Assembly: GCF_001541315.1 (NCBI RefSeq)
Contig: NZ_LMVK01000045.1
Location: 124,001-188,000 of the forward strand
Source of the DNA: Agrobacterium tumefaciens str. B6
GTDB lineage: Bacteria; Pseudomonadota; Alphaproteobacteria; Rhizobiales; Rhizobiaceae
Reading direction: 5' to 3'
DNA length: 64,000 nucleotides
Positions 1 to 64,000 of the stretch are shown here, in pieces. The notes under the pieces were generated by a model, which saw nothing but the letters and a program-made list of their open reading frames with translations, did no database searches and had not been told where the DNA came from. Position numbers and translations under genes: made by a program. How positions within the stretch are numbered: the first letter of the stretch is position 1; the number at the start of each line of letters is the position of its first letter.

Positions 1-3000
1 GAATTGTCGATCGCGTCGGAATTGCAACGCCCGCCCGCGAGCGAATAGGCGATGCGGCCCTTCTGGGTGATGCCCAGATTGGCGCCTTCGCCGATGACTT
101 TCGCGCGCAGCTCTGTTGCATTGACGCGGATGGGGTCATTCGCCCTGTCGCCCACTTCGGCATTGGTTTCCACCGCCGCCTTGATGTAGGTGCCGATGCC
201 ACCGAACCAGAGAAGATCGGTTGGCGCTTTCAGGATGGCGGTCATGATCTCGAAAGGCGTGGCGACCGATTTGTCGATGCCGATGGCAGCCACGGCTTCC
301 GGCGTCAGCGTCACCGATTTTTCGGAGCGCGAAATGATCATCGCGCCGCCGGAGAGGGCCGAACGATCATAATCCTGCCAGCTGGAACGCGGCAGTTCGA
401 AAAGCCGCTTGCGCTCGGCAAAGGACTTGTCGGTATCCGGATCCGGGTCGATGAAGATGTCGCGGTGATCGAAGGCCGCAATCAGCCTGATCTTTTCCGA
501 CAGCAGCATGCCGTTGCCGAAAACGTCGCCGGACATATCACCCACGCCCGCCACGGTGAATGGCGTGGTCTGGATGTCGGTGCCCATTTCACGGAAATGT
601 CGTTTTACAGTTTCCCATGCGCCGCGCGCGGTGATGCCCATCTTCTTGTGGTCGTAACCGGCCGAGCCACCCGATGCGAAGGCATCGTCCAGCCAGAAGC
701 CGGCGTCGTGGGCAAGACCGTTCGCCGTATCGGAGAAGGTTGCTGTTCCCTTGTCGGCGGCGACAACGAAATAGGGGTCGTCGCCATCGAGCCGCAGCGT
801 ATCGGCCGGTGGCACAATGGCATCATCAACGATATTGTCGGTGATGGACAGCAGGGTGCGGATATAGGTCTTGTAGGCCTCGCGGCCGGCATTAAAGACC
901 TCGTCGCGGGAGCCGCCGGCGGGCAGGCTCTTCGGGAAGAAGCCGCCCTTGGCGCCAACAGGAACGATCACCGCATTCTTGACCTGCTGCGCCTTGACGA
1001 GACCGAGCACTTCCGTGCGGTAATCCTGGCCGCGATCCGACCAGCGCAGACCACCACGTGCGACCTTGCCGAAGCGCAGATGCACACCTTCGACCTCGGT
1101 TCCATAAACGAAGATTTCGCGGAAGGGGCGCGGGTCGGGCAGGCCATCAAGATGTTTGGGATCGAACTTGAACGCCAGAATGTCACGCGGCGTGCCATCG
1201 GCGTTTTTCTGGAAGTAGTTGGTGCGCAGCGTCGCGTCGATGGCGTTGACGTAACGTCGGAGGGTGCGGTCCTCATCGAGATTGGGAACGCCGCTCAGTG
1301 CCGCTTCGATTGCCTTGTGTATCTCGGCGAGTTTCTTCACCCGCTTCTTTTCCTCAACAGACGGATCGAAGCCGGCCTTGAACAGCGCGAAAATATTCCG
1401 CGAAATATCAGGATATTTATAGAGCGTTTCGGAAATATGCTCCTGTGAATAAACGATGCCGGTCTGGCGCAGATAACGGGCATAGGCGCGCAGGACGGAA
1501 ACTTCGCGAACTGTCAAACCGCTGGTGAGGATCAGGCGGTTGAAGTTGTCGTTATCGACCTTGCCGGAGAAGGCGGCAAGGAAGGCTTCTTCGAGCTTCG
1601 GTCCGTAATGCGGCAGATCGAGCGTCGTGCCGGCTGCGACGGAGAGTTCCATATCGTGCAGAACGATATCGCGCTTCTCGCCATCTGAAACCACGCCGAT
1701 GTCGAAGGTGCGCTCACTGATGACGTTGAAGCCGAGATTCTCGAGCAGCGGTACGCGGCGCGAAAGCGGCAGGTGACCGTCGCGGTGGAAGATTTTCAAG
1801 GACAGCGTGTCGGCCGACTGGCCTTCCTGCTGGTAAAATTCGATGCGGACCGGCTCACCCTTCGCGGCACCCAGAATATCGGGCATGTCGCCGATCGCCT
1901 CTTCCGGCGTGAAGGCCTCCTGATAGGCCTGATCCACCTCCAGCACCGGCGCACCGGGCTCCGACAGGGCAATGAAGTGGTCTATCCAGCGCGCTGCAAT
2001 ATCGCTGACGGCGTCTTCGAGCTTGTCCTGGGCAATGCGTGGGGTTTTACCTTCCGTGCGGCCGACGATGAAGTGCACGCGGGCGACGGCGCCTTCGGGG
2101 AAGGCGGGGTAATAGGCGGAAATATGCCCGTCATAGACCCTGCTCAGATAATCGCCGATCTTCTCACGCACATAGGAATTATATTCCTCACGCGGAACGA
2201 AGATGATGGCCGAAACGAAGCGGTCGAAACGGTCGATACGCGCAAGCACGCGCACGCGCGGCCGGTCGCTCAGTTCCATGATCTGCTCAACGAAGCGGAT
2301 CAGAAGATCCGTTTCGATCTGGAAGAGATCGTCGCGCGGGTAGGCTTCCAGCGTGTTCTGCAGGATGCGGCCGGAGTGGCTGTTCGGATCAAAGCCGAAA
2401 TGCCGTTCGACTTCCGCGACCTTGGCGCGCAGCAAGGGTATCTGCTTGACCGAGCGCGTGTAGGCGGTGGCGGGGAAGAGGCCGACGATGCGCAATTCGC
2501 CGATGACATTGCCGTCCTCGTCGAAGCGTTTGATGCCGATATAATCCATATAGGCGCGGCGGTGCACGATGGATTTCACGTTGGCCTTGGTGACGATGAG
2601 GAAATCCGGGCCGTCGAGGAAGGCAAGGATTTCCGGGGTCGTCGTCACGGCATTCTTGCCGAGACGCAGCACGCGCACATCCGGATCGCTGAGACTGCCG
2701 AGGCCAACGCCGTCGCCGCGTTCGATCTTCGCGTTCTTTCCCTTGCCGGAATAGGTATAGTCACGCATGCCGAGGAAGGTGAAATTGTCATTGCGAAGCC
2801 AGTTGAGGAATTCAACCGCTTCTGTCCGTTCCGTTTTGCGCCGCGACGAGCCGCGCTTGGACAATTCGTCCAGCGCCTCGTCGAGTTTCGCCAGCATGGG
2901 CCGCCAGTCGCGATAGGCTGACTGGACCTGCGTCAGTACGAAGCGCAGCTTCTCTTCCAGCGCTGCGGCGGCCTGCTGCGTGAGCGGCGCGATATGCAGC

Positions 3001-3446
3001 TGGATGAGGCTGATATTTTCAGCGGGATCATCCTCCGGTTCCGCAAGACGATAGCCTGCCTGCGCGCTTTCGTCGCGCACCAGTATCGGGTGCACGGCGA
3101 GATAAAGGCCGCGATAGCTGCTGGTGACCTCGCCCATGACGGAATCATAAAGGAAAGGCATATTGCGGCCGATAATGGTCAGAACCGTTACCGGAATGTC
3201 CCGCGGTGAAACGCCCTCCACCTGGGAGATGCCGATGTACGGAACCTCTCCCGTCCAGTGCGAAAGTGCCTGGAAACTGTGGGCCGCGCTCGCCGCCAGC
3301 ATCTCTGCGGAATAATATTCTATATCGTCCGCACTTGCCCTTCCATAAAGAATACCTGGATCAAGAAATTGGACATTTTCGGCAATTGCCTGCTGGCGCG
3401 CTTTTTCGATCTGTTTTTCGCGTTTTGGATTGTTTCTATAGCCCAT
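1..3446 (-). CDS. NAD-specific glutamate dehydrogenase, large type (5' part; runs off left edge)
   Basis: Oxidative deamination of glutamate to 2-oxoglutarate and ammonia with NAD+ (family called GdhB or GdhZ elsewhere). I translated the minus strand from the ATG at 3446, and it stays open to base 1, giving about 1,148 residues of the roughly 1,600 usual for this giant class. The N-terminal ~700 residues are the regulatory ACT-like part. The catalytic domain follows, with a KGGFFPK motif near residue 833, GDMSGDVFGNGML near 967 and GGIGTYIKA near 1080. GGAGG lies 12 bases before the ATG, rather far. It is divergent from the carD-family gene across 541 bp. The C-terminus is outside the window. 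Identification is secure from the family motifs. Confidence 0.95.
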   Translation of the reverse strand, partial: MGYRNNPKREKQIEKARQQAIAENVQFLDPGILYGRASADDIEYYSAEMLAASAAHSFQALSHWTGEVPYIGISQVEGVSPRDIPVTVLTIIGRNMPFLYDSVMGEVTSSYRGLYLAVHPILVRDESAQAGYRLAEPEDDPAENISLIQLHIAPLTQQAAAALEEKLRFVLTQVQSAYRDWRPMLAKLDEALDELSKRGSSRRKTERTEAVEFLNWLRNDNFTFLGMRDYTYSGKGKNAKIERGDGVGLGSLSDPDVRVLRLGKNAVTTTPEILAFLDGPDFLIVTKANVKSIVHRRAYMDYIGIKRFDEDGNVIGELRIVGLFPATAYTRSVKQIPLLRAKVAEVERHFGFDPNSHSGRILQNTLEAYPRDDLFQIETDLLIRFVEQIMELSDRPRVRVLARIDRFDRFVSAIIFVPREEYNSYVREKIGDYLSRVYDGHISAYYPAFPEGAVARVHFIVGRTEGKTPRIAQDKLEDAVSDIAARWIDHFIALSEPGAPVLEVDQAYQEAFTPEEAIGDMPDILGAAKGEPVRIEFYQQEGQSADTLSLKIFHRDGHLPLSRRVPLLENLGFNVISERTFDIGVVSDGEKRDIVLHDMELSVAAGTTLDLPHYGPKLEEAFLAAFSGKVDNDNFNRLILTSGLTVREVSVLRAYARYLRQTGIVYSQEHISETLYKYPDISRNIFALFKAGFDPSVEEKKRVKKLAEIHKAIEAALSGVPNLDEDRTLRRYVNAIDATLRTNYFQKNADGTPRDILAFKFDPKHLDGLPDPRPFREIFVYGTEVEGVHLRFGKVARGGLRWSDRGQDYRTEVLGLVKAQQVKNAVIVPVGAKGGFFPKSLPAGGSRDEVFNAGREAYKTYIRTLLSITDNIVDDAIVPPADTLRLDGDDPYFVVAADKGTATFSDTANGLAHDAGFWLDDAFASGGSAGYDHKKMGITARGAWETVKRHFREMGTDIQTTPFTVAGVGDMSGDVFGNGMLLSEKIRLIAAFDHRDIFIDPDPDTDKSFAERKRLFELPRSSWQDYDRSALSGGAMIISRSEKSVTLTPEAVAAIGIDKSVATPFEIMTAILKAPTDLLWFGGIGTYIKAAVETNAEVGDRANDPIRVNATELRAKVIGEGANLGITQKGRIAYSLAGGRCNSDAIDN

Positions 3447-3671
3447 TTGACGTGGATTCCTCCAAAAATCACACTTTAATATAAAAAAGCATCGCCAATT
3501 TGCGGATTTTGCCTTTTCAGTCGAATCGGATATTGGCGTGGAATTACGAAGAGTTTAAGAGGCTTTCGTGTTTCTGCAGTTTGGAAACGAAATTTTTTTG
3601 CTCCTTTTGCCATGAGGCCTGTCACGAAGCATTTTGACAGTATTTCTGCGGCTAATTTTTAGGCGGTTCTT

Positions 3672-3696
3672 TGGCCGCCATGTGATGTTGCGGCCA
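3672..3696. repeat. Inverted repeat, 7-bp arms, 11-bp spacer
   Basis: Arms TGGCCGC (3672-3678) and GCGGCCA (3690-3696) pair perfectly. It sits between the two divergent genes, just left of a second inverted repeat. No T-run follows, so a protein-binding site or leader hairpin is likelier than a terminator. Function unknown. Confidence 0.4.
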
Positions 3697-3704
3697 CGGT
3701 CGAA

Positions 3705-3721
3705 GCAAATTATTGATTTGC
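3705..3721. repeat. Inverted repeat overlapping the candidate -35 box
   Basis: GCAAAT (3705-3710) and ATTTGC (3716-3721) are perfect inverted arms separated by TATTG. The right arm overlaps the TTGATT proposed as a -35 element, a typical repressor position. The regulator is unknown. Confidence 0.4.
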
Positions 3722-3741
3722 GCCTATTTTTGTGGTACACC
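3713..3741 (+). promoter_or_regulatory. Candidate sigma-70-type promoter for the carD-family gene
   Basis: TTGATT (3713-3718), a 17-base spacer, then TACACC (3736-3741). Spacing is ideal and the -35 is good, but the -10 is weak. It would give a leader of about 240 nt. Not tested against the rest of the intergenic region. Confidence 0.3.
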
Positions 3742-3987
3742 AACGACACTGATCCACAGCGTGGCATTTGTGTGCCCAAAAACACCACGAAAGCAACACC
3801 TCTTTTGCACGCGGTTTCCGTGACATATCGAGCGTTTACGTTATCGAACCCCGCAAGACGGGAAGGTGTGTTTTTGCGTGCACGGCTGGACCAGTGCGGA
3901 GTCACCTGACGGTTCCCCCGTCTCATCAGGGCCTGACCGACCCAACCCCGGCATCCCCGGGTATGTAACAGGGAGTTTTTAGAACGA

Positions 3988-4557
3988 ATGACGACCCAGC
4001 AGAAGAAATCTCCAGCACATCACGGTTTCAAGACCGGTGAAGCGATTGTGTATCCCGCTCATGGTGTCGGTACCATTTCTGCAATCGAGGAACAAGAAGT
4101 TGCCGGCATGAAGCTTGAGCTTTTTGTCATCGATTTCGAGAAAGACAAGATGCGTCTTAAAGTTCCCGTCGCAAAAGCCGTCAGCATCGGCATGCGCAAG
4201 CTTTCCGAAGGCGATTTTGTCGAGCGGGCGCTGAAAGTGGTGCAGGGCAAGGCGCGTGTGAAGCGTACCATGTGGTCGCGCCGCGCGCAGGAATATGATG
4301 CGAAGATCAATTCCGGCGATCTCATCGCAATTGCGGAAGTTGTGCGCGATCTCTACCGTGCGGAAAACCAGCCGGAGCAGTCCTATTCCGAGCGTCAGCT
4401 TTATGAGGCTGCGCTCGATCGCATGGCGCGCGAAATCGCCGCCGTCAACAAGATGTCGGAAACCGAGGCTGTTCGCCTGGTGGAAGTCAACCTTGCCAAG
4501 GGCCCCAAGCGTGGCAAGACCGTTGAAGAGGACGATTCTCAGGACGAAGCCGCTTAA
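3988..4557 (+). CDS. CarD/CdnL-family transcription regulator
   Basis: 189 residues. The N-terminal RNA-polymerase-interacting Tudor-like CarD/TRCF domain covers about residues 12-70 (GEAIVYPAHGVGTI, then EEQEVAGMKLELFVIDF). A helical C-terminal domain follows, ending in a highly charged tail. CdnL proteins bind the RNA polymerase beta subunit and stabilise open complexes at rRNA and growth-related promoters; this role is family knowledge. A GGGAG lies 12 bases before the ATG. It is monocistronic: a long leader precedes it and a strong terminator follows 20 bp after the stop. Length and domain order are typical of alphaproteobacterial members. Confidence 0.9.
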   Translation: MTTQQKKSPAHHGFKTGEAIVYPAHGVGTISAIEEQEVAGMKLELFVIDFEKDKMRLKVPVAKAVSIGMRKLSEGDFVERALKVVQGKARVKRTMWSRRAQEYDAKINSGDLIAIAEVVRDLYRAENQPEQSYSERQLYEAALDRMAREIAAVNKMSETEAVRLVEVNLAKGPKRGKTVEEDDSQDEAA

Positions 4558-4576
4558 TATCAGGCTTTTTCCTTCT

Positions 4577-4606
4577 AAAAAAACCCGCCTTAATGGCGGG
4601 TTTTTT
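4577..4606 (+). terminator. Rho-independent terminator of the carD-family gene
   Basis: AAAACCCGCC and GGCGGGTTTT form a perfect stem with loop TTAAT, followed by a T-run to 4606. The A-run on the left means it may also stop leftward transcription of the L,D-transpeptidase gene. Confidence 0.9.
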
Positions 4607-4629
4607 GTTGGCTGCTTGCAGGCTCAACG

Positions 4630-5178
4630 TCACAGGATGCGGATCTTTGTGTCCTTGCGCAGATACGGTAGAATGCGGCGCATGTCTCGGGGGTGCAGGG
4701 CGACGCAGCCTGCGGTCGGCTCATATCCCGGTCGGATCAGATGCATGAAGATAGCCGAGCCGCGGTTGCGGCTTCTCGCGGTGATGTTCCAGTCAAGCAC
4801 CAGGCAGACGTCGTAGAGGCCGTCCTTGCGCATCATTTCTTCATGGCTCAGGGCGAAGGGCGCCTTGACCAGCCTGTTATAATTGGCGTTGCGTGGCTCG
4901 TCGCACCATAACATGGACTTCCGTGTTCGCTGCATCGGCAACGCCGTGGCGATGCCGGGAAGGCGGTCGCCGCGATAGAACCCGTGCAGGAGGCGCGTGG
5001 TGGAAATGGGGGATTTTCCGTCTCCCTCGCGTTTCAGTGCGGTGCGGCCATTACGACCGATCGCGGCTGGAAAAGTGAGGTGTCCGAGCTGGACGATGGC
5101 GCGGCTGATTTTCGAAGGGGCTGGCCGAACCATGAGCGTCGATGCGCGTTTACGTTGTCTTGCGGGCTGTATGCTCAT
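4630..5178 (-). CDS. L,D-transpeptidase (YkuD domain)
   Basis: About 182 residues. The YkuD catalytic signature is visible near the C-terminus: His in AIFMHLIRP, then TAGCVAL with the nucleophilic Cys, followed by the usual charged helix. Such enzymes form 3-3 peptidoglycan cross-links or anchor proteins to peptidoglycan in the periplasm. No clear signal peptide is visible: the N-terminus is basic (QPARQRKR) and not hydrophobic, as in the short cytoplasm-like rhizobial paralogues, so export is uncertain. The start may be ATG 5178 or GTG 5187; neither has a good Shine-Dalgarno. It converges with the carD-family gene. Confidence 0.8.
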   Translation of the reverse strand: MSIQPARQRKRASTLMVRPAPSKISRAIVQLGHLTFPAAIGRNGRTALKREGDGKSPISTTRLLHGFYRGDRLPGIATALPMQRTRKSMLWCDEPRNANYNRLVKAPFALSHEEMMRKDGLYDVCLVLDWNITARSRNRGSAIFMHLIRPGYEPTAGCVALHPRDMRRILPYLRKDTKIRIL

Positions 5179-5291
5179 GTTTTTCACGAGATTTTGCTTT
5201 GCAGGTTATTTAACGTGAAGTCATAGCACTTCGTTATATCAAGGCAATGGGTTGACCTTTTATCGGCAAACCGCTGAATTGGCTGATAATT

Positions 5292-5396
5292 GGAGCGCCA
5301 GGCGTCTTTTCGGACGCCCCAGGGACGCTCTAACTCTTTTAAACTACGCATCGTGCTTCTCGAAAATCGAACCTGATTTTTGGGCTGGTGCGCTAA
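5292..5396. repeat. Dispersed rhizobial-type palindromic intergenic repeat
   Basis: Composite palindromic element. Hairpin GGCGTC-TTTTCG-GACGCC (5301-5318) is followed by GACGCTCTAACTCTTT, then a second imperfect hairpin (AAAATCG/GATTTT core inside GCATC/GGTGC arms, about 5347-5393). From memory, this pattern is a family scattered between genes in Rhizobium and Agrobacterium genomes. It lies between the divergent L,D-transpeptidase and cenR-like genes, ending 24 bp before the latter. It is non-coding; whether it influences cenR is unknown. Confidence 0.55.
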
Positions 5397-5419
5397 AGTA
5401 AGAAAGGCTGAGAATCCGA

Positions 5420-6103
5420 ATGACGGCTCGCACTATCCTTCTGGTGGACGATGACGACGATCTTCGGGAGACGCTGACCGAGCAATTGTCTCCCTATGAG
5501 GAATTCTCGCTTTTGAGCGGCGCAAACGCCGCACAGGCGATGCAGACCGCCAAGACCGCTCAGGTCGATCTTTTGATCATGGATGTCGGCCTTCCGGACA
5601 TGGACGGCCGTGAGGCGGTGAAGCTGTTGCGCAAGGGCGGCTTCAAGGCGCCGATCATCATGCTGACTGGGCACGACACTGATTCCGATACTATCCTTGG
5701 GTTGGAAGCTGGTGCCAACGACTATGTGACGAAACCTTTCCGTTTCGCCGTGCTTCTGGCGCGTATCCGGGCGCAGCTGCGCCAATACGAGCAGAGTGAA
5801 GATGCGGTTTTCACTGTCGGCCCCTATCAGTTCAAACCCAGCCAGAAGCTGTTGACGACGGAGGATGGCAAGAAAATCCGGCTGACGGAAAAGGAAGCGG
5901 CGATCATCCGTTATCTCTACCGCGCCGGCAGCACCGTCGTGACACGCGACGTCCTGCTGGAGGAGGTCTGGGGTTACAATTCCGGGGTGACGACACACAC
6001 GCTCGAAACGCATGTCTATCGTCTGCGCCAGAAGATTGAACGCGACCCGTCCAACGCTGAAATTCTGGTCACCGAGAACGGCGGATACAAGATCGTTCCC
6101 TGA
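5420..6103 (+). CDS. cenR: OmpR-family response regulator, CenR-like
   Basis: 227 residues. The receiver domain covers residues 1-120: acidic cluster VDDDDD, phospho-acceptor Asp in IMDVGLPDMDG, Thr in MLTGHD, Lys in VTKPF. The winged-helix DNA-binding domain ends with THVYRLRQKIE and ENGGYKIVP. The EQLSxYEEF stretch and near-invariant C-terminal domain match what I remember of CenR, the essential cell-envelope regulator of alphaproteobacteria, usually paired with the kinase CenK. No kinase gene is adjacent here, as is usual for CenR. The response-regulator call is certain; the CenR name is from remembered similarity. Confidence 0.8.
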   Translation: MTARTILLVDDDDDLRETLTEQLSPYEEFSLLSGANAAQAMQTAKTAQVDLLIMDVGLPDMDGREAVKLLRKGGFKAPIIMLTGHDTDSDTILGLEAGANDYVTKPFRFAVLLARIRAQLRQYEQSEDAVFTVGPYQFKPSQKLLTTEDGKKIRLTEKEAAIIRYLYRAGSTVVTRDVLLEEVWGYNSGVTTHTLETHVYRLRQKIERDPSNAEILVTENGGYKIVP

Positions 6104-6254
6104 GCAGGGACCTTGTTGCGCCTTTCATATGTCGTCGTTGAAGCTCACGCCGCGCGTCCGAAAAGGCGCGCGGCGTTCTAACACCTTGTATTTTGAGGAC
6201 CGATATTGGAAAACCGCTATAGTGATGCAGGCGTTTTCCGGAGTAACGATCGAC

Positions 6255-6710
6255 ATGGCCTTGACGGACGATATCATGCTGCTGGGGCAAGTGCCGTTGT
6301 TTGCAGGGTTCAGCGATGACCAGCTGCGGCTCATCGCCTTCGGTGCGGAACGCCGCCGTGTATCTGCCGGGCAGACATTGTTCCGGGAGCACTCACCGGC
6401 CGAATGCGCCTTTGCGGTGACATCGGGCCATTTCGAGCTTTTCACGGCCGGGAGGGATGGCAAGCCCGTACTGCAGGCGACGCCCGGCAAAGGGGCGCTG
6501 CTTTCGGAGCTGGCGCTTTTCACGCTTTGCGAAAGAAAGTTCACTGCCGTCGCGGCTGAGGACTCCGAAGTCATCCGCATAACGCGCATCCTCTTTCACC
6601 GGCTGGTGGAGGAGTTTCCGGAAGTGGCCGATATCGTATCGGCGCGTATTCGCGACAATATCGCGTCTTTGGCGGCGGGTGCGGCCAGGTTGCAGAACCG
6701 CTTCGTCTGA
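6255..6710 (+). CDS. Cyclic nucleotide-binding domain protein
   Basis: 151 residues forming essentially one Crp-type cNMP-binding beta-roll: LLGQVPLFAGFSDDQLRLIAFGAERRRVSAGQ at the start, then LFREHSPAECAFAVTSG and GKGALLSELALF in the phosphate-binding-cassette position. There is no DNA-binding HTH, so it is not a Crp regulator; it may be a stand-alone sensor or scaffold. The ATG at 6255 is preceded by GGAG 11 bases upstream. An in-frame ATG at 6225 and longer starts exist, but these overlap the response-regulator gene. It lies 150 bp downstream of cenR, same strand, and converges with xthA across 21 bp. Confidence 0.75.
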   Translation: MALTDDIMLLGQVPLFAGFSDDQLRLIAFGAERRRVSAGQTLFREHSPAECAFAVTSGHFELFTAGRDGKPVLQATPGKGALLSELALFTLCERKFTAVAAEDSEVIRITRILFHRLVEEFPEVADIVSARIRDNIASLAAGAARLQNRFV

Positions 6711-6731
6711 CGCCAAGTCAAACGCGCCGGC

Positions 6732-7535
6732 TCAAAACCGGAACTGGGCGGTGACCGGAACGTGGTCCGATGGCCGGTTCCAGCCACGGGCCTCGCGCAA
6801 TATGTCGATTTTTTCAAGCGAGGGGCCGAGATCCTGCGAAGACCAGATATGGTCAAGACGGCGGCCGCGATCAGCCGCCTCCCAATCCTTGGCGCGGTAG
6901 CTCCACCAGGTGTAGATCTTTTCAGTCTCAGGCACGTTCAGACGCATCAGATCAAGCCAGTTGCCCTGCTTCATGATGTCAAGCATCCCCTCGGTTTCGA
7001 CAGGCGTGTGGCTGATGATCTTCAGAAGCTGCTTGTGGGACCAGACGTCATTTTCGAGCGGTGCGATGTTGAGATCGCCGACGAGAATGGACGAGGTGCC
7101 GGGCACGCCATCGGCACGCAGCGCCTTCATTTCCTCGATGAAATCGAGCTTGTGGCCGAATTTCGGATTGATTGAGCGATCCGGCTCGTCACCGCCCGCC
7201 GGCACATAAAAATTATGCAGCCGCACACGGCGCGATCCAACCTGGAAAATCGCGGAAATGTGCCGCGCGTCACCGATTCCGCAATAGTCCTGTCGATGAT
7301 CTTCGGTCAGCGGAATCTTCGAGGCGATGGCGACGCCGTGATAGCCCTTCTGGCCATGGATGATGACGTGCTCATAACCCAGCGCCTTCAGCGGTTTCAT
7401 CGGAAACTCGCCATTCGGGCATTTCGTTTCCTGCAGGCAGAGAATGTCGGGCTTGTAACGCACCAGAAACTGCTCAACGATCGGCATTCTGAGCCTGACC
7501 GAGTTGATGTTCCAGGTGGTTATCGAAAACGACAT
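6732..7535 (-). CDS. xthA: Exodeoxyribonuclease III (AP endonuclease)
   Basis: 267 residues, the size of E. coli XthA. The endonuclease/exonuclease/phosphatase fold is clear: WNINSVR at the N-terminus, LCLQETK with the metal-binding Glu, the VGDLNIAP Asp/Asn pair, GRRLDHIW, and the C-terminal SDHVPVTA with catalytic Asp-His. It nicks DNA 5' of abasic sites in base-excision repair and degrades 3' ends. It lies downstream of lolA, with a terminator in between, so it should have its own promoter. A perfect 16-bp palindrome lies about 93 bp upstream of its start. Confidence 0.95.
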   Translation of the reverse strand: MSFSITTWNINSVRLRMPIVEQFLVRYKPDILCLQETKCPNGEFPMKPLKALGYEHVIIHGQKGYHGVAIASKIPLTEDHRQDYCGIGDARHISAIFQVGSRRVRLHNFYVPAGGDEPDRSINPKFGHKLDFIEEMKALRADGVPGTSSILVGDLNIAPLENDVWSHKQLLKIISHTPVETEGMLDIMKQGNWLDLMRLNVPETEKIYTWWSYRAKDWEAADRGRRLDHIWSSQDLGPSLEKIDILREARGWNRPSDHVPVTAQFRF

Positions 7536-7627
7536 GCATGTGCTCCGCTTTTATTGCCGCGAACCGCATGGCCCGTGACATGTTTCCGGGGCGCAGGCTT
7601 ATAACATCGCGATGAAAACGGGAATTT

Positions 7628-7643
7628 ATTTTAGCGCTAAAAT
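7628..7643. promoter_or_regulatory. Perfect 16-bp palindrome upstream of xthA (LacI-operator-like)
   Basis: ATTTTAGCGCTAAAAT is a perfect palindrome in the xthA-lolA gap, about 93 bp before the xthA ATG. The TTTAGCGCTAAA core resembles operators of LacI-family regulators in rhizobia (family knowledge). No LacI-family gene lies in this window. Confidence 0.45.
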
Positions 7644-7644
7644 G

Positions 7645-7672
7645 AAAAAGGCGACCGCTGGGCCGCCTTTCG
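7645..7672 (-). terminator. Probable terminator of lolA
   Basis: Read leftward: AAAGGCG and CGCCTTT arms (7664-7670 and 7647-7653) with a 10-base loop, then TTTTTC. It lies 25 bp after the lolA stop. Confidence 0.65.
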
Positions 7673-7696
7673 AAAAGTTTCCGTGGGCCTGATGCC

Positions 7697-8371
7697 TCAG
7701 CCGCCTTTACGGACTTCCTCATAATTGATGCTGAAGACGCGTTCATCAAGGTTTACGCCGGTCTGGACGTTGAAGATCATGACCGTCGTGTCCTTGTTCT
7801 GGGCGTCGGTCGTCGTCCATTGCCTCAGGTCGAAGGTCTTCGGATCGAACATCAGGGTAATGGTGGAATCGCCGAAGACGCTCTTGTCGCCCAACACGAT
7901 TGTGGTCAGGTCCGATTCTTCCTTCACGTTCCGGACCTTCTGGTTGCCGAGATCGATCTTGTCGGACAGAAGCAGGCTGAGCGGCGTCTTGGAGAGCGGA
8001 TAAAGATCCCATGTCTTCAGCTTCATATTGCCGATGACGACGTTCCTGCCGTCGGCAATGACGCGCATGGGCGAAGGGTCCTCATAATTGAAACGAAGCT
8101 TGCCGGGCCGTTCGATGTAAAACTTGCCGCCGGTCTGCTCACCACGCGGGCCGAACTGGACGAATTCCCCCATCATGGTTTTGACCGACGAGAAGTGATT
8201 GGCGATTTTCTGTGCGGTCGCGCTATTGCCGGCCGCCTGGGCAAAGGCGTCAAGCGGCGACAGGCCGGCGATCACCGCGGCCATGGAAAATGCCGTCAGC
8301 ACGCCACGTCGCGTCACGCCGTTTTGCGTTGCGTTTGCGTTGGCCGTTTCGCCGGTGGTGAGGTCGTTCAT
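7697..8371 (-). CDS. lolA: Outer-membrane lipoprotein carrier protein LolA
   Basis: 224 residues. LolA shuttles lipoproteins from the LolCDE complex across the periplasm. The mature part shows the family pattern: VKTMMGEFVQFGPRGEQTGGKFYIERPGKLRFNY is split here as the FxQ strand, the G-x-F-x-I-x-RPGKLRF motif and then YPLSKTPLSLLL. The ATG at 8371 has AAGGAG at good spacing; a longer in-frame ORF start at 8422 has none. The signal peptide is unusual: TRRGVL precedes the hydrophobic stretch and a DAFAQA cleavage region, resembling a twin-arginine signal. It lies 101 bp downstream of ftsK on the same strand, a common alphaproteobacterial arrangement. Confidence 0.88.
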   Translation of the reverse strand: MNDLTTGETANANATQNGVTRRGVLTAFSMAAVIAGLSPLDAFAQAAGNSATAQKIANHFSSVKTMMGEFVQFGPRGEQTGGKFYIERPGKLRFNYEDPSPMRVIADGRNVVIGNMKLKTWDLYPLSKTPLSLLLSDKIDLGNQKVRNVKEESDLTTIVLGDKSVFGDSTITLMFDPKTFDLRQWTTTDAQNKDTTVMIFNVQTGVNLDERVFSINYEEVRKGG

Positions 8372-8472
8372 TCTATTCTCCTTCATCGCAGCGATTGTCC
8401 GCATAAAAGGCGGCGGCTTCATGACGTTGAAAGCGTGGAATAACGCTTCTCCGCCCCGCTTGGTTGCGGACG

Positions 8473-11148
8473 TTACCGCTCGATGATGTCTGCTTCCGTT
8501 GGCACGAGGATTTCGCGTTTTCCGGCGTGATTGGCGGGACCGATGATGCCTTCCTGCTCCATGCGTTCGATCAGCGAGGCGGCGCGGTTGTAACCGATGC
8601 CGAGACGCCGTTGCACATAGGAGGTGGAGGCTTTGCCATCGCGAAGCACGACGGCCACGGCCTGATCGTAGGGGTCTTCGGAATCGGAGAAGTTGCCTGC
8701 GCCGGCCGGGCCGCCGGCATTGCCTTCCTCGTCGTCTTCCTCGGTAATCGCTTCCAGATATTCCGGCGACCCTTGTGTCTTCAGATAGGCGACGATTTCT
8801 TCGACTTCATTGTCGGAAACGAAGGGGCCGTGTACGCGCTGGATGCGCCCGCCGCCCGCCATATAGAGCATGTCACCCATGCCGAGCAGCTGTTCGGCGC
8901 CCTGTTCGCCAAGGATGGTACGGCTGTCGATCTTCGAGGTCACCTGGAAGGAGATGCGGGTTGGGAAGTTTGCCTTGATCGTGCCGGTGATGACATCGAC
9001 GGACGGACGCTGGGTGGCCATGATTACGTGGATGCCGGCGGCACGCGCCATCTGCGCCAGGCGCTGCACCGCGCCTTCGATGTCCTTGCCGGCAACCATC
9101 ATCAGGTCTGCCATCTCGTCGATGATGACGACGATATAAGGTAGTGGCTTCAGGTCGAATTCTTCCGTTTCGTAGATCGCCTCACCAGTCTGGCGGTCGA
9201 AGCCTGTCTGGACCGTGCGGGTGAGGATTTCACCCTTGTCGAGCGCCTGCTGCACGCGGCTGTTGAAGCCGTCAATGTTGCGCACGCCGATCTTCGACAT
9301 TTTCTTGTAGCGCTCTTCCATCTCGCGCACCGTCCACTTCAAAGCCACCACGGCCTTTTTGGGATCGGTAACGACCGGAGAAAGCAGATGCGGAATGCCG
9401 TCATAGATCGACAGTTCGAGCATTTTCGGATCGATCATGATCAGGCGGCACTGCTCCGGTGACATGCGGTAGAGCAGTGACAGGATCATGGTGTTGATGG
9501 CAACCGACTTGCCCGAGCCGGTGGTGCCGGCGACCAGCAGATGAGGCATCTTGGCAAGATCGGCGATGACGGGTTCACCGCCGATGGTCTTGCCGAGCGC
9601 CATGGCGAGCTTCGCCTTGCTGTTTTCGAAATCGCGGCTGCCGATCAGTTCGCGCAGGAACACGGTTTCGCGCGTCTGGTTCGGCAGTTCTATGCCGATG
9701 GCGTTGCGACCGGGAACGACGGCGACACGGGCGGCAATCGCGCTCATGGAGCGGGCGATGTCATCAGCAAGACCGATGACGCGCGAGGATTTGATGCCGG
9801 GCGCCGGTTCCAGTTCGTAAAGCGTGACGACCGGGCCGGGGCGGACATGGATGATTTCGCCCTTGACCCCGAAATCCTCGAGAACGCCTTCCAGAAGGCG
9901 GGCGTTCTGTTCCAGCACTTCCTCGCTCAGCATATTGTCGCGAACGACATTCTTCGGTTCTGCCAGAAGATGGACGGTTGGCAGCTGGAAACCGTCTGCG
10001 GCGATGAAGGAGGCCTGCGCCTCCCTTGCCACGCGCTCGCTGGGCTTCGGTCGTGCGGAAGGTGCTGTTATTCTGGGCTGTCCGCGTCCCGGCACCTGTC
10101 TGGCGGTGAATTTCTGGTCGGCCTCGTCGTCGGAGAGAATGCCGTCCGGCAGCCGGCGTTCGTCCGCGTCGAAGGGCGGTTCGTTATCCATGTCCTCGTC
10201 ATGACCGAGCGCGATGGATGGAGGTGACATCTGGCGACGCGATGCGGCGCGTTCTTCGAAAGACGGCTCTGCGCGCTGGTCGAGGCGGTTGATTGCGGTC
10301 TTGAGGCGAGAAGGTTCGTTCAGCGTGCCGAATTCATATTCGTTGAAGTCATAGGGATGTTCGAACTCATCGTGCAGGGACTTCGACTTCAGGCCGAACA
10401 GGCGGCGCAAGCGCGCCTGGGTGATGTACCAATAATGCGTAAGCGCGCCGAAGGCGAGCATATTGGTGAAGAAGCCTTCGCCGTCGTCTTCGTCATCCTC
10501 TTCGACTTCACGGGCTGCGCGGGCCTTGCTGGTGGTGACCGGAGCGGCTTCTTCCCGCTCCAGTTCATCGTCCAGGCCGCCCACAATACCGGCGGCAAAC
10601 AGCATCAGCCAGGCAGCCGGTGCCGCGAATATGACACCCAGTACCGTGGCGATCGTGCCGGTGGGGTAAGCGCCGATAAAAAGGGCGGGAAAACGCAGGA
10701 TCATGTCACCGATGACACCGCCGATGCCGTTCGGAAGCGGCCATGTGACGGGGGCAGGAAAACAGCCGAGCGAGGCGGCGCAGACAATGGCGCCAGCGAT
10801 CCAGGCCACGAGGCGGACGGGTATGCGGTGGAATTTACGATTGGCGATCAGCGCGATCGCCCAGGCGATGACCGGGAGAAGCGAGATGATTGCGGAAAGC
10901 CCGAGGAACTGCATCACGATATCGGCGAAAATCGCACCACCGTAACCCAGAAGATTGGTAGGCTGGTTTCCTGTCGCATAGGAGAGGCTCGGATCCGCCA
11001 CATTCCATGTGGCGAGTGCGGCAATGCCCAGCGCGATCGTGGCCAGCATAGCGAAACCGGCCAGAGCCATGATCTGACGCACGAAAAACGCCGTCAGCAC
11101 GAAGCGTGTGTGACGACCATCGAATGTCGGAGAATGCATTCTGCCCAT
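8473..11148 (-). CDS. ftsK: DNA translocase FtsK
   Basis: 891 residues from the ATG at 11148. It coordinates chromosome segregation with septum closure. There are four hydrophobic segments in the first ~190 residues, a charged linker, then the motor domain with Walker [13 protein letters not shown] and Walker [14 protein letters not shown]-terminal gamma winged helix ([15 protein letters not shown] to [11 protein letters not shown]) reads KOPS sites. Longer starts exist (TTG 11289, ATG 11256), but they would run through the amtB terminator and a CtrA-type box. I therefore prefer 11148, preceded by AGGGAC at short spacing. Confidence 0.93.
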
Positions 11149-11235
11149 GTCCCTGAACCCGTCGCTTTTCTTGGTTTCGGCAAGATTCGGCTGGTGACCA
11201 AATCCCGGATTGACAGGGAAAACTAACCGCTTGCT

Positions 11236-11254
11236 GGTTAATGTCGTATTAACC
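11236..11254 (-). promoter_or_regulatory. CtrA-type box upstream of ftsK
   Basis: GGTTAAT-GTCGT-ATTAACC is a perfect inverted repeat containing TTAA-N7-TTAA (11238-11252), the CtrA full-site pattern in alphaproteobacteria. It is centred about 97 bp upstream of the chosen ftsK ATG, and a further TTAACC/GGTTAG pair lies directly downstream of it. A cell-cycle role is inferred. Confidence 0.55.
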
Positions 11255-11289
11255 ATGCGGTTTTTTGAGCGTTCACGGGTTTGCGTCAA

Positions 11290-11322
11290 AGAAAAAGGCC
11301 CGCCGAAGCGGGCCTTCTTTTG
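11290..11322 (-). terminator. Terminator of glnK-amtB
   Basis: Nine-bp perfect stem AAGGCCCGC/GCGGGCCTT with tetraloop (CGAA on the plus strand, TTCG on the minus), followed leftward by TTTTTC. It lies 34 bp after the amtB stop. Confidence 0.85.
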
Positions 11323-11355
11323 GGAGAGGGGATGGAGAACCCCTCTTCCGTGATA

Positions 11356-12702
11356 TCAGGAGTGGTAGGCGGCTTCGCCGTGGGTCGCGAGGTCGAGACC
11401 TTCGCGTTCGGCTTCGACCGGAACCCTAAGACCAACGATCACGTCGACGATCTTGTAGAGGATCGCCGAGACGATGGCGCACCAGACGATGGTGATGGCG
11501 ACGGCGACGAACTGCGTCCAGACCTGCGAGGCGATGGAGAAATCGGCCTTGCCCGTGCCGCCAAGCAGCGGAGACGTGAAGATGCCGGTGCCGAGGGCGC
11601 CGATGATGCCGCCGATGCCGTGGACACCGAAGACGTCAGCTGTGTCGTCGTAGCCGAACTTGTTCTTCACAACCGAGACGAAGAAGTAGCAGATCGGCGA
11701 GACGATGAGGCCGAGAACGATAGCGCCCATGGGTCCGACGGAACCGGCCGCAGGCGTTACGGCGACGAGGCCGGCGATCATGCCCGAAGCTGCGCCCAGC
11801 ATGGAAGCCTTGCCGCGGGTGAAGCTTTCAACCAGCGACCAGGAAACGATGGCTGCTGCAGTGGCGAGGAAGGTGTTCATGGTTGCAAGAACCGCACCGC
11901 CAGATGCTTCGAGGTTGGAGCCGGCGTTGAAGCCGAACCAGCCGAACCACAGCATGGCTGCGCCAACCAGCGTCAGCGTCATGGAGTGCGGGGCCATCAT
12001 GTCCTTGCCGAAGCCGGTACGCTTGCCAACCATGATCGCGCCGATCAGGCCCGCTACACCGGCATTGATGTGAACGACCGTGCCGCCGGCGAAGTCGAGA
12101 GCGCCCATGCCGAAGATCAGGCCGTTCGCATCCCAGACCATGTGAGCGATCGGGAAGTAAACGAAGGTGGCCCACAGGATGGTGAAGAGAATGACGGCGG
12201 AGAACTTCACGCGTTCTGCGAAGGCACCGATGATCAGCGCCGGGGTGATGGCCGCAAAGGTCATCTGGAAGGCGATGAAGGTGTATTCGTAGATCACGAC
12301 GCCCTGGGAGAAGGTTGCCGAGGTGCTGTCAAGCGAAACGCCCGACAGGAACAGCTTGCCGAAACCGCCGAAATAGGGGCCGGTGCCGCCGCCAAAGGCA
12401 AAAGAATAGCCGTAGATGACCCAGATGAGCATCATGACCGCGGTGATGACGGTGCACTGCATGAGAACGGAGAGCATGTTCTTCGTGCGGACGAGGCCGC
12501 CGTAAAACAGCGCCAGACCCGGAAGGATCATGAACAGCACGAGGATCGTCGCGACATACATGAATGCGGTGTCGGCTTTTTCAGGAACGGGCGCTGCGGC
12601 TGCTGCCGGCGCGGCATCCTGGGCAAAGGCGATGGCCGGCGCCATCAGGGCCGCCGCTGCGGCGCCCAGCTTGCCGAGCGTGGAAAATTTGTTGAGTTGC
12701 AT
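11356..12702 (-). CDS. amtB: Ammonium transporter AmtB
   Basis: 448 residues. It begins with a cleavable signal peptide (basic start, Ala-rich core, AFAQ) and an Ala/Pro linker. About 11 membrane helices of the Amt/Rh fold follow. Twin-His motif residues are visible in GGTVVHINAG and FGVHGIGG, with the family stretch ALFYGGLVRTKNMLS near the first helix. It conducts ammonium into the cell and is gated by GlnK binding. It lies 29 bp downstream of glnK on the same strand, the classical glnK-amtB operon, and is followed by a strong terminator. Confidence 0.96.
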   Translation of the reverse strand: MQLNKFSTLGKLGAAAAALMAPAIAFAQDAAPAAAAAPVPEKADTAFMYVATILVLFMILPGLALFYGGLVRTKNMLSVLMQCTVITAVMMLIWVIYGYSFAFGGGTGPYFGGFGKLFLSGVSLDSTSATFSQGVVIYEYTFIAFQMTFAAITPALIIGAFAERVKFSAVILFTILWATFVYFPIAHMVWDANGLIFGMGALDFAGGTVVHINAGVAGLIGAIMVGKRTGFGKDMMAPHSMTLTLVGAAMLWFGWFGFNAGSNLEASGGAVLATMNTFLATAAAIVSWSLVESFTRGKASMLGAASGMIAGLVAVTPAAGSVGPMGAIVLGLIVSPICYFFVSVVKNKFGYDDTADVFGVHGIGGIIGALGTGIFTSPLLGGTGKADFSIASQVWTQFVAVAITIVWCAIVSAILYKIVDVIVGLRVPVEAEREGLDLATHGEAAYHS

Positions 12703-12731
12703 AGTTAGAAAACTCCCCTGTCAGCCGTGCT

Positions 12732-13130
<399 letters not shown>

Positions 13131-13155
13131 TCAGTAACAGCGACTGAGGACATAC

Positions 13156-13172
13156 ATTCAAAGGGCGTGCCA
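13156..13172 (-). promoter_or_regulatory. Sigma-54 (-24/-12) promoter of glnK-amtB
   Basis: On the minus strand TGGCAC-GCCCT-TTGA (13172 down to 13158) matches TGGCAC-N5-TTGC apart from the last base. It would start transcription near 13146, giving a leader of about 75 nt to the glnK ATG. glnK-amtB operons are usually NtrC/sigma-54 controlled. Confidence 0.6.
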
Positions 13173-13264
13173 GTTTTGAGTGTGTATCTAACGTATTGAA
13201 ATATAAAACTTATATGAAAGGCGTCTGAAAAAGGGGCATTTGTCGCCAAAATTTGCGTCTATTA

Positions 13265-13292
13265 AATGTGCGATTTTCAGAAAAAGCACATT
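13265..13292. repeat. Perfect inverted repeat AATGTGC-N14-GCACATT
   Basis: Arms at 13265-13271 and 13286-13292, two bases beyond the tesB stop and about 130 bp upstream of the predicted glnK transcription start. The distance suits an enhancer, but the half-sites point the opposite way to the NtrC consensus. It could be a weak tesB hairpin (no T-run) or an unknown operator. Confidence 0.4.
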
Positions 13293-13294
13293 AT

Positions 13295-14179
13295 TTAATC
13301 ATTTGCCCTTTTGCGGATCAAACCCTCCTGCGCCACGGAAGCGACCAGTTCACCCTGTCTGGTGAAAATATTGCCACGGGTCAAACCACGAGCGCCGGAA
13401 GCACTGGGGCTATCCTGTGTGTAAAGCAGCCAGTCGTCCAGAGGGCAGGAGCGGTGGAACCACATGGCGTGATCGAGGCTCGCCACCTGAATGGAGGGAT
13501 CGAAGATCGTTGTTCCATGGGCGTAGAGCGAGGTGTCGAGCAGGGTCATATCTGAGAGATAAGCGAGAATGGCCGACTGCAGACGCGGATCATCCGGCAC
13601 GTCGCCGACGGCGCGGACCCAGATATCCTGCTGCGGTTCCAGCTTTTCTTTTGAGATATAGTGGGTCAGCGAAACCGGCCTTATCTCGATCGGCCGCTTG
13701 TTGCTCCAGTATTTGCGAATTGAAGCGGGCGCCTTGGCGAGGAAGGCCGCCTGCATCTGCTCTTCGCTCATCAGCTTTTCGGGCGGCGTCACATCAGGCA
13801 TCTTGATCTGATGGTCGAAACCATCCTCGAAAATCTGAAACGAAGCCGACATGGAAAAAATCGCTTTGCCATGCTGAATGGCGACGACACGGCGGGTGCA
13901 GAAACTCGCGCCGTCGCGGATGCGCTCTACCTGGTATACGATGGGCACCAGCGGATCGCCCGGGCGCATGAAATAGGCATGCAGCGAGTGCACGAGACGG
14001 TCGTCATCCACCGTTCTTTGGGCGGCAATCAGGGCCTGCGCGATGACCTGACCGCCGAAAACCCGCTGCCAGCCGATTTGCGGGCTTTCGCCCCGGAACA
14101 GGTTCTCCTCCAGCTTCTCGAGATCGAGCGTGGCGATGAGATTGGCCATCGGGTCTGACGTTTGCGAGGGATGCGACAT
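13295..14179 (-). CDS. tesB: Acyl-CoA thioesterase II (TesB family)
   Basis: 294 residues with a double hot-dog fold. N-terminal part: LEENLFRGESPQIGWQRVFGGQVIAQAL, in which GGQV is the family hallmark, then VHSLHAYFMRPGDP. C-terminal part: SLDHAMWFHRSCPLDDWLLY, then SASGARGLTRGNIF; Asp and Thr/Gln residues of the active site are in place. It hydrolyses acyl-CoA to free acid and CoA. The ATG at 14179 is preceded by GGAG 12 bases away; MANLIA at 14149 is an alternative start. It is divergent from the UbiH-family gene. Confidence 0.93.
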   Translation of the reverse strand: MSHPSQTSDPMANLIATLDLEKLEENLFRGESPQIGWQRVFGGQVIAQALIAAQRTVDDDRLVHSLHAYFMRPGDPLVPIVYQVERIRDGASFCTRRVVAIQHGKAIFSMSASFQIFEDGFDHQIKMPDVTPPEKLMSEEQMQAAFLAKAPASIRKYWSNKRPIEIRPVSLTHYISKEKLEPQQDIWVRAVGDVPDDPRLQSAILAYLSDMTLLDTSLYAHGTTIFDPSIQVASLDHAMWFHRSCPLDDWLLYTQDSPSASGARGLTRGNIFTRQGELVASVAQEGLIRKRAND

Positions 14180-14265
14180 TTTTTCGGCCTGCTCCGGCTG
14201 TAGGAAGACGTCACATGGTCTATAGTGCGCCGATGATGCGTGCACAAGATTTGAGGAGAAGCGTG

Positions 14266-15480
14266 ATGCTGGACGTAGTGGTGGCAGGCGGCGGATATGT
14301 CGGTCTTTCCGTTGCTGTTGCAATCAAGCAGGCGGCCCGGCATCTGAATGTGCAGGTGGTCGAGGCCGCTCCCGAGGATGTCTGGGTAAAGGACGTCCGT
14401 GCGTCCGCCATCATCGCGGCGGCCACCCGGATGCTCGATGTTTTCGGCATCTGGAGCGAGATTGAGCCGGAAGCCCAGCCGATCCACAAGATGATCGTCA
14501 CCGATTCGAAGACCGCCGATCCGGTGCGTCCCGTGTTCCTGACGTTCGACGGTGCCGTAGAAGAGGGCAGGCCGTTTGCCCATATGGTTCCGAACGTCGC
14601 TCTGGTGGGGGCGTTGCGGGGCCTGTGCGAACGCCTTGGCATAGAAATCCGCCACGGTCTCAGTGTTTCCGATTTCGCCGCGGGGCCGCAGTCGACGGCC
14701 ATCAGCCTTTCCGACGGGTCAATGCTCGAATCGCGATTGCTGATTGCCTGTGACGGGGTTCGCTCGGCACTCAGGGACATGGCTGGCATCAAGACCGTGC
14801 ACTGGGCTTATGATCAGTCCGGTATCGTGACGACCGTTGAGCATGAGCGGCCGCATGAGGGCTGTGCCGAGGAGCATTTCCTGCCATCGGGCCCCTTTGC
14901 TATCCTGCCCTTGAAGGGAAACCGGTCTTCGCTCGTCTGGACCGAACGCACGGCCGATGCCGACAGGCTGGTGGCTTCCGATGATCTGGTGTTTGAAGAA
15001 GAGCTGGAGCGCCGGTTCGGTCACAAGCTTGGTCCTCTGCGTCCCGTCGGTCCCCGCCGCGCCTTCCCGCTGGGGCTGACGCTGGCGCGCTCCTTCGTCG
15101 CGCCACGGTTTGCGCTTGCGGGTGACGCGGCGCACGGCATTCACCCGATTTCCGGGCAGGGCCTCAATCTTGGCTTCAAGGATGTGGCGGCGCTCGCGGA
15201 AACGGTGGTCGAGGCCGACCGTCTGGGCCTCGATATCGGCTCTCTCAATGTTCTGGAGCGTTACCAGTCCTGGCGGCGTTTCGATACGTTGCGGATGGGC
15301 GTGACGACCGATGTGCTGAACCGGCTTTTCTCCAATGATATTGGTCCTATCCGTGTCATGCGTGATTTCGGTCTCGGCGTAGTGGATCGTTTGCCGGGTC
15401 TGAAATCCTATTTCATCGGTCAGGCCGCCGGCACGACGGATGCGAATGCGCCGCGTCTGCTTGCCGGCGAGGCGCTTTGA
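14266..15480 (+). CDS. UbiH/UbiF/COQ6-family FAD-dependent hydroxylase
   Basis: 404 residues. FAD-binding GGGYVGLSVAVAIKQ is at the N-terminus, the DG fingerprint CDGVRSALRDM in the middle, and LAGDAAHGIHPISGQGLNLGFKD in the last third. This is a class A flavoprotein monooxygenase of the ubiquinone ring-hydroxylase group. Which ring position it modifies cannot be told from sequence; rhizobia use one or two such enzymes with broad regiospecificity. GAGGAGAAG precedes the ATG at 14266, deciding the start over the longer ORF from 14215. It is divergent from tesB with an 86 bp gap. Confidence 0.88.
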   Translation: MLDVVVAGGGYVGLSVAVAIKQAARHLNVQVVEAAPEDVWVKDVRASAIIAAATRMLDVFGIWSEIEPEAQPIHKMIVTDSKTADPVRPVFLTFDGAVEEGRPFAHMVPNVALVGALRGLCERLGIEIRHGLSVSDFAAGPQSTAISLSDGSMLESRLLIACDGVRSALRDMAGIKTVHWAYDQSGIVTTVEHERPHEGCAEEHFLPSGPFAILPLKGNRSSLVWTERTADADRLVASDDLVFEEELERRFGHKLGPLRPVGPRRAFPLGLTLARSFVAPRFALAGDAAHGIHPISGQGLNLGFKDVAALAETVVEADRLGLDIGSLNVLERYQSWRRFDTLRMGVTTDVLNRLFSNDIGPIRVMRDFGLGVVDRLPGLKSYFIGQAAGTTDANAPRLLAGEAL

Positions 15481-15938
15481 TCCAGCCCTTCGCATATGCG
15501 TCGGATCGGCTTTTCCGGGATTGCCGCTTGACAGCCTATCCCGGTATTTTCTGCCCCGACGCCCTTCCGTAAAGATGAATCCGGCCAAGGACTTATCCGG
15601 ATTCATAATCTGGTATGGTCTGCGCGCTCGCCAACCAGATATTGCGGAGAACAAAAGCTGAATCATGCGGAGTCAGCGATTCGTATTCGATTCGTTCGCA
15701 GACTGTTCCGTAGCCGAATCGATTCGATTTTCGCCGGATTCTTTTTGTTTCTTCAACTTGCTGAATCTGCACGGAAAATTCCGTGGATCGGTCGCCTTGC
15801 GCCACTTTGCGGGCAAGGCCTATTGCCTTTGTCAGCGGGCATTGCCATGTGTGGTGCGTGCGGCCCGCATCAGCAATGGTGAGCGGCACGGCAAGCAGAT
15901 GAAGTCGATTCACGGATAGTACGTTGAATTTTCGCCCC
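15481..15938. other. Intergenic region upstream of the SUV3-like helicase gene
   Basis: 458 bp with no supportable gene. It contains three palindromic elements: a 10-bp-arm hairpin at 15575-15606, CGAATCGATTCG at 15715-15726 amid repeated GATTCG words, and CACGGAA-AA-TTCCGTG at 15770-15785. The promoter for the helicase operon should lie here, but I cannot pick one. Confidence 0.5.
15575..15606. repeat. Perfect inverted repeat, 10-bp arms, 12-base loop
   Basis: ATGAATCCGG (15575-15584) and CCGGATTCAT (15597-15606), 95 bp after the hydroxylase stop. No T-run follows on either side. It could end hydroxylase transcripts by a Rho-assisted mechanism or bind a regulator; unknown. Confidence 0.5.
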
Positions 15939-18900
15939 ATGATCCTGAGCGGCCGCGGTGTCACGGCCGTTCTCGGCCCCACCAATACCGGCAAGACCCA
16001 TTACGCGATCGAGCGGATGGTCGCGCATGGCAGCGGTGTCATCGGCCTACCGCTGCGTCTTCTGGCGCGGGAGGTCTATACCCGCCTCGTTGAAAAGGTT
16101 GGGGCGCCGAATGTGGCGCTGATTACCGGCGAAGAAAAAATAGCGCCTCCCAAAGCCAAATATTCCGTCTGCACGGTTGAAGCCATGCCGCGCGAGACGA
16201 GTGCCGCCTTCGTCGCGATCGATGAGGTGCAGCTGGCGGGCGATCTCGAGCGCGGGCATATCTTCACCGACCGGGTGCTGCATCTGCGCGGGCGGGAGGA
16301 AACGCTGCTGCTCGGCGCGGGCACGATGCGCCCGATCCTCGAAAAGCTGCTGCCGGGAATTACCGTGGTGGAACGTCCGCGCCTGTCGCAGCTTTTTTAT
16401 GCGGGTCAGAAGAAGATAACCCGTCTGCCACAGCGCACGGCGATCGTCGCTTTTTCCGCCGATGAGGTCTATGCCATTGCCGAACTGGTGCGCCGCCAGC
16501 GCGGTGGCGCAGCCGTGGTGCTGGGTGCGCTTTCGCCACGCACGCGCAATGCGCAGGTGGGTCTCTACCAGTCCGGCGATGTCGAATATCTCGTCGCGAC
16601 GGACGCCATCGGCATGGGTCTCAACCTCGATGTCGATCATGTCGCCTTCGCACAGGACCGCAAATTCGACGGTTATCAGTTCCGCAATCTCAATCCCGGC
16701 GAGATCGGCCAGATTGCCGGCCGCGCCGGTCGCCACCTTCGCGACGGCACATTCGGTGTGACGGGGCGTGTCGATCCGTTCGATGACGAATTGGTGGAGC
16801 GGATCCAAACCCATCAGTTCGACGCGGTGAAGGTGCTGCAATGGCGGACGAAAAATTTCGATTTTTCCTCCATCGCCAATCTGCGCCTGAGCCTCGACGC
16901 CGCACCGGCGATCCAGGGACTTTCGCGCGCGCTGCCGGCAATTGACCAGCAGGCGCTGGAATATCTGTCGCGTTATCCTGAGATCATTGATGTGACGACC
17001 ACCGATTCGCGGGTGGAAAAGCTCTGGGAGGCCTGCGCGCTGCCCGATTATCGCCGCATCGCCCCCGCACAGCATGCCGACCTGATCTCCACGCTCTATT
17101 TCGACCTCGTCAAACGGGGGGCGGTGAACGAGGATTTCATGGCCGAGCAGGTGCGCCGCGCCGACCGGACGGATGGAGAGATCGATACCTTGTCTGCAAG
17201 GATTGCGCAGATCAGAACATGGACTTATGTATCGAACCGCCCAGGATGGCTTGCCGATCCGACACACTGGCAAGAAAAGACTCGGGAAATCGAGGATCGA
17301 TTGTCCGATGCGCTACATGAAAGGTTGACGAAACGCTTTGTTGATCGCAGGACATCTGTGCTCATGAGGCGCCTGAGAGAGAATGCGATGCTTGAAGCTG
17401 AAATCAGTGTAAATGGTGATGTCTTTGTAGAAGGACATCACGTCGGCCAGTTGGCCGGGTTCCGGTTCACGCCGGTGCCGGGAATGGAAGGGCCGGATCA
17501 GAAGGCCGTGCAGGCTGCGGCGCAGAAGGCGCTCGCGCTCGAATACGAGGCGCGTGCTGCGCGTCTGCACGCCAGTGGAAACGGCGATCTCGCTTTGAGC
17601 TCCGATGGTCTGGTTCGCTGGTTGGGCGAGCCGGTAGCCCGCCTTTCGGCCGGCGACAACATCATGAAGCCGCGGGTGATCCTGCTTGCCGACGAGCAGT
17701 TGAGCGGCAATGCCCGTGATCACGCGCTGGCGCGCGTCGAGCGTTTCGTCAATCATCAGATTGCGACCGTGCTGAAGCCGCTGGACGATATTTCCCGCGC
17801 CGAAGACCTTCAGGGTCTGGCGAAGGGGCTGGCGTTCCAGCTGGTCGAAAATCTTGGCGTGCTGTTCCGCCGCGACGTTGCCGAAGACGTGAAGTCGCTG
17901 GATCAGGACGCGCGCGCCTCCATGCGCCGTTACGGCGTGCGTTTCGGCGCCTACCATGTTTTCCTGCCCGCGCTGCTCAAGCCCGCTCCGGCGGAGCTCG
18001 TCACGCTGCTCTGGGCTTTGAAGAATGATGGCCTCGGCAAGCCGGGTTACGGCGATCTCATTCCGGTGCTTGCCGCCGGCCGTACATCGGTCGTCACCGA
18101 TGCCAGCTTCGAGCGCATGTTCTATAAGCTCGCCGGTTTCCGTTTCCTCGGAAAGCGCGCCGTGCGTATCGACATTCTCGAGCGTCTGGCTGATCTCATC
18201 CGTCCGCTCCTGCAGTGGAAGCCCGGCCAGCAGCCGCGTCCGGAAGGCGCCTATGACGGTCGCCGTTTCACGACCACGACGGCCATGCTTTCCATTCTCG
18301 GCGCGACGCTCGACGACATGGAAGAAATTCTGAAGGGCCTTGGTTACCGAGCCGACCAGGTGACGGCGGAAGAGGCGCAGGCCTTCCTCGCCAGCCACGC
18401 CGGTGCCTCTGCCCCGGTTGCTGCAGAAGCGGCGACGGCAGAAGAGGAAAACATCGAGACCGAGGAGCACGAGCCGGCTTCCGAAGAGCAGGTGTCCGAA
18501 ACGGCGACTGTTGCGGAAGGCGAAGCTGCCGAGGCGCCGGTTGCGGAAGTTGCCAGCGAAGAGGCTGCTGCAGCCGAGGCTGCACCGGAAAGCGCCGAGG
18601 CCACCGAGCCCAAGCCTGTCCTTCTGTGGCGTCCGGGTGGTCGCAACGAAAATCAGCGTGGCGAAAGCCGCCGTCCCGGCAATCGCGGTCAAGGCCGTGG
18701 TGAGGGAGCCCGCGAACAGGGCGAGCGTCGCGGTGAAGGCCGTCGCGACAATCGTGACGGTGCAAACCGCGAAGCTGCAAATCGCAGTGGCGACGGCGAG
18801 CGCAAGCGTGATGGCGGACGTCCCGACCGTGGCAACAACCGCAACAATGATCGTCATGATCGCGGGGAGCGCAAGGACCGGCCGGAACGCAATGACCGTG

Positions 18901-19019
18901 GCGGAAAGCCGCAGGGGCAGCAGCGCTTCGAAGCCAAGCCGCCGCGCAAGGAGAAGCCGCTCGATCCGGATTCACCTTTCGCAAAGCTCGCTGCTCTCAA
19001 GGAGCAGCTGAAGAAGTAA
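15939..19019 (+). CDS. SUV3-like DExH RNA/DNA helicase with long charged C-terminal tail
   Basis: 1,026 residues from ATG 15939 (TTG 15924 is an alternative with weak GGATAG upstream). Helicase core: Walker A GPTNTGKTH at residues 13-21, DEVQLA box near 92, motif VI QIAGRAGRH near 260, as in mitochondrial SUV3 and its alphaproteobacterial relatives. After about residue 820 comes a Glu/Ala-rich stretch, then a very basic Arg/Asn/Gly/Asp-rich tail of about 110 residues ending LAALKEQLKK, like RNA-binding RGG tails. A role in RNA turnover or ribosome metabolism is inferred. The S4-domain gene follows after 4 bp, suggesting a shared transcript. Confidence 0.88.
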   Translation: MILSGRGVTAVLGPTNTGKTHYAIERMVAHGSGVIGLPLRLLAREVYTRLVEKVGAPNVALITGEEKIAPPKAKYSVCTVEAMPRETSAAFVAIDEVQLAGDLERGHIFTDRVLHLRGREETLLLGAGTMRPILEKLLPGITVVERPRLSQLFYAGQKKITRLPQRTAIVAFSADEVYAIAELVRRQRGGAAVVLGALSPRTRNAQVGLYQSGDVEYLVATDAIGMGLNLDVDHVAFAQDRKFDGYQFRNLNPGEIGQIAGRAGRHLRDGTFGVTGRVDPFDDELVERIQTHQFDAVKVLQWRTKNFDFSSIANLRLSLDAAPAIQGLSRALPAIDQQALEYLSRYPEIIDVTTTDSRVEKLWEACALPDYRRIAPAQHADLISTLYFDLVKRGAVNEDFMAEQVRRADRTDGEIDTLSARIAQIRTWTYVSNRPGWLADPTHWQEKTREIEDRLSDALHERLTKRFVDRRTSVLMRRLRENAMLEAEISVNGDVFVEGHHVGQLAGFRFTPVPGMEGPDQKAVQAAAQKALALEYEARAARLHASGNGDLALSSDGLVRWLGEPVARLSAGDNIMKPRVILLADEQLSGNARDHALARVERFVNHQIATVLKPLDDISRAEDLQGLAKGLAFQLVENLGVLFRRDVAEDVKSLDQDARASMRRYGVRFGAYHVFLPALLKPAPAELVTLLWALKNDGLGKPGYGDLIPVLAAGRTSVVTDASFERMFYKLAGFRFLGKRAVRIDILERLADLIRPLLQWKPGQQPRPEGAYDGRRFTTTTAMLSILGATLDDMEEILKGLGYRADQVTAEEAQAFLASHAGASAPVAAEAATAEEENIETEEHEPASEEQVSETATVAEGEAAEAPVAEVASEEAAAAEAAPESAEATEPKPVLLWRPGGRNENQRGESRRPGNRGQGRGEGAREQGERRGEGRRDNRDGANREAANRSGDGERKRDGGRPDRGNNRNNDRHDRGERKDRPERNDRGGKPQGQQRFEAKPPRKEKPLDPDSPFAKLAALKEQLKK

Positions 19020-19023
19020 GCCT

Positions 19024-19440
19024 ATGGGAAGCAGCGAACAGCCACTGGAAGGCACGCGTCAGCGTCTGGACAAGTGGCTGTTCTTTGCCCGTATGGCCAA
19101 GTCCCGTTCGCTTGCCCAAGGCTACATTCAGTCGGGCCACGTCAAGGTCAACGGGGTTACCATCCGCCAACCCAGCCATGCGGTGAAGGCGGGTGACAGG
19201 CTCGATATCGGTTTCGAGCGCATGGACAAGGTGCTTGTCGTCAAGTCCGGCGGAACACGGCGTGGGCCCTATGAGGAAGCCAGACTTCTCTATGACGACC
19301 AGACACCGCCACGGGAACCTTCCGACAGGCTGACGCCTCTCGAGCAGGCGTTGCGCCAGCCGGGCAGCGGGCGTCCGACTAAAAAAGAGCGCAGGGCGCT
19401 CGACAGGTTTCTGTCTGATAGCGACGGAAGCAAAGATTAG
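19024..19440 (+). CDS. S4-domain RNA-binding protein (Hsp15-like)
   Basis: 138 residues. The N-terminal S4 domain is clear: QRLDKWLFFARMAKSRSLAQGYI, then GHVKVNGVTIRQPSHAVKAGDRLDI. A basic, disordered-looking tail follows (RPTKKERRALDRF). The layout resembles Hsp15, which rescues stalled 50S subunits carrying peptidyl-tRNA. It starts 4 bp after the helicase stop and is very probably translationally coupled, which suggests both act on ribosomal RNA. Confidence 0.88.
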   Translation: MGSSEQPLEGTRQRLDKWLFFARMAKSRSLAQGYIQSGHVKVNGVTIRQPSHAVKAGDRLDIGFERMDKVLVVKSGGTRRGPYEEARLLYDDQTPPREPSDRLTPLEQALRQPGSGRPTKKERRALDRFLSDSDGSKD

Positions 19441-19598
19441 AATAAACCTCCAAGTCGCACCCGTTTTTCAGAATTGTTTATCCTTGCTATCTGTAGTCAA
19501 AGGCATTACGTCACTTGCGAAATTGCCCTGTCTGAATTCCGGGCGACGGCTTGTGTTCCGAAGCCCAAAGACCCGGCCTGCATATTCTGGAGTTCATC

Positions 19599-19937
19599 AT
19601 GACATATGTCGTGACCGACAATTGCATCCGCTGCAAATATACCGATTGCGTTGAGGTCTGCCCCGTCGACTGCTTTTACGAGGGTGAAAATTTCCTCGCG
19701 ATCAATCCCGATGAATGCATCGATTGTGGTGTGTGCGAGCCGGAATGTCCCGCCGAGGCTATCAAGCCCGATACGGAGCCGGGTCTCGACAAGTGGCTGA
19801 AGCTCAATGCCGAATATGCGGCAATCTGGCCGAACATCACAATCAAGCGTGACCCGATGGCGGAAGCCAAGGAAATGGACGGCGTTGAAGGCAAGCTGGA
19901 GCTTTATTTCTCTGCCGAGCCCGGCAAGGGCGACTGA
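19599..19937 (+). CDS. fdxA: 7Fe ferredoxin FdxA
   Basis: 112 residues, the standard length of this family. The N-terminal cluster motif [17 protein letters not shown] holds the ligands for the [3Fe-4S] centre, and [12 protein letters not shown] those for the [4Fe-4S] centre. The C-terminal extension ([17 protein letters not shown]) is typical of the Azotobacter FdI type. It is a low-potential electron carrier in the cytoplasm. GGAG lies 6 bases before the ATG at 19599; the longer ORF from 19551 has no support. The 158 bp before it presumably carries its own promoter. Confidence 0.95.
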
Positions 19938-19971
19938 CCTCGGATTTACGAAGGTCCTGTACAAATATTTG

Positions 19972-20007
19972 AAAAGCCCTCGTTGCACCCAGCACGAGGG
20001 CTTTTTG
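19972..20007. terminator. Bidirectional terminator between fdxA and holA
   Basis: Twelve-bp perfect stem AAAAGCCCTCGT/ACGAGGGCTTTT with a 10-base loop and T-runs on both strands. It lies between two convergent genes, 2 bp from the end of holA. Confidence 0.9.
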
Positions 20008-20008
20008 T

Positions 20009-21046
20009 TTATCCGCCGCGGCCGGATTGGAGCGTGGTGGAGAGCAATGTCAGAAGGGCCACGCTTTCCTCCAGACTTTGCCGCTGGCGGCTTTGCAGGA
20101 TGGCGGCCTGCAGACGGTTCATCTCGCGGGCAATCGCCGCTGGCTGCCACGTTCGCAGCGCTCTTTCGATGACGGGTTTTCTGCGGAAGTGGATGTGGCG
20201 TCCAAGCGTCTGCATGACCTGGCCGGCCTGCAGTTTTTTCTCATCCATTTCGGCCCGCATCTGGTCGAGCAGCTGGAATTGCTTGAGGCATCCTTGGAGC
20301 ACAAGGAAGATCGGCGTCTTCGAAGAGACGATCTTCTGTGTCGCATGGAAAAAGGCGTTTCTGTCGCCTTTCAGGATGGCGTCGACGGCATCGTCGGCGG
20401 AGACCGTGCTGGCATCGCCGATAATGGAGAGAACGTCGTCTTCTTCGATCACGTCCGCGCCACGGCAATAGAGCGCGAGCTTACGGATTTCATTGCGCGA
20501 AGCGATACGGTCGCCGCCGAGCGATTCTATCAGCCTCTGCCGCGCAGCAGGCGCGATGCGCAGATTGTCTGCGGATAGTTCCTGATCGATCAGTGCATTC
20601 AGCGAGCGGGCATCGTCGGCATAACAGGGGATCGCGGCGATGGAGCGCGCAGGCTCCGCGATCTTGCGCAGTCCGGTACCTTTTTTGACATCGCCCGCTT
20701 CGATGATCAGGAAGCTCGCTTCCGGCGGCGTTTCCGCCAGAATCTGGAGGGCATCCACCAGCGCCTTTTCGGCTGAGGCACCTTTGACCCAGACAAGTTT
20801 TTCACCGCCGAAAAGACCGATGGCGTTCACTTCGTCGAGCAGACGGCCCGGGTCGCCCTGCAGATCGGATGCGGTCAGCTTCAGCGATGCGAAAGCGTCG
20901 TCGGGATCGATACCGGTCTTTTTGGCGATGAGGGTCGCCCGTTCCGACACGAGGCCGCGATCCGGGCCGTAGAGCACGAAAATGCGAAAGCGCTCCGCCG
21001 GATTTTCGGCGAAGCGCTCGAATTCATGGGACTTTATCTCCGTCAC
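20009..21046 (-). CDS. holA: DNA polymerase III subunit delta
   Basis: 345 residues, family-typical. The N-terminal AAA-like region reads FRIFVLYGPDRGLVSERA (degenerate P-loop of HolA), then GLFGGEKLVWVKGA. The C-terminal collar domain includes CLKQFQLLDQMR and ends with a helix shared with the family (ALLTLLSTTL). HolA opens the beta clamp within the clamp loader. It is third in the leuS-lptE-holA operon, the arrangement seen across proteobacteria, with an 11 bp gap after lptE. Confidence 0.93.
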   Translation of the reverse strand: MTEIKSHEFERFAENPAERFRIFVLYGPDRGLVSERATLIAKKTGIDPDDAFASLKLTASDLQGDPGRLLDEVNAIGLFGGEKLVWVKGASAEKALVDALQILAETPPEASFLIIEAGDVKKGTGLRKIAEPARSIAAIPCYADDARSLNALIDQELSADNLRIAPAARQRLIESLGGDRIASRNEIRKLALYCRGADVIEEDDVLSIIGDASTVSADDAVDAILKGDRNAFFHATQKIVSSKTPIFLVLQGCLKQFQLLDQMRAEMDEKKLQAGQVMQTLGRHIHFRRKPVIERALRTWQPAAIAREMNRLQAAILQSRQRQSLEESVALLTLLSTTLQSGRGG

Positions 21047-21057
21047 GGCCGCCGCTC

Positions 21058-21606
21058 TCAGCGGCCGAGTGTGGCGGCGATATCGGTGCGGATGATTTCA
21101 GCCAGTTCCCGGGCGGCACGATTCTCGGCGTCGCGAGTTGCACGGATCTTGGCGAATTCCTGCTGCGGCAAGTCCACCTGCGCCGTCACGCTGCGGCGTG
21201 CAGAGCGCAGAATCTGACCGTCGGAAACGCGCGTCAGCACATATTGACCGCTCATCACGACACGGCCGGGATAGGGGCCGTCGTAATTGTTGTTCGCCCG
21301 GGTCGTTAGGTCATAGTTCTGCACTTCCGTTGACGTGGCGCTCGAGCTTACAAAAACTTTGACGTTATATTGCGCCGTGGCCGGTTGGCCCGCGCCGCCG
21401 GCCATCAGAAAGATCAGCTGATTGCGGACTTCCTGCCCGACCCTGCCACCGGTCTCGGAGACGCTGACGGCCGCCAGCCTCTCCTTGGTTCCGGAAGCCT
21501 CACCATAAAGCGGGCGCACCTGGCAGCCTGCCAGAAGACCAGCCATCGTCACGACGGAAATCGCTGCCGCGACGCGGCTCCATCTTGAAAAAACGTCAGA
21601 CAACAA
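21058..21606 (-). CDS. lptE: LPS-assembly lipoprotein LptE
   Basis: 182 residues. The lipoprotein signal peptide has lipobox LLAGC at about residues 24-28, followed by QVRPLYG, the usual start of mature LptE in alphaproteobacteria. The rest is an alpha/beta domain with the [17 protein letters not shown] strand and a C-terminal helix. It plugs LptD and helps insert LPS into the outer membrane. The start is TTG at 21606 or 21603, overlapping the end of leuS by 8 to 11 bases, with AGAGGA about 9 bases upstream. The overlap points to translational coupling with leuS. Confidence 0.88.
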
Positions 21607-24226
21607 TGTTCACAATCCTCTGCGGAACCACGATGACTTTTTTGGGCTCGCCACCGGCAAGAATCGATTTGACGGCATCCAGCGCAAGGGCGGCCGTTCG
21701 AACCGCATCTTGATCCGCATCGCGCGCGATTGTCAATTCGCCACGCTTCTTGCCATTGACCTGCACGGGCATGACCACGTCGTTTTCCTCGACCAGCGAA
21801 GCGACGAAGCTTGGCCATGGTGTCTGGGCCACGAGGCCCGTATTGCCCAGCGCCGACCAGCATTCTTCCGCCAGATGCGGTGTCATCGGGGCAATGATGC
21901 GGATGAGGATTTCGACGGCGTCGCGCGCCGCTGCCTTGACGTCGTCAGGCTTTCCGCCAGAAGCAACATCGGCGAGCGGACCGGCCAGCGCATTGACCAG
22001 TTCGTAGATGCGGGCGATGGCCTTGTTGAAGGCGAGCTTGTCCAGATCTTCCTGAACAGCCTTCAGCGTCTTGTGAGCCGCCTTGGAGGCTGCCAGCCCT
22101 TCGCCTTCGGTTGCCGGTTTCGGCTTCACGTCCTTCAACTGTTCGGCTGCTTCGCCAATGATCCGCCAGACGCGCTGAACGAATCGGTTTGCACCTTCCA
22201 CACCGGCTTCAGACCAGATGACGTCGCGATCAGGTGGCGAATCGGAGAGAACGAAGAAGCGCGCGGTATCCGCCCCGTAGGATGCGATGATATCGTCAGG
22301 GTCGACCACGTTCTTCTTAGACTTCGACATCTTCTCGATGGAGCCGATCTTCACCTCTTCGCCGGAAGAGAGCAGGAAGGCGCGGCGCGCGCCGTCGTTT
22401 TCCTCGATCCGCAGTTCGGCAGGCGGCACCCATTCACGCGTTGTGCCTTCACCGCGGCTGTAAGTCTCGTGGACCACCATGCCCTGGGTGAACAAGCCCT
22501 TGAAGGGTTCCTTGACATCCACATGCCCTGTTTCGCGCATCGCACGGGTGAAGAAGCGCGAATAGAGCAGGTGCAGGATGGCATGCTCTATACCGCCGAT
22601 ATATTGATCCACCGGCAGCCAGTGATTGGCGACCTTCGGGTCGGTCGGTGCGTCTTCCCACGGCGCGGTGAAGCGCGTGTAATACCAGCTGGAATCGACG
22701 AATGTATCCATCGTATCCGTTTCGCGGCGTGCGTCATGGCCGCATTGCGGGCAGGAGACATGGCGCCATGTGGGATGCCGGTCCAGCGGGTTGCCGGGCA
22801 CATCGAAAGTCACGTCGTCGGGCAGTTTGACCGGCAGATCCTTTTTCGGAACCGGCACCACGCCGCAGACTTCGCAATGGATGACCGGGATAGGGCAACC
22901 CCAGTAACGCTGGCGGGAAATGCCCCAGTCGCGCAGGCGGAAATTGACCTTGCGCTCGGCCTGCGGCGTGTTGCCCAGCATCTCAGCAGAGAGCTTCTGC
23001 ACGACCGCCTCAAAAGCGTCCGTCGTATTCATGCCGTTCAGGAAGCCGGAATTGATCATCACGCCATCATCGGTGAAGGCGGTGTCTTCGATGGTGAAGC
23101 TTGCGGCATCCGGACCTTCCGGTGCGACGACGGCGACGACCGGCAGGCCGTATTTGCGGGCGAAATCCAGATCGCGCTGGTCGCCGGAGGGGCAGCCGAA
23201 GATCGCGCCGGTGCCATAGTCCATCAATACGAAGTTGGCGACATAGACCGGCAGTTCCCATGTCGGGTCCAGCGGGTGCACGACCTTGACGCCGGTATCG
23301 ATACCCTTCTTTTCCGCCGTTTCCAGCGCTGCCAAGGAGGTGCCATGGCGGCGGCATTCGTCGCAGAACTCGGCAATCGCAGGATTCTGCGCAGACAGTT
23401 CCCGCGCCAGCGGATGGTCGGCGGCGATCGCCAGGAAGGATGCGCCGAACAGCGTGTCCGGGCGCGTCGTATAGACGGTGATGTCGGAGAAACCTTCCGG
23501 CGCCGTGTCAGTGACGGTTTGCCAGCGCAGCGACAGGCCTTCAGAGCGGCCGATCCAGTTTTTCTGCATCAGGCGCACTTTTTCCGGCCATTGATCCAGC
23601 GTATCCAGCTCGTCCAGCAGGTCCTGGCTGAAATCGGTGATGCGGAAGAACCATTGCGTCAGTTCGCGCTGTTCCACCAGCGCGCCGGAACGCCAGCCGC
23701 GGCCGTCGATCACCTGCTCATTGGCGAGAACAGTGTGGTCGACCGGGTCCCAGTTGACCTTGGACTGCTTGCGATAGACCAGACCCTTTTCCATGAAATC
23801 GACGAACAGCGCCTGCTGGCGATGGTAATATTCCACGTCACAGGTGGCGAATTCGCGGGTCCAGTCCAGCGACAGGCCCATGGATTTCAGCTGGCCGCGC
23901 ATGGTGGCGATGTTCTGGTAGGTCCAGTCCTTCGGATGAACCTTGTTCTGCATGGCGGCATTTTCGGCAGGCATGCCGAAGGCGTCCCAGCCCATCGGAT
24001 GCAGGACGTTGAAACCACGGGCACGCTTGTAGCGGGCGACGACGTCGCCCATGGCGTAGTTGCGGACATGGCCCATATGGATGCGTCCCGATGGATAAGG
24101 AAACATCTCTAGAACGTAATACTTCTCACGCGGATCGCTGTTGTCGGTGACGAAAACCTTGTCTTCGTTCCATTTCTGCTGCCAGCGCGGCTCGGCGTCG
24201 CGAGGATTGTAACGTTCGATGGCCAT
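21596..24226 (-). CDS. leuS: Leucyl-tRNA synthetase
   Basis: 876 residues. Class I signatures: [15 protein letters not shown] with the HMGH version of HIGH near residue 45, and [11 protein letters not shown] near residue 633. The CP1 editing domain ([14 protein letters not shown]) and a zinc-ribbon-like CxxC pair (CPQCGHD) are visible. It charges tRNA-Leu and edits mischarged amino acids. It is the first gene of leuS-lptE-holA and diverges from yggS across 193 bp. Confidence 0.98.
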
Positions 24227-24419
24227 TGTTTAGAATTCCGGGTATCGAGGGGAAAAATTTGCGCTGACCTTCACCATGAAACGACCGGGGCGTCAAGTTT
24301 GGCGGGGCATTCGGGCGTTCAATCTTGACCAGCTTGCCTCAAATGGTGCTAAACCCGCTTGGCATCAAGGCAATCGGCGTCTAGTTAGCGTTGCGAATGG
24401 TTCAAATGAAGGTCTTGTG

Positions 24420-25079
24420 ATGGAAATCGAAGCACGTCTTGAGGATGTCAGGCAGCGCATTGGTGATGTCGCGGAAAAATCCGGCCGCAAGCCTGCGGAT
24501 GTTGCCCTCGTCGCGGTCTCGAAGACCTTCGATGCGGAGGCGACCCAGCCGGTCATCGATGCTGGCCAGCGTGTGTTCGGCGAAAACCGTGTGCAGGAAG
24601 CGCAGGGCAAGTGGCCGGCGCTGAAAGAGAAGACTGACGGCATAGAGTTGCGTCTGATCGGCCCGTTGCAATCCAACAAGGCGGCGGATGCCGTGGCGCT
24701 GTTTGATGTCGTCGAGAGCGTCGACCGCGAAAAGATCGCCCGCGCGCTTGCCGAGGAATGCGGCAAGCAGGGCCGCAGCCTTCGGTTTTATGTTCAGGTC
24801 AATACGGGGCTTGAGCCGCAAAAGGCGGGCATCGATCCGCGTGAGACCGTTGCTTTCGTGGCCTTTTGCCGGGATGAGCTGAAATTGCAGATCGAGGGAT
24901 TGATGTGCATTCCGCCGGCCGATGAAAATCCCGGCCCGCATTTTGCGCTGCTGGCGAAGCTTGCCAGGGAGTGCGGCCTTGAGAAGCTTTCCATGGGCAT
25001 GTCGGGCGATTTCGAAACCGCCGTCGAATTCGGCGCGACCAGTGTGCGTGTGGGTTCGGCCATCTTCGGTACGCGATAA
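24420..25079 (+). CDS. yggS: YggS-family pyridoxal-phosphate homeostasis protein
   Basis: 219 residues. It is an alanine-racemase-like TIM barrel without the C-terminal domain. The PLP lysine is in LVAVSKTF, followed by FGENRVQEAQGKW and the signature RLIGPLQSNKA, then LSMGMSGDFETAVEFGAT near the C-terminus. It buffers and delivers PLP; no catalytic activity is known. The ATG at 24420 with AAGG upstream is preferred over the longer ORF from 24276. It diverges from leuS and converges with the DUF1013 gene. Confidence 0.94.
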   Translation: MEIEARLEDVRQRIGDVAEKSGRKPADVALVAVSKTFDAEATQPVIDAGQRVFGENRVQEAQGKWPALKEKTDGIELRLIGPLQSNKAADAVALFDVVESVDREKIARALAEECGKQGRSLRFYVQVNTGLEPQKAGIDPRETVAFVAFCRDELKLQIEGLMCIPPADENPGPHFALLAKLARECGLEKLSMGMSGDFETAVEFGATSVRVGSAIFGTR

Positions 25080-25088
25080 GGCCATAAA

Positions 25089-25118
25089 CAAAAAACCCGG
25101 CGCTGAGGCCGGGTTTCA
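25089..25118. terminator. Terminator between yggS and the DUF1013 gene
   Basis: AAACCCGGC/GCCGGGTTT stem (25093-25116) with 6-base loop. The longer T-run is on the minus strand, so it serves the DUF1013 gene best, but it should also stop yggS transcripts. Confidence 0.85.
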
Positions 25119-25136
25119 AGCATTCGAAAACGTCGA

Positions 25137-25838
25137 TCAGTACTGATCGTCTTCGTCTTCGTCCTTCTGCGTGGATTTCAGCGAGGAGAGCTTCTTGAAG
25201 ACCGCATCGGCGTCGATCTGTTCGTCTTCTTCGCGCTGGAGGTTGTAATCCAGACCTTCCGTCACGGTTGCCGGCTGCAGCGTGTTGTCCAGCTCTTCGG
25301 CTGTCGGCAGCGGGCGGCCGCGCGAGGCGCGTTCGACTTCAAGGTCGAGGTCGATCTGGCTGCAGAGGCCGAGCGTTACCGGATCCATCGGCGTCAGGTT
25401 TGCCGAGTTCCAGTGGGTACGGTCGCGAATCTGCTCGATCGTCGATTTCGTGGTGCCGACGAGACGCGAAATCTGCGCATCCTTCAGTTCCGGGTGGTTG
25501 CGAACGAGCCAGAGAATGGCGTTCGGACGGTCCTGACGCTTGGAAACCGGCGTGTAGCGCGGGCCACGGCGCTTGGATTCCGGCACGCGGACCTTCGGCT
25601 CGGAAAGCTTCAGCTTATGGTTCGGATTGGCTTCGGCGCGGGCGATTTCGTCGCGGGAAAGCTGTCCGGTTGCGATCGGATCGAGGCCCTTGATGCCCTG
25701 CGCGGCTTCACCGTCGGCAATTGCCTTGACTTCAAGCGGATGCAGTTTGCAGAACGTGGCGATCTGATCGAACGACAGCGCGGTGTTGTCAACCAGCCAT
25801 ACAGCCGTAGCTTTTGGCATGAGCAATTGTTGAGCCAT
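25137..25838 (-). CDS. trcR: DUF1013 protein, TrcR-type cell-cycle regulator
   Basis: 233 residues. MAQQLLMPKATAVWLVDNTALSFDQIATFC begins an HTH-like region, and a second HTH-like segment is LKDAQISRLVGTTKSTIEQIRDRTHW. The C-terminus is strongly acidic (KDEDEDDQY). DUF1013 is restricted to alphaproteobacteria, and recent annotation calls it cell-cycle transcriptional regulator TrcR; I recall that name but cannot verify it here. AAGGA before the ATG at 25838 fixes the start; the longer ORF to 26036 is not supported. It diverges from acsA. Confidence 0.75.
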   Translation of the reverse strand: MAQQLLMPKATAVWLVDNTALSFDQIATFCKLHPLEVKAIADGEAAQGIKGLDPIATGQLSRDEIARAEANPNHKLKLSEPKVRVPESKRRGPRYTPVSKRQDRPNAILWLVRNHPELKDAQISRLVGTTKSTIEQIRDRTHWNSANLTPMDPVTLGLCSQIDLDLEVERASRGRPLPTAEELDNTLQPATVTEGLDYNLQREEDEQIDADAVFKKLSSLKSTQKDEDEDDQY

Positions 25839-26071
25839 AGATACAGTCCTTCTGTCCGTCCGCGCCGGTGTCGCGGGCGTGGTATCAACCACTGATTTCC
25901 GGGATATTGGCGCTCTATAACCGGATTGCATCATAATTGCAATTCTTTGCGAAACAAATGACCTTTGTCTAATTGCCGTGCGCATTTGAACTGCTATGAA
26001 TTCAACACATGCCTGAGGTGGGAGTCTCAAGGTCACGCATATCTAGCCATATCTGGTTCCAGGAGGAGTTC

Positions 26072-28024
<1,953 letters not shown>

Positions 28025-28035
28025 TCTTTTGAAGA

Positions 28036-28057
28036 GGCTGCTTCGGCAGCCTTTTTT
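28036..28057 (+). terminator. Terminator of acsA
   Basis: GGCTGC-TTCG-GCAGCC, a 6-bp stem with UUCG tetraloop, followed by six Ts. It starts 11 bp after the acsA stop. Confidence 0.92.
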
Positions 28058-28078
28058 CTGTTGGCCATTTTCACAAAC

Positions 28079-28115
28079 AAAAACACCCGGAGGTGGAACC
28101 TCCGGGTGTTTTCAA
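28079..28115. terminator. Strong bidirectional terminator of the dctQMP arm
   Basis: Perfect 15-bp stem (28081-28095 with 28099-28113) and a 3-base loop, T-rich on both strands. It lies 18 bp after the dctP stop and is a backup for acsA read-through. Confidence 0.92.
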
Positions 28116-28131
28116 TTTTATCCAGACAGGA

Positions 28132-29139
28132 TTACTGGCCGCGGATCTTCTTCAGGTCCGCCAGAACGGCGTCAACGACGTCGGCACCGATTTCAGCCTT
28201 GTGCTTTTCGTAGACGACCATCGACTTTTCGCGGATACGTGCCTGCTCTTCCGCAGACAGCGAGTTCACTTCAAGTCCTGCAGCCTTGATCTTTTCCAGC
28301 GACTTCTGGTTCAGTTCGCGGATGACCTTGCGCTCTTCGTCACGGCCGACGACTGCGCATTCGCGCAGGGCCGTCTGTTCTTCGGGCGTGTAGCTGTCGA
28401 AGATCGGCTTGGAGAAGAGGAAGAGGAACGGCGTGTAGGCGTGGTTCGTCTCGGTGATGTACTTCTGCACCTCGTAGAACTTGGAGGTGTCGATCGTCAC
28501 ATAGGGGTTTTCCTGTGCGTCGATCGCGTTGGTTTCAAGTGCCGAGAACACTTCACCGAAAGCCATCGGCGTTGCATTGGCGCCGAGGTTCTGGAAGGTG
28601 TCGAGGAAGATGTTGTTCTGCATCACTCGAACCTTCAGGCCGGAAAAGTCTTCCCACTTGTTCACGGCGTGCTTGGAGTTCGAGAGGTTGCGGAAACCGT
28701 TTTCCCAGTAGGCCAGGTTTACGAGGCCCTGGTCTTCCAGCTTCTTGTTCATCATGTCGCCGAAGGCGCCGTCCATCACGGCATCGGCTTCCTTGGCATT
28801 GGAAAACAGGAACGGCAGGTCGAAGACGCCGAGCGACGGGATCAGGCCGACGAGCGGTGACGAGGACGTAACAACCGCTTCCTGAACGCCGGAGCGAAGA
28901 GCCTGCGTCGCCTGAAGGTCACCGCCGAGAGCGCCGCCCCAGAATGCCGTCAGCTTCAGCTTGCCGCCCGACTTGTCGTCGAGGCAGGCCTGCATGGCCT
29001 TGATGCCGTTGCCGACCGGGTGGTCCTGGTTGATGCCGTTCGAAACGCGGATGTTGCGGCTGTTGAATTCAGCCATTGCCGGGGCTGCGGCGCCCACCGC
29101 GAAAGCGATGGCCGTGGTGGTCAGAAGAAGCTTTCTCAT
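28132..29139 (-). CDS. dctP: TRAP transporter substrate-binding protein (DctP family)
   Basis: 335 residues with a Sec signal peptide (MRKLLLTTTAIAFAV to AAPAMAE). Mature features of the DctP family: GGALGGDLQATQALRSGVQEAV, then LKVRVMQNNIFLDTFQNLGANATPMAF, where the Arg of the LKVR motif binds the substrate carboxylate, then EVFSALETNAIDAQENP. The ligand is therefore an organic or sugar acid; the neighbouring dehydratases suggest an aldonate. It is last in the leftward arm, 36 bp after dctM, with AAGGGAGG before the ATG. Confidence 0.9.
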   Translation of the reverse strand: MRKLLLTTTAIAFAVGAAAPAMAEFNSRNIRVSNGINQDHPVGNGIKAMQACLDDKSGGKLKLTAFWGGALGGDLQATQALRSGVQEAVVTSSSPLVGLIPSLGVFDLPFLFSNAKEADAVMDGAFGDMMNKKLEDQGLVNLAYWENGFRNLSNSKHAVNKWEDFSGLKVRVMQNNIFLDTFQNLGANATPMAFGEVFSALETNAIDAQENPYVTIDTSKFYEVQKYITETNHAYTPFLFLFSKPIFDSYTPEEQTALRECAVVGRDEERKVIRELNQKSLEKIKAAGLEVNSLSAEEQARIREKSMVVYEKHKAEIGADVVDAVLADLKKIRGQ

Positions 29140-29175
29140 AATATCCTCCCTTGGATTTTGGTTGAGAAGTGGCGA

Positions 29176-30453
29176 TTAACGAAGGTACTGCAGCGGAACC
29201 ATCACGATGTCCGGGAAAACCACGAGCAACGCCAGAACGATGGTTTCTGCAACGAGGAAAGGCCAGACACCGATCGTGACCTTGCCGAGCGGGATGCGTC
29301 CGACGCCTGAGACGACGTTCAGCACGACACCGACCGGCGGGGTAATCAGGCCGATGGCATTGTTGATGATGAAGAGGACGCCGAAATAGACCGGGTCGAT
29401 GCCTGCCTGCTTGACGATGGGCATCAGAACGGGCGTCAGGATCAGGATGGTCGGTGTAAGGTCGAGCGCGGTTCCCACGATGAAGACCAGCACCATCATG
29501 GCAACCATCAGAAGCATCGGACGATCGATCAGCGGTTCGATATAACCGGCGACCTCGTTTGGAATGTTCGCAGCCGTGATGAGCCATGCGGAGACGAGGG
29601 CTGCGCAGACAAGGAACATGATGATCGAGGTGCTCTTGGCGGCGCGCAGAAGAACGTGGAACAGATCCGCCGGCTTCAGTTCGCGGTAGATCACCATGCC
29701 GACGAAAAGAGCGTAGCCGGCAGCGACAACGGCGGCTTCCGTCGGCGTCATGATGCCTGCCTTGATGCCGCCCAGAATGATGACCGGCATGCCAAGCGCC
29801 CAGCCGGCGCGGACCGTGGCAACCAGACGTTCCTTGCCCGAGGTCTTGGGCAGCGGCTTGATGTTATCCTTTCGGACCACGATCAGCCAGGCAATGATCA
29901 GCGAAATGCCCATCAGAATGCCGGGTACGATACCGGCAAGGAAAAGCTGGGTGATCGAAACGTTGGCGGCGACGCCGAAGACGATGAAGGCCATGGAAGG
30001 CGGAATGACCGGGGCAATGATGCCGCCTGCAGCGATGAGGCCGCCGGAGCGCGGAATGTTGTAACCGGCTTTCGCCATCATCGGGATGAGGATTGCGGCA
30101 AGGGCTGCGGTGTCGGCAGCGGCCGAACCGGAGATGCTGGCCATAATGATGGCCGCGACAATCGCCACGATGCCGAGACCGCCCCTGATATGGCCCACAA
30201 GCGCAATCGCAAAGTCGATGATGCGGCGGGAAAGACCACCGGAGTTCATCAGTTCGCCAGCCAGAATGAAGAAGGGAATGGCGAGCAGCGTGAAGGTGTC
30301 CGCGCCCGAGATCATGTTCTGGGCGATGATCGCGGTGTTGAACATGCCCATGTACCACATGAGCACGACGCCACAGAACATCAGCGAGAAAGCGACGGGA
30401 ACGCCAATCGCCATGGCTCCGAGAAGAGAGCCGACAAAAACGAAAAGTGTCAT
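29176..30453 (-). CDS. dctM: TRAP transporter large permease (DctM family)
   Basis: 425 residues, about 12 hydrophobic segments. It shows the DctM hallmarks: GVPVAFSLMFCGVVLM at the first helix, LLAIPFFILAGELMNSGGLSRRI, and SGSAAADTAALAAILIPMM near helix 4. It forms the Na+-driven transport channel of the TRAP system with DctQ. The ATG at 30453 lies 4 bp after the dctQ stop with GGAG overlapping the end of dctQ, so the two are translationally coupled. The longer ORF to 30516 overlaps dctQ in another frame and is rejected. Confidence 0.94.
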   Translation of the reverse strand: MTLFVFVGSLLGAMAIGVPVAFSLMFCGVVLMWYMGMFNTAIIAQNMISGADTFTLLAIPFFILAGELMNSGGLSRRIIDFAIALVGHIRGGLGIVAIVAAIIMASISGSAAADTAALAAILIPMMAKAGYNIPRSGGLIAAGGIIAPVIPPSMAFIVFGVAANVSITQLFLAGIVPGILMGISLIIAWLIVVRKDNIKPLPKTSGKERLVATVRAGWALGMPVIILGGIKAGIMTPTEAAVVAAGYALFVGMVIYRELKPADLFHVLLRAAKSTSIIMFLVCAALVSAWLITAANIPNEVAGYIEPLIDRPMLLMVAMMVLVFIVGTALDLTPTILILTPVLMPIVKQAGIDPVYFGVLFIINNAIGLITPPVGVVLNVVSGVGRIPLGKVTIGVWPFLVAETIVLALLVVFPDIVMVPLQYLR

Positions 30454-30457
30454 GGTA

Positions 30458-30988
30458 TCAGCGCTCCGAAAGCTGTTCGATCGTGAGGTTCTCGCCGGCG
30501 AACTGGGCGATTTCATCCTCTGTCACGCGGCCCGTCACATAACGGTAGAGGCGTTCCAGAGCGATGATGAACATCAGGCCGCCGGTGAACATGCCGATGC
30601 CGTAGACCCAGATCATCGACAGCTTGGTGACTGGCGCATGCATGCTGGCGTTGATGGCAGACTGCTTCCATGTTCCCCAGAAGAAGATGGCGGAACAGCC
30701 CAGAATAATGATGTTCGACAAGACCATGCACACGACACGGGCGCGGCGCGACAGGAACATCACGAGAGTTTCGATGCCCATATGGCTGTTTTCACGGAAG
30801 GTCAGTACGGCGCCGATGAAGGTCAGCCATACGAAGAAGTATCGCGACAATTCTTCCGAGATATTTATGCCGGAATTCATCGTGTAACGCATGACAACGT
30901 TGACGAAGACCATGATCGACATGCCGGCGAGCAGCAGGACGAGAATGATTTCGAGAATCCGGTAAAAGAGATTGATGGTCTTTTGCAT
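30458..30988 (-). CDS. dctQ: TRAP transporter small permease (DctQ family)
   Basis: 176 residues with four hydrophobic segments. The family features are NVVMRYTMNSGINISEELSRYFFVWLTFIGA in the first third and AINASMHAPVTKLSMIWVYGIGMFTGG later. It is an essential small membrane partner of DctM. GGGAGGGGAAA before the ATG at 30988 fixes the start. It is preceded by two hairpins in the 116 bp gap after the FAH-family gene, which may set different expression levels for enzyme and transporter. Confidence 0.92.
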   Translation of the reverse strand: MQKTINLFYRILEIILVLLLAGMSIMVFVNVVMRYTMNSGINISEELSRYFFVWLTFIGAVLTFRENSHMGIETLVMFLSRRARVVCMVLSNIIILGCSAIFFWGTWKQSAINASMHAPVTKLSMIWVYGIGMFTGGLMFIIALERLYRYVTGRVTEDEIAQFAGENLTIEQLSER

Positions 30989-31010
30989 TTTCCCCTCCCG
31001 AAGAAATATC

Positions 31011-31048
31011 TGGAGCATTTTCGACGAAGGATCGCCCTCAATGCTCCA
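31011..31048. repeat. Intercistronic inverted repeat before dctQ
   Basis: TGGAGCATT (31011-31019) and AATGCTCCA (31040-31048), perfect 9-bp arms with a 20-base loop, inside the FAH-dctQ gap. It could stabilise the upstream mRNA or attenuate dctQ transcription. It may be part of the adjacent dispersed repeat. Confidence 0.5.
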
Positions 31049-31061
31049 CCTATGGGTTTTC

Positions 31062-31104
31062 GCAATTCTGGGCGCAAAACCGCGATGCAGTTTTGCTGGA
31101 TTGC
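31062..31104. repeat. Dispersed rhizobial-type palindromic repeat at the FAH-gene stop codon
   Basis: Imperfect palindrome with core GCAAAAC/GTTTTGC (31074-31080, 31090-31096) inside GCAATTC/GGATTGC arms, ending at CTAGAGC. It resembles, from memory, the common Rhizobiaceae intergenic element with CGCAAAACCGC and TTTTGCTGGAATTGCTCTAG. It touches the FAH-family stop codon. Confidence 0.5.
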
Positions 31105-32265
31105 CTAGAGCAGCCCGCGTTTCGCCAGGTTGCGCATGAGGGCCGCGGTGCCGAATGTCCATTCCGGGCATTCGTCTGTCGTCGTGACCCAGTTGATCAG
31201 CTTGCCGAGCTTGGGCGTGGAGATTTCGACACGGTCGCCCTTGGAGTGGGTGAAGCCGAGACCCGGGCCATGGCGGTCCTTTACCGGCGCGAACATCGTA
31301 CCAAGGAAAAAGACGGCGCCGTCAGGATACTGATGGTTGCGGTTCAAGAGCTGGGAAGCGAGGTTTTCCGGCGTGCGGCTGATCGCCTGCATTGCGCTTG
31401 CACCCGTCATGGTGAAGCCGTCCTCACCTTCGACCAGAAGCGATATCTGCGCCTTCTTCACGTCTTCGATGGTAAAGCGTCCATCAAACAGGCGGATGAA
31501 GGGACCGATTGCGCAGGATGCGTTGTTGTCTTTTGCCTTGCTGAGCAGGAGGGCGGAGCGGCCCTCGAAGTCACGCAGGTTGACGTCGTTGCCGAGCGTC
31601 GCGCCAACGATACGGCCGTCGGAGGCAATGGCCAGCACCACTTCCGGCTCCGGGTTGTTCCACTGCGACTTCGGGTGAACGCCGATCAGCGCGCCGCAGC
31701 CGACGGAGGCCATGGCCTGCGCCTTGGAGAATATCTCCGCATCCGGACCGATGCCAACTTCCAGATATTGCGACCACAGGCCCATTTCCTGCAGCAGTTT
31801 CTTCACTTCGGCTGCTTTTTCCGAACCGGCCTCAAGTCCCTTGAGATTGTCGCCGAGAACCGGCGCCAGCCGTCCGCGTATTTCCTGCGCGCGAAGTGGA
31901 TCGCCCTTGGCCTGCTCCTCGATCACGCGTTCCAGCATGCTGTCGGCGAAGGTCACGCCTGCAGCCTTGACGGCCTGAATATCGTTGGGGGCGAGAAGTT
32001 CACCAGCGGAGCCATCCAGAAAGGCCTCGAGCGCGCCAAGCGCCACGAATGTGCCGGTGTCTGCAAGCAGCTCCACCAGATCCGTCTTTTCCAGAAGTTC
32101 AGACATGGTCGGCGAAAGAGAGGTGAGGTCGTATAGCACGCCGCCCTTTAGCAGAACGGGGCAGGGGCCGCCTTCGCTTTTCGACCATACGCGGCCGACG
32201 AGCAGGGCGTTTTCAAAGTCTTCAGGCAAAATAGCGGTATCGTCGATGGACCTTGAGCCGGTCAT
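31105..32265 (-). CDS. FAH-family protein, 2-keto-3-deoxy-xylonate dehydratase (XylX)-like
   Basis: 386 residues. N-terminal ILPEDFENALLVGRVW and PVLLKGGVLYDLTSLSPTMSELL resemble, from memory, Caulobacter XylX. The C-terminal fumarylacetoacetate-hydrolase fold has the metal ligands in NNPEPEVVL and LGNDVNLRDFEGRSALLLSKAKD. XylX dehydrates 2-keto-3-deoxy-D-xylonate to 2-oxoglutarate semialdehyde. The XylD-like dehydratase in the divergent operon makes this the likely activity here, though a different sugar acid is possible. GGGGAGG before the ATG; a palindromic operator candidate lies 61 bp upstream. Confidence 0.8.
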   Translation of the reverse strand: MTGSRSIDDTAILPEDFENALLVGRVWSKSEGGPCPVLLKGGVLYDLTSLSPTMSELLEKTDLVELLADTGTFVALGALEAFLDGSAGELLAPNDIQAVKAAGVTFADSMLERVIEEQAKGDPLRAQEIRGRLAPVLGDNLKGLEAGSEKAAEVKKLLQEMGLWSQYLEVGIGPDAEIFSKAQAMASVGCGALIGVHPKSQWNNPEPEVVLAIASDGRIVGATLGNDVNLRDFEGRSALLLSKAKDNNASCAIGPFIRLFDGRFTIEDVKKAQISLLVEGEDGFTMTGASAMQAISRTPENLASQLLNRNHQYPDGAVFFLGTMFAPVKDRHGPGLGFTHSKGDRVEISTPKLGKLINWVTTTDECPEWTFGTAALMRNLAKRGLL

Positions 32266-32318
32266 ATATATCCTCCCCTTCAGCCCTCCGACAGCCGCCT
32301 CCTGCGGTCATATTGTCT

Positions 32319-32333
32319 GGATGTCTGACAACC
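32319..32333. promoter_or_regulatory. Candidate GntR operator, copy 2 (upstream of FAH-TRAP arm)
   Basis: GGATGTCTGACAACC, an odd palindrome centred at 32326 with one mismatched pair. It matches copy 1 at 34858-34872 in 12 of 15 positions and shares GGTTGTC-n-GA on the minus strand. It is centred 61 bp upstream of the FAH-family ATG, in the 206 bp gap after the gntR gene. Confidence 0.6.
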
Positions 32334-32471
32334 TAATCTCATTCTTCTTAGTATGACTTTTACAGCGAGTCTAGCGGCACCGCAGACAAAATTATCGTCT
32401 TTCGCCTCTGGATTGCCGGAAAGCAGCGAAACCTGTCCTATAGCTTTGCCGTTTAAGCTTCTGTTTGTGGC

Positions 32472-33188
32472 TCAGAAGATATCCAGTTCCAGATTGACCC
32501 GGCTTGCTGCCCCGAGCAGATGTTTGCGCATCGCATCCTTGGCCGCAGTCGCATCGGCGCGTTCGACGGCTTCGAAGATTGCCACATGTTCGGCGATCGT
32601 CACCTCGAGGATTTCCCCGAAAATAGCACGGGAGAAGGCGATGTTGATAGCCGAGCTGATGCGTTCTGCGATAAAGCCGAGAAACATCAGGAAATATTCG
32701 TTCTGCGTCGCTTCCGCCAGAATACGGTGAAAGTCGAGATCGGCCGCAACGCCCTCCGTCGACCAGTCGTCGGTCGTTCGCATCTTTTCCAGTGCCGCCG
32801 CCAGCCGCGCCAGCTGCTGCGGGTTGCGGTGGAGTGCTGCCAGACCCGCCGCCTCGATTTCCATCGGCATGCGAAGCTGGAAGAGGTCGCGGAAATTTTC
32901 CGGATCGTTCAGACGGGACCGCTCGATGCGAATGGACAGTCTCTGCCGGGGATCGGTGACGAAAGCGCCCACGCCTTGCCGTGTTTCGACAAAACCTTCG
33001 TTGCGCAATTGCGCGATCGCTTCACGGATGACCGAGCGGCTGACGCCGAAGGTTTTCGCTAGAACATGTTCCGTCGGCAGCCTGTCGCCCGGCCCGAGTT
33101 TCGAATCATTGATTTCGCGGGCGATCTCCGCGGCGATCCGGCCGGGCAGATGATCGTTGCGATGTATCTGACTGAACTCCAGCGTCAT
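32472..33188 (-). CDS. GntR-family regulator, FadR/FCD subfamily
   Basis: 238 residues. The winged helix at 15-80 reads IAAEIAREINDSKLGPGDRLPTEHVLAKTFGVSRSVIREAIAQLRNEGFVETRQGVGAFV. The FCD ligand domain follows, with metal-ligand candidates Asp and His in DLDFHRILAEAT and His in AEHVAIFEAV. FCD regulators bind small organic acids. GGGAG precedes the ATG. It sits inside the leftward arm between the oxidase and FAH genes, and two matching palindromes flank the cluster, so it is the probable pathway repressor responding to a sugar-acid intermediate. Confidence 0.92.
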   Translation of the reverse strand: MTLEFSQIHRNDHLPGRIAAEIAREINDSKLGPGDRLPTEHVLAKTFGVSRSVIREAIAQLRNEGFVETRQGVGAFVTDPRQRLSIRIERSRLNDPENFRDLFQLRMPMEIEAAGLAALHRNPQQLARLAAALEKMRTTDDWSTEGVAADLDFHRILAEATQNEYFLMFLGFIAERISSAINIAFSRAIFGEILEVTIAEHVAIFEAVERADATAAKDAMRKHLLGAASRVNLELDIF

Positions 33189-33307
33189 GATTGCTCCCGT
33201 TCCACAGAAACGATTGGTCCGTTTTTTCCCGCGGCAGGCGACTTCCTCCTTCGCCGTCAGCGGGGTTTTCAGAGGCGACGTATTCCGCCGCCTTTGCTGT
33301 TTCTCGA

Positions 33308-34753
33308 TTAGCTATCCGGTTGCAGGGTTATCTGGCAACCGGGATTCATCCGCAAATCGGGGTCAAAGGCATTTTTCAAACCCTTGATCATCCGGCGCTG
33401 CACATCAGATAGCCGGCTTTCGAAATCGGAGCGTTTCAGGCGGCCGATGCCGTGCTCGGCGCTGATGCTGCCGACGTAACGGTCAAGGACTTCGTTGACG
33501 AGGGTTTTCGATTTGTAGATGAAGGCTTCGCGCTCCTGCGGCGTTGCTCCGTTTGGCGGCAGCACGTTGAGATGGACGTTGCCGTCTCCGACATGGCCAT
33601 AGGAAACCGCCAGGCATTCCGGCAGTTTTTCCGCCAGTTCAGCCTCTGCTTCGGCCACGAACGCCGCAAGTTTTGACAGCGGCACGGAAATATCGGTGCG
33701 CATATGGCTGCCGCGCAGCGCCTGACCCTCGTTCATGCCCTCGCGGAAAAGCCACAGCGATTGCGCCTGTGCTCGCGAGGAGGCGATGACGCCGTCCAGT
33801 ACCAGACCGTCTTCCATGACGCCCTCGAGGAACCGTCCCATCAGGTCGGCAGTGTCTACTAGCCCCGAGCCGGAAATTTCCATCAGCACATAGGCCGGAT
33901 AATCTCCGGCGATCGGCATTTTAAGGTCAGGGATTGCTTCGATTGCGAGCGTGAAGGCGACGGGCGGCATGAATTCGAAGGCGGACATCAGGTCGCAGCA
34001 TTCGCGGCGGGCGCGGCGATAAAGCTTGATGGCGTCATCCAGCGAATTGAGGCCGAGCAGTGCCGTCTCGACATGTTCTGGATTGGGGTAGAGCTTTACG
34101 GACACGGCCGTGATGATGCCGAGTGTTCCTTCCGCGCCAATGAAAAGCTGCTTCAGGTCAATGCCACGATTGTCCTTACGCAGCGTCGACAGGCCATTCC
34201 AGATGGTGCCATCAGGCAATACCACTTCGAGACCGAGCACCAGTTCGCGGGTCATGCCGTAACGCAGAACGTTGATGCCGCCAGCATTGGTGGAGACGTT
34301 GCCGCCGATGCGGCAGCTGCCCTGCGCGCCGAGCGACAGCGGAAAGAACATTCCCTTGTCCTGAACCGCATCCTTGAATTCCGACAGAATGGAGCCGGCT
34401 TCAACGACAGCCGAAAAATCGTCGCTGTCTATGGTGCGGATGGCGTTCATGCGCTCGAGGCTCAGCACGATCTGACGCTTTGGCTCATCGGGAATGCCGC
34501 CGAGCACCAGCCCGGTATTGCCGCCCTGAGGGATGATGGCGAGACCGAGTTCGGCGCAGGCGCGAACCGTATCGGAGACTTCCTTGGTCGAACGGGGGCG
34601 GATGACGGCTACCGCCGAACTGGTGACGTCGCCATGCCAGTCGCGGCAATAGCGCAGCATGTCTTCCTGCGATGTCAGCAGCAACGCCTCGCCCAGCCTG
34701 TTCTTCAGCGAGAACCGCAATTCCTCGATATCGTGTTCGCTCACGATCGTCAT
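33308..34753 (-). CDS. FAD-binding oxidase of the D-2-hydroxyacid (GlcD/D2HGDH) type
   Basis: 481 residues. PCMH-type FAD domain: VIRPRSTKEVSDTVRACAELGLAIIPQGGNTGLV, then GSCRIGGNVSTNAGGINVLRYG. The C-terminal cap carries SYGHVGDGNVHLNV with the metal-binding His residues, and EHGIGRLKR. It oxidises a D-2-hydroxy acid (lactate, glycolate, 2-hydroxyglutarate or a sugar-acid analogue) and feeds electrons to the respiratory chain. The start at 34753 has AGAGGGTGGA upstream; MDREGG at 34771 is less likely. It begins the leftward arm, and an operator candidate lies 112 bp upstream. Confidence 0.88.
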   Translation of the reverse strand: MTIVSEHDIEELRFSLKNRLGEALLLTSQEDMLRYCRDWHGDVTSSAVAVIRPRSTKEVSDTVRACAELGLAIIPQGGNTGLVLGGIPDEPKRQIVLSLERMNAIRTIDSDDFSAVVEAGSILSEFKDAVQDKGMFFPLSLGAQGSCRIGGNVSTNAGGINVLRYGMTRELVLGLEVVLPDGTIWNGLSTLRKDNRGIDLKQLFIGAEGTLGIITAVSVKLYPNPEHVETALLGLNSLDDAIKLYRRARRECCDLMSAFEFMPPVAFTLAIEAIPDLKMPIAGDYPAYVLMEISGSGLVDTADLMGRFLEGVMEDGLVLDGVIASSRAQAQSLWLFREGMNEGQALRGSHMRTDISVPLSKLAAFVAEAEAELAEKLPECLAVSYGHVGDGNVHLNVLPPNGATPQEREAFIYKSKTLVNEVLDRYVGSISAEHGIGRLKRSDFESRLSDVQRRMIKGLKNAFDPDLRMNPGCQITLQPDS

Positions 34754-34855
34754 TCCACCCTCTCTGTCCAATCCGCCCTAAAATATCCGGGCAAAGGTCT
34801 TTCGCCCTTGCTTTTGCCGGTTTGTGAAAAAATACTATTTTCAATCAAACCATAT

Positions 34856-34874
34856 AAGGTTATCAGACAACCTT
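34856..34874. promoter_or_regulatory. Candidate GntR operator, copy 1 (divergent promoter region)
   Basis: AAGGTTATCAGACAACCTT, an odd palindrome centred at 34865 with a single mismatched pair. It lies between the divergent oxidase (112 bp) and denD-like (89 bp) start codons, so one site could control both arms. The core is shared with the copy at 32319-32333. Confidence 0.65.
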
Positions 34875-34953
34875 ACAAGCTAATTTATCGGTTCACGAGC
34901 CGATGATGTTTTTTCGGTCTCGGGAGAATGACCGGGCCAAAGAGGAGGAAGAT

Positions 34954-35940
34954 ATGCATATCGCAATCATCGGTGCTGCAGGCATGGTTGGCCGTAAGCT
35001 GACGCAGCGTCTCGTCAAGGATGGATCGCTTGGCGGCAAGTCGATTGACAGATTCACGCTTATCGACGTGTTTCAGCCTGAAGCGCCCGCCGGCTTCTCC
35101 GGTGCGGTTGATGCGCGCGCAGCCGATCTGTCCGCGCCGGGCGAAGCCGAAAAGCTGGTCGAAGCCCGCCCCGATGTGATCTTTCATCTTGCTGCCATCG
35201 TATCCGGTGAAGCCGAACTTGATTTCGACAAGGGCTACCGTATCAATCTCGATGGCACGCGTTATCTCTTCGACGCCATCCGCATTGCCAACGGCAAGGA
35301 CGGTTACAAGCCGCGCGTGGTCTTCACCTCGTCGATCGCCGTATTCGGTGCGCCGCTCCCCTATCCGATTCCGGATGAGTTCCACACCACGCCGCTGACC
35401 AGCTACGGCACGCAGAAAGCGATCTGCGAGCTGCTGCTCTCCGACTATAGTCGTCGCGGTTTCTTCGACGGTATCGGCATTCGCCTGCCGACGATCTGCA
35501 TTCGCCCCGGCAAGCCGAATGCGGCCGCTTCCGGCTTCTTCTCCAACATCCTGCGCGAGCCGCTGGTCGGCCAGGAAGCGGTTCTGCCGGTGCCGGAAAG
35601 CATTCGCCATTGGCACGCTTCGCCGCGTTCCGCTGTTGGTTTCCTTCTTCATGGCGCAACGATCGACGTGGAAAAGGTCGGTCCGCGCCGCAACCTGTCC
35701 ATGCCCGGCCTCAGCGCCACCGTTGGCGAACAGATCGAAGCGCTGCGCAAGGTTGCGGGCGAAAAGGCCGTTGCCCTCATTCGCCGCGAGCCGAATGAGA
35801 TGATCATGCGCATGTGCGAAGGCTGGGCGCCCGGTTTCGAAGCAAAGCGCGCCCGTGAACTTGGCTTTACGGCTGAAAGCTCCTTCGAAGAGATCATTCA
35901 GGTTCATATCGAGGACGAACTGGGAGGTTCACTGAAATGA
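34954..35940 (+). CDS. NAD-dependent epimerase/dehydrogenase, D-erythronate dehydrogenase (DenD)-like
   Basis: 328 residues, extended SDR fold: Rossmann motif IIGAAGMVGRKL at the N-terminus, FHLAAIVSGEAELDFDKGY, the SSIAVFG strand and catalytic YGTQK (Tyr-x-x-x-Lys). Among SDRs it looks most like DenD, which oxidises D-erythronate. The partners of the erythronate pathway (OtnK, OtnC, OtnI) are absent, so the real substrate may be a larger sugar acid. GAGGAGG before the ATG at 34954. Its stop overlaps the next start (ATGA), and it heads the rightward operon. Confidence 0.75.
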   Translation: MHIAIIGAAGMVGRKLTQRLVKDGSLGGKSIDRFTLIDVFQPEAPAGFSGAVDARAADLSAPGEAEKLVEARPDVIFHLAAIVSGEAELDFDKGYRINLDGTRYLFDAIRIANGKDGYKPRVVFTSSIAVFGAPLPYPIPDEFHTTPLTSYGTQKAICELLLSDYSRRGFFDGIGIRLPTICIRPGKPNAAASGFFSNILREPLVGQEAVLPVPESIRHWHASPRSAVGFLLHGATIDVEKVGPRRNLSMPGLSATVGEQIEALRKVAGEKAVALIRREPNEMIMRMCEGWAPGFEAKRARELGFTAESSFEEIIQVHIEDELGGSLK

Positions 35941-36839
35941 GTGTCGGCGGGGAGGAGAAGAAGCGGTCGGTTGCCTTTATCGGCACAGGCCTGATGGGCG
36001 GGCCGATGGCCCGGCGTCTGCTGGGCGCGGGCTTTTCGGTTGCGGTGTGGAACCGCAGCGTCGAAAAGGCTGAGGCGCTGGTTGCCGATGGCGCGGTTCT
36101 CGCGGCATCGCCGGCCGAAGCCGCCAGAGGTGCCGATATCGTCATCACCATGCTGAGCGACGGCAAAGCCGTGGGCGAGGTGCTGTTCGAGGCGGGTGTG
36201 GCCGAATCGCTGGAAAAAGGCGCTGTTGTCATCGACAGCAGCTCCATTGCGCCGCCTATTGCGCGCGAACACTCCTCCCGGCTACGGGAAATGGGTATTC
36301 ATCATGTCGATGCGCCGGTCTCCGGCGGTGTGCCGGGCGCAACGGCGGGTACGCTCGCGATCATGGCCGGTGGCGATGAGGCGCTGATCTCTGGTCTTTC
36401 GGATTTCTTCGCGCCGATGGGCAGGCTCACCTATGTCGGCCCCTCCGGTGCGGGCCAGCTTTGCAAACTCGCAAACCAGCAGATCGTCGCCATCACCATC
36501 GGCGCGGTTGCCGAGGCGATGATGCTTGTGGAAGCGGGCGGGGCATCCCGCGAAGGGTTCCGTAACGCCATACGTGGCGGTTTTGCCGAAAGCCGGATAT
36601 TGGAATTGCACGGCGAACGCATGGTGAAGCGCAATTTCGCGCCAGGCGGACCCTCCAAGTTCCAGCTCAAGGATCTGAACGGGGTGCTGGCGACGGCAAA
36701 GGATTTGTCCCTGACGTTGCCTTTGACCCAGCAGGTAACGCGGGAGTTCGATGATTTCGTCAGCGATGGTGGAGCCGATATCGACCATAGCGGTATCCTG
36801 CTTTACCTCGAAAAACTCAACAACCGGGAACAGGGCTGA
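35937..36839 (+). CDS. Beta-hydroxyacid dehydrogenase (HIBADH/GlxR family)
   Basis: 300 residues. Rossmann motif FIGTGLMGGPMARRLL is at 14-30, substrate-binding DAPVSGGVPGATAGTLAIM near 125, and catalytic Lys in CKLANQQ near 178. The family reduces or oxidises 3-hydroxy acids such as tartronate semialdehyde, 3-hydroxyisobutyrate or L-threonate, using NAD(P). The ATGA overlap with the DenD-like gene shows tight translational coupling. The substrate is unassigned; the cluster points to a C3-C5 hydroxy acid. Confidence 0.85.
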   Translation: MSVGGEEKKRSVAFIGTGLMGGPMARRLLGAGFSVAVWNRSVEKAEALVADGAVLAASPAEAARGADIVITMLSDGKAVGEVLFEAGVAESLEKGAVVIDSSSIAPPIAREHSSRLREMGIHHVDAPVSGGVPGATAGTLAIMAGGDEALISGLSDFFAPMGRLTYVGPSGAGQLCKLANQQIVAITIGAVAEAMMLVEAGGASREGFRNAIRGGFAESRILELHGERMVKRNFAPGGPSKFQLKDLNGVLATAKDLSLTLPLTQQVTREFDDFVSDGGADIDHSGILLYLEKLNNREQG

Positions 36840-36848
36840 GGCGGTCTC

Positions 36849-38633
36849 ATGAGCGACGACAAGACACCCGTGCGGCGGCTGCGATCCCAGGACTGGTTCG
36901 ACAACCCTGACCATCTCGACATGACGGCGCTCTATCTGGAGCGCTTCATGAATTATGGCGTGACGCCGGAAGAGCTGCGTTCCGGCAAGCCGGTCATCGG
37001 CATCGCGCAGAGCGGCAGCGACCTGACGCCCTGCAACCGCGTCCATGTCGAACTGGTCAAGCGGGTGCGCGATGGTATCCGTGATGCGGGCGGTATCCCC
37101 ATCGAGTTTCCGACCCATCCGATGTTCGAAAACTGCAAGCGACCGACAGCGGCGCTTGACCGCAATCTTGCCTATCTCAGCCTGGTGGAAGTGCTTTACG
37201 GTTATCCGCTCGATGGCGTCGTGTTGACCACGGGCTGCGACAAGACCACGCCTTCGGCGCTGATGGCGGCAAGCACGGTTGATATTCCGGCTATCGTCTT
37301 ATCCGGCGGGCCGATGCTCGACGGGTACCATGACGGCGATCTGGTTGGTTCCGGCACGGTCATCTGGCGCATGCGCCGCAAATATGGCGCCGGCGAAATC
37401 ACCCGCGAGGAATTCCTGCAGGCGGCGTTGGAATCCGCTCCGTCGGTTGGCCACTGCAACACCATGGGCACGGCCTCTACCATGAATGCCATTGCCGAAG
37501 CACTCGGCATGTCGCTGACCGGCTGCGGCGCAATCCCGGCCGCTTACCGCGAACGCGGCCAGATGGCCTATCGCACCGGCCGCCGCGCCGTCGAACTGGT
37601 TGTCGAGAATATCAAGCCCTCCGACATCATGACGCGCGAGGCGTTCCTGAACGCGATCCGCGTCAATTCGGCAATTGGCGGTTCCACCAATGCTCAGCCA
37701 CACCTGGCGGCCATGGCCAAACATGCGGGCGTTGAACTCCGTGAAGAGGACTGGCAGGTCCACGGCTACGACATTCCGCTGCTTGCCAATGTCCAGCCCG
37801 CCGGAAAATGGCTGGGTGAGAAATACCACCGCGCCGGCGGTACGCCCGCCATCATGTGGGAGCTTCTGCAAGCGGGCAAGCTCGAGGGAAGCTGTCCGAC
37901 CGTGACCGGCAAAACGGTGGCGGAAAATCTGGACGGGCGGGAATCGACCGACCGCGACGTGATCCTGCCTTACGATAAGCCGCTGAAGGAACGGGCCGGG
38001 TTCCTCGTCCTCAAGGGCAATCTGTTTGATTTCGCCATCATGAAGACGAGCGTTATCTCGGCGGAATTCCGGCAGCGTTATCTGAGCGAGCCGGGCCGCG
38101 AGGGCATTTTCGAGGGCAAATGTGTGGTGTTCGATGGTTCGGAAGACTATCACGCCCGCATCAATGATCCGTCCCTGGATATCGATGAGCGCACCATCCT
38201 CGTTATTCGCGGAGCGGGACCGCTCGGCGGGCCGGGTTCGGCCGAGGTCGTCAACATGCAGCCGCCGGATGCGCTGCTGAAAAGGGGCATTACCAGCCTG
38301 CCGACGATCGGCGACGGCCGGCAATCGGGAACGGCGGACAGCCCGTCGATCCTCAACGCCTCGCCGGAAAGTGCCGCAGGCGGCGGGCTGGCATGGCTCC
38401 GCACGGGCGATGTGATCCGCATCGACTTCAACAAAGGCGAGTGCAATGCGCTGGTGCCGGATGAGGAGCTTGCGGCCCGCAAGGCTGACGGCATTCCCGC
38501 TGTTCCCGCGGATGCGACGCCCTGGCAGCGCATTTATCGTCAGTCGGTGACCCAGCTTTCGGACGGCGCGGTTCTGGAAGGAGCTGCGGATTTCCGCCGG
38601 ATCGCCGAGAAGATGCCCCGGCACAATCATTGA
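36849..38633 (+). CDS. IlvD/Edd-family aldonate dehydratase, D-xylonate dehydratase (XylD)-like
   Basis: 594 residues. [2Fe-2S] ligands appear at Cys62 ([10 protein letters not shown]), Cys130 (TTGCDKTTP) and Cys203 ([10 protein letters not shown]), each offset by two from the positions I recall for Caulobacter XylD. The N-terminal [20 protein letters not shown] and C-terminal PRHNH are typical of that sugar-acid subgroup rather than IlvD. It dehydrates an aldonate to a 2-keto-3-deoxy acid. D-xylonate is the best guess; L-arabinonate or another pentonate is possible. It is third in the rightward operon, 9 bp after the previous stop, with a terminator following. Confidence 0.87.
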
Positions 38634-38644
38634 TCGCACCTGAC

Positions 38645-38675
38645 AAAAATCCCCGGCCACGTCCGGGGATTTTTC
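38645..38675 (+). terminator. Terminator of the rightward sugar-acid operon
   Basis: Twelve-bp perfect stem AAAAATCCCCGG/CCGGGGATTTTT with loop CCACGT and a trailing T-run, 11 bp after the xylD-like stop. Confidence 0.92.
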
Positions 38676-38757
38676 CTTTCGGACTGTTTCGCATTTGATT
38701 GCGACCTCCTAATGTATCCGCGAATCCGCGTTACATCCGCATTATCGAGGGCAGGAC

Positions 38758-39732
38758 ATGACAGATATTTCGATGATAGAGGCCGCGCGCGAGCGTATCG
38801 GCAACCATGCGGTGCGGACGCCATTGCTGTCGTCACCTTTTCTGGATGAGATTGCTGGGCGAAAGCTGTTCGTGAAGGCCGAATGCCTGCAGAGGACGGG
38901 TTCCTTCAAGTTTCGCGGCGGCTGGTCGGCCGTCTCCGGCCTGCCGGCGCAGGTGCGCGCCAAGGGCGTGATCGCCTTTTCCTCTGGCAACCATGCGCAG
39001 GGCGTGGCCCTTGCAGCCCGCCTGCACGACGTTCCCGCCGTCATCATCATGCCGTCGGATGCACCGAAGATCAAAATCGACAATACCCGCGCCTATGGCG
39101 CGGAGGTGGTGCTCTACGACCGGGCGAACGAAGATCGCGATGCCATCGGAGATCGCATTTCGCGCGAGCGTGGGCTGACACTGATCAGGCCCTATGACGA
39201 ACCGCTGGTTATTGCCGGGCAGGGGACGGTGGGGCTGGAGATTGCCGAACAGGGCGCGGAGCTGAGTATCTATGCAGCCGAGGTTCTGGTGCCTTGCGGT
39301 GGCGGTGGCCTCACATCCGGCATCTCCCTTGCACTTGCGGCGAAAGCTCAGAACTACAAGGTCAGGACTTCAGAACCGGAGCGGTTCGACGATGTGGCCC
39401 GTTCCCTTGCCTCGGGCAAGATCGAGCGTAACGCCACGACCTCGGGTTCGATCTGCGACGCGATCGTCACGCCACAGCCCGGAAACATTACTTTCCCGAT
39501 CATGGCGGAGCTTTGCGGAAAGGGCATTGCCGTGACCGAGGAGGAAGCGCTGCGGGCGATGGTTCTCGCCTTCAACCGGCTGAAGATCGTCGTCGAGCCC
39601 GGTGGTGCGGTGGCGCTGGCGGCGGCCCTCTTCCACGGCGATGAACTGGAGAGCGAAACGGCGATTGCAGTGGCTTCCGGCGGCAATGTCGATCCTGACA
39701 TCATGGCGGGCGCGCTGTCCCGTTTCGGCTGA
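38758..39732 (+). CDS. PLP-dependent threonine/serine dehydratase or racemase-like enzyme
   Basis: 324 residues, fold type II. The PLP lysine is in QRTGSFKFRGG, the substrate loop is FSSGNHAQGVA, and the phosphate-binding PCGGGGLTSGIS. There is no C-terminal ACT-like regulatory domain, so it is the short catabolic type that includes serine racemase and hydroxyaspartate dehydratase. The exact substrate is not clear. GAGGGCAGG before the ATG. It follows the terminator of the sugar-acid operon, so it probably has its own promoter, and it converges with the LhgO-like gene at 12 bp. Confidence 0.85.
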   Translation: MTDISMIEAARERIGNHAVRTPLLSSPFLDEIAGRKLFVKAECLQRTGSFKFRGGWSAVSGLPAQVRAKGVIAFSSGNHAQGVALAARLHDVPAVIIMPSDAPKIKIDNTRAYGAEVVLYDRANEDRDAIGDRISRERGLTLIRPYDEPLVIAGQGTVGLEIAEQGAELSIYAAEVLVPCGGGGLTSGISLALAAKAQNYKVRTSEPERFDDVARSLASGKIERNATTSGSICDAIVTPQPGNITFPIMAELCGKGIAVTEEEALRAMVLAFNRLKIVVEPGGAVALAAALFHGDELESETAIAVASGGNVDPDIMAGALSRFG

Positions 39733-39744
39733 ATGAGGTTGAGA

Positions 39745-40848
39745 TCAAGCCTCGAGTCGTGCCGCGACCTCGTTGGCAATCGCCAGCGAGGCGGTCAGGC
39801 CGGGGCTTTCTATGCCGAAGAGATTGACGAGGCCGGCAACGCCGTGGGTTTCCGGCCCGTCAATGCGGAAATCCATGGCCGGTTCGTCCGGACCGGAAAT
39901 CTTCGGCCGGATTCCGGAATAGGCCGGAATCAGCGCATGGTCGGGAAGGCCCGGCCAATAACGCCGTATCGCGTCGCCAAAACCCTCCATGCGGCGGGGA
40001 TCAACGGCGTAATCGATGGTGTCCACCCATTCCACATCCGGCCCGAAACGGGCCTGGCCGGCAAGATCGAGAGTGAGATGCACGCCAAGGCCATGGGTGT
40101 GAGGTGCGGGGTAGATCAGCCGTGAAAAGGGCGACTTGCCGGCCAGCGAAAAATAGCTGCCTTTGGCAAAACGCGCTTGCGGGACCAAATCCTCCGACAA
40201 TCCTTCGATCTTTCTTGCCACCATCGGCGCAACAAGTCCGGCGGAATTGACGAGCAGCCGGCATGTCAGGCTTGTGGGCTCCGCGCCGCCGACGTGAACC
40301 CGGAAACCATCGCCGATCACTTCTGCCTTTTCGAAGGGTGCGTTCAGGGCAAGGGCTGCGCCATGATCCTGCGCGTCTCCAAGGAGCGCCAGCATATAAC
40401 CATGGCTGTCGATGATACCGGTCGAGGGCGATGTCAGGGCTGCGACGCAGGTGAGCGCGGGTTCGAGCGAGACTGCCTGTCGCTCATCGATCAGCTCAAG
40501 GTCGTCGCAACCGTTGGCTTTGCCTTTTTCGCGGAGGGCGGTGAGCATGGCCGTCTCTTCATCGCTCGCGGCGACGATGAGTTTGCCGCAGCGGCGATAT
40601 GAGACGCCGTGGCTTTGACAGAAAGCATAGAGTCGCGCCTTGCCTTCCACGCAAAGCCGGGCCTTGAGGCTTCCGGCCGGATAATAGAGCCCGGCGTGAA
40701 TGACTTCGCTGTTGCGGGAGGAAGTGGCCGAGCCGAATTCCTTTTCGCTTTCGAGGATGATGACGGAGAGGCCGCGCATCGCCAGCTCGCGTGCTGTCGC
40801 CAGTCCGATCACCCCGGCTCCGATGATGATGGCGTCGATATCCGTCAT
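39745..40848 (-). CDS. L-2-hydroxyglutarate oxidase-like FAD protein (LhgO/DAO family)
   Basis: 367 residues. N-terminal FAD motif [17 protein letters not shown], then [24 protein letters not shown], a signature of LhgO/L2HGDH rather than glycine oxidase. C-terminal [11 protein letters not shown] and [20 protein letters not shown] complete the DAO fold. It probably oxidises L-2-hydroxyglutarate or a related 2-hydroxy acid to the keto acid, passing electrons to quinone or oxygen. GGAAAAG precedes the ATG at 40848. Its proximity to the sugar-acid cluster hints at a link through 2-oxoglutarate, but this is inference. Confidence 0.85.
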
Positions 40849-41077
40849 GGTCTTTTCCGTGCCCGCCGCTGGTTTTGAACGGAAATGCCCTCCAGCGCGT
40901 TGATCCCGGGCAATGGGTAGATTGATGCTTGCCGGTGGGCAAGTCGCAATCCGTATTTTTCCCGATGCGCCAATCTTATGGAATTTTATCTCTACTGAAA
41001 CAGTGGGGAATAAAGCTATTCTCTACGTGAAATAAGCAATGCCCGCTTTGAAGGGCCGAGCAGGAAGGGAGTGCACA

Positions 41078-41221
41078 ATGTCTTATTCCAAGGCAGGAAA
41101 AGTGAAAGACTTTGTCTCGCAGCCCCAGTCGCCGCGTAACTGGAAAGATTCGGTTCATGCGGCTCTTGTCGGCGTCTGCGTGGCGTTTGTCGCTGCCGTC
41201 ATATTCGGTCTCGTTCCCTGA
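41078..41221 (+). CDS. Small single-span membrane protein, function unknown
   Basis: 47 residues: a polar, basic N-terminus (YSKAGKVKDF, then SPRNWKDSVHA) and one hydrophobic helix at about 27-45 ending FGLVP. GGAAGGGAG precedes the ATG at 41078 and a perfect terminator follows 35 bp after the stop, which supports it as a real single-gene unit. The longer ORF start at 41039 lacks a ribosome site. I do not recognise a family; the size is reminiscent of accessory subunits of respiratory complexes, but nothing proves that. Confidence 0.6.
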   Translation: MSYSKAGKVKDFVSQPQSPRNWKDSVHAALVGVCVAFVAAVIFGLVP

Positions 41222-41255
41222 TCCTCCCGACTTTCTCATCAGGGTATTTGAGAAC

Positions 41256-41288
41256 AAAAGGCCGGTCGCTCCTCCGACCGGCCTTTTT
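41256..41288. terminator. Bidirectional terminator between small membrane protein and amidohydrolase genes
   Basis: Thirteen-bp perfect stem AAAAGGCCGGTCG/CGACCGGCCTTTT with 6-base loop, T-rich on both strands, between convergent genes. Confidence 0.92.
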
Positions 41289-41297
41289 CATGTCCAT

Positions 41298-42476
41298 TCA
41301 TGCCTTCAGGTAATCCTCGGCCAGATCAACCCAGAAAGCGGTTCCGATCGGCAGGATATCGTCGTTGAAATCGAATTTCGGATGGTGCAGCGGCGGGTCG
41401 TTGTCGGTGCGCGCGGTGCCGAGGAAAAAATAACAGCCGGGCCGCTTCTCCAGCATATAGGCGAAGTCTTCCGCGCCCATCGACGGGCGCTGCATCTCAG
41501 CCACCCTTTCAGTTCCGGCAAAGCGGCGGGCGAGATCGGCGACATAATCCGTTTCCGCCTTGTGGTTGACCGTTGCGTTATACCCGCGCTCGTAATCGAT
41601 GGTGACGCTCATGCCATAGCTGGCCGCCTGGCCTTCGGCTATCGCCCGGATGCGCTTTTCCAGCTCATCGCGCACGCCCGGATCGAAGGAGCGGATGGTC
41701 AGCAGCATTTCCGCCGTCTCGGGAATCACATTGCTGGCAGCACCCGCATGGAACGCGCCAACGGTGACGACCGCCGACAATTGCGGATGGATATTGCGGG
41801 ATACCACCGTCTGCAAGGCCATGATGATGCTCGCGCCGGCAACGATGGGGTCGGCCGCGTCCTGCGGCTCGGCGCCGTGGCCGCCGTAACCGTTGACGGT
41901 GATCTTGCACTCGTCGACAGCGGCGAGAATCGGCCCCTCGCGCAGCACGAATTGCCCGAAGGGCAGGCCGGGATCGTTATGCAGGGCAAAAACCGCATCG
42001 CAGGGAAAACGTTCGAATAGCCCGTCCTCGATCATGATTCTGGCGCCGCCGAAATTTTCTTCCGCCGGCTGGAAGATCAGATGCAGGGTTCCATCGAAAT
42101 TCTTGCGCTCAGCGATGATCTTTGCCGCGCCGAGCAGCATGGCGGTGTGGCCATCGTGGCCGCAGGCATGCATCACGCCCTGATTGGCGCTTGCATAATC
42201 CGCCCCCGTCTCTTCGTGGATCGGCAGGGCGTCGATATCGGCGCGGATGCCGAGCGTGCGTGTGCTGTCGCCATTGCGCAGAGTGGCGACGATACCGGTG
42301 CCGGCGAGCCCGCGCGTCACCTCATAACCCATTTCCACCAATTGCCCGGCAATGAAGTCCGAGGTTTTGAACTCCAAAAGACCGATTTCCGGATTGCGGT
42401 GCAGGTGGCGGCGTATGGCCACCACATCTGGCATATGGTTGGCAAAGGATGCGATATTCGCGGTCTGTTTCGTCAT
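41298..42476 (-). CDS. M20-family amidohydrolase (hippurate hydrolase-like)
   Basis: 392 residues. Metal-binding motif MHACGHDGHTAMLLG, catalytic Glu pair in FQPAEENFGG, and a C-terminal metal ligand in SMGAEDFAYML, as in the HipO/N-acyl-amino-acid amidohydrolase group. The dimerisation domain spans about 185-295. It removes an acyl group from an N-acyl amino acid; the substrate cannot be predicted. The ATG at 42476 has GGGA upstream and family N-terminal spacing; a longer ORF to 42536 exists. It faces away from chvB. Confidence 0.85.
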   Translation of the reverse strand: MTKQTANIASFANHMPDVVAIRRHLHRNPEIGLLEFKTSDFIAGQLVEMGYEVTRGLAGTGIVATLRNGDSTRTLGIRADIDALPIHEETGADYASANQGVMHACGHDGHTAMLLGAAKIIAERKNFDGTLHLIFQPAEENFGGARIMIEDGLFERFPCDAVFALHNDPGLPFGQFVLREGPILAAVDECKITVNGYGGHGAEPQDAADPIVAGASIIMALQTVVSRNIHPQLSAVVTVGAFHAGAASNVIPETAEMLLTIRSFDPGVRDELEKRIRAIAEGQAASYGMSVTIDYERGYNATVNHKAETDYVADLARRFAGTERVAEMQRPSMGAEDFAYMLEKRPGCYFFLGTARTDNDPPLHHPKFDFNDDILPIGTAFWVDLAEDYLKA

Positions 42477-43052
42477 TTTCAGAATCCCGGGTTTGGCCGT
42501 TTTTTCCGGCGTCTTTCCCAAGGGACATATCAGCATATTTATGTATTCTAAAGTGTCGTTATCGGCGCGGAAATGGCCTGAAATTCAGCGCTTGCATCGT
42601 GCCGCGACAGGTGGCATGGAACTATTGACGTCCTGGGGCATTAGCTTCTTTCGGATGTAGCGCGGGCAGTCTCGGTTCCGCGTTGCCCTTCAGGTTGTCA
42701 ACGGGGGATTATCGACGTTGCGCGAACAATTTTCGCCGTCGGGGAGGGTGCGAAATTCGGTCGGAACGGCATTGCCGGGCCGCAGGATGCCATTTTCTTC
42801 CTGTTATCGAAAATCTCCTGTCCGCACCGATCTGCGGTTTTCCGATCGTATCGGAATAATTTCACTGCAACATGCTGCACCTGCGGATACCACCCGCCTG
42901 ACGATTCGTTCCGCACGGCGTCCGGTCCGGTTCACCGAAGGTTCAGGATAAGTCATAAATATAGCGTGGCCTGATTTTCGTATGTGTTCCCGCCATGGAC
43001 GAAATGCCGGTCAAGTCGAACAAGTTTCCCTAAAGTTCAGAATACGAGCCCG
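42477..43052. other. Intergenic region upstream of chvB
   Basis: 576 bp with no supportable gene. It contains a perfect inverted repeat at 42840-42856 and an AT-rich patch (TAAATATAG near 42956) that could be a -10 region, but no convincing promoter pair. It must carry the divergent promoters for the amidohydrolase and chvB. Confidence 0.5.
42840..42856. repeat. Perfect inverted repeat TTCCGAT-CGT-ATCGGAA upstream of chvB
   Basis: Seven-bp arms with 3-base spacer, about 200 bp before the chvB ATG. Short spacing and perfect symmetry suit a dimeric regulator site. Regulator unknown. Confidence 0.45.
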
Positions 43053-46000
43053 ATGTCATTTCATATTACCCCGACCGCCGCCGCCCGTGATTCCGAGACG
43101 AAGCAGATCGATCATAACGATTCGATCCGCGCGTCCTATATGACGGTCGAGGAACTGCATGATGCGGGCGCCGCGCTTTCGCGCGATGGCGCCGACAGCC
43201 TTCCCGGCTTCATGGAGTTCGATTTCTTCGAACGTCATCGTGAGAACGAGAAGGAAATTCTGCGGGTCTACCGCACAACGGCGGTCGACGCGGAAAATGG
43301 CGCGACGATAACGCCGGCGGCGGAATGGCTGCTCGACAATCACTACGTCATCGAAGAGGCGATCCAGGAAGTCCGCCGCGATTTTCCGCGCAAGTTCTAT
43401 CGCCAGCTGCCGACGATGACGGTGGGCGGGGTGACGATCCCGCGGGTCATGGCGCTCGGCTGGCTTTATGTCGCCCATACCCACAGCACGGTTTCGCGCG
43501 AGAACATGACGGCGCTGGTGGATGGCTACCAGACCTCAAAGACGCTGCAGATCGGTGAATTGTGGGCGCTGCCGTTGATCATTCGTTTTGTCCTCATCGA
43601 AAATCTTCGCCGCATCTCCATCCGTGTGGAGCGTTCGCGCCGCATGCGCCAGAAGGCGAACGAGGTCGTTGACGAGATCATTCGTCTCAACGATGCGGAA
43701 GCCTCCGCGGCCCTTTTGAAGCAGGTCGATACGCTGGTCGACGACCCAACGTTCGCAACGCAATTCCTTTATCGTCTCCGCAACGGCTCCCAGACATCGG
43801 GTTTTGCGGTGGCATGGCTCGAAGAGCGCCTGCATGCTGCCGGCACGGACGCCGAAAACGTCATGATGTCGGAACATAACCGTCTTGCATCCGGCAACGT
43901 GACGATGGGCAACATCGTCAAGAGCCTGCGCGAAATCGACGATACCGAATGGTCGGTGTGGTTCGAGGAAGTCAGCCACATCGACAAGGTTCTGCGCGAA
44001 GAGACCGATTACGAAACGCTCGATTTCGGTTCGCGAAACACCTACCGCAATACTATCGAACTTCTGGCGCGCCGTTCTCCCAAGACTGAAGTTGAGGTTG
44101 CGCGTGCCGCTGTCGAAATGGCGCGCGCCGATACGCCTGTGGAGGCGGACGAGACACATCCCGTCAATGTCGGCTCCGTGCTCGTGGGCCAGCGTCGTTT
44201 CGAACTTGAGAAGGCGCTGGGTTACCGGCCTTTGGTGTCGCAGCGTATCGTCCGGGCGATGCGCAAGTTCAACTGGCTTGCGATTGCGGCGCCGGTGTTT
44301 CTAATCACCGCGCTCGCCATGCTCGCCGTTGGCTGGTTCCTGGCGCAGGCGGGCATGCCCTGGTATGTGGTGACCGCCTTCCTGCTGATGTTCGCATTGC
44401 CGGCATCCGAGGGCGCGACCGGCCTCTTCAACACGCTCGTCACCTTCTTTGTGAAGCCGTTCCGGCTGGTCGGATACGAGTTCAAGAACGGCATTCCGCA
44501 GGACGCCCGCACGCTGGTTGCCGTGCCCTGCATGCTGACCAGCCGCGACAGTGTCGATGAGATGATGCGCAATATCGAGGTGCATTATCTCGCCAATCCG
44601 CATGGCGAGATCTATTTCTCGCTGGTGAGCGACTGGCGCGATGCGCAGTATGAACAGTCCGACGATGACCTCGAAATTCTCGACTATGCCAAGCGTGAGC
44701 TTGCGGCGCTGAACAGCCGTTATGCCTTTGACGGCAAGACGCGCTTTTACCTGTTGCACCGCCGCCGCATCTACAATTCGGCTGAAGGCTGCTGGATGGG
44801 CTGGGAGCGCAAGCGCGGCAAGCTGCATGAGCTGAACATGCTGCTGCGCGGCGACAAGGATACGACGTTCCTCGGCGGCGCCAACGTCGTGCCGGAGGGC
44901 GTGAAATACGTCATGACGCTGGATGCCGATACGCGCCTGATGCGCGATGCGGTGACCAAGCTCGTCGGCAAGATGCACCACCCGATCAATCGTCCGGTGA
45001 TCGACCCGGTGTCCGGACGGGTTGTCGAAGGCTACGGGCTGCTGCAGCCGCGCGTAACGCCCTCGCTCACCACCGGCAAGGACGCATCCGTTTTCCAGCG
45101 GGTCTTCTCGATCAACCGCGGTATCGATCCTTACGTCTTCACCGTTTCCGACGTCTATCAGGACCTGACGTCCGAGGGCACCTTCACCGGCAAGGGCCTT
45201 TACGATGTGGATGCCTTTGAGGCGGCGCTGAAGGGCCGGATCGAGGAAAACTCCATTCTCAGCCACGATCTGCTCGAAGGCTCCTTCGCGCGCTGCGCGC
45301 TGGTGACCGACGTGGAACTGGTCGAGGATTTCCCGACCCGCTATGAGGTTGAAGTCTCGCGCCAGCATCGCTGGGCGCGTGGCGACTGGCAGCTTCTGCC
45401 CTTTATCCTCGATCGTGCCCGTGGCGTTACCGCGATCGGCCGCTGGAAGATGGTCGATAACCTGCGTCGCTCGCTGACGCCGATCGCCTGGTTCTTTGCC
45501 TCGATCCTCGGCTGGTATTTCATGGATCCGCTCGGTGCGCTGATCTGGCAGATCCTGCTGATCTTCTCGCTGTTCGTAGCCCCCACGCTTTCCCTGCTCT
45601 CCGGTCTCGTGCCGCGCTCCACCGATATCGTGCCGCAGGCGCATTTCCACACCATCTGGTCGGAAATCCGCGCGACCAACGCACAGGTGGCGCTGCGCAT
45701 CGTCTTCATCGCCGATGCCGCCTGCATGATGACCGACGCGATTGCCCGCTCGCTTTACCGCCTGCTCGTCAGCCACAAGCTGATGCTGGAATGGCGTACC
45801 GCCGCCAGCATGCAGTCGAGCGCGCAGGGCAGCATCATCGATTATTATCGACAGATGTGGCATGCGCCCGTAGTGGCGATGCTCGGCCTGCTGTTCGCGG
45901 CGCTGCCGGGTGACAATGCCTTCCTGATCGGCATTCCCTTCACGCTTCTCTGGGTTCTGTCGCCTGCCGTTGCCTGGTATGTCAGCCAGTCGGCTGAAAC

Positions 46001-49000
46001 CGAAGACCGGCTGTTCGTTTCGGAACACGTCTCCTTCGAGCTTCGCAAGATCGCGCGCCGCACATGGCGTTATTACGAGGCCTTCGTGACGCCGCAGGAA
46101 AACCACCTGCCGCCTGATAACTTCCAGGAAACGCCGGAGCCGATCGTCGCTTCGCGCACGTCGCCCACCAATATCGGCGTCTACCTGCTTTCCATCATTT
46201 CGGCGCGCCAGTTCGGCTGGATCAGCTTTGCCGATACTCTGGAGCGGATCGAGAACACGATCCAGACCGTCGAGAAGATGGAGAAACATCGCGGCCATCT
46301 CTACAACTGGTACCATACGGACACGTTGCAGACGCTTGGACCCCGCTATGTTTCGGCGGTGGACAGCGGCAATCTTGCCGGTCACCTGATTGCAGTTTCG
46401 TCGGCCTGCCGCCAGTGGGCGGAAGCGCCTTCCGCGCATCTTCAGGGCAATCTGGACGGTATCGGCGATCTGGCCGGCATCCTGCGCGAAACGCTGAAAG
46501 CGCTGCCTGACGACCGCAAGAACCTGCGTCCGCTGCATCGCCGTCTCGAAGAGCGTATCATCGGGTTCTCGAACGCTCTGGCGTCCGTCAAGCGCGAGCA
46601 TGAATTCGCATCGATCCGCGTCATCAATCTGGCGGTGCTTGCGCGCGACATCCAGAAACTCGCTACCAATGTCGATCACGAAGTGAAGTCTGCGCAGAGC
46701 GCGGAAGTGACCCGCTGGGCGCAATTGCTGGTGGATTGCTGTGAGGCGCATATTTCAGACAGCGCCATCGATCTCACCAATATGGAACCGTTGCGCCAGC
46801 GTCTCGCATCGCTGCGCGACCGCAGCCGCAACCTCGCTTTCTCGATGGACTTCACGTTCCTGTACCGCAAGGATCGCCGTCTTCTGTCGATTGGCTATCG
46901 CGTCGAAAGCAAGGAGCTGGACGAGGCCTGCTACGACCTTCTGGCGTCCGAATGCCGTCTGACCAGCCTGTTTGCCATCGCCAAGGGCGATCTGCCGACA
47001 GAGCACTGGTACCGTCTCGGCCGTCAGGTCGTGCCGATCGGTGCGCAGGGCGCGCTGGTCTCCTGGTCGGGTTCGATGTTCGAATATCTGATGCCCCCGC
47101 TCGTCATGCAGGAGCGTCAGGGCGGCATTCTCAACCAGACCAACAATCTGATCGTTAAGGAACAGATGAACCACGGCCGCCGCCTCGGCACGCCATGGGG
47201 CATTTCCGAAGCGGCGTTCAACGCCCGCGATCACAACATGAACTACCAGTACACCAACTTCGGCGTGCCGACGCTTGGTCTCAAGCGCGGCCTTGGCCAG
47301 AATGCGGTGATCGCGCCCTATGCGTCGATCCTCGCCAGCCAGTACGATCCTGATGGTGCGCTTGAGAACCTCGACAAGCTGCGCAAGCTTGGCGCGCTTG
47401 GCCAGTACGGCTTCCATGATGCGGTGGATTTCACACCGACACGTGTGCCTGATGGTAAGGTCTGCGCGGTGGTCTACAACTATTATGCCCACCACCACGG
47501 CATGTCGATTGCGGCCGTCGCCAACGTCGCTTTCGATGGCGTGCTGCGCGAACTCTTCCATTCCGATCCGGTGATTGAAGCGGCCGAACTGCTGTTGCAG
47601 GAAAAGGCACCGCGCGAAGTGCCCGTCATGAGCGCGAAATACGAGCCGGAAACCCCCGGCAAGGAACAGGCGGACCTGTTGCGTGCGGAAGTGCGCTCCA
47701 TCGTCGACCCGGCCGCGCGCGACCGCGAAGTGGTGTTCCTTTCGAACGGCCATTATTCGACGATGCTCACCTCGACGGGTGCCGGTTATTCGAAGTGGAA
47801 CGGTCAGGCGATTTCCCGCTGGAAGGCCGATCCGACCGAAGACCGCTGGGGCACCTTCATCTTCCTGCGCGACACCACCAACGGACAATGGTGGAGTGCG
47901 ACGGCAGAGCCGCGTGTTATCGAAGGCGAAAAGACCAAGACGATCTTCACCGACGACAAGGCCGAGTTCCACAAGACCACCGGCGATCTGCAGAGCGTGG
48001 TCGAATGCATTGTCGCCACCGAGCACGATGCCGAAGGCCGCCGCGTCACGCTGCTCAATGTCGGTTCCGAGGATCGCTATATCGAAGTGACCTCCTATAT
48101 GGAGCCCGTCATTGCGTCTGAAGATGACGACAACGCCCATCCGCTGTTCTCGCGCATGTTCGTGCAGACCGAGATCGGCCGCCGCGGTGATGTCATCCGC
48201 GCCTGGCGCAACCGTCGCAGCCCGAACGAGCCCGGTACCGTCATCGCGCATCTTGCCGCCGACAATGCCGGCCCGTCGCGCCCGACGGAATTCGAGACCG
48301 ATCGTGCCAAGTTCATCGGCCGCGGCCGCTCGCTGCGCGAAGCGGCGGCTTTCGATGCCGGTGCGACGCTTTCCAGCAACGACGGCTTCACGCTTGATCC
48401 GATCCTGTCATTGCGCCGCACCGTACGCGTGCCGGCGGGCAAGAAGGTGAGCGTGATTTTCTGGACGATTGCCGCGCCAAGCCGCGAGGAGGTCGACAAG
48501 GCGATCGACCGTTATCGTCATCCGGACGCGTTTGCCCATGAACTCGTGCACGCCTGGACACGCACGCAGGTGCAGATGCGCCATGTGGGCGTCACCTCGC
48601 AGCAGGCGGCCGCCTTCCAGCATCTCGGCCGTTATCTGACCTATCCGGACATGCATCTGCGTGCGGATTCGGAAACGCTGAAAACCGGCCTTGCCTCGCA
48701 GCGTGCTTTGTGGCCGCTCGCGATTTCAGGCGATTTCCCGATCTTCAGCCTGCGCATCAACGACGATATGGACATGGATATCGCCCGTGAGGCGCTGAGC
48801 GCCCATGAATATCTGCGTTCACGCGGCGTGATCTTCGATCTCGTTATCGTCAACGAACGGGCTGCATCCTATGCACAGGACATGCAGCATGCGCTGGATC
48901 ATATTTCCGAGGCGCAGCGCCGCATCAATCCCGCCGATGGCGGTCGTCCGCACGTCTTCTCCGTGCGCCGCGACCTGATGGACGAAGAGACGTGGAGCGC

Positions 49001-51548
49001 GCTTCTCGCCGCTTCCCGCGTCGTTCTCCACGTGCGCAACGGCAAGATTGTCGACCAGATCAACCGTGCGGTCTCGCTGTTTGCGGCCCATCGCGGCCCC
49101 GATGGCACAAGCGATGCTGCGCAGGCCCGTCTGCCGGTACCGTCCTTCCCGGTTGCGGAACAGGTCGAAGATGCGGGTGATCTCGATTTCTGGAACGGTT
49201 TTGGCGGCTTCGCCAGGAACGGCCAGGAATATGTTGTGCGCCTCAATGGCGGGCAGTCCACGCCGCATCCGTGGATCAACGTCATCTCGAACGAGAGTTT
49301 CGGCTTCCACATTTCGGCCGAAGGCGCCGGTTTCAGCTGGAGCCGCAATTCGCGCGACTATCAGCTGACGCCCTGGAGCAACGATCCGGTCGTCAACCGG
49401 CCGGGTGAGGCCTTCTATGTCGCCGATGTGGAGACAGGAAAGCTCTATACGCCCTGCGCCGCGCTGTCGCGCGATCCCGAAGCCATGTTCGAAACCCGCC
49501 ATGGTCTGGGTTACTCCGTGCTGACAGGCGTGGCAGATACACTTGAAGTCGAAGTGACGCAGACCGTCGATCGCGAAAAACCGGTCAAGTTCTCGCAGGT
49601 CATCGTTCGCAACAAGGGTTCGAAAAGCCGCCGCCTGAAGGTCTACGTCTATGTAGAATGGGTGCTGGGCAACAACGCCCAGAAATCCGCGCCGTTCATT
49701 CTGAGCAGGCACGATGCCGGCAGTAATGCGATCTTCGCGTCGAACCCCTACAGCATCGACTATAGCGCCCGCACGGCGTTCCTGACGCTTGACAGCGAGG
49801 CGAGCGGCTTCACCACCAGCCGCCGGGAATTCATCGGTCGCTTCGGTTCGGCACAGGCCCCGCAGGGTATCGTATCCGGTGCCGCACTCAGCGGCAGCAC
49901 CGAGGTCGACGGTGATCCCTGCGCTGCGCTGATGCAGGAAATCCATCTGAAGCCCGGCGAAGAACGGCATATGACCTTCATTCTCGGCGATGCCGACAAT
50001 GCGGAAGAAGCCGAAACGCTGGTGAAGGACGTTCGAAAAGCGGACTTCCAGACGGTGCTGGACGAGAGCAAGGCATTCTGGACCGGCTTTACCGGCCAAT
50101 TGCAGGTTTCCACGCCCGATGCCGGCTTTAACCACATGGTCAATAACTGGCTGCCCTATCAGGCGCTGGCGTGCCGTATTCTGGCGCGCACGGCCTTTTA
50201 CCAGTCGAGCGGCGCCTTCGGCTTCCGCGACCAGCTTCAGGATACGCTGGCCTTCCTGCTCTATCAGCCGGATCTCGCCCGCAAGCAGATCCTGCGCGCA
50301 GCCGGTCGCCAGTTCCCCGAAGGCGATGTGCAGCACTGGTGGTTGCCTCTGACGGGCGCCGGTGTTCGCACGACCATCTCGGATGACGTGGTCTGGCTCG
50401 CATATGCGATCAACCAATATGTCTCGGCCACGGGTGATGTCGCGATCCTCGATGAAAGCATCCCCTTCCTGAAGGGGGCGGCATTGATGCCCGGCCAGCA
50501 TGATGCTTTCTTCCAGCCGGAGATCAGCGACAGATCCGCCACGCTTTACGAACATGCGGCGCTGGCGCTTGATCTCGCCATTCATCGCACCGGCGAAAAT
50601 GGCCTGCCGCTGATCCTCGGCGGCGACTGGAACGACGGCATGAACCGCGTCGGCGTCGGCGGCAAGGGCACCAGCGTCTGGCTCGGCTGGTTCCTTTCCG
50701 GGGCGTTGCGCGATTTCATCGAGATTGCGGAAAAGCGTGGCGATACCGACCGCGTCGGCAAATGGGCGGCGCACCGGGAAAGGCTGCGCAATGCGCTGGA
50801 AACGGCCGGTTGGGATGGCAGCTATTACCGGCGCGGTTATTTCGATGACGGCACGCCGCTGGGTTCGGCCGAAAGCGAGGAATGCCGGATCGATTCTCTT
50901 GGCCAGAGCTGGAGCGTTCTCTCCGGCGAAGGCGAAGAGGGCAGGTCGCGGCAGGCCATGGATGCCGTCATGGAGCATCTGGTCGATGAGCAGACCGGCA
51001 TTATCAGGCTGTTTACGCCGCCCTTCTCGCGTGCGCCGCATGATCCGGGCTACATCAAGGGATATCCGCCGGGTGTGCGTGAAAACGGCGGGCAATATAC
51101 CCATGCCGCAACCTGGGTGGTTCTTGCCCTCGCCAAGCAGGGTAGGGCGCAGGAGGCATGGAACTGCTTCAAGCTGCTCAACCCGGTCAATCATGCGCTC
51201 GATGCGGCATCGTCAGAAACCTATCGGGTCGAACCCTATGTGGTGACCGCGGATGTTTACGGTGAAGGTGCTTATGCGGGCCGTGGCGGCTGGAGCTGGT
51301 ATACGGGTTCGGCCGGCTGGCTCTACCGTGCCGCTGTCGAGGGCATTCTCGGCATCACACGCACCGACGGCAAGCTGCATATTTCGCCGTCGCTGCCAGA
51401 GGACTGGAGCGGTTTCTCGGTCAAGATCACGCTCGACGGGAAGGCAAAGGACATCGTCGTCAGCCGTAAGGCTGGTGCGGCGGAAGTCTCCGTATCCGTC
51501 GATGGCAAGGCTTTGTCGGCAGGCGACAGGGTGATCCCCCTCGACTGA
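43053..51548 (+). CDS. chvB: Cyclic beta-1,2-glucan synthase ChvB (NdvB)
   Basis: 2,831 residues, near the ~2,830 of rhizobial NdvB. This inner-membrane enzyme self-primes, elongates from UDP-glucose, cyclises and trims cyclic beta-1,2-glucan. Hydrophobic spans lie at about 406-466, 808-852 and 935-979. Between them is the glycosyltransferase domain with LDADTRL near 622 and QHRWARGDW near 770 (QxxRW type). The large C-terminal part is GH94 phosphorylase-like: HHHGMS near 1480, FGFRDQLQDTLAF near 2390 and GGDWNDGMN near 2524 with the catalytic Asp. The Shine-Dalgarno at ATG 43053 is weak; GTG 42984 would add 23 unlikely residues. Needed for hypo-osmotic adaptation, attachment and virulence. 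Confidence 0.97.
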   Translation: MSFHITPTAAARDSETKQIDHNDSIRASYMTVEELHDAGAALSRDGADSLPGFMEFDFFERHRENEKEILRVYRTTAVDAENGATITPAAEWLLDNHYVIEEAIQEVRRDFPRKFYRQLPTMTVGGVTIPRVMALGWLYVAHTHSTVSRENMTALVDGYQTSKTLQIGELWALPLIIRFVLIENLRRISIRVERSRRMRQKANEVVDEIIRLNDAEASAALLKQVDTLVDDPTFATQFLYRLRNGSQTSGFAVAWLEERLHAAGTDAENVMMSEHNRLASGNVTMGNIVKSLREIDDTEWSVWFEEVSHIDKVLREETDYETLDFGSRNTYRNTIELLARRSPKTEVEVARAAVEMARADTPVEADETHPVNVGSVLVGQRRFELEKALGYRPLVSQRIVRAMRKFNWLAIAAPVFLITALAMLAVGWFLAQAGMPWYVVTAFLLMFALPASEGATGLFNTLVTFFVKPFRLVGYEFKNGIPQDARTLVAVPCMLTSRDSVDEMMRNIEVHYLANPHGEIYFSLVSDWRDAQYEQSDDDLEILDYAKRELAALNSRYAFDGKTRFYLLHRRRIYNSAEGCWMGWERKRGKLHELNMLLRGDKDTTFLGGANVVPEGVKYVMTLDADTRLMRDAVTKLVGKMHHPINRPVIDPVSGRVVEGYGLLQPRVTPSLTTGKDASVFQRVFSINRGIDPYVFTVSDVYQDLTSEGTFTGKGLYDVDAFEAALKGRIEENSILSHDLLEGSFARCALVTDVELVEDFPTRYEVEVSRQHRWARGDWQLLPFILDRARGVTAIGRWKMVDNLRRSLTPIAWFFASILGWYFMDPLGALIWQILLIFSLFVAPTLSLLSGLVPRSTDIVPQAHFHTIWSEIRATNAQVALRIVFIADAACMMTDAIARSLYRLLVSHKLMLEWRTAASMQSSAQGSIIDYYRQMWHAPVVAMLGLLFAALPGDNAFLIGIPFTLLWVLSPAVAWYVSQSAETEDRLFVSEHVSFELRKIARRTWRYYEAFVTPQENHLPPDNFQETPEPIVASRTSPTNIGVYLLSIISARQFGWISFADTLERIENTIQTVEKMEKHRGHLYNWYHTDTLQTLGPRYVSAVDSGNLAGHLIAVSSACRQWAEAPSAHLQGNLDGIGDLAGILRETLKALPDDRKNLRPLHRRLEERIIGFSNALASVKREHEFASIRVINLAVLARDIQKLATNVDHEVKSAQSAEVTRWAQLLVDCCEAHISDSAIDLTNMEPLRQRLASLRDRSRNLAFSMDFTFLYRKDRRLLSIGYRVESKELDEACYDLLASECRLTSLFAIAKGDLPTEHWYRLGRQVVPIGAQGALVSWSGSMFEYLMPPLVMQERQGGILNQTNNLIVKEQMNHGRRLGTPWGISEAAFNARDHNMNYQYTNFGVPTLGLKRGLGQNAVIAPYASILASQYDPDGALENLDKLRKLGALGQYGFHDAVDFTPTRVPDGKVCAVVYNYYAHHHGMSIAAVANVAFDGVLRELFHSDPVIEAAELLLQEKAPREVPVMSAKYEPETPGKEQADLLRAEVRSIVDPAARDREVVFLSNGHYSTMLTSTGAGYSKWNGQAISRWKADPTEDRWGTFIFLRDTTNGQWWSATAEPRVIEGEKTKTIFTDDKAEFHKTTGDLQSVVECIVATEHDAEGRRVTLLNVGSEDRYIEVTSYMEPVIASEDDDNAHPLFSRMFVQTEIGRRGDVIRAWRNRRSPNEPGTVIAHLAADNAGPSRPTEFETDRAKFIGRGRSLREAAAFDAGATLSSNDGFTLDPILSLRRTVRVPAGKKVSVIFWTIAAPSREEVDKAIDRYRHPDAFAHELVHAWTRTQVQMRHVGVTSQQAAAFQHLGRYLTYPDMHLRADSETLKTGLASQRALWPLAISGDFPIFSLRINDDMDMDIAREALSAHEYLRSRGVIFDLVIVNERAASYAQDMQHALDHISEAQRRINPADGGRPHVFSVRRDLMDEETWSALLAASRVVLHVRNGKIVDQINRAVSLFAAHRGPDGTSDAAQARLPVPSFPVAEQVEDAGDLDFWNGFGGFARNGQEYVVRLNGGQSTPHPWINVISNESFGFHISAEGAGFSWSRNSRDYQLTPWSNDPVVNRPGEAFYVADVETGKLYTPCAALSRDPEAMFETRHGLGYSVLTGVADTLEVEVTQTVDREKPVKFSQVIVRNKGSKSRRLKVYVYVEWVLGNNAQKSAPFILSRHDAGSNAIFASNPYSIDYSARTAFLTLDSEASGFTTSRREFIGRFGSAQAPQGIVSGAALSGSTEVDGDPCAALMQEIHLKPGEERHMTFILGDADNAEEAETLVKDVRKADFQTVLDESKAFWTGFTGQLQVSTPDAGFNHMVNNWLPYQALACRILARTAFYQSSGAFGFRDQLQDTLAFLLYQPDLARKQILRAAGRQFPEGDVQHWWLPLTGAGVRTTISDDVVWLAYAINQYVSATGDVAILDESIPFLKGAALMPGQHDAFFQPEISDRSATLYEHAALALDLAIHRTGENGLPLILGGDWNDGMNRVGVGGKGTSVWLGWFLSGALRDFIEIAEKRGDTDRVGKWAAHRERLRNALETAGWDGSYYRRGYFDDGTPLGSAESEECRIDSLGQSWSVLSGEGEEGRSRQAMDAVMEHLVDEQTGIIRLFTPPFSRAPHDPGYIKGYPPGVRENGGQYTHAATWVVLALAKQGRAQEAWNCFKLLNPVNHALDAASSETYRVEPYVVTADVYGEGAYAGRGGWSWYTGSAGWLYRAAVEGILGITRTDGKLHISPSLPEDWSGFSVKITLDGKAKDIVVSRKAGAAEVSVSVDGKALSAGDRVIPLD

Positions 51549-51934
51549 GACGATCAGGTCTCTGTTCGCTTTTAAATTCAGGCTCCTGTGGTGACGCAGG
51601 GGCCTGAATTTTTTTGTGGGCTAGCTTGGTTTGCGACTTTGCATATCGGCCGGATCATGGCCTGGAAGCCCGGTTTCCTTCGCAGACATCGGCCGAAAGG
51701 TCCTGCGGCACCAAGATAGGTCGTGCAGGCGAAGGCCTTCACGGCGCAGTGCCTGGTTGTCCGGTCCGACCCGTCGTCAATCTTTTCAGGCAGCAGTTGT
51801 GAGTGATCAATTACTAAAAACAGGCAACGGTAGGAATCCGTCGTGTATGGTCGGTTTCAGGAATAGCACGCAGGAATCTTGATTGGTCTCCGCGTGTTGC
51901 GCGATATTCCCAGTCGATCGGAAAGGGAGTTACC
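51549..51934. other. Intergenic region between chvB and the small membrane protein gene
   Basis: 386 bp. The first 70 bp hold the chvB terminator. The remainder has only short ORFs without family features or ribosome sites, and I see no clear repeat or RNA structure. Confidence 0.5.
51574..51616 (+). terminator. Terminator of chvB
   Basis: AAATTCAGGCTCCTG and CAGGGGCCTGAATTT form a 15-bp stem with one G-U pair and an 8-base loop, then a T-run. Confidence 0.85.
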
Positions 51935-52180
51935 TTGCAATTCAACACCTCTTTCACAGAACCTGCACTGTTGGTGTTGCTCGCCACTCTTTCCCTGGCG
52001 TTGTCGTGTTGGTTGGCGCGCTACCCGCGGAAGACGAGCGTCGGAGTAACGCTTGGCGTGGTGCTCGGAGTTTTCCTGACTAATCTCGCAGTAGGTATCG
52101 TTGCCTTTCTGGGAAATGTCCTCCCATTCGGGCAGATCGATTTTTGGCTGGCCAGTTCCTTGACCGGAATTCTCCGATAG
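51935..52180 (+). CDS. Small two-span membrane protein, function unknown
   Basis: 81 residues with two hydrophobic segments (about 11-28 and 36-64), joined by a short basic turn (ARYPRKTS). The TTG start at 51935 has AAAGGGAG five bases upstream, which supports translation. It lies between chvB and chvA, converging with chvA. No family recognised. A role alongside glucan synthesis or export is only suggested by position. Confidence 0.5.
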   Translation: MQFNTSFTEPALLVLLATLSLALSCWLARYPRKTSVGVTLGVVLGVFLTNLAVGIVAFLGNVLPFGQIDFWLASSLTGILR

Positions 52181-52220
52181 GAGACCTGTGATCTGGCACT
52201 GCCGTCGGGAAGCGGGCAAA

Positions 52221-52252
52221 GAAAAAGGGCGGACAAGCATGCTGTCCGCCCT
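52221..52252 (-). terminator. Terminator of chvA
   Basis: GGGCGGACA/TGTCCGCCC 9-bp stem with loop AGCATGC, followed leftward by TTTTTC, 25 bp after the chvA stop. Confidence 0.88.
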
Positions 52253-52276
52253 GTTCTCATTCTGTCAGCCAAACAC

Positions 52277-54043
52277 TCAGGAAGCTATGGCCTTTGGCCG
52301 GGGCTGCTGGCCTTCATCTTCCGTCAGCAGGCCGCTGGTGCGCAGCAGCGAGGTGAAGCGTCCGCCGCGCTGGCTCAGCTCATCGAAAGTGCCCTTTTCG
52401 ATGATCCTGCCCTGATCGAGGAAGAGAACGAGATCGGCATCGCGGACCGTGGAAAGGCGGTGGGCGATGATGAAGGTCGTACGGTTCTTTCTCAGCGCGT
52501 CGACAGCGGCCTTCACGCGGGCTTCCGTTTCCACGTCCAGCGCACTGGTCGCTTCGTCCAGAACCAGAATGGGAGCGTTCTTCAGGATGGCGCGCGCAAT
52601 GGCGATGCGCTGGCGCTCGCCGCCGGACAGGCGGTTGCCGCGTTCACCGACCTGGGTCAGATAGCCATTGATGCGGCTGTCGATGAAATCCGTTGCCGCC
52701 GCTGCCGCCGCTGCTTCCATCACTTCCGCATCGGTTGCCGATTCACGGCCGAGGCGGATGTTTTCGCGGATAGAGCGGTTCAGCAGCCCGGCGTCCTGAA
52801 ATACTGTGGCGATGGAATTGCGGAGCGAATTTTTCGTCACCGTCGAAATATCGGTGCCATCGATCAGGATCTGGCCGGAATCGGGATCGTAGACGCGCTG
52901 CAGCAGATTGATGAGCGTGGTCTTGCCGGCGCCCGTCGGTCCGACGATCGCAATGGTCTCACCGGCCTTGGCCGTGAACGAAACGTCGTGAACGCCCTGC
53001 TTGGTATTGGCGAAACCGAAATTGATGTGACGGAATTCCACGGTGCCGGAGACATTCGACAATTCGCGGGCATCGCCCGGCTCTTCCCGTTCCTTGACGG
53101 AATCTTCCAGAACAAAGAAATCCTCGAGCTTGGCGCGGGCTTCGAAAATCTGCGTCACGAATTGCCGCATCTGATCCAGACGGCCAATCAGGAGATTGGC
53201 GAAACCGATGAAGGCGATGACGTCACCGACGCGCAATTCGCCGTTCTTGACCAGAACGGTACCGATGACGAGGATGATCATCATCGAAACGGTGGAGGCC
53301 GTGCGGTTCAGAGCACTCGCAAAGGCCCACCAGTCCAGCACCGGATATTGTGCGCTCAAGAGCTTTTCAGTGAAGGATTTCAGCGCCTTCGTTTCAGCCT
53401 CGATGCGGTTGTAGCTGTGCAGCACCGACACGTTGCTGATGGAATCGCTGACATGGGCAAAAACGCTGTGATAGTGCTCTTCAACCGAAGCCTGGCCGTC
53501 CTTGGTGCGGCCCATGACCCACTTGCCGATGAACCAGTAGACGATGCCGAGGCCAATCAGAACGAAGCTGAGGCGCATGTCCATGGACATGGCGGTCGGC
53601 ACAAGCAGCACCAGCGCGACGAAAGTGGCCAGATGCGTGCGCATGAATTCGAGCCAGAGGCCAAACAGCGTTTCGCTGGCGCGCAGCAGCGTGTGGAGGG
53701 CGTTCGACGTGCCGCGCTGATGGTGCCAGGAGAGCGGCATCGAGATGATGCGCCCAAAGGCTTCCGTCAGCAGCGAAGCGCGCCGGCCATGGGCCAGCCG
53801 GTCGGCCTCGCGGGCGACCGCGACATAAGCGACGGTGTTGAAGACGCCAAAACCCGCCCACAGAATGAGAATGGGCGTGACATTGGAGCCAGAAGAGATG
53901 GCGTCAATGATCCGGCCGAACAGTACGGGTTCGGCGATGGTGATCGCTGCAAGAATGACGTTGGCAATGACGACCACCGTCACACGCCATTTATGAACGG
54001 TCAGATAGCGCAGAGCGCGTGTATAAACCTGAAACAAGGTCAA
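52277..54043 (-). CDS. chvA: Cyclic beta-1,2-glucan ABC exporter ChvA (NdvA)
   Basis: 588 residues if started at TTG 54043, which matches NdvA homologues beginning with SLFQVY-type sequence; ATG 54073 would add 10 residues. Half-transporter: six membrane spans (1-320) with READRLAHGRRASLLTEAFGR, then the nucleotide-binding domain with Walker A GPTGAGKTT, signature LSGGERQR, Walker B ILVLDEATSALD and switch His in IAHRLST. The homodimer moves cyclic glucan made by ChvB to the periplasm. It points toward chvB, convergent, with a small membrane gene between. Each gene has its own terminator. Confidence 0.96.
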   Translation of the reverse strand: MTLFQVYTRALRYLTVHKWRVTVVVIANVILAAITIAEPVLFGRIIDAISSGSNVTPILILWAGFGVFNTVAYVAVAREADRLAHGRRASLLTEAFGRIISMPLSWHHQRGTSNALHTLLRASETLFGLWLEFMRTHLATFVALVLLVPTAMSMDMRLSFVLIGLGIVYWFIGKWVMGRTKDGQASVEEHYHSVFAHVSDSISNVSVLHSYNRIEAETKALKSFTEKLLSAQYPVLDWWAFASALNRTASTVSMMIILVIGTVLVKNGELRVGDVIAFIGFANLLIGRLDQMRQFVTQIFEARAKLEDFFVLEDSVKEREEPGDARELSNVSGTVEFRHINFGFANTKQGVHDVSFTAKAGETIAIVGPTGAGKTTLINLLQRVYDPDSGQILIDGTDISTVTKNSLRNSIATVFQDAGLLNRSIRENIRLGRESATDAEVMEAAAAAAATDFIDSRINGYLTQVGERGNRLSGGERQRIAIARAILKNAPILVLDEATSALDVETEARVKAAVDALRKNRTTFIIAHRLSTVRDADLVLFLDQGRIIEKGTFDELSQRGGRFTSLLRTSGLLTEDEGQQPRPKAIAS

Positions 54044-54312
54044 ATTTTCAATCCAGTCCGTGCGTCTTTTCAAGCGGTTTATTGTTCGGCCTCAACGCCA
54101 TGCTACTTTAGCAAGGTTGCATGAGACGGCGAATTTTGTGTAATTATCGCTCTTTCTGTCTGAATGGCGGCTTAACAGATTGACCGCGCGTGCGAACCGA
54201 AAAAACCGAACCCGATGTTTCCCGGGGCCTGCCGTCACAAGATTTAGCATCTTCGTTTCAGGGATTGATAACGACGATATGTTCAATCTCAACCGACCGG
54301 CGCCCGAGTAAC

Positions 54313-55119
54313 ATGACGTCATCGCGGGACCATGTCCTCCGTGTCATTCCCTTCAAGCCAAGCTCCGGACCCCGTGTCTTTATGCATGATATTCTTCACT
54401 TCATCTCAGCGTGTTACCAGGCGGGAAGCGCCGACCGCGTTCGCTCCGAATTTGCAACGCTCATTCGCGAATACGGTTTCGAATATTTTCTCGTCAGCAG
54501 GCGGATGACCGGGGAGATCGCCTCCAGTGGACACATTCTCGCGCAACATCTGCCCGAAGGCTGGCTGGAGGTCTACAGGGCCAAGAAATACAATCTCGTC
54601 GATCCCGTCCGCAAGGTGATCGGCATGGTGCACAAGCCGTTTCAATGGAAGGAAGCGCTTGAGGGCCTGCCGCGTGCGATGCATCGCAAAAGGGCGAGCG
54701 TCTTTTTCCACGATGCCGGACGTTACGGTCTGCAGGGCGGCTATGCCTTTCCCGTGCACGGTCGTGCGGGATTCATCGGTGCGGTCTTCATTGGCGGTCA
54801 GGATCGGCAATTGCCCTCCTTGCAGGTGGAGCTGCTTGATGCTGCCACGCGTGCCGTGTTCTGGCGCCTGCTCGATCTTTCCGGGCAGGCTCATGGCTTC
54901 AGCAATGCCCCCGACGTTTCCGCTCTCGAGCTTACGAGGCGCGAAATGGAGGTGCTGACGCTGATGGCAGACGGCATGACCTCGACGGAAATCGGACGTC
55001 AGCTATCGATCTCCAACCACACGGTCGACTGGTATATCAACGGAATCCAGCGCCGTTTCAGCGCCAAGAACCGACAGCACACCGTAGCGCTTGCTTTTCG
55101 TCATGGATTGCTGAGCTAG
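54313..55119 (+). CDS. LuxR-family quorum-sensing regulator (solo, AHL-binding type)
   Basis: 268 residues from ATG 54313 (a later ATG at 54382 is possible). The autoinducer domain keeps Trp84, Tyr88, Asp97, Pro98 and Trp112, in exactly the spacing of TraR Trp57, Tyr61, Asp70, Pro71 and Trp85. This argues for true acyl-homoserine-lactone binding. The C-terminal LuxR HTH reads ELTRREMEVLTLMADGMTSTEIGRQLSISNHTVDWYI. No luxI-type synthase occurs in the window, so it is a solo. It lies between chvA (divergent) and pyruvate carboxylase (downstream, same strand). Confidence 0.9.
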   Translation: MTSSRDHVLRVIPFKPSSGPRVFMHDILHFISACYQAGSADRVRSEFATLIREYGFEYFLVSRRMTGEIASSGHILAQHLPEGWLEVYRAKKYNLVDPVRKVIGMVHKPFQWKEALEGLPRAMHRKRASVFFHDAGRYGLQGGYAFPVHGRAGFIGAVFIGGQDRQLPSLQVELLDAATRAVFWRLLDLSGQAHGFSNAPDVSALELTRREMEVLTLMADGMTSTEIGRQLSISNHTVDWYINGIQRRFSAKNRQHTVALAFRHGLLS

Positions 55120-55225
55120 CGCAAACAGGACAGTTCTCGCCGGAATTGCCCTTTCCAAGACCGGGTTTTGCTGCTTAATTCCGCAGTGCAGCAGAAGTTT
55201 TGTTTTGGCGTGTGGGGAGACCGTC

Positions 55226-58200
55226 TTGAAGATATCGAAAATACTTGTTGCCAACCGATCCGAAATTGCGATCCGCGTTTTCCGGGCAGCGAATGAGCTT
55301 GGGATTAAAACCGTTGCGATTTGGGCGGAAGAGGACAAGCTGTCTTTGCACCGCTTCAAGGCGGACGAATCCTATCAGGTTGGCCGAGGGCCGCATCTCG
55401 CCAACAAGGACATGGGGCCGATCGAGAGCTATCTTTCGATCGAGGAGGTTATCCGCGTGGCCAAGCTCTCGGGAGCAGACGCGATCCATCCCGGTTACGG
55501 TCTCCTGTCTGAAAGCCCCGAATTCGTGGAGGCCTGCAACAAGGCCGGCATCACCTTCATCGGACCGACGGCGGATACGATGCGCCAGCTCGGCAACAAG
55601 GTCGCCGCCCGCAATCTGGCGATCTCGGTTGATGTCCCCGTTGTTCCCGCCACCAATCCGCTGCCTGATGATATAGCGGAAGTGGAACGCATGGCCGAAG
55701 AAATCGGCTATCCCGTGATGCTCAAGGCCTCCTGGGGCGGCGGCGGTCGCGGCATGCGCGCCATCCGCAAGAAGGAGGACCTCGCCCGCGAGGTGACGGA
55801 GGCCAAGCGCGAGGCGAAAGCCGCCTTCGGCAAGGATGAAGTTTATCTCGAAAAGCTGGTCGAGCGTGCGCGTCACGTCGAAAGCCAGATTCTCGGCGAT
55901 ACGCATGGCAATGTCGTGCATCTGTTCGAGCGTGATTGTTCGATCCAGCGGCGCAATCAAAAAGTCGTCGAGCGTGCGCCTGCACCCTATCTGTCCGAAA
56001 CGCAGCGCCAGGAACTGGCCGCCTACTCCCTGAGGATCGCCGCCGCGACCAATTATATCGGCGCCGGCACGGTCGAATATCTGATGGATGCCGATACCGG
56101 CAAATTTTACTTCATCGAGGTCAATCCGCGTATTCAGGTGGAGCATACCGTCACCGAAGTCGTGACTGGTATCGATATCGTCAAGGCGCAGATTCATATT
56201 CTCGAAGGTGCCGCCATCGGCACGGCGGAATCCGGCGTTCCGCGCCAGGAGGACATCCGTCTCAATGGCCATGCGCTGCAGTGCCGCATCACGACCGAAG
56301 ACCCGGAACATAATTTCATTCCGGACTATGGCCGTATCACCGCCTACCGTTCCGCTTCGGGCTTCGGTATCCGTCTGGATGGCGGCACCTCCTATACCGG
56401 CGCCGTCATCACCCGCTATTACGATCCACTGCTTGTGAAGGTGACGGCCTGGGCGCCGCGACCGGATGAGGCGATCAACCGCATGGACCGCGCGCTGCGC
56501 GAATTCCGTATCCGCGGCGTTGCCACCAACCTCACCTTCCTCGAAGCCATCATCGGTCACGACAGCTTCCGTAACAATACCTATACGACGCGCTTCATTG
56601 ATTCGACGCCAGAGCTCTTCGCACAGGTCAAGCGTCAGGACCGCGCCACCAAGCTTCTGACCTATCTCGCCGACGTAACCGTCAACGGCCACCCGGAAAC
56701 CAAGGGTCGCGCCAGGCCGTCCGAAAAGGCGGCGAAGCCCATCGTGCCTTACATCGATGCGCCGACACCTGACGGCACAAAGCAGCTGCTGGACAAGCTT
56801 GGCCCGAAGGGCTTTGCGGACTGGATGCGTAATGAAAAGCGCGTGCTGGTCACCGATACGACCATGCGCGATGGACACCAGTCGCTTCTGGCTACCCGCG
56901 TTCGCACCCATGACATCGCCCATGTCGCGAGTGTTTACGCCAAGGCGCTGCCGCAACTTCTGTCGCTGGAATGCTGGGGTGGTGCGACGTTCGACGTTCC
57001 ATGCGCTTCCTGACCGAAGACCCGTGGGAGCGCCTGGCGCTTATCCGCGAAGGCGCGCCGAACCTGCTGCTGCAGATGCTGCTGCGCGGTGCAAACGGCG
57101 TCGGATACAAGAATTATCCTGATAATGTCGTGAAATACTTCGTCCGCCAGGCCTCAAAGGGCGGGGTTGATCTTTTCCGCGTCTTCGACTGCCTGAACTG
57201 GGTGGAGAATATGCGCGTTTCGATGGATGCGATTGCCGAGGAGAACAAGCTCTGCGAAGCGACCATCTGCTACACCGGCGATCTGTTGAATTCGGCGCGT
57301 CCGAAATATGATCTCAAATATTATACCGGCCTTGCCGCCGAGCTTGAAAAGGCAGGCGCTCATATCATCGCCGTCAAGGACATGGCGGGCCTGTTGAAAC
57401 CGGCTGCCGCCAAGGTTCTGTTCAAGGCGCTGCGCGAGGCGACCGGTCTGCCGATCCATTTCCACACCCATGATACCTCGGGCATTTCCGCCGCCACCGT
57501 TCTTGCGGCCGTGGATGCTGGCGTTGACGCCGTCGATGCCGCGATGGATGCCTTCTCCGGCAACACCTCGCAGCCATGCCTTGGTTCGATCGTTGAGGCG
57601 CTGGCAGGGTCGGAACGCGATACGGGTCTTGATACGGAATGGATCCGCCGCATTTCCTTCTACTGGGAAGCTGTTCGCAACCAGTATGCGGCTTTCGAAA
57701 GCGATCTCAAGGGACCGGCTTCGGAAGTCTATCTGCACGAAATGCCGGGCGGCCAGTTCACCAACCTCAAGGAACAGGCGCGGTCGCTGGGTCTGGAGAG
57801 CCGCTGGCACGAGGTGGCGCAGGCCTATGCCGATGCCAACCGCATGTTCGGCGATATCGTCAAGGTAACCCCGTCCTCCAAGGTCGTCGGTGACATGGCG
57901 CTGATGATGGTCAGCCAGGATCTGACGGTCGCCGATGTCGAAAACCCCGATCGTGAAGTGTCTTTCCCGGAATCGGTGGTTTCGATGCTGAAAGGCGATC
58001 TCGGACAGTCGCCAGGCGGCTGGCCGGCAGCCCTGCAGAAAAAGGCGCTGAAGGGCGAAGCGCCCTATACCGTTCGTCCGGGTTCGCTTTTGGCAGATGC
58101 CGATCTCGACGCGGAGCGGAAGGTGATCGAGACCAAGCTGGAGCGCAAGGTCGACGACTTCGAGTTCGCGTCCTATCTCATGTATCCGAAGGTGTTCACC

Positions 58201-58689
58201 GATTTCGCGCTCACCGCCGAGACATACGGCCCCGTTTCCGTGCTGCCCACCCATGCCTATTTCTACGGCATGGAGGATGGCGAGGAGCTGTTTGCCGATA
58301 TCGAGCGCGGCAAGACGCTTGTCATCGTCAATCAGGCCTCGTCCGGCATTGATGACAAGGGCATGGTGACGGTGTTCTTCGAGATCAACGGCCAGCCGCG
58401 CCGCATCAAGGTGCCGGATCGTGCCCATGGTGCTTCCGGCTCCGCCGTGCGCCGCAAGGCCGAACCGGGCAATGCTGTCCATATTGGTGCACCGATGCCC
58501 GGCGTTATCAGCCGCGTCTTCGTCAATCAGGGTCAGGAGGTCAAGGCCGGTGACGTGCTGCTCTCCATCGAAGCCATGAAGATGGAAACCGCGCTTCACG
58601 CCGAACGCGACGGCAAGATCGCGGAAGTTCTGGTGCGCCCCGGCGACCAGATCGATGCGAAGGATCTGCTGATCGCTTACGCCGAATAA
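55226..58689 (+). pseudogene. pyc: Pyruvate carboxylase, interrupted by a one-base deletion
   Basis: Biotin enzyme that carboxylates pyruvate to oxaloacetate. Biotin carboxylase (about 1-450, with HPGYGLLSE and the ATP-grasp GGGGRGM), carboxyltransferase (about 540-1050) and biotinyl domain (EAMKMET near the end) are all present. The reading frame breaks after GATFDV at about residue 591: bases 56991-57000 read TCGACGTTCC, where one more T gives the family sequence FDVSMRFLTEDPW. As written, frame 1 stops at 57013 and the rest continues in frame to 58689. Restoring the T yields 1,154 residues, the length I recall for R. etli PYC. The start is TTG 55226, with GGGGAG six bases upstream. Confidence 0.9.
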
Positions 58690-58720
58690 AAGCCGTTCGA
58701 ATCTCTCATTACACAGTCAG

Positions 58721-58749
58721 ACGCCCGTCTTTTTCGGCGGGCGTTTTTT
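58721..58749 (+). terminator. Terminator of pyc
   Basis: ACGCCCG/CGGGCGT 7-bp stem with 10-base loop and six Ts, 31 bp after the pyc stop. Confidence 0.85.
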
Positions 58750-58773
58750 ATTGCGCTTCGGTGGAAACTCGAA

Positions 58774-58811
58774 TATGCATGTTCGTGCACGTTTGTTCCT
58801 GTTTATGCATG
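58774..58811. promoter_or_regulatory. Direct repeat TATGCATG spaced 30 bp, upstream of deoR gene
   Basis: TATGCATG at 58774-58781 and 58804-58811, start to start exactly 30 bp (about three helical turns), with GTTCGTGCACG between. The second copy is 7 bp before the DeoR-family ATG. This is a good candidate for autoregulation by the adjacent DeoR protein. Confidence 0.45.
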
Positions 58812-58818
58812 AGTCTCC

Positions 58819-59619
58819 ATGAGTGATCATTTCGTCAGCGAGCGGCAGGCGCTTATCCTCGCGCAGCTACGGCAAAGCGGCCGTGTGCTGGCGCAGGATC
58901 TTGCGCAGAACTTCGGCGTTTCCGAAGATACGGTGCGTCGTGACCTGCGTGAGATGGCGGCCCGCGGGGAATGCCTGCGCGTTTATGGCGGGGCGCTGCT
59001 TTCCGACAGCAAGACGGTGCCACTGAAGACGCGCATTGCCGAGGATGCGGACCGCAAGGCCATGCTGGCGCGTGCCGCTGTCCCGCTGCTTGAACCCGGC
59101 ATGGTCGTCTTCATCGATGCCGGCTCCACCAATCTCGCCATCGCACGCGCGATCCCTGCCGGTCTCAACCTGACAGTGGTGACGAATACGCCAGCCATTG
59201 CCGCCGAACTGACGGGGCGGGCCAATATCGATCTGGTGCTGATCGGCGGAAAAGTCGATCCGGCTGTAGGTGCGGCTATCGACGCCATGGCGCTTCGGCA
59301 GCTCGAACTGATGCGGCCCGATCTTTGCATTCTCGGTGTGTGCGGCGTTGCGGCCGAGACGGGTCTGTCGGCGGATGTTTTTGAAGATGCGGTGTTCAAG
59401 CGGCTTGCCTGCAGCGCCAGCCAGCGGATCGTCGCAGCGATTACCACGGAAAAGCTCGGCCATAAGGCTGCTTTCCATGTGCATGATTTTTCTCCACCTC
59501 TTTCCCTCGTGCTGGAGCAGGATGCCGACCGCGTATTCGTCGAGGCGCTGTCGGCAAAGGGCGTACAGATTCATTGCGGCGATGAAGACGCCGCCCGATT
59601 TTCCCACGGTCAAGTCTGA
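58819..59619 (+). CDS. DeoR-family transcription regulator
   Basis: 266 residues. The N-terminal HTH reads ERQALILAQLRQSGRVLAQDLAQNFGVSEDTVRRDLREMAARGECLRVYGGAL, the standard DeoR signature. The DeoRC sugar-phosphate-sensing domain follows, with FIDAGSTN, VTNTPAIA and the C-terminal metabolite pocket. Such repressors respond to phosphorylated sugars. It is followed after 12 bp by an MFS gene on the same strand, so the pair is probably one operon, the regulator controlling uptake of an unknown sugar. Confidence 0.92.
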   Translation: MSDHFVSERQALILAQLRQSGRVLAQDLAQNFGVSEDTVRRDLREMAARGECLRVYGGALLSDSKTVPLKTRIAEDADRKAMLARAAVPLLEPGMVVFIDAGSTNLAIARAIPAGLNLTVVTNTPAIAAELTGRANIDLVLIGGKVDPAVGAAIDAMALRQLELMRPDLCILGVCGVAAETGLSADVFEDAVFKRLACSASQRIVAAITTEKLGHKAAFHVHDFSPPLSLVLEQDADRVFVEALSAKGVQIHCGDEDAARFSHGQV

Positions 59620-59631
59620 AGGATATTGCCG

Positions 59632-60822
59632 ATGAATGGCCCCACGACATTTTCGCCGACAGGCATGCGTTCGTCCTATCTGACACGGCACAGGCTGGGC
59701 GTTTCCCTGTTGTTCCTGATGAATGGTTTCATGATGGGGTCATGGGCGCCCAAGATTCCGGAATTTGCGGCGCGTCTTTCCCTCAGTGAAAGTGTGCTTG
59801 GCCTCATCATTCTGGTTTTCGGCATTGGCTCGCTGGTTCTCATGCCGATTGCCGGTTCGCAGATCGCCCGTTTCGGCTCGCGCACGGTGAGCCCTGTCAC
59901 CGCCGCGATCTTTCTGCCGACGCTGCTTTTCATTTCCTGGGCCGGCACGGTGTGGGCGGGGGTGATCGCGGTATTTCTGTTCGGCGGGCTGACGGGGGCA
60001 ATGGATGTCGCCATGAACGCCAATGCCGTGGCGGTGGAACGGGATATGCGCCGCGCCATCATGTCGTCGTGCCATGCCTTCTGGAGCCTCGGCGGTCTGA
60101 TCGGCGCTGGTCTTGGCGGTTATCTCATTACGGCGATCGGTGTGCAGGGGCATGCCGTTGCGCTGACGGTCATTGCGCTGGTGTTGCTGGTCATTGCATG
60201 GCCGCGGGTTCTCGCGGATCGCCCGCATCCTGAGGAGGAACGCCCGAAAGGCGGCCTGCCGCTGACGCCGCTGCCCTGGATCATCGGCCTGATGGCGTTA
60301 TTCTCGATGATTCCGGAGGGTGCCATCCTCGATTGGGGTGCCCTTTATCTGCGCAACGAACTGGGCGCTTCCGTCTCGCAGTCCGGTTTCGCTTTCGCGG
60401 CATTTTCCATGACCATGGCGATCATGCGGTTTGCCGGCGATCTGGTGCGTGACAGGTTCGGGGCGGTCCGAACCCTGCGTTTCTGCTCGGTCATGTCGAT
60501 CACCGGTCTTCTGATTGCCGGCCTTGCGGGAAATTCCACTTTCGTGATTATCGGTTTCGCCATTGCCGGTATCGGTATTTCCAACATGGTGCCGATCGCC
60601 TTTTCGGCGGCGGGCAATATGCCGGGACTGGCGCCTGGCATCGGCCTTTCGGTCGTCACCACCATGGGTTATTCCGGCATTCTGGTAGCGCCCTCGGCGA
60701 TCGGCTTCATCGCCGAACATACCGGTCTTGCCAGCGTGTTTCTCGCTCTGCCGCTGCTGCATGTGGTCGTTCTGCTACTTTCACGGCTCGCCCGGCATGC
60801 TGATGGTGCGGGCAAGGAATAG
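59632..60822 (+). CDS. MFS transporter
   Basis: 396 residues, about 12 hydrophobic spans. The N-terminal half has NGFMMGSWAPKIPEFAARLSLSESVLGLIILVFGIGSL and GGLTGAMDVAMNANAV, features of the FucP/YbjJ-like MFS group. AAGGA precedes the ATG at 59632 (TTG 59626 is also in frame). It overlaps no gene and directly follows the DeoR gene. The substrate is unknown; a sugar or sugar-derived compound fits the regulator type. Confidence 0.85.
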   Translation: MNGPTTFSPTGMRSSYLTRHRLGVSLLFLMNGFMMGSWAPKIPEFAARLSLSESVLGLIILVFGIGSLVLMPIAGSQIARFGSRTVSPVTAAIFLPTLLFISWAGTVWAGVIAVFLFGGLTGAMDVAMNANAVAVERDMRRAIMSSCHAFWSLGGLIGAGLGGYLITAIGVQGHAVALTVIALVLLVIAWPRVLADRPHPEEERPKGGLPLTPLPWIIGLMALFSMIPEGAILDWGALYLRNELGASVSQSGFAFAAFSMTMAIMRFAGDLVRDRFGAVRTLRFCSVMSITGLLIAGLAGNSTFVIIGFAIAGIGISNMVPIAFSAAGNMPGLAPGIGLSVVTTMGYSGILVAPSAIGFIAEHTGLASVFLALPLLHVVVLLLSRLARHADGAGKE

Positions 60823-60942
60823 GCGTCTCGAATTTTGCCATGATTGCGGGAAAGTAGAAGCTCCAGCGCGTTGGGTGTTGACAAGGAGGCCCCCTTGTTT
60901 CACCTCAATTGCCAGACCTTGCCGCAAGCTCCAGAGACCGCC

Positions 60943-62193
60943 ATGACGTCACATGCCGATTACGATCCGAAGCCCCGCCGCGCATCCGTCGCCGTAGACG
61001 TGGGCGGTGTCATCGTCGGTGGCGGTGCGCCCGTCGTCGTGCAGTCGATGACCAATACCGATACGGCTGACATCGACGCCACCGTGCAGCAGGTGGCGGC
61101 GCTTTTCCAGGCCGGTTCGGAAATGGTGCGCATCACCGTCGACCGCGATGAGAGCGCTGCCGCCGTGCCGAAAATCCGCGAGCGGCTGCTGCGTCTCGGC
61201 ATGGATGTGCCGCTGATCGGCGATTTCCATTATATCGGTCACAAGCTTCTCGCCGATCACCCTGCCTGTGCCGAGGCGCTGGCGAAATACCGCATCAATC
61301 CCGGCAATGTCGGCTTCAAGGACAAGAAGGACAAGCAGTTCGGCGAGATCGTCGAAATGGCGATCCGATACGACAAGCCGGTGCGAATCGGCGTCAACTG
61401 GGGGTCGCTCGATCAGGAATTGCTGACGACCCTGATGGACAAGAACAAGGAGCAGGGCTTCCCTCTCTCCGCTCGTCAGGTCACGCGCGAGGCGATCGTG
61501 CAGTCGGCGTTGATTTCCGCCGAGCTTGCCGAAGAGATCGGCCTGCCACGAAACCGCATCATCCTGTCGGCCAAGGTCAGCCAGGTGCAGGACCTCATCG
61601 CCGTTTATTCGATGCTGTCGGAACGCTCCGACCACGCCCTGCATCTCGGTCTCACCGAAGCGGGCATGGGCTCGAAGGGCATCGTCGCTTCATCCGCCGC
61701 CATGGGTTACGTGTTGCAGCATGGTATTGGCGATACGATCCGCGTTTCGTTGACGCCGGAGCCGAATGGCGACCGCACCCGCGAGGTACAGGTGGCGCAG
61801 GAATTGCTGCAGGTCATGGGTTTCCGTCAGTTCATTCCGGTCGTTGCGGCATGTCCCGGTTGCGGGCGCACCACGTCCACCGTCTTCCAGGAACTTGCCC
61901 AGAATATCCAGAACGATATTCGCAAGAACATGCCGATCTGGCGTGAGAAATATCCTGGTGTCGAGGCGCTCAATGTCGCCGTCATGGGTTGCATCGTTAA
62001 TGGCCCCGGTGAAAGCAAACATGCCGATATCGGCATTTCCCTGCCCGGAACCGGCGAAAGCCCCGCGGCGCCCGTCTTCATCGACGGAGAGAAGGCGCTG
62101 ACCCTTCGTGGCCCCAATATCGCCGCCGATTTTGAAGCGCTTGTGATCGATTACATCGAAAAGCGTTTTGGCCGGAAAGATGCGGCGGAGTAA
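60943..62193 (+). CDS. ispG: 4-hydroxy-3-methylbut-2-enyl diphosphate synthase (IspG/GcpE)
   Basis: 416 residues. The N-terminal TIM barrel has [28 protein letters not shown] and PLIGDFHYI. The C-terminal [4Fe-4S] domain has CPGCGRTTS and [16 protein letters not shown] with the three Cys ligands. It catalyses the penultimate step of the MEP isoprenoid pathway. The ATG at 60943 is chosen over the longer ORF from 60844. A TTGACA-like -35 box lies near 60889. A polyprenyl synthase gene from the same pathway lies 0.8 kb downstream. Confidence 0.96.
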
Positions 62194-62259
62194 AGAGTAC
62201 CGTGAAAAGGCCGGAATTCCACTGTCATACCTCCTGAACCTCTCGGAGCATCAAAACAC

Positions 62260-62922
62260 ATGATCAAAAAAATCGCGATCGTCGCCCTTTGCGGGACCTA
62301 TCTTTCCGCCTGCACCACCACCGATCCCTATACGGGTGAGCAGAAGATGTCGAACACCGCCGGCGGTGCCGGCATCGGCGCCGTGGTCGGTGCTCTGGGT
62401 GGTCTGGCTGTCGGCGGTTCGCCGACCGGTCGCCGCAATGCCGCGCTTATCGGCGCGGGCATCGGCGCGCTCGCCGGCGGCGCTATCGGCAATTACATGG
62501 ATGGTCAGGAAGCCGAGCTTCGCGCCCAGCTTCAGGGAACGGGTGTTTCGGTTACTCGCCGCGGCGACAGCATCGTTCTCAACATGCCGTCGAACATCAC
62601 CTTCGCGACGGACCAGGATCAGGTCATTCCGCCATTCTACCCGACGCTCGATTCTGTCGCCATTGTGCTGAACAAGTTCAACCGCACGCTCATCGACATC
62701 AACGGCCACACCGATTCCACCGGCAGCCTGCAGCATAACCAGGCGCTTTCCGAGCGTCGCGCCGCATCGGTTGCGAATTATATCGGCGCGCGCGGCGTCG
62801 ACCAGCGCCGTATTTCGACGCTCGGCTTCGGCCCGTCGCAGCCGATCGCCTCGAATGCAACGTCTGACGGTCGCGCCCAGAACCGTCGCGTCGAAGTGCT
62901 GATTTCGCCGCTCAAGGGCTGA
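62260..62922 (+). CDS. OmpA-family lipoprotein with glycine-zipper segment
   Basis: 220 residues. The lipoprotein signal has lipobox LSAC at residues 15-18. A Gly-rich zipper follows (GGAGIGAVVGALGGLAVGG, then ALIGAGIGALAGGAIGNYMD), then an OmpA C-terminal peptidoglycan-binding domain with DINGHTDSTGSLQHNQALSERRAASVANYI and GRAQNRRVEVLI. It is a YiaD-like outer-membrane anchor to peptidoglycan. GGAG lies 10 bases before the ATG. Confidence 0.9.
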   Translation: MIKKIAIVALCGTYLSACTTTDPYTGEQKMSNTAGGAGIGAVVGALGGLAVGGSPTGRRNAALIGAGIGALAGGAIGNYMDGQEAELRAQLQGTGVSVTRRGDSIVLNMPSNITFATDQDQVIPPFYPTLDSVAIVLNKFNRTLIDINGHTDSTGSLQHNQALSERRAASVANYIGARGVDQRRISTLGFGPSQPIASNATSDGRAQNRRVEVLISPLKG

Positions 62923-62954
62923 TTGGATGATGGGAAGCTGAGAGGAGAACCGGC

Positions 62955-63869
62955 TCAGCTTTTCCGTTCAGCGATGAATCTTGCGGCCGCGATGAGAATC
63001 GCGGCCTTTTCGCCATAGGGAGCCAGCAGTTCCGCAGCTTCCGCCACCTGCTCCTGCAGCTTGCGGCGCGCCCAGTCTTCGCCGCGCAATGCCACGAGCG
63101 TTCCCTTGCCGCGCGCGGCATCCTTGCCGGTCGCCTTGCCCATGGTGGCGGCGTCGGCCGTCAAATCCAGAAGATCGTCGGCAAGCTGGAAGGCGAGGCC
63201 GATCTTTTCGCCGAAGTGACGCAACCTTTGCCTTTCGGAAACATCGCTTCCGGCGATGATTGCGCCCGCTTCGCAGGCAAAACGCAGCAGTGCGCCAGTT
63301 TTCATAGCTTGCAATGTAATGACGCCGGCCTCATCCGGCGCTGTCTTTTCAGCAGCGAGATCGAGGGCCTGGCCGCCGGCCATGCCGCCGATGCCCGCTG
63401 CGCGGGCAAGCGAAAGCACGAGCGCGGCCTTGCGTTCGGCCGCGAGCGGATTTTCGTCCGAGGCGATGATATCAAAGGCAAGCGTCAGCAGGCTGTCGCC
63501 GGCGAGAATAGCGGTCGCCTCATCGAATTTGCGATGCACCGTCGGCTGGCCGCGGCGCAGGTCGTCGTCGTCCATGGCCGGCAGATCGTCATGAACAAGC
63601 GAATAACAATGGAGGCATTCCAGCGCGGCGCCAACATAATGGGCAGCTTCGGCATTTCCGCCCGCAAGGGCGGCACTTTCGATGACGAGGAAGGGTCGCA
63701 GGCGTTTGCCGCCGTTCAGCACGCCATGGCGCATGGCGTCGAGCAGGTTTTGCGGGCGCGTGATCTCGTCTGCGCGTGCTTCGCCGGAAAGCAGGCGGCC
63801 AAGCAGGGCTTCGGTTTTAGCCGCGTTTTCGCGCAGCTTCGTTTCGAAATTTGTCATCGCAGCGTCCAT
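62955..63869 (-). CDS. ispA: Short-chain polyprenyl diphosphate synthase (farnesyl/geranylgeranyl type, IspA)
   Basis: 304 residues. First Asp-rich motif HDDLPAMDDDDLRRG and second QLADDLLDLTAD are intact, and LNGGKRLRPFL carries the IPP-binding Lys/Arg. It condenses IPP with allylic diphosphates for quinone and undecaprenyl synthesis. Sequence alone does not separate farnesyl from geranylgeranyl specificity. ATG 63869 has AAGAG at good spacing; ATG 63857 is the alternative, and the longer ORF to 63983 lacks support. It converges with the OmpA-family gene. Confidence 0.93.
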   Translation of the reverse strand: MDAAMTNFETKLRENAAKTEALLGRLLSGEARADEITRPQNLLDAMRHGVLNGGKRLRPFLVIESAALAGGNAEAAHYVGAALECLHCYSLVHDDLPAMDDDDLRRGQPTVHRKFDEATAILAGDSLLTLAFDIIASDENPLAAERKAALVLSLARAAGIGGMAGGQALDLAAEKTAPDEAGVITLQAMKTGALLRFACEAGAIIAGSDVSERQRLRHFGEKIGLAFQLADDLLDLTADAATMGKATGKDAARGKGTLVALRGEDWARRKLQEQVAEAAELLAPYGEKAAILIAAARFIAERKS

Positions 63870-64000
63870 GCCGCGCTCTTTGGCATGCCGCGCGAATGCA
63901 GGCAAACCTTTTCGTGATTCCAGAGGCGCAACTATTTGACCGGACTCGCCTTGAAGGCGGCAATGGACTATGAAAGGCTTCAACTGGTGCGGGGCTTTGA

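Follow-up and report, generated by a model that had tools for sequence, protein, structure and literature searches.

A predicted sugar-acid gene cluster in the Agrobacterium tumefaciens str. B6 genome encodes its own GntR-type regulator and bears two palindromes of the GGTTGTC-n-GACAACC type, raising the question of whether these are the sites through which that protein controls the arms of the cluster. Here the window denotes the whole analyzed stretch of 64,000 nucleotides. The regulator gene, gntR (32472..33188, minus strand), codes for a protein with an N-terminal winged HTH (PF00392, 67.2 bits against a cut-off of 27) and a C-terminal FCD domain (PF07729, 87.9 bits against 24.3), as is typical of FCD-type GntR proteins, and is the proposed binder. 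It lies just downstream of, and collinear with, the gene for a GlcD-like FAD-linked oxidase (33308..34771, minus strand; PF01565, PF02913) that starts the left arm, with a gap of 33-133 bp in 58 loci. The oxidase matches the GlcD model, yet its score is under the curated cut-off; its ORF is listed from a TTG, and the true start may be internal. The right arm, on the plus strand, begins with denD (34954..35940), a D-erythronate dehydrogenase by a curated model (NF043036, 365.2 bits, cut-off 325), followed by a dehydrogenase of the 3-hydroxyisobutyrate/2-hydroxy-3-oxopropionate/threonate type (35937..36839; above the Pfam cut-off, with no NCBIfam equivalog cut-off reached) and an IlvD/Edd-type dehydratase (36849..38633; subfamily model NF009560, 1040.1 bits, cut-off 684). 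A FAH-family protein (31105..32265, minus strand; PF01557, 32.5 bits, cut-off 23.9; without an NCBIfam match) and the TRAP transporter genes dctQ, dctM and dctP (28132..31171, minus strand, by profile matches) share one direction. The DenD assignment agrees with a D-erythronate pathway, the substrate of the cluster being a prediction from its genes.

The palindromes were first picked out in a sequence-only reading of the window and lie exactly where it placed them: copy 2 at 32319-32333 (GGATGTCTGACAACC) and copy 1 at 34858-34872 (GGTTATCAGACAACC), on re-reading the letters. They agree in 12 of 15 positions on the same strand, as that reading had it, and in 13 of 15 with one copy read on the other strand; each likewise has the single mispair claimed for it, A32321 opposite A32331 and A34862 opposite C34868. 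By itself the 15-mer palindrome is not unusual: with up to 3 mismatches it occurs 3 times in the window against 2.15 expected, and with up to 2 mismatches it has 22 places in the whole genome, where the reversed control has 33, on which ground we rejected it as a genome-wide regulon marker. Allowing 1 mismatch leaves 3 places in the genome, two of them copies 1 and 2. Among the 19 places outside the window 13 were checked, and 11 of these fall within an ORF of 100 aa or more, a crude test in that other-strand ORFs cover both real sites too. A third, weaker match that the sequence-only reading had missed (33326..33340, no strand assigned, GGTTATCTGGCAACC) falls within the 3'-terminal part of the oxidase gene. 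It was rejected as an operator because it lies within coding sequence and 10 of 62 loci, each from a genome of the window's genus, retain it with 2 or fewer mismatches; it is probably a chance match within the oxidase coding end.

Both copies belong to a longer asymmetric element, TTGTnnGGwTGTCTGAyAACC, present on opposite strands: copy 1 (minus) and copy 2 (plus) agree at 18 of 23 positions over TTGTAAGGTTGTCTGATAACCTT / TTGTCTGGATGTCTGACAACCTA. Its additional feature is an extra TTGT half-site, A, 8 bp outside the palindrome, the latter comprising half-sites B and C. The predicted type 1 operator, O1 (34858..34878, minus strand), reads TTGTA-AGG TTGTC-T-GATAACC, with A at 34878-34874, B at 34872-34866 and C at 34864-34858; the predicted type 2 operator, O2 (32313..32333, plus strand), reads TTGTC-T-GGATGTC-T-GACAACC, with A at 32313-32317, B at 32319-32325 and C at 32327-32333, and the FAH gene is the first one downstream of it. 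In the genome of 5.65 Mb the 21-mer search form occurs exactly at two places, both here, and at none with 1 mismatch. The expectation that a genome scan would find the motif rare and confined to this regulon thus fails for the 15-mer and holds only for the 21-mer with the extra half-site. The search patterns were built from the two window sites, so that exact matches there are expected and the weight falls on other genomes. Comparison with Rfam gave no match.

Since the palindrome alone is near control level, the evidence against chance comes from conservation and co-occurrence with the regulator. The GntR orthologue loci compared number 66, from 64 genomes (pairs L049/L224 and L176/L225); the distant homologues L054-L058 and L177-L207 were kept apart and L174, a duplicate of L227, was dropped. 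The sequence-only reading had named a lack of conservation beside orthologous gntR genes as what would count against it; on the contrary, type 1 is found in 65 of 66 loci and type 2 in 63 of 66. Gene movement accounts for three of the four exceptions, the fourth being L227. In L049 and L051 FAH is not beside gntR, and type 2 is missing just downstream of gntR and present upstream of the moved FAH. Sites also accompany the moved FAH operons of L051, L171 and L175, the FAH-TRAP genes on another contig in L224, and, in L225, denD and dctQ moved to about 190 kb from gntR; a site stands directly upstream of every moved FAH/TRAP or denD operon examined. That the palindromes arose by chance would fit the 15-mer being no commoner than controls at up to 2-3 mismatches, and this reading does stand for 33326-33340; for O1 and O2 it has hardly any probability left, given the sites at moved genes and the persistence of both, the O1 mispair included, where flanks have diverged below 75%. 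One alignment comprised 34 loci, leaving out the near-duplicates L060, L063, L072 and L076, and the non-redundant counts below refer to loci reduced at 75% identity.

Across 394 genomes of the family, a GntR orthologue (at least 56% identity, a threshold fixed after a gap between 49 and 56% had been seen) is found in 33 and an exact match to the element with its last base freed, TTGTNNGGNTGTCNGANAACN, in 34, with an overlap of 33 and none for the reversed control. The element is present in 33/33 genomes with the orthologue vs 1/361 without it, the sole latter instance lying within an ORF (Fisher 2.6e-47, uncorrected for relatedness; the genomes compared are related and the counts not independent). 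Within the window's genus, 37 of 39 genomes have the element at up to 1 mismatch, the other 2 being those without a close orthologue. Some genus members have extra 1-mismatch elements, of which that in G033 is a moved FAH-TRAP site. The elements of G437, G083 and G091 outside the regulon each lie within an ORF, and 1-mismatch elements outside it were also seen in G041, G096 and G097. This tracking of one orthologue bears on whether another FCD paralogue is the main binder and the neighboring gntR incidental: the genome holds at least 28 matches to the GntR protein, itself included (28 scored of 45 first-look candidates), and a TTGTCnGACAA core is also described for the FCD regulator AlkR (PMC12042122), but the co-occurrence and the covariation of the core base with residue 52 in this lineage make such a binder very improbable.

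That covariation was evident on comparing the proteins with their sites. All 60 of 60 orthologues carry Ser at residue 52 and have the core TTGTC, whereas among 31 distant homologues, 29 of which yielded a candidate core, Asn52 accompanies TTGTA in 24 of 26 cases and other residues accompany TTGTC in 3 of 3. Judged from these sequences, residue 52 and the core base covary in the way described for FadR-type regulators, in which Asn at the matching position (HTH position 39) goes with A/T at that base next to the center (PMC4494728). The sites of the 29 distant homologues have TTGT, TTGC or TTAT at A in only 14 cases, and most lack the element at up to 3 mismatches. The AlphaFold model of GntR (mean pLDDT 85.6) has an HTH beginning near residue 14 and an FCD domain with six long helices and one short low-confidence helix, so that it may be of either the FadR or the VanR group. 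D150, H154, H201 and H223, candidates for the metal-binding Asp/His set of FCD domains, are invariant across 21 aligned sequences.

The role of A turns partly on the promoters. Upstream of denD, a putative promoter (34838..34866, plus strand) combines a -35 TTTTCA (34838-34843) and, after 17 bp, a -10 TATCAG (34861-34866) that falls inside half-site C and takes in the mispaired A34862. Copy 1 keeps its mispair across loci, and the best reading of that base is as a member of this putative -10 box, from which denD transcription would start near 34873. The -35 (complement TGAAA) keeps its offset in 57 of 65 loci, lies one base away in 1 and was not found in 7. A putative oxidase-gntR promoter (34851..34879, minus strand; -35 CTTGTA at 34879-34874, 17 bp, -10 TATATG at 34856-34851) coincides with conserved columns in 33 non-redundant loci; O1 fills its spacer, and half-site A overlaps its -35. 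The putative FAH/TRAP promoter (32346..32374, minus strand) has a -35 CTAGAC (32374-32369), 17 bp and a -10 CTAAGA (32351-32346), and its likely start, at about 32339, is followed closely by O2. In 55 of 63 loci, a count without a shuffled control, the site is preceded by a CTRGAC-like box, a 17 bp spacer and YTANNN. A consensus promoter scan returned none of the three, the denD promoter being weak by consensus; all three proposals draw on conservation and fixed spacing. A plus-strand promoter-like pair in O2 (32325-32354) was set aside, its spacing varying between clades by eye.

The overlap with a possible -35 box gives the conservation of A in O1 a second explanation, namely that GntR binds only the B-C palindrome and the TTGT is promoter or context: CTTGTA stands 17 bp from TATATG, and the sites of some distant homologues (L177, L182, L188) have TTGYNN followed at -35-like spacing by TATGAT. 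In O2, however, A points the opposite way to the FAH gene, whose putative promoter lies elsewhere. TTGT occupies A in 65/65 type-1 sites and, among non-redundant sites, the -6 position from the core in 38/38 of type 1 and 32/36 of type 2 (89%, with no other offset exceeding 8%); the 4 misses include the mis-anchored row of L172, for which other comparisons gave the correct match. The A-to-B spacing is one base shorter in 4 of 63 type-2 sites (L050, L052, L053, L170). Taken with the O2 geometry, these frequencies leave the promoter-or-context account a minority possibility.

We therefore favor, with a probability of about 0.88, the reading in which O1 and O2 are predicted operators of the GntR/FCD protein whose gene lies between the two, and which would repress both arms. 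In substance this is what the sequence-only reading proposed, now backed by conservation and co-occurrence with the regulator, and we read the sites as those of a predicted trans-acting regulon of the 32472-33188 protein. A GntR dimer would occupy the odd palindrome through B and C, and a further subunit or a second dimer probably contacts A, the TTGT that stands 8 bp away from B. O1 would overlie the putative core promoters of both divergent arms, the leftward oxidase-gntR and the rightward denD-dehydrogenase-dehydratase, and O2 would block the putative FAH-TRAP promoter just upstream of it. Without inducer, GntR would thus repress uptake, both enzyme arms and, because gntR closely follows the oxidase gene in the same direction, presumably itself through an oxidase-gntR unit; a sugar acid or keto acid of the pathway bound by the FCD domain may then cause its release. 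Conservation does not give the direction of control, and the three putative promoters are weak by consensus, which leaves some room for GntR activating one or both arms. Yet the positions of O1, in the spacer and -10 of putative promoters, and of O2, downstream of one, suit blocking rather than recruitment, and repression is the role described for AlkR, NanR and Atu1419 (PMC12042122, PMC8012715, PMC7797058), making activation unlikely. More tentatively, the operator could be a hybrid of a FadR-like inverted pair B-C and a NanR-like direct repeat A-B with an 8-bp step, to which two dimers would bind cooperatively, their faces overlapping; the odd A of O1 would then be kept because one half-site also serves as the denD -10 box and another as the oxidase -35 box.

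GntR palindromes accompanied by additional half-sites have been published before, in particular for FadR-subfamily (FCD) operators (Suvorova, Korostelev, Gelfand 2015, PMC4494728). Like the operators described there, these are odd palindromes in a divergon, with TKGT/ACMA boxes and GT and AC 3 nt apart; the GGTTGTC-n-GACAACC type, conserved beside orthologues, fits NyGTM-N0-1-KACNy, and the middle of A is ~11 nt from the palindrome center, within the 7-12 nt given for the weaker extra half-sites, which stand on one or both sides. The present case departs from them in that A is conserved almost to the degree of the core, stands on a single side and recurs at both sites of one regulon; the abstract and sections 5, 10, 14 and 17 of that paper do not name this regulon. 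Our search of open-access papers found none that we recognized as describing the regulon of this GntR. Purified AlkR of Pseudomonas aeruginosa (GntR/VanR), an FCD dimer and repressor that protects ATTGTCAGACAAT, resembles our case in a core over -10 regions and two extra weak sites, and differs in its n-alkane pathway, acyl-CoA inducer and perfectly symmetric main site (PMC12042122). Escherichia coli NanR, a GntR-type repressor, is reported to bind repeats of one orientation as three cooperative dimers, a dimer placing one of its domains on a half that departs from the consensus (PMC8012715); its repeats are given as the 8-mer TGGTATAW in PMC4494728, from which we infer an 8-bp step, and A to B is likewise a direct repeat with such a step. 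NanR sites differ in having three direct repeats, other letters and no palindrome, whereas the inverted pair B-C is present here, and its cooperativity is stated to need a 32-residue N-terminal extension (PMC8012715). In our protein the HTH starts near residue 14 and residue 17 aligns with NanR residue 35, and the NanR model gives 108.5 bits against a cut-off of 260. Atu1419 of Agrobacterium fabrum, in the same genus, is an FCD repressor with several palindromes per regulon, one a degenerate site within a gene, whose tetramer is described as looping DNA, and it differs in its palindrome ATGTATACAT and its hydroxycinnamate genes (PMC7797058). The YtrASa and HutC operators also have more than two half-sites, each submotif adding to binding in YtrASa (PMC6746942, PMC12977541), and belong to the YtrA and HutC subfamilies with other motifs.

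The cluster very probably adds a well-conserved case of ordinary bacterial gene control, by its own GntR-type switch protein on two short conserved sites, and offers a sharply defined, testable regulon whose regulator is found in 33/394 sampled family genomes. The three-part sites and the Ser52/TTGTC vs Asn52/TTGTA switch form a natural series on how FCD regulators read DNA. In four genomes the FCD half is foreign, the HTH half is 96-99% identical and the predicted operators are the same, a natural swap of the ligand half while the DNA-reading half and the operators stay.

The genes around the sites comprise, on the minus strand, those for a FAD-linked oxidase (33308-34771), the regulator GntR (32472-33188) and a FAH protein (31105-32265) followed by TRAP genes; divergent from the oxidase gene is denD (34954-35940, plus strand), with genes for a dehydrogenase and an IlvD-type dehydratase after it. 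DenD scores above the cut-off of the curated D-erythronate dehydrogenase model, a profile match that predicts its function, and GntR matches its counterpart in Agrobacterium tumefaciens CNPSo 675 at 100% identity, on which basis the genus is assigned as Agrobacterium. The sequence-only reading had placed 15-nt palindromes of the GGTTGTC-n-GACAACC type in the oxidase-denD gap and upstream of FAH/TRAP, and both are exact in the sequence; their core is the textbook motif of regulators with the C-terminal FCD domain. The expectation that this 15-mer would be rare and confined to the regulon failed: 22 places in the 5.65 Mb genome match it with up to two mismatches, versus 33 for the reversed pattern, and a scan of the window allowing three mismatches gave 3 matches versus 2.15 expected. 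By themselves, the 15-mers are not special.

The two sites, O1 (34858-34878, minus strand) and O2 (32313-32333, plus strand), have in common a longer element, TTGTnnGGwTGTCTGAyAACC, in which an extra TTGT (half-site A) lies 8 bp outside the palindrome formed by half-sites B and C. A genome search with this 21-nt element as TTGTNNGGNTGTCNGANAACC, allowing up to three mismatches, returned two exact matches (O1 and O2), none at one mismatch, two at two and 38 at three; reversed controls gave 29 matches in all. Elsewhere in the genome, a perfect GTTTGTCTGACAAAC palindrome (G000:C7:76501; 1501-1515 of the fetched locus L008) lies outside any ORF of at least 100 aa and may be an operator for a different FCD regulator; nothing homologous to the proteins of the window cluster is encoded within 1.5 kb of it.

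Footprinting was done on gntR regions of relatives, comprising 66 orthologue loci from 64 genomes, the window included. As predicted, both sites are conserved beside orthologous gntR genes. The type-1 (oxidase-denD) site is found in 65/66 loci, the exception being a moved FAH-TRAP operon (L224) in a genome that carries the site at L049. The type-2 (FAH/TRAP) site is found in 63/66; of the three loci without it (L049, L176 and L227), two belong to genomes that carry it elsewhere, at the moved operon in L224 (for L049) and at dctQ in L225 (for L176). When loci were thinned to flanks less than 75% identical, TTGT stood at offset -6 in 38/38 type-1 and 32/36 type-2 sites, and at offsets other than the core's own half-sites TTGT reached at most 8% and ACAA at most 11%. 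Half-site A is one base nearer in 4/63 type-2 sites (L050, L052, L053, L170), where it pairs with C as a long inverted repeat, e.g., GTTGTCGGATGTCCGACAAC in L050.

We also searched 394 genomes of the family for exact matches to the element, with its last base freed, alongside a reversed control, and for GntR orthologues at 56% identity or more, a threshold fixed after the next homologue was seen at 49%. The element occurs in 34 genomes (reversed control, 0) and an orthologue in 33; both are present in 33, neither in 360, and the single element without an orthologue (G437) lies inside an ORF (Fisher p = 2.6e-47, uncorrected for relatedness). With one mismatch allowed, 37/39 genomes of the genus have the element; in the two without it (G002 and G020) the best GntR homologue reaches only E ~1e-30. 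Among 62 genomes outside the genus, G054 has both orthologue and element; five others (G041, G083, G091, G096, G097) have one-mismatch matches without a close orthologue, which is at chance level, since the reversed control matches 9/62.

The sites also accompany moved genes. In L051, L171 and L175, FAH is found on the opposite strand, past the denD operon, with a type-2 element immediately upstream in unchanged relative orientation. The FAH-TRAP operon of G033 sits on a separate contig (L224), where an element of its own lies no more than 90 bp from the aligned FAH start, and in G407 denD and dctQ lie ~190 kb from gntR with an element upstream of each and a third at gntR-FAH. That moved FAH/TRAP and denD operons have their own elements argues for a regulator that would act in trans. 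This comparative evidence supports the proposal that GntR is the common regulator through both sites. The oxidase stop and gntR start are separated by 33-133 bp in 58 loci (less than 70 bp in 36); because of this short gap, gntR is probably co-transcribed with the oxidase gene and autoregulated through O1. L225 of G407 also encodes a second GntR homologue (10339-10980; 31% identity, 70.5 bits) between ilvD and TRAP genes.

As none of the putative denD, oxidase and FAH promoters reaches threshold in a consensus promoter scan, we infer all three from fixed spacing. The putative denD promoter, TTTTCA-17-TATCAG, would have its -10 within half-site C; the complement TGAAA keeps its offset in 57/65 loci, is shifted by one base in 1 and was not found in 7. 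The base A34862, the mispair in the palindrome of O1, is the second base of this putative -10. It is A in 65/66 loci, the site class having been chosen with A from a search allowing A or G, and a repaired mispair was seen in no locus; a pure palindrome would leave this unexplained. The putative oxidase promoter, CTTGTA-17-TATATG, would surround the palindrome, and O2 lies just downstream of the putative FAH promoter (a CTRGAC-like box, 17 bp, and YTANNN in 55/63 loci). The sites thus placed resemble those described for AlkR (PMC12042122), with the repressor over -10 regions, and for NanR (PMC8012715), with it downstream of the polymerase site.

That GntR palindromes can have additional half-sites next to them was reported in 2015 (PMC4494728, section 17), and such half-sites have been tested in YtrASa (PMC6746942); no description of this regulon was recognised in the open-access literature searched. 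Judged from sequence comparison, the finding appears ordinary in kind and strong in conservation; its contributions are a specific predicted regulon, two operator types in which a third half-site is unusually constant, a putative explanation of why the mispair is conserved, and a domain swap that occurred naturally.

The swap concerns the gntR genes of L080, L081, L083 and L085, whose products are 96-99% identical to the window GntR in the N-terminal HTH half and 64-66% in the FCD half. Only the FCD half is foreign, and both operators are unchanged; by these alignments, the four genes are a natural domain swap. The swapped stretch covers the FCD half and a little 3' flank (compared with window 32387-32985), and L086 encodes the closest other FCD in the compared loci, 91-92% identical to those of L080, L081 and L085.

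Residue 52, which we take to be HTH position 39 of the FadR alignment, comes right after Arg51, a conserved residue in the recognition helix, and is Ser in 60/60 orthologues, with the core TTGTC. For 29 of 31 distant homologues at 37-49% identity, a candidate core was obtained with an automated rule that placed no constraint on this base. The 26 with Asn52 have TTGTA in 24 cases, TTGTT in one and TTGTC in one (L183, tied with a TTGTA match); those without Asn52 have TTGTC in 3/3. Asn at HTH position 39 is described as preferring A/T next to the centre (PMC4494728, section 10). Half-site A is not universal, because TTGT, TTGC or TTAT stands there in 14/29 distant homologues. In a sister FCD group (L177-L203, upstream of oxidase or gntR), with many members beside related oxidases, the core is mostly TTGTAGGAYRA or TTGTATGATAA instead of TTGTCnGAYAA, accompanying Asn52. 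L057, in another family, encodes a GntR of 41% identity with TTATCnGGTTGTCnGACAA elements on both sides (3833-3853 and 4737-4757).
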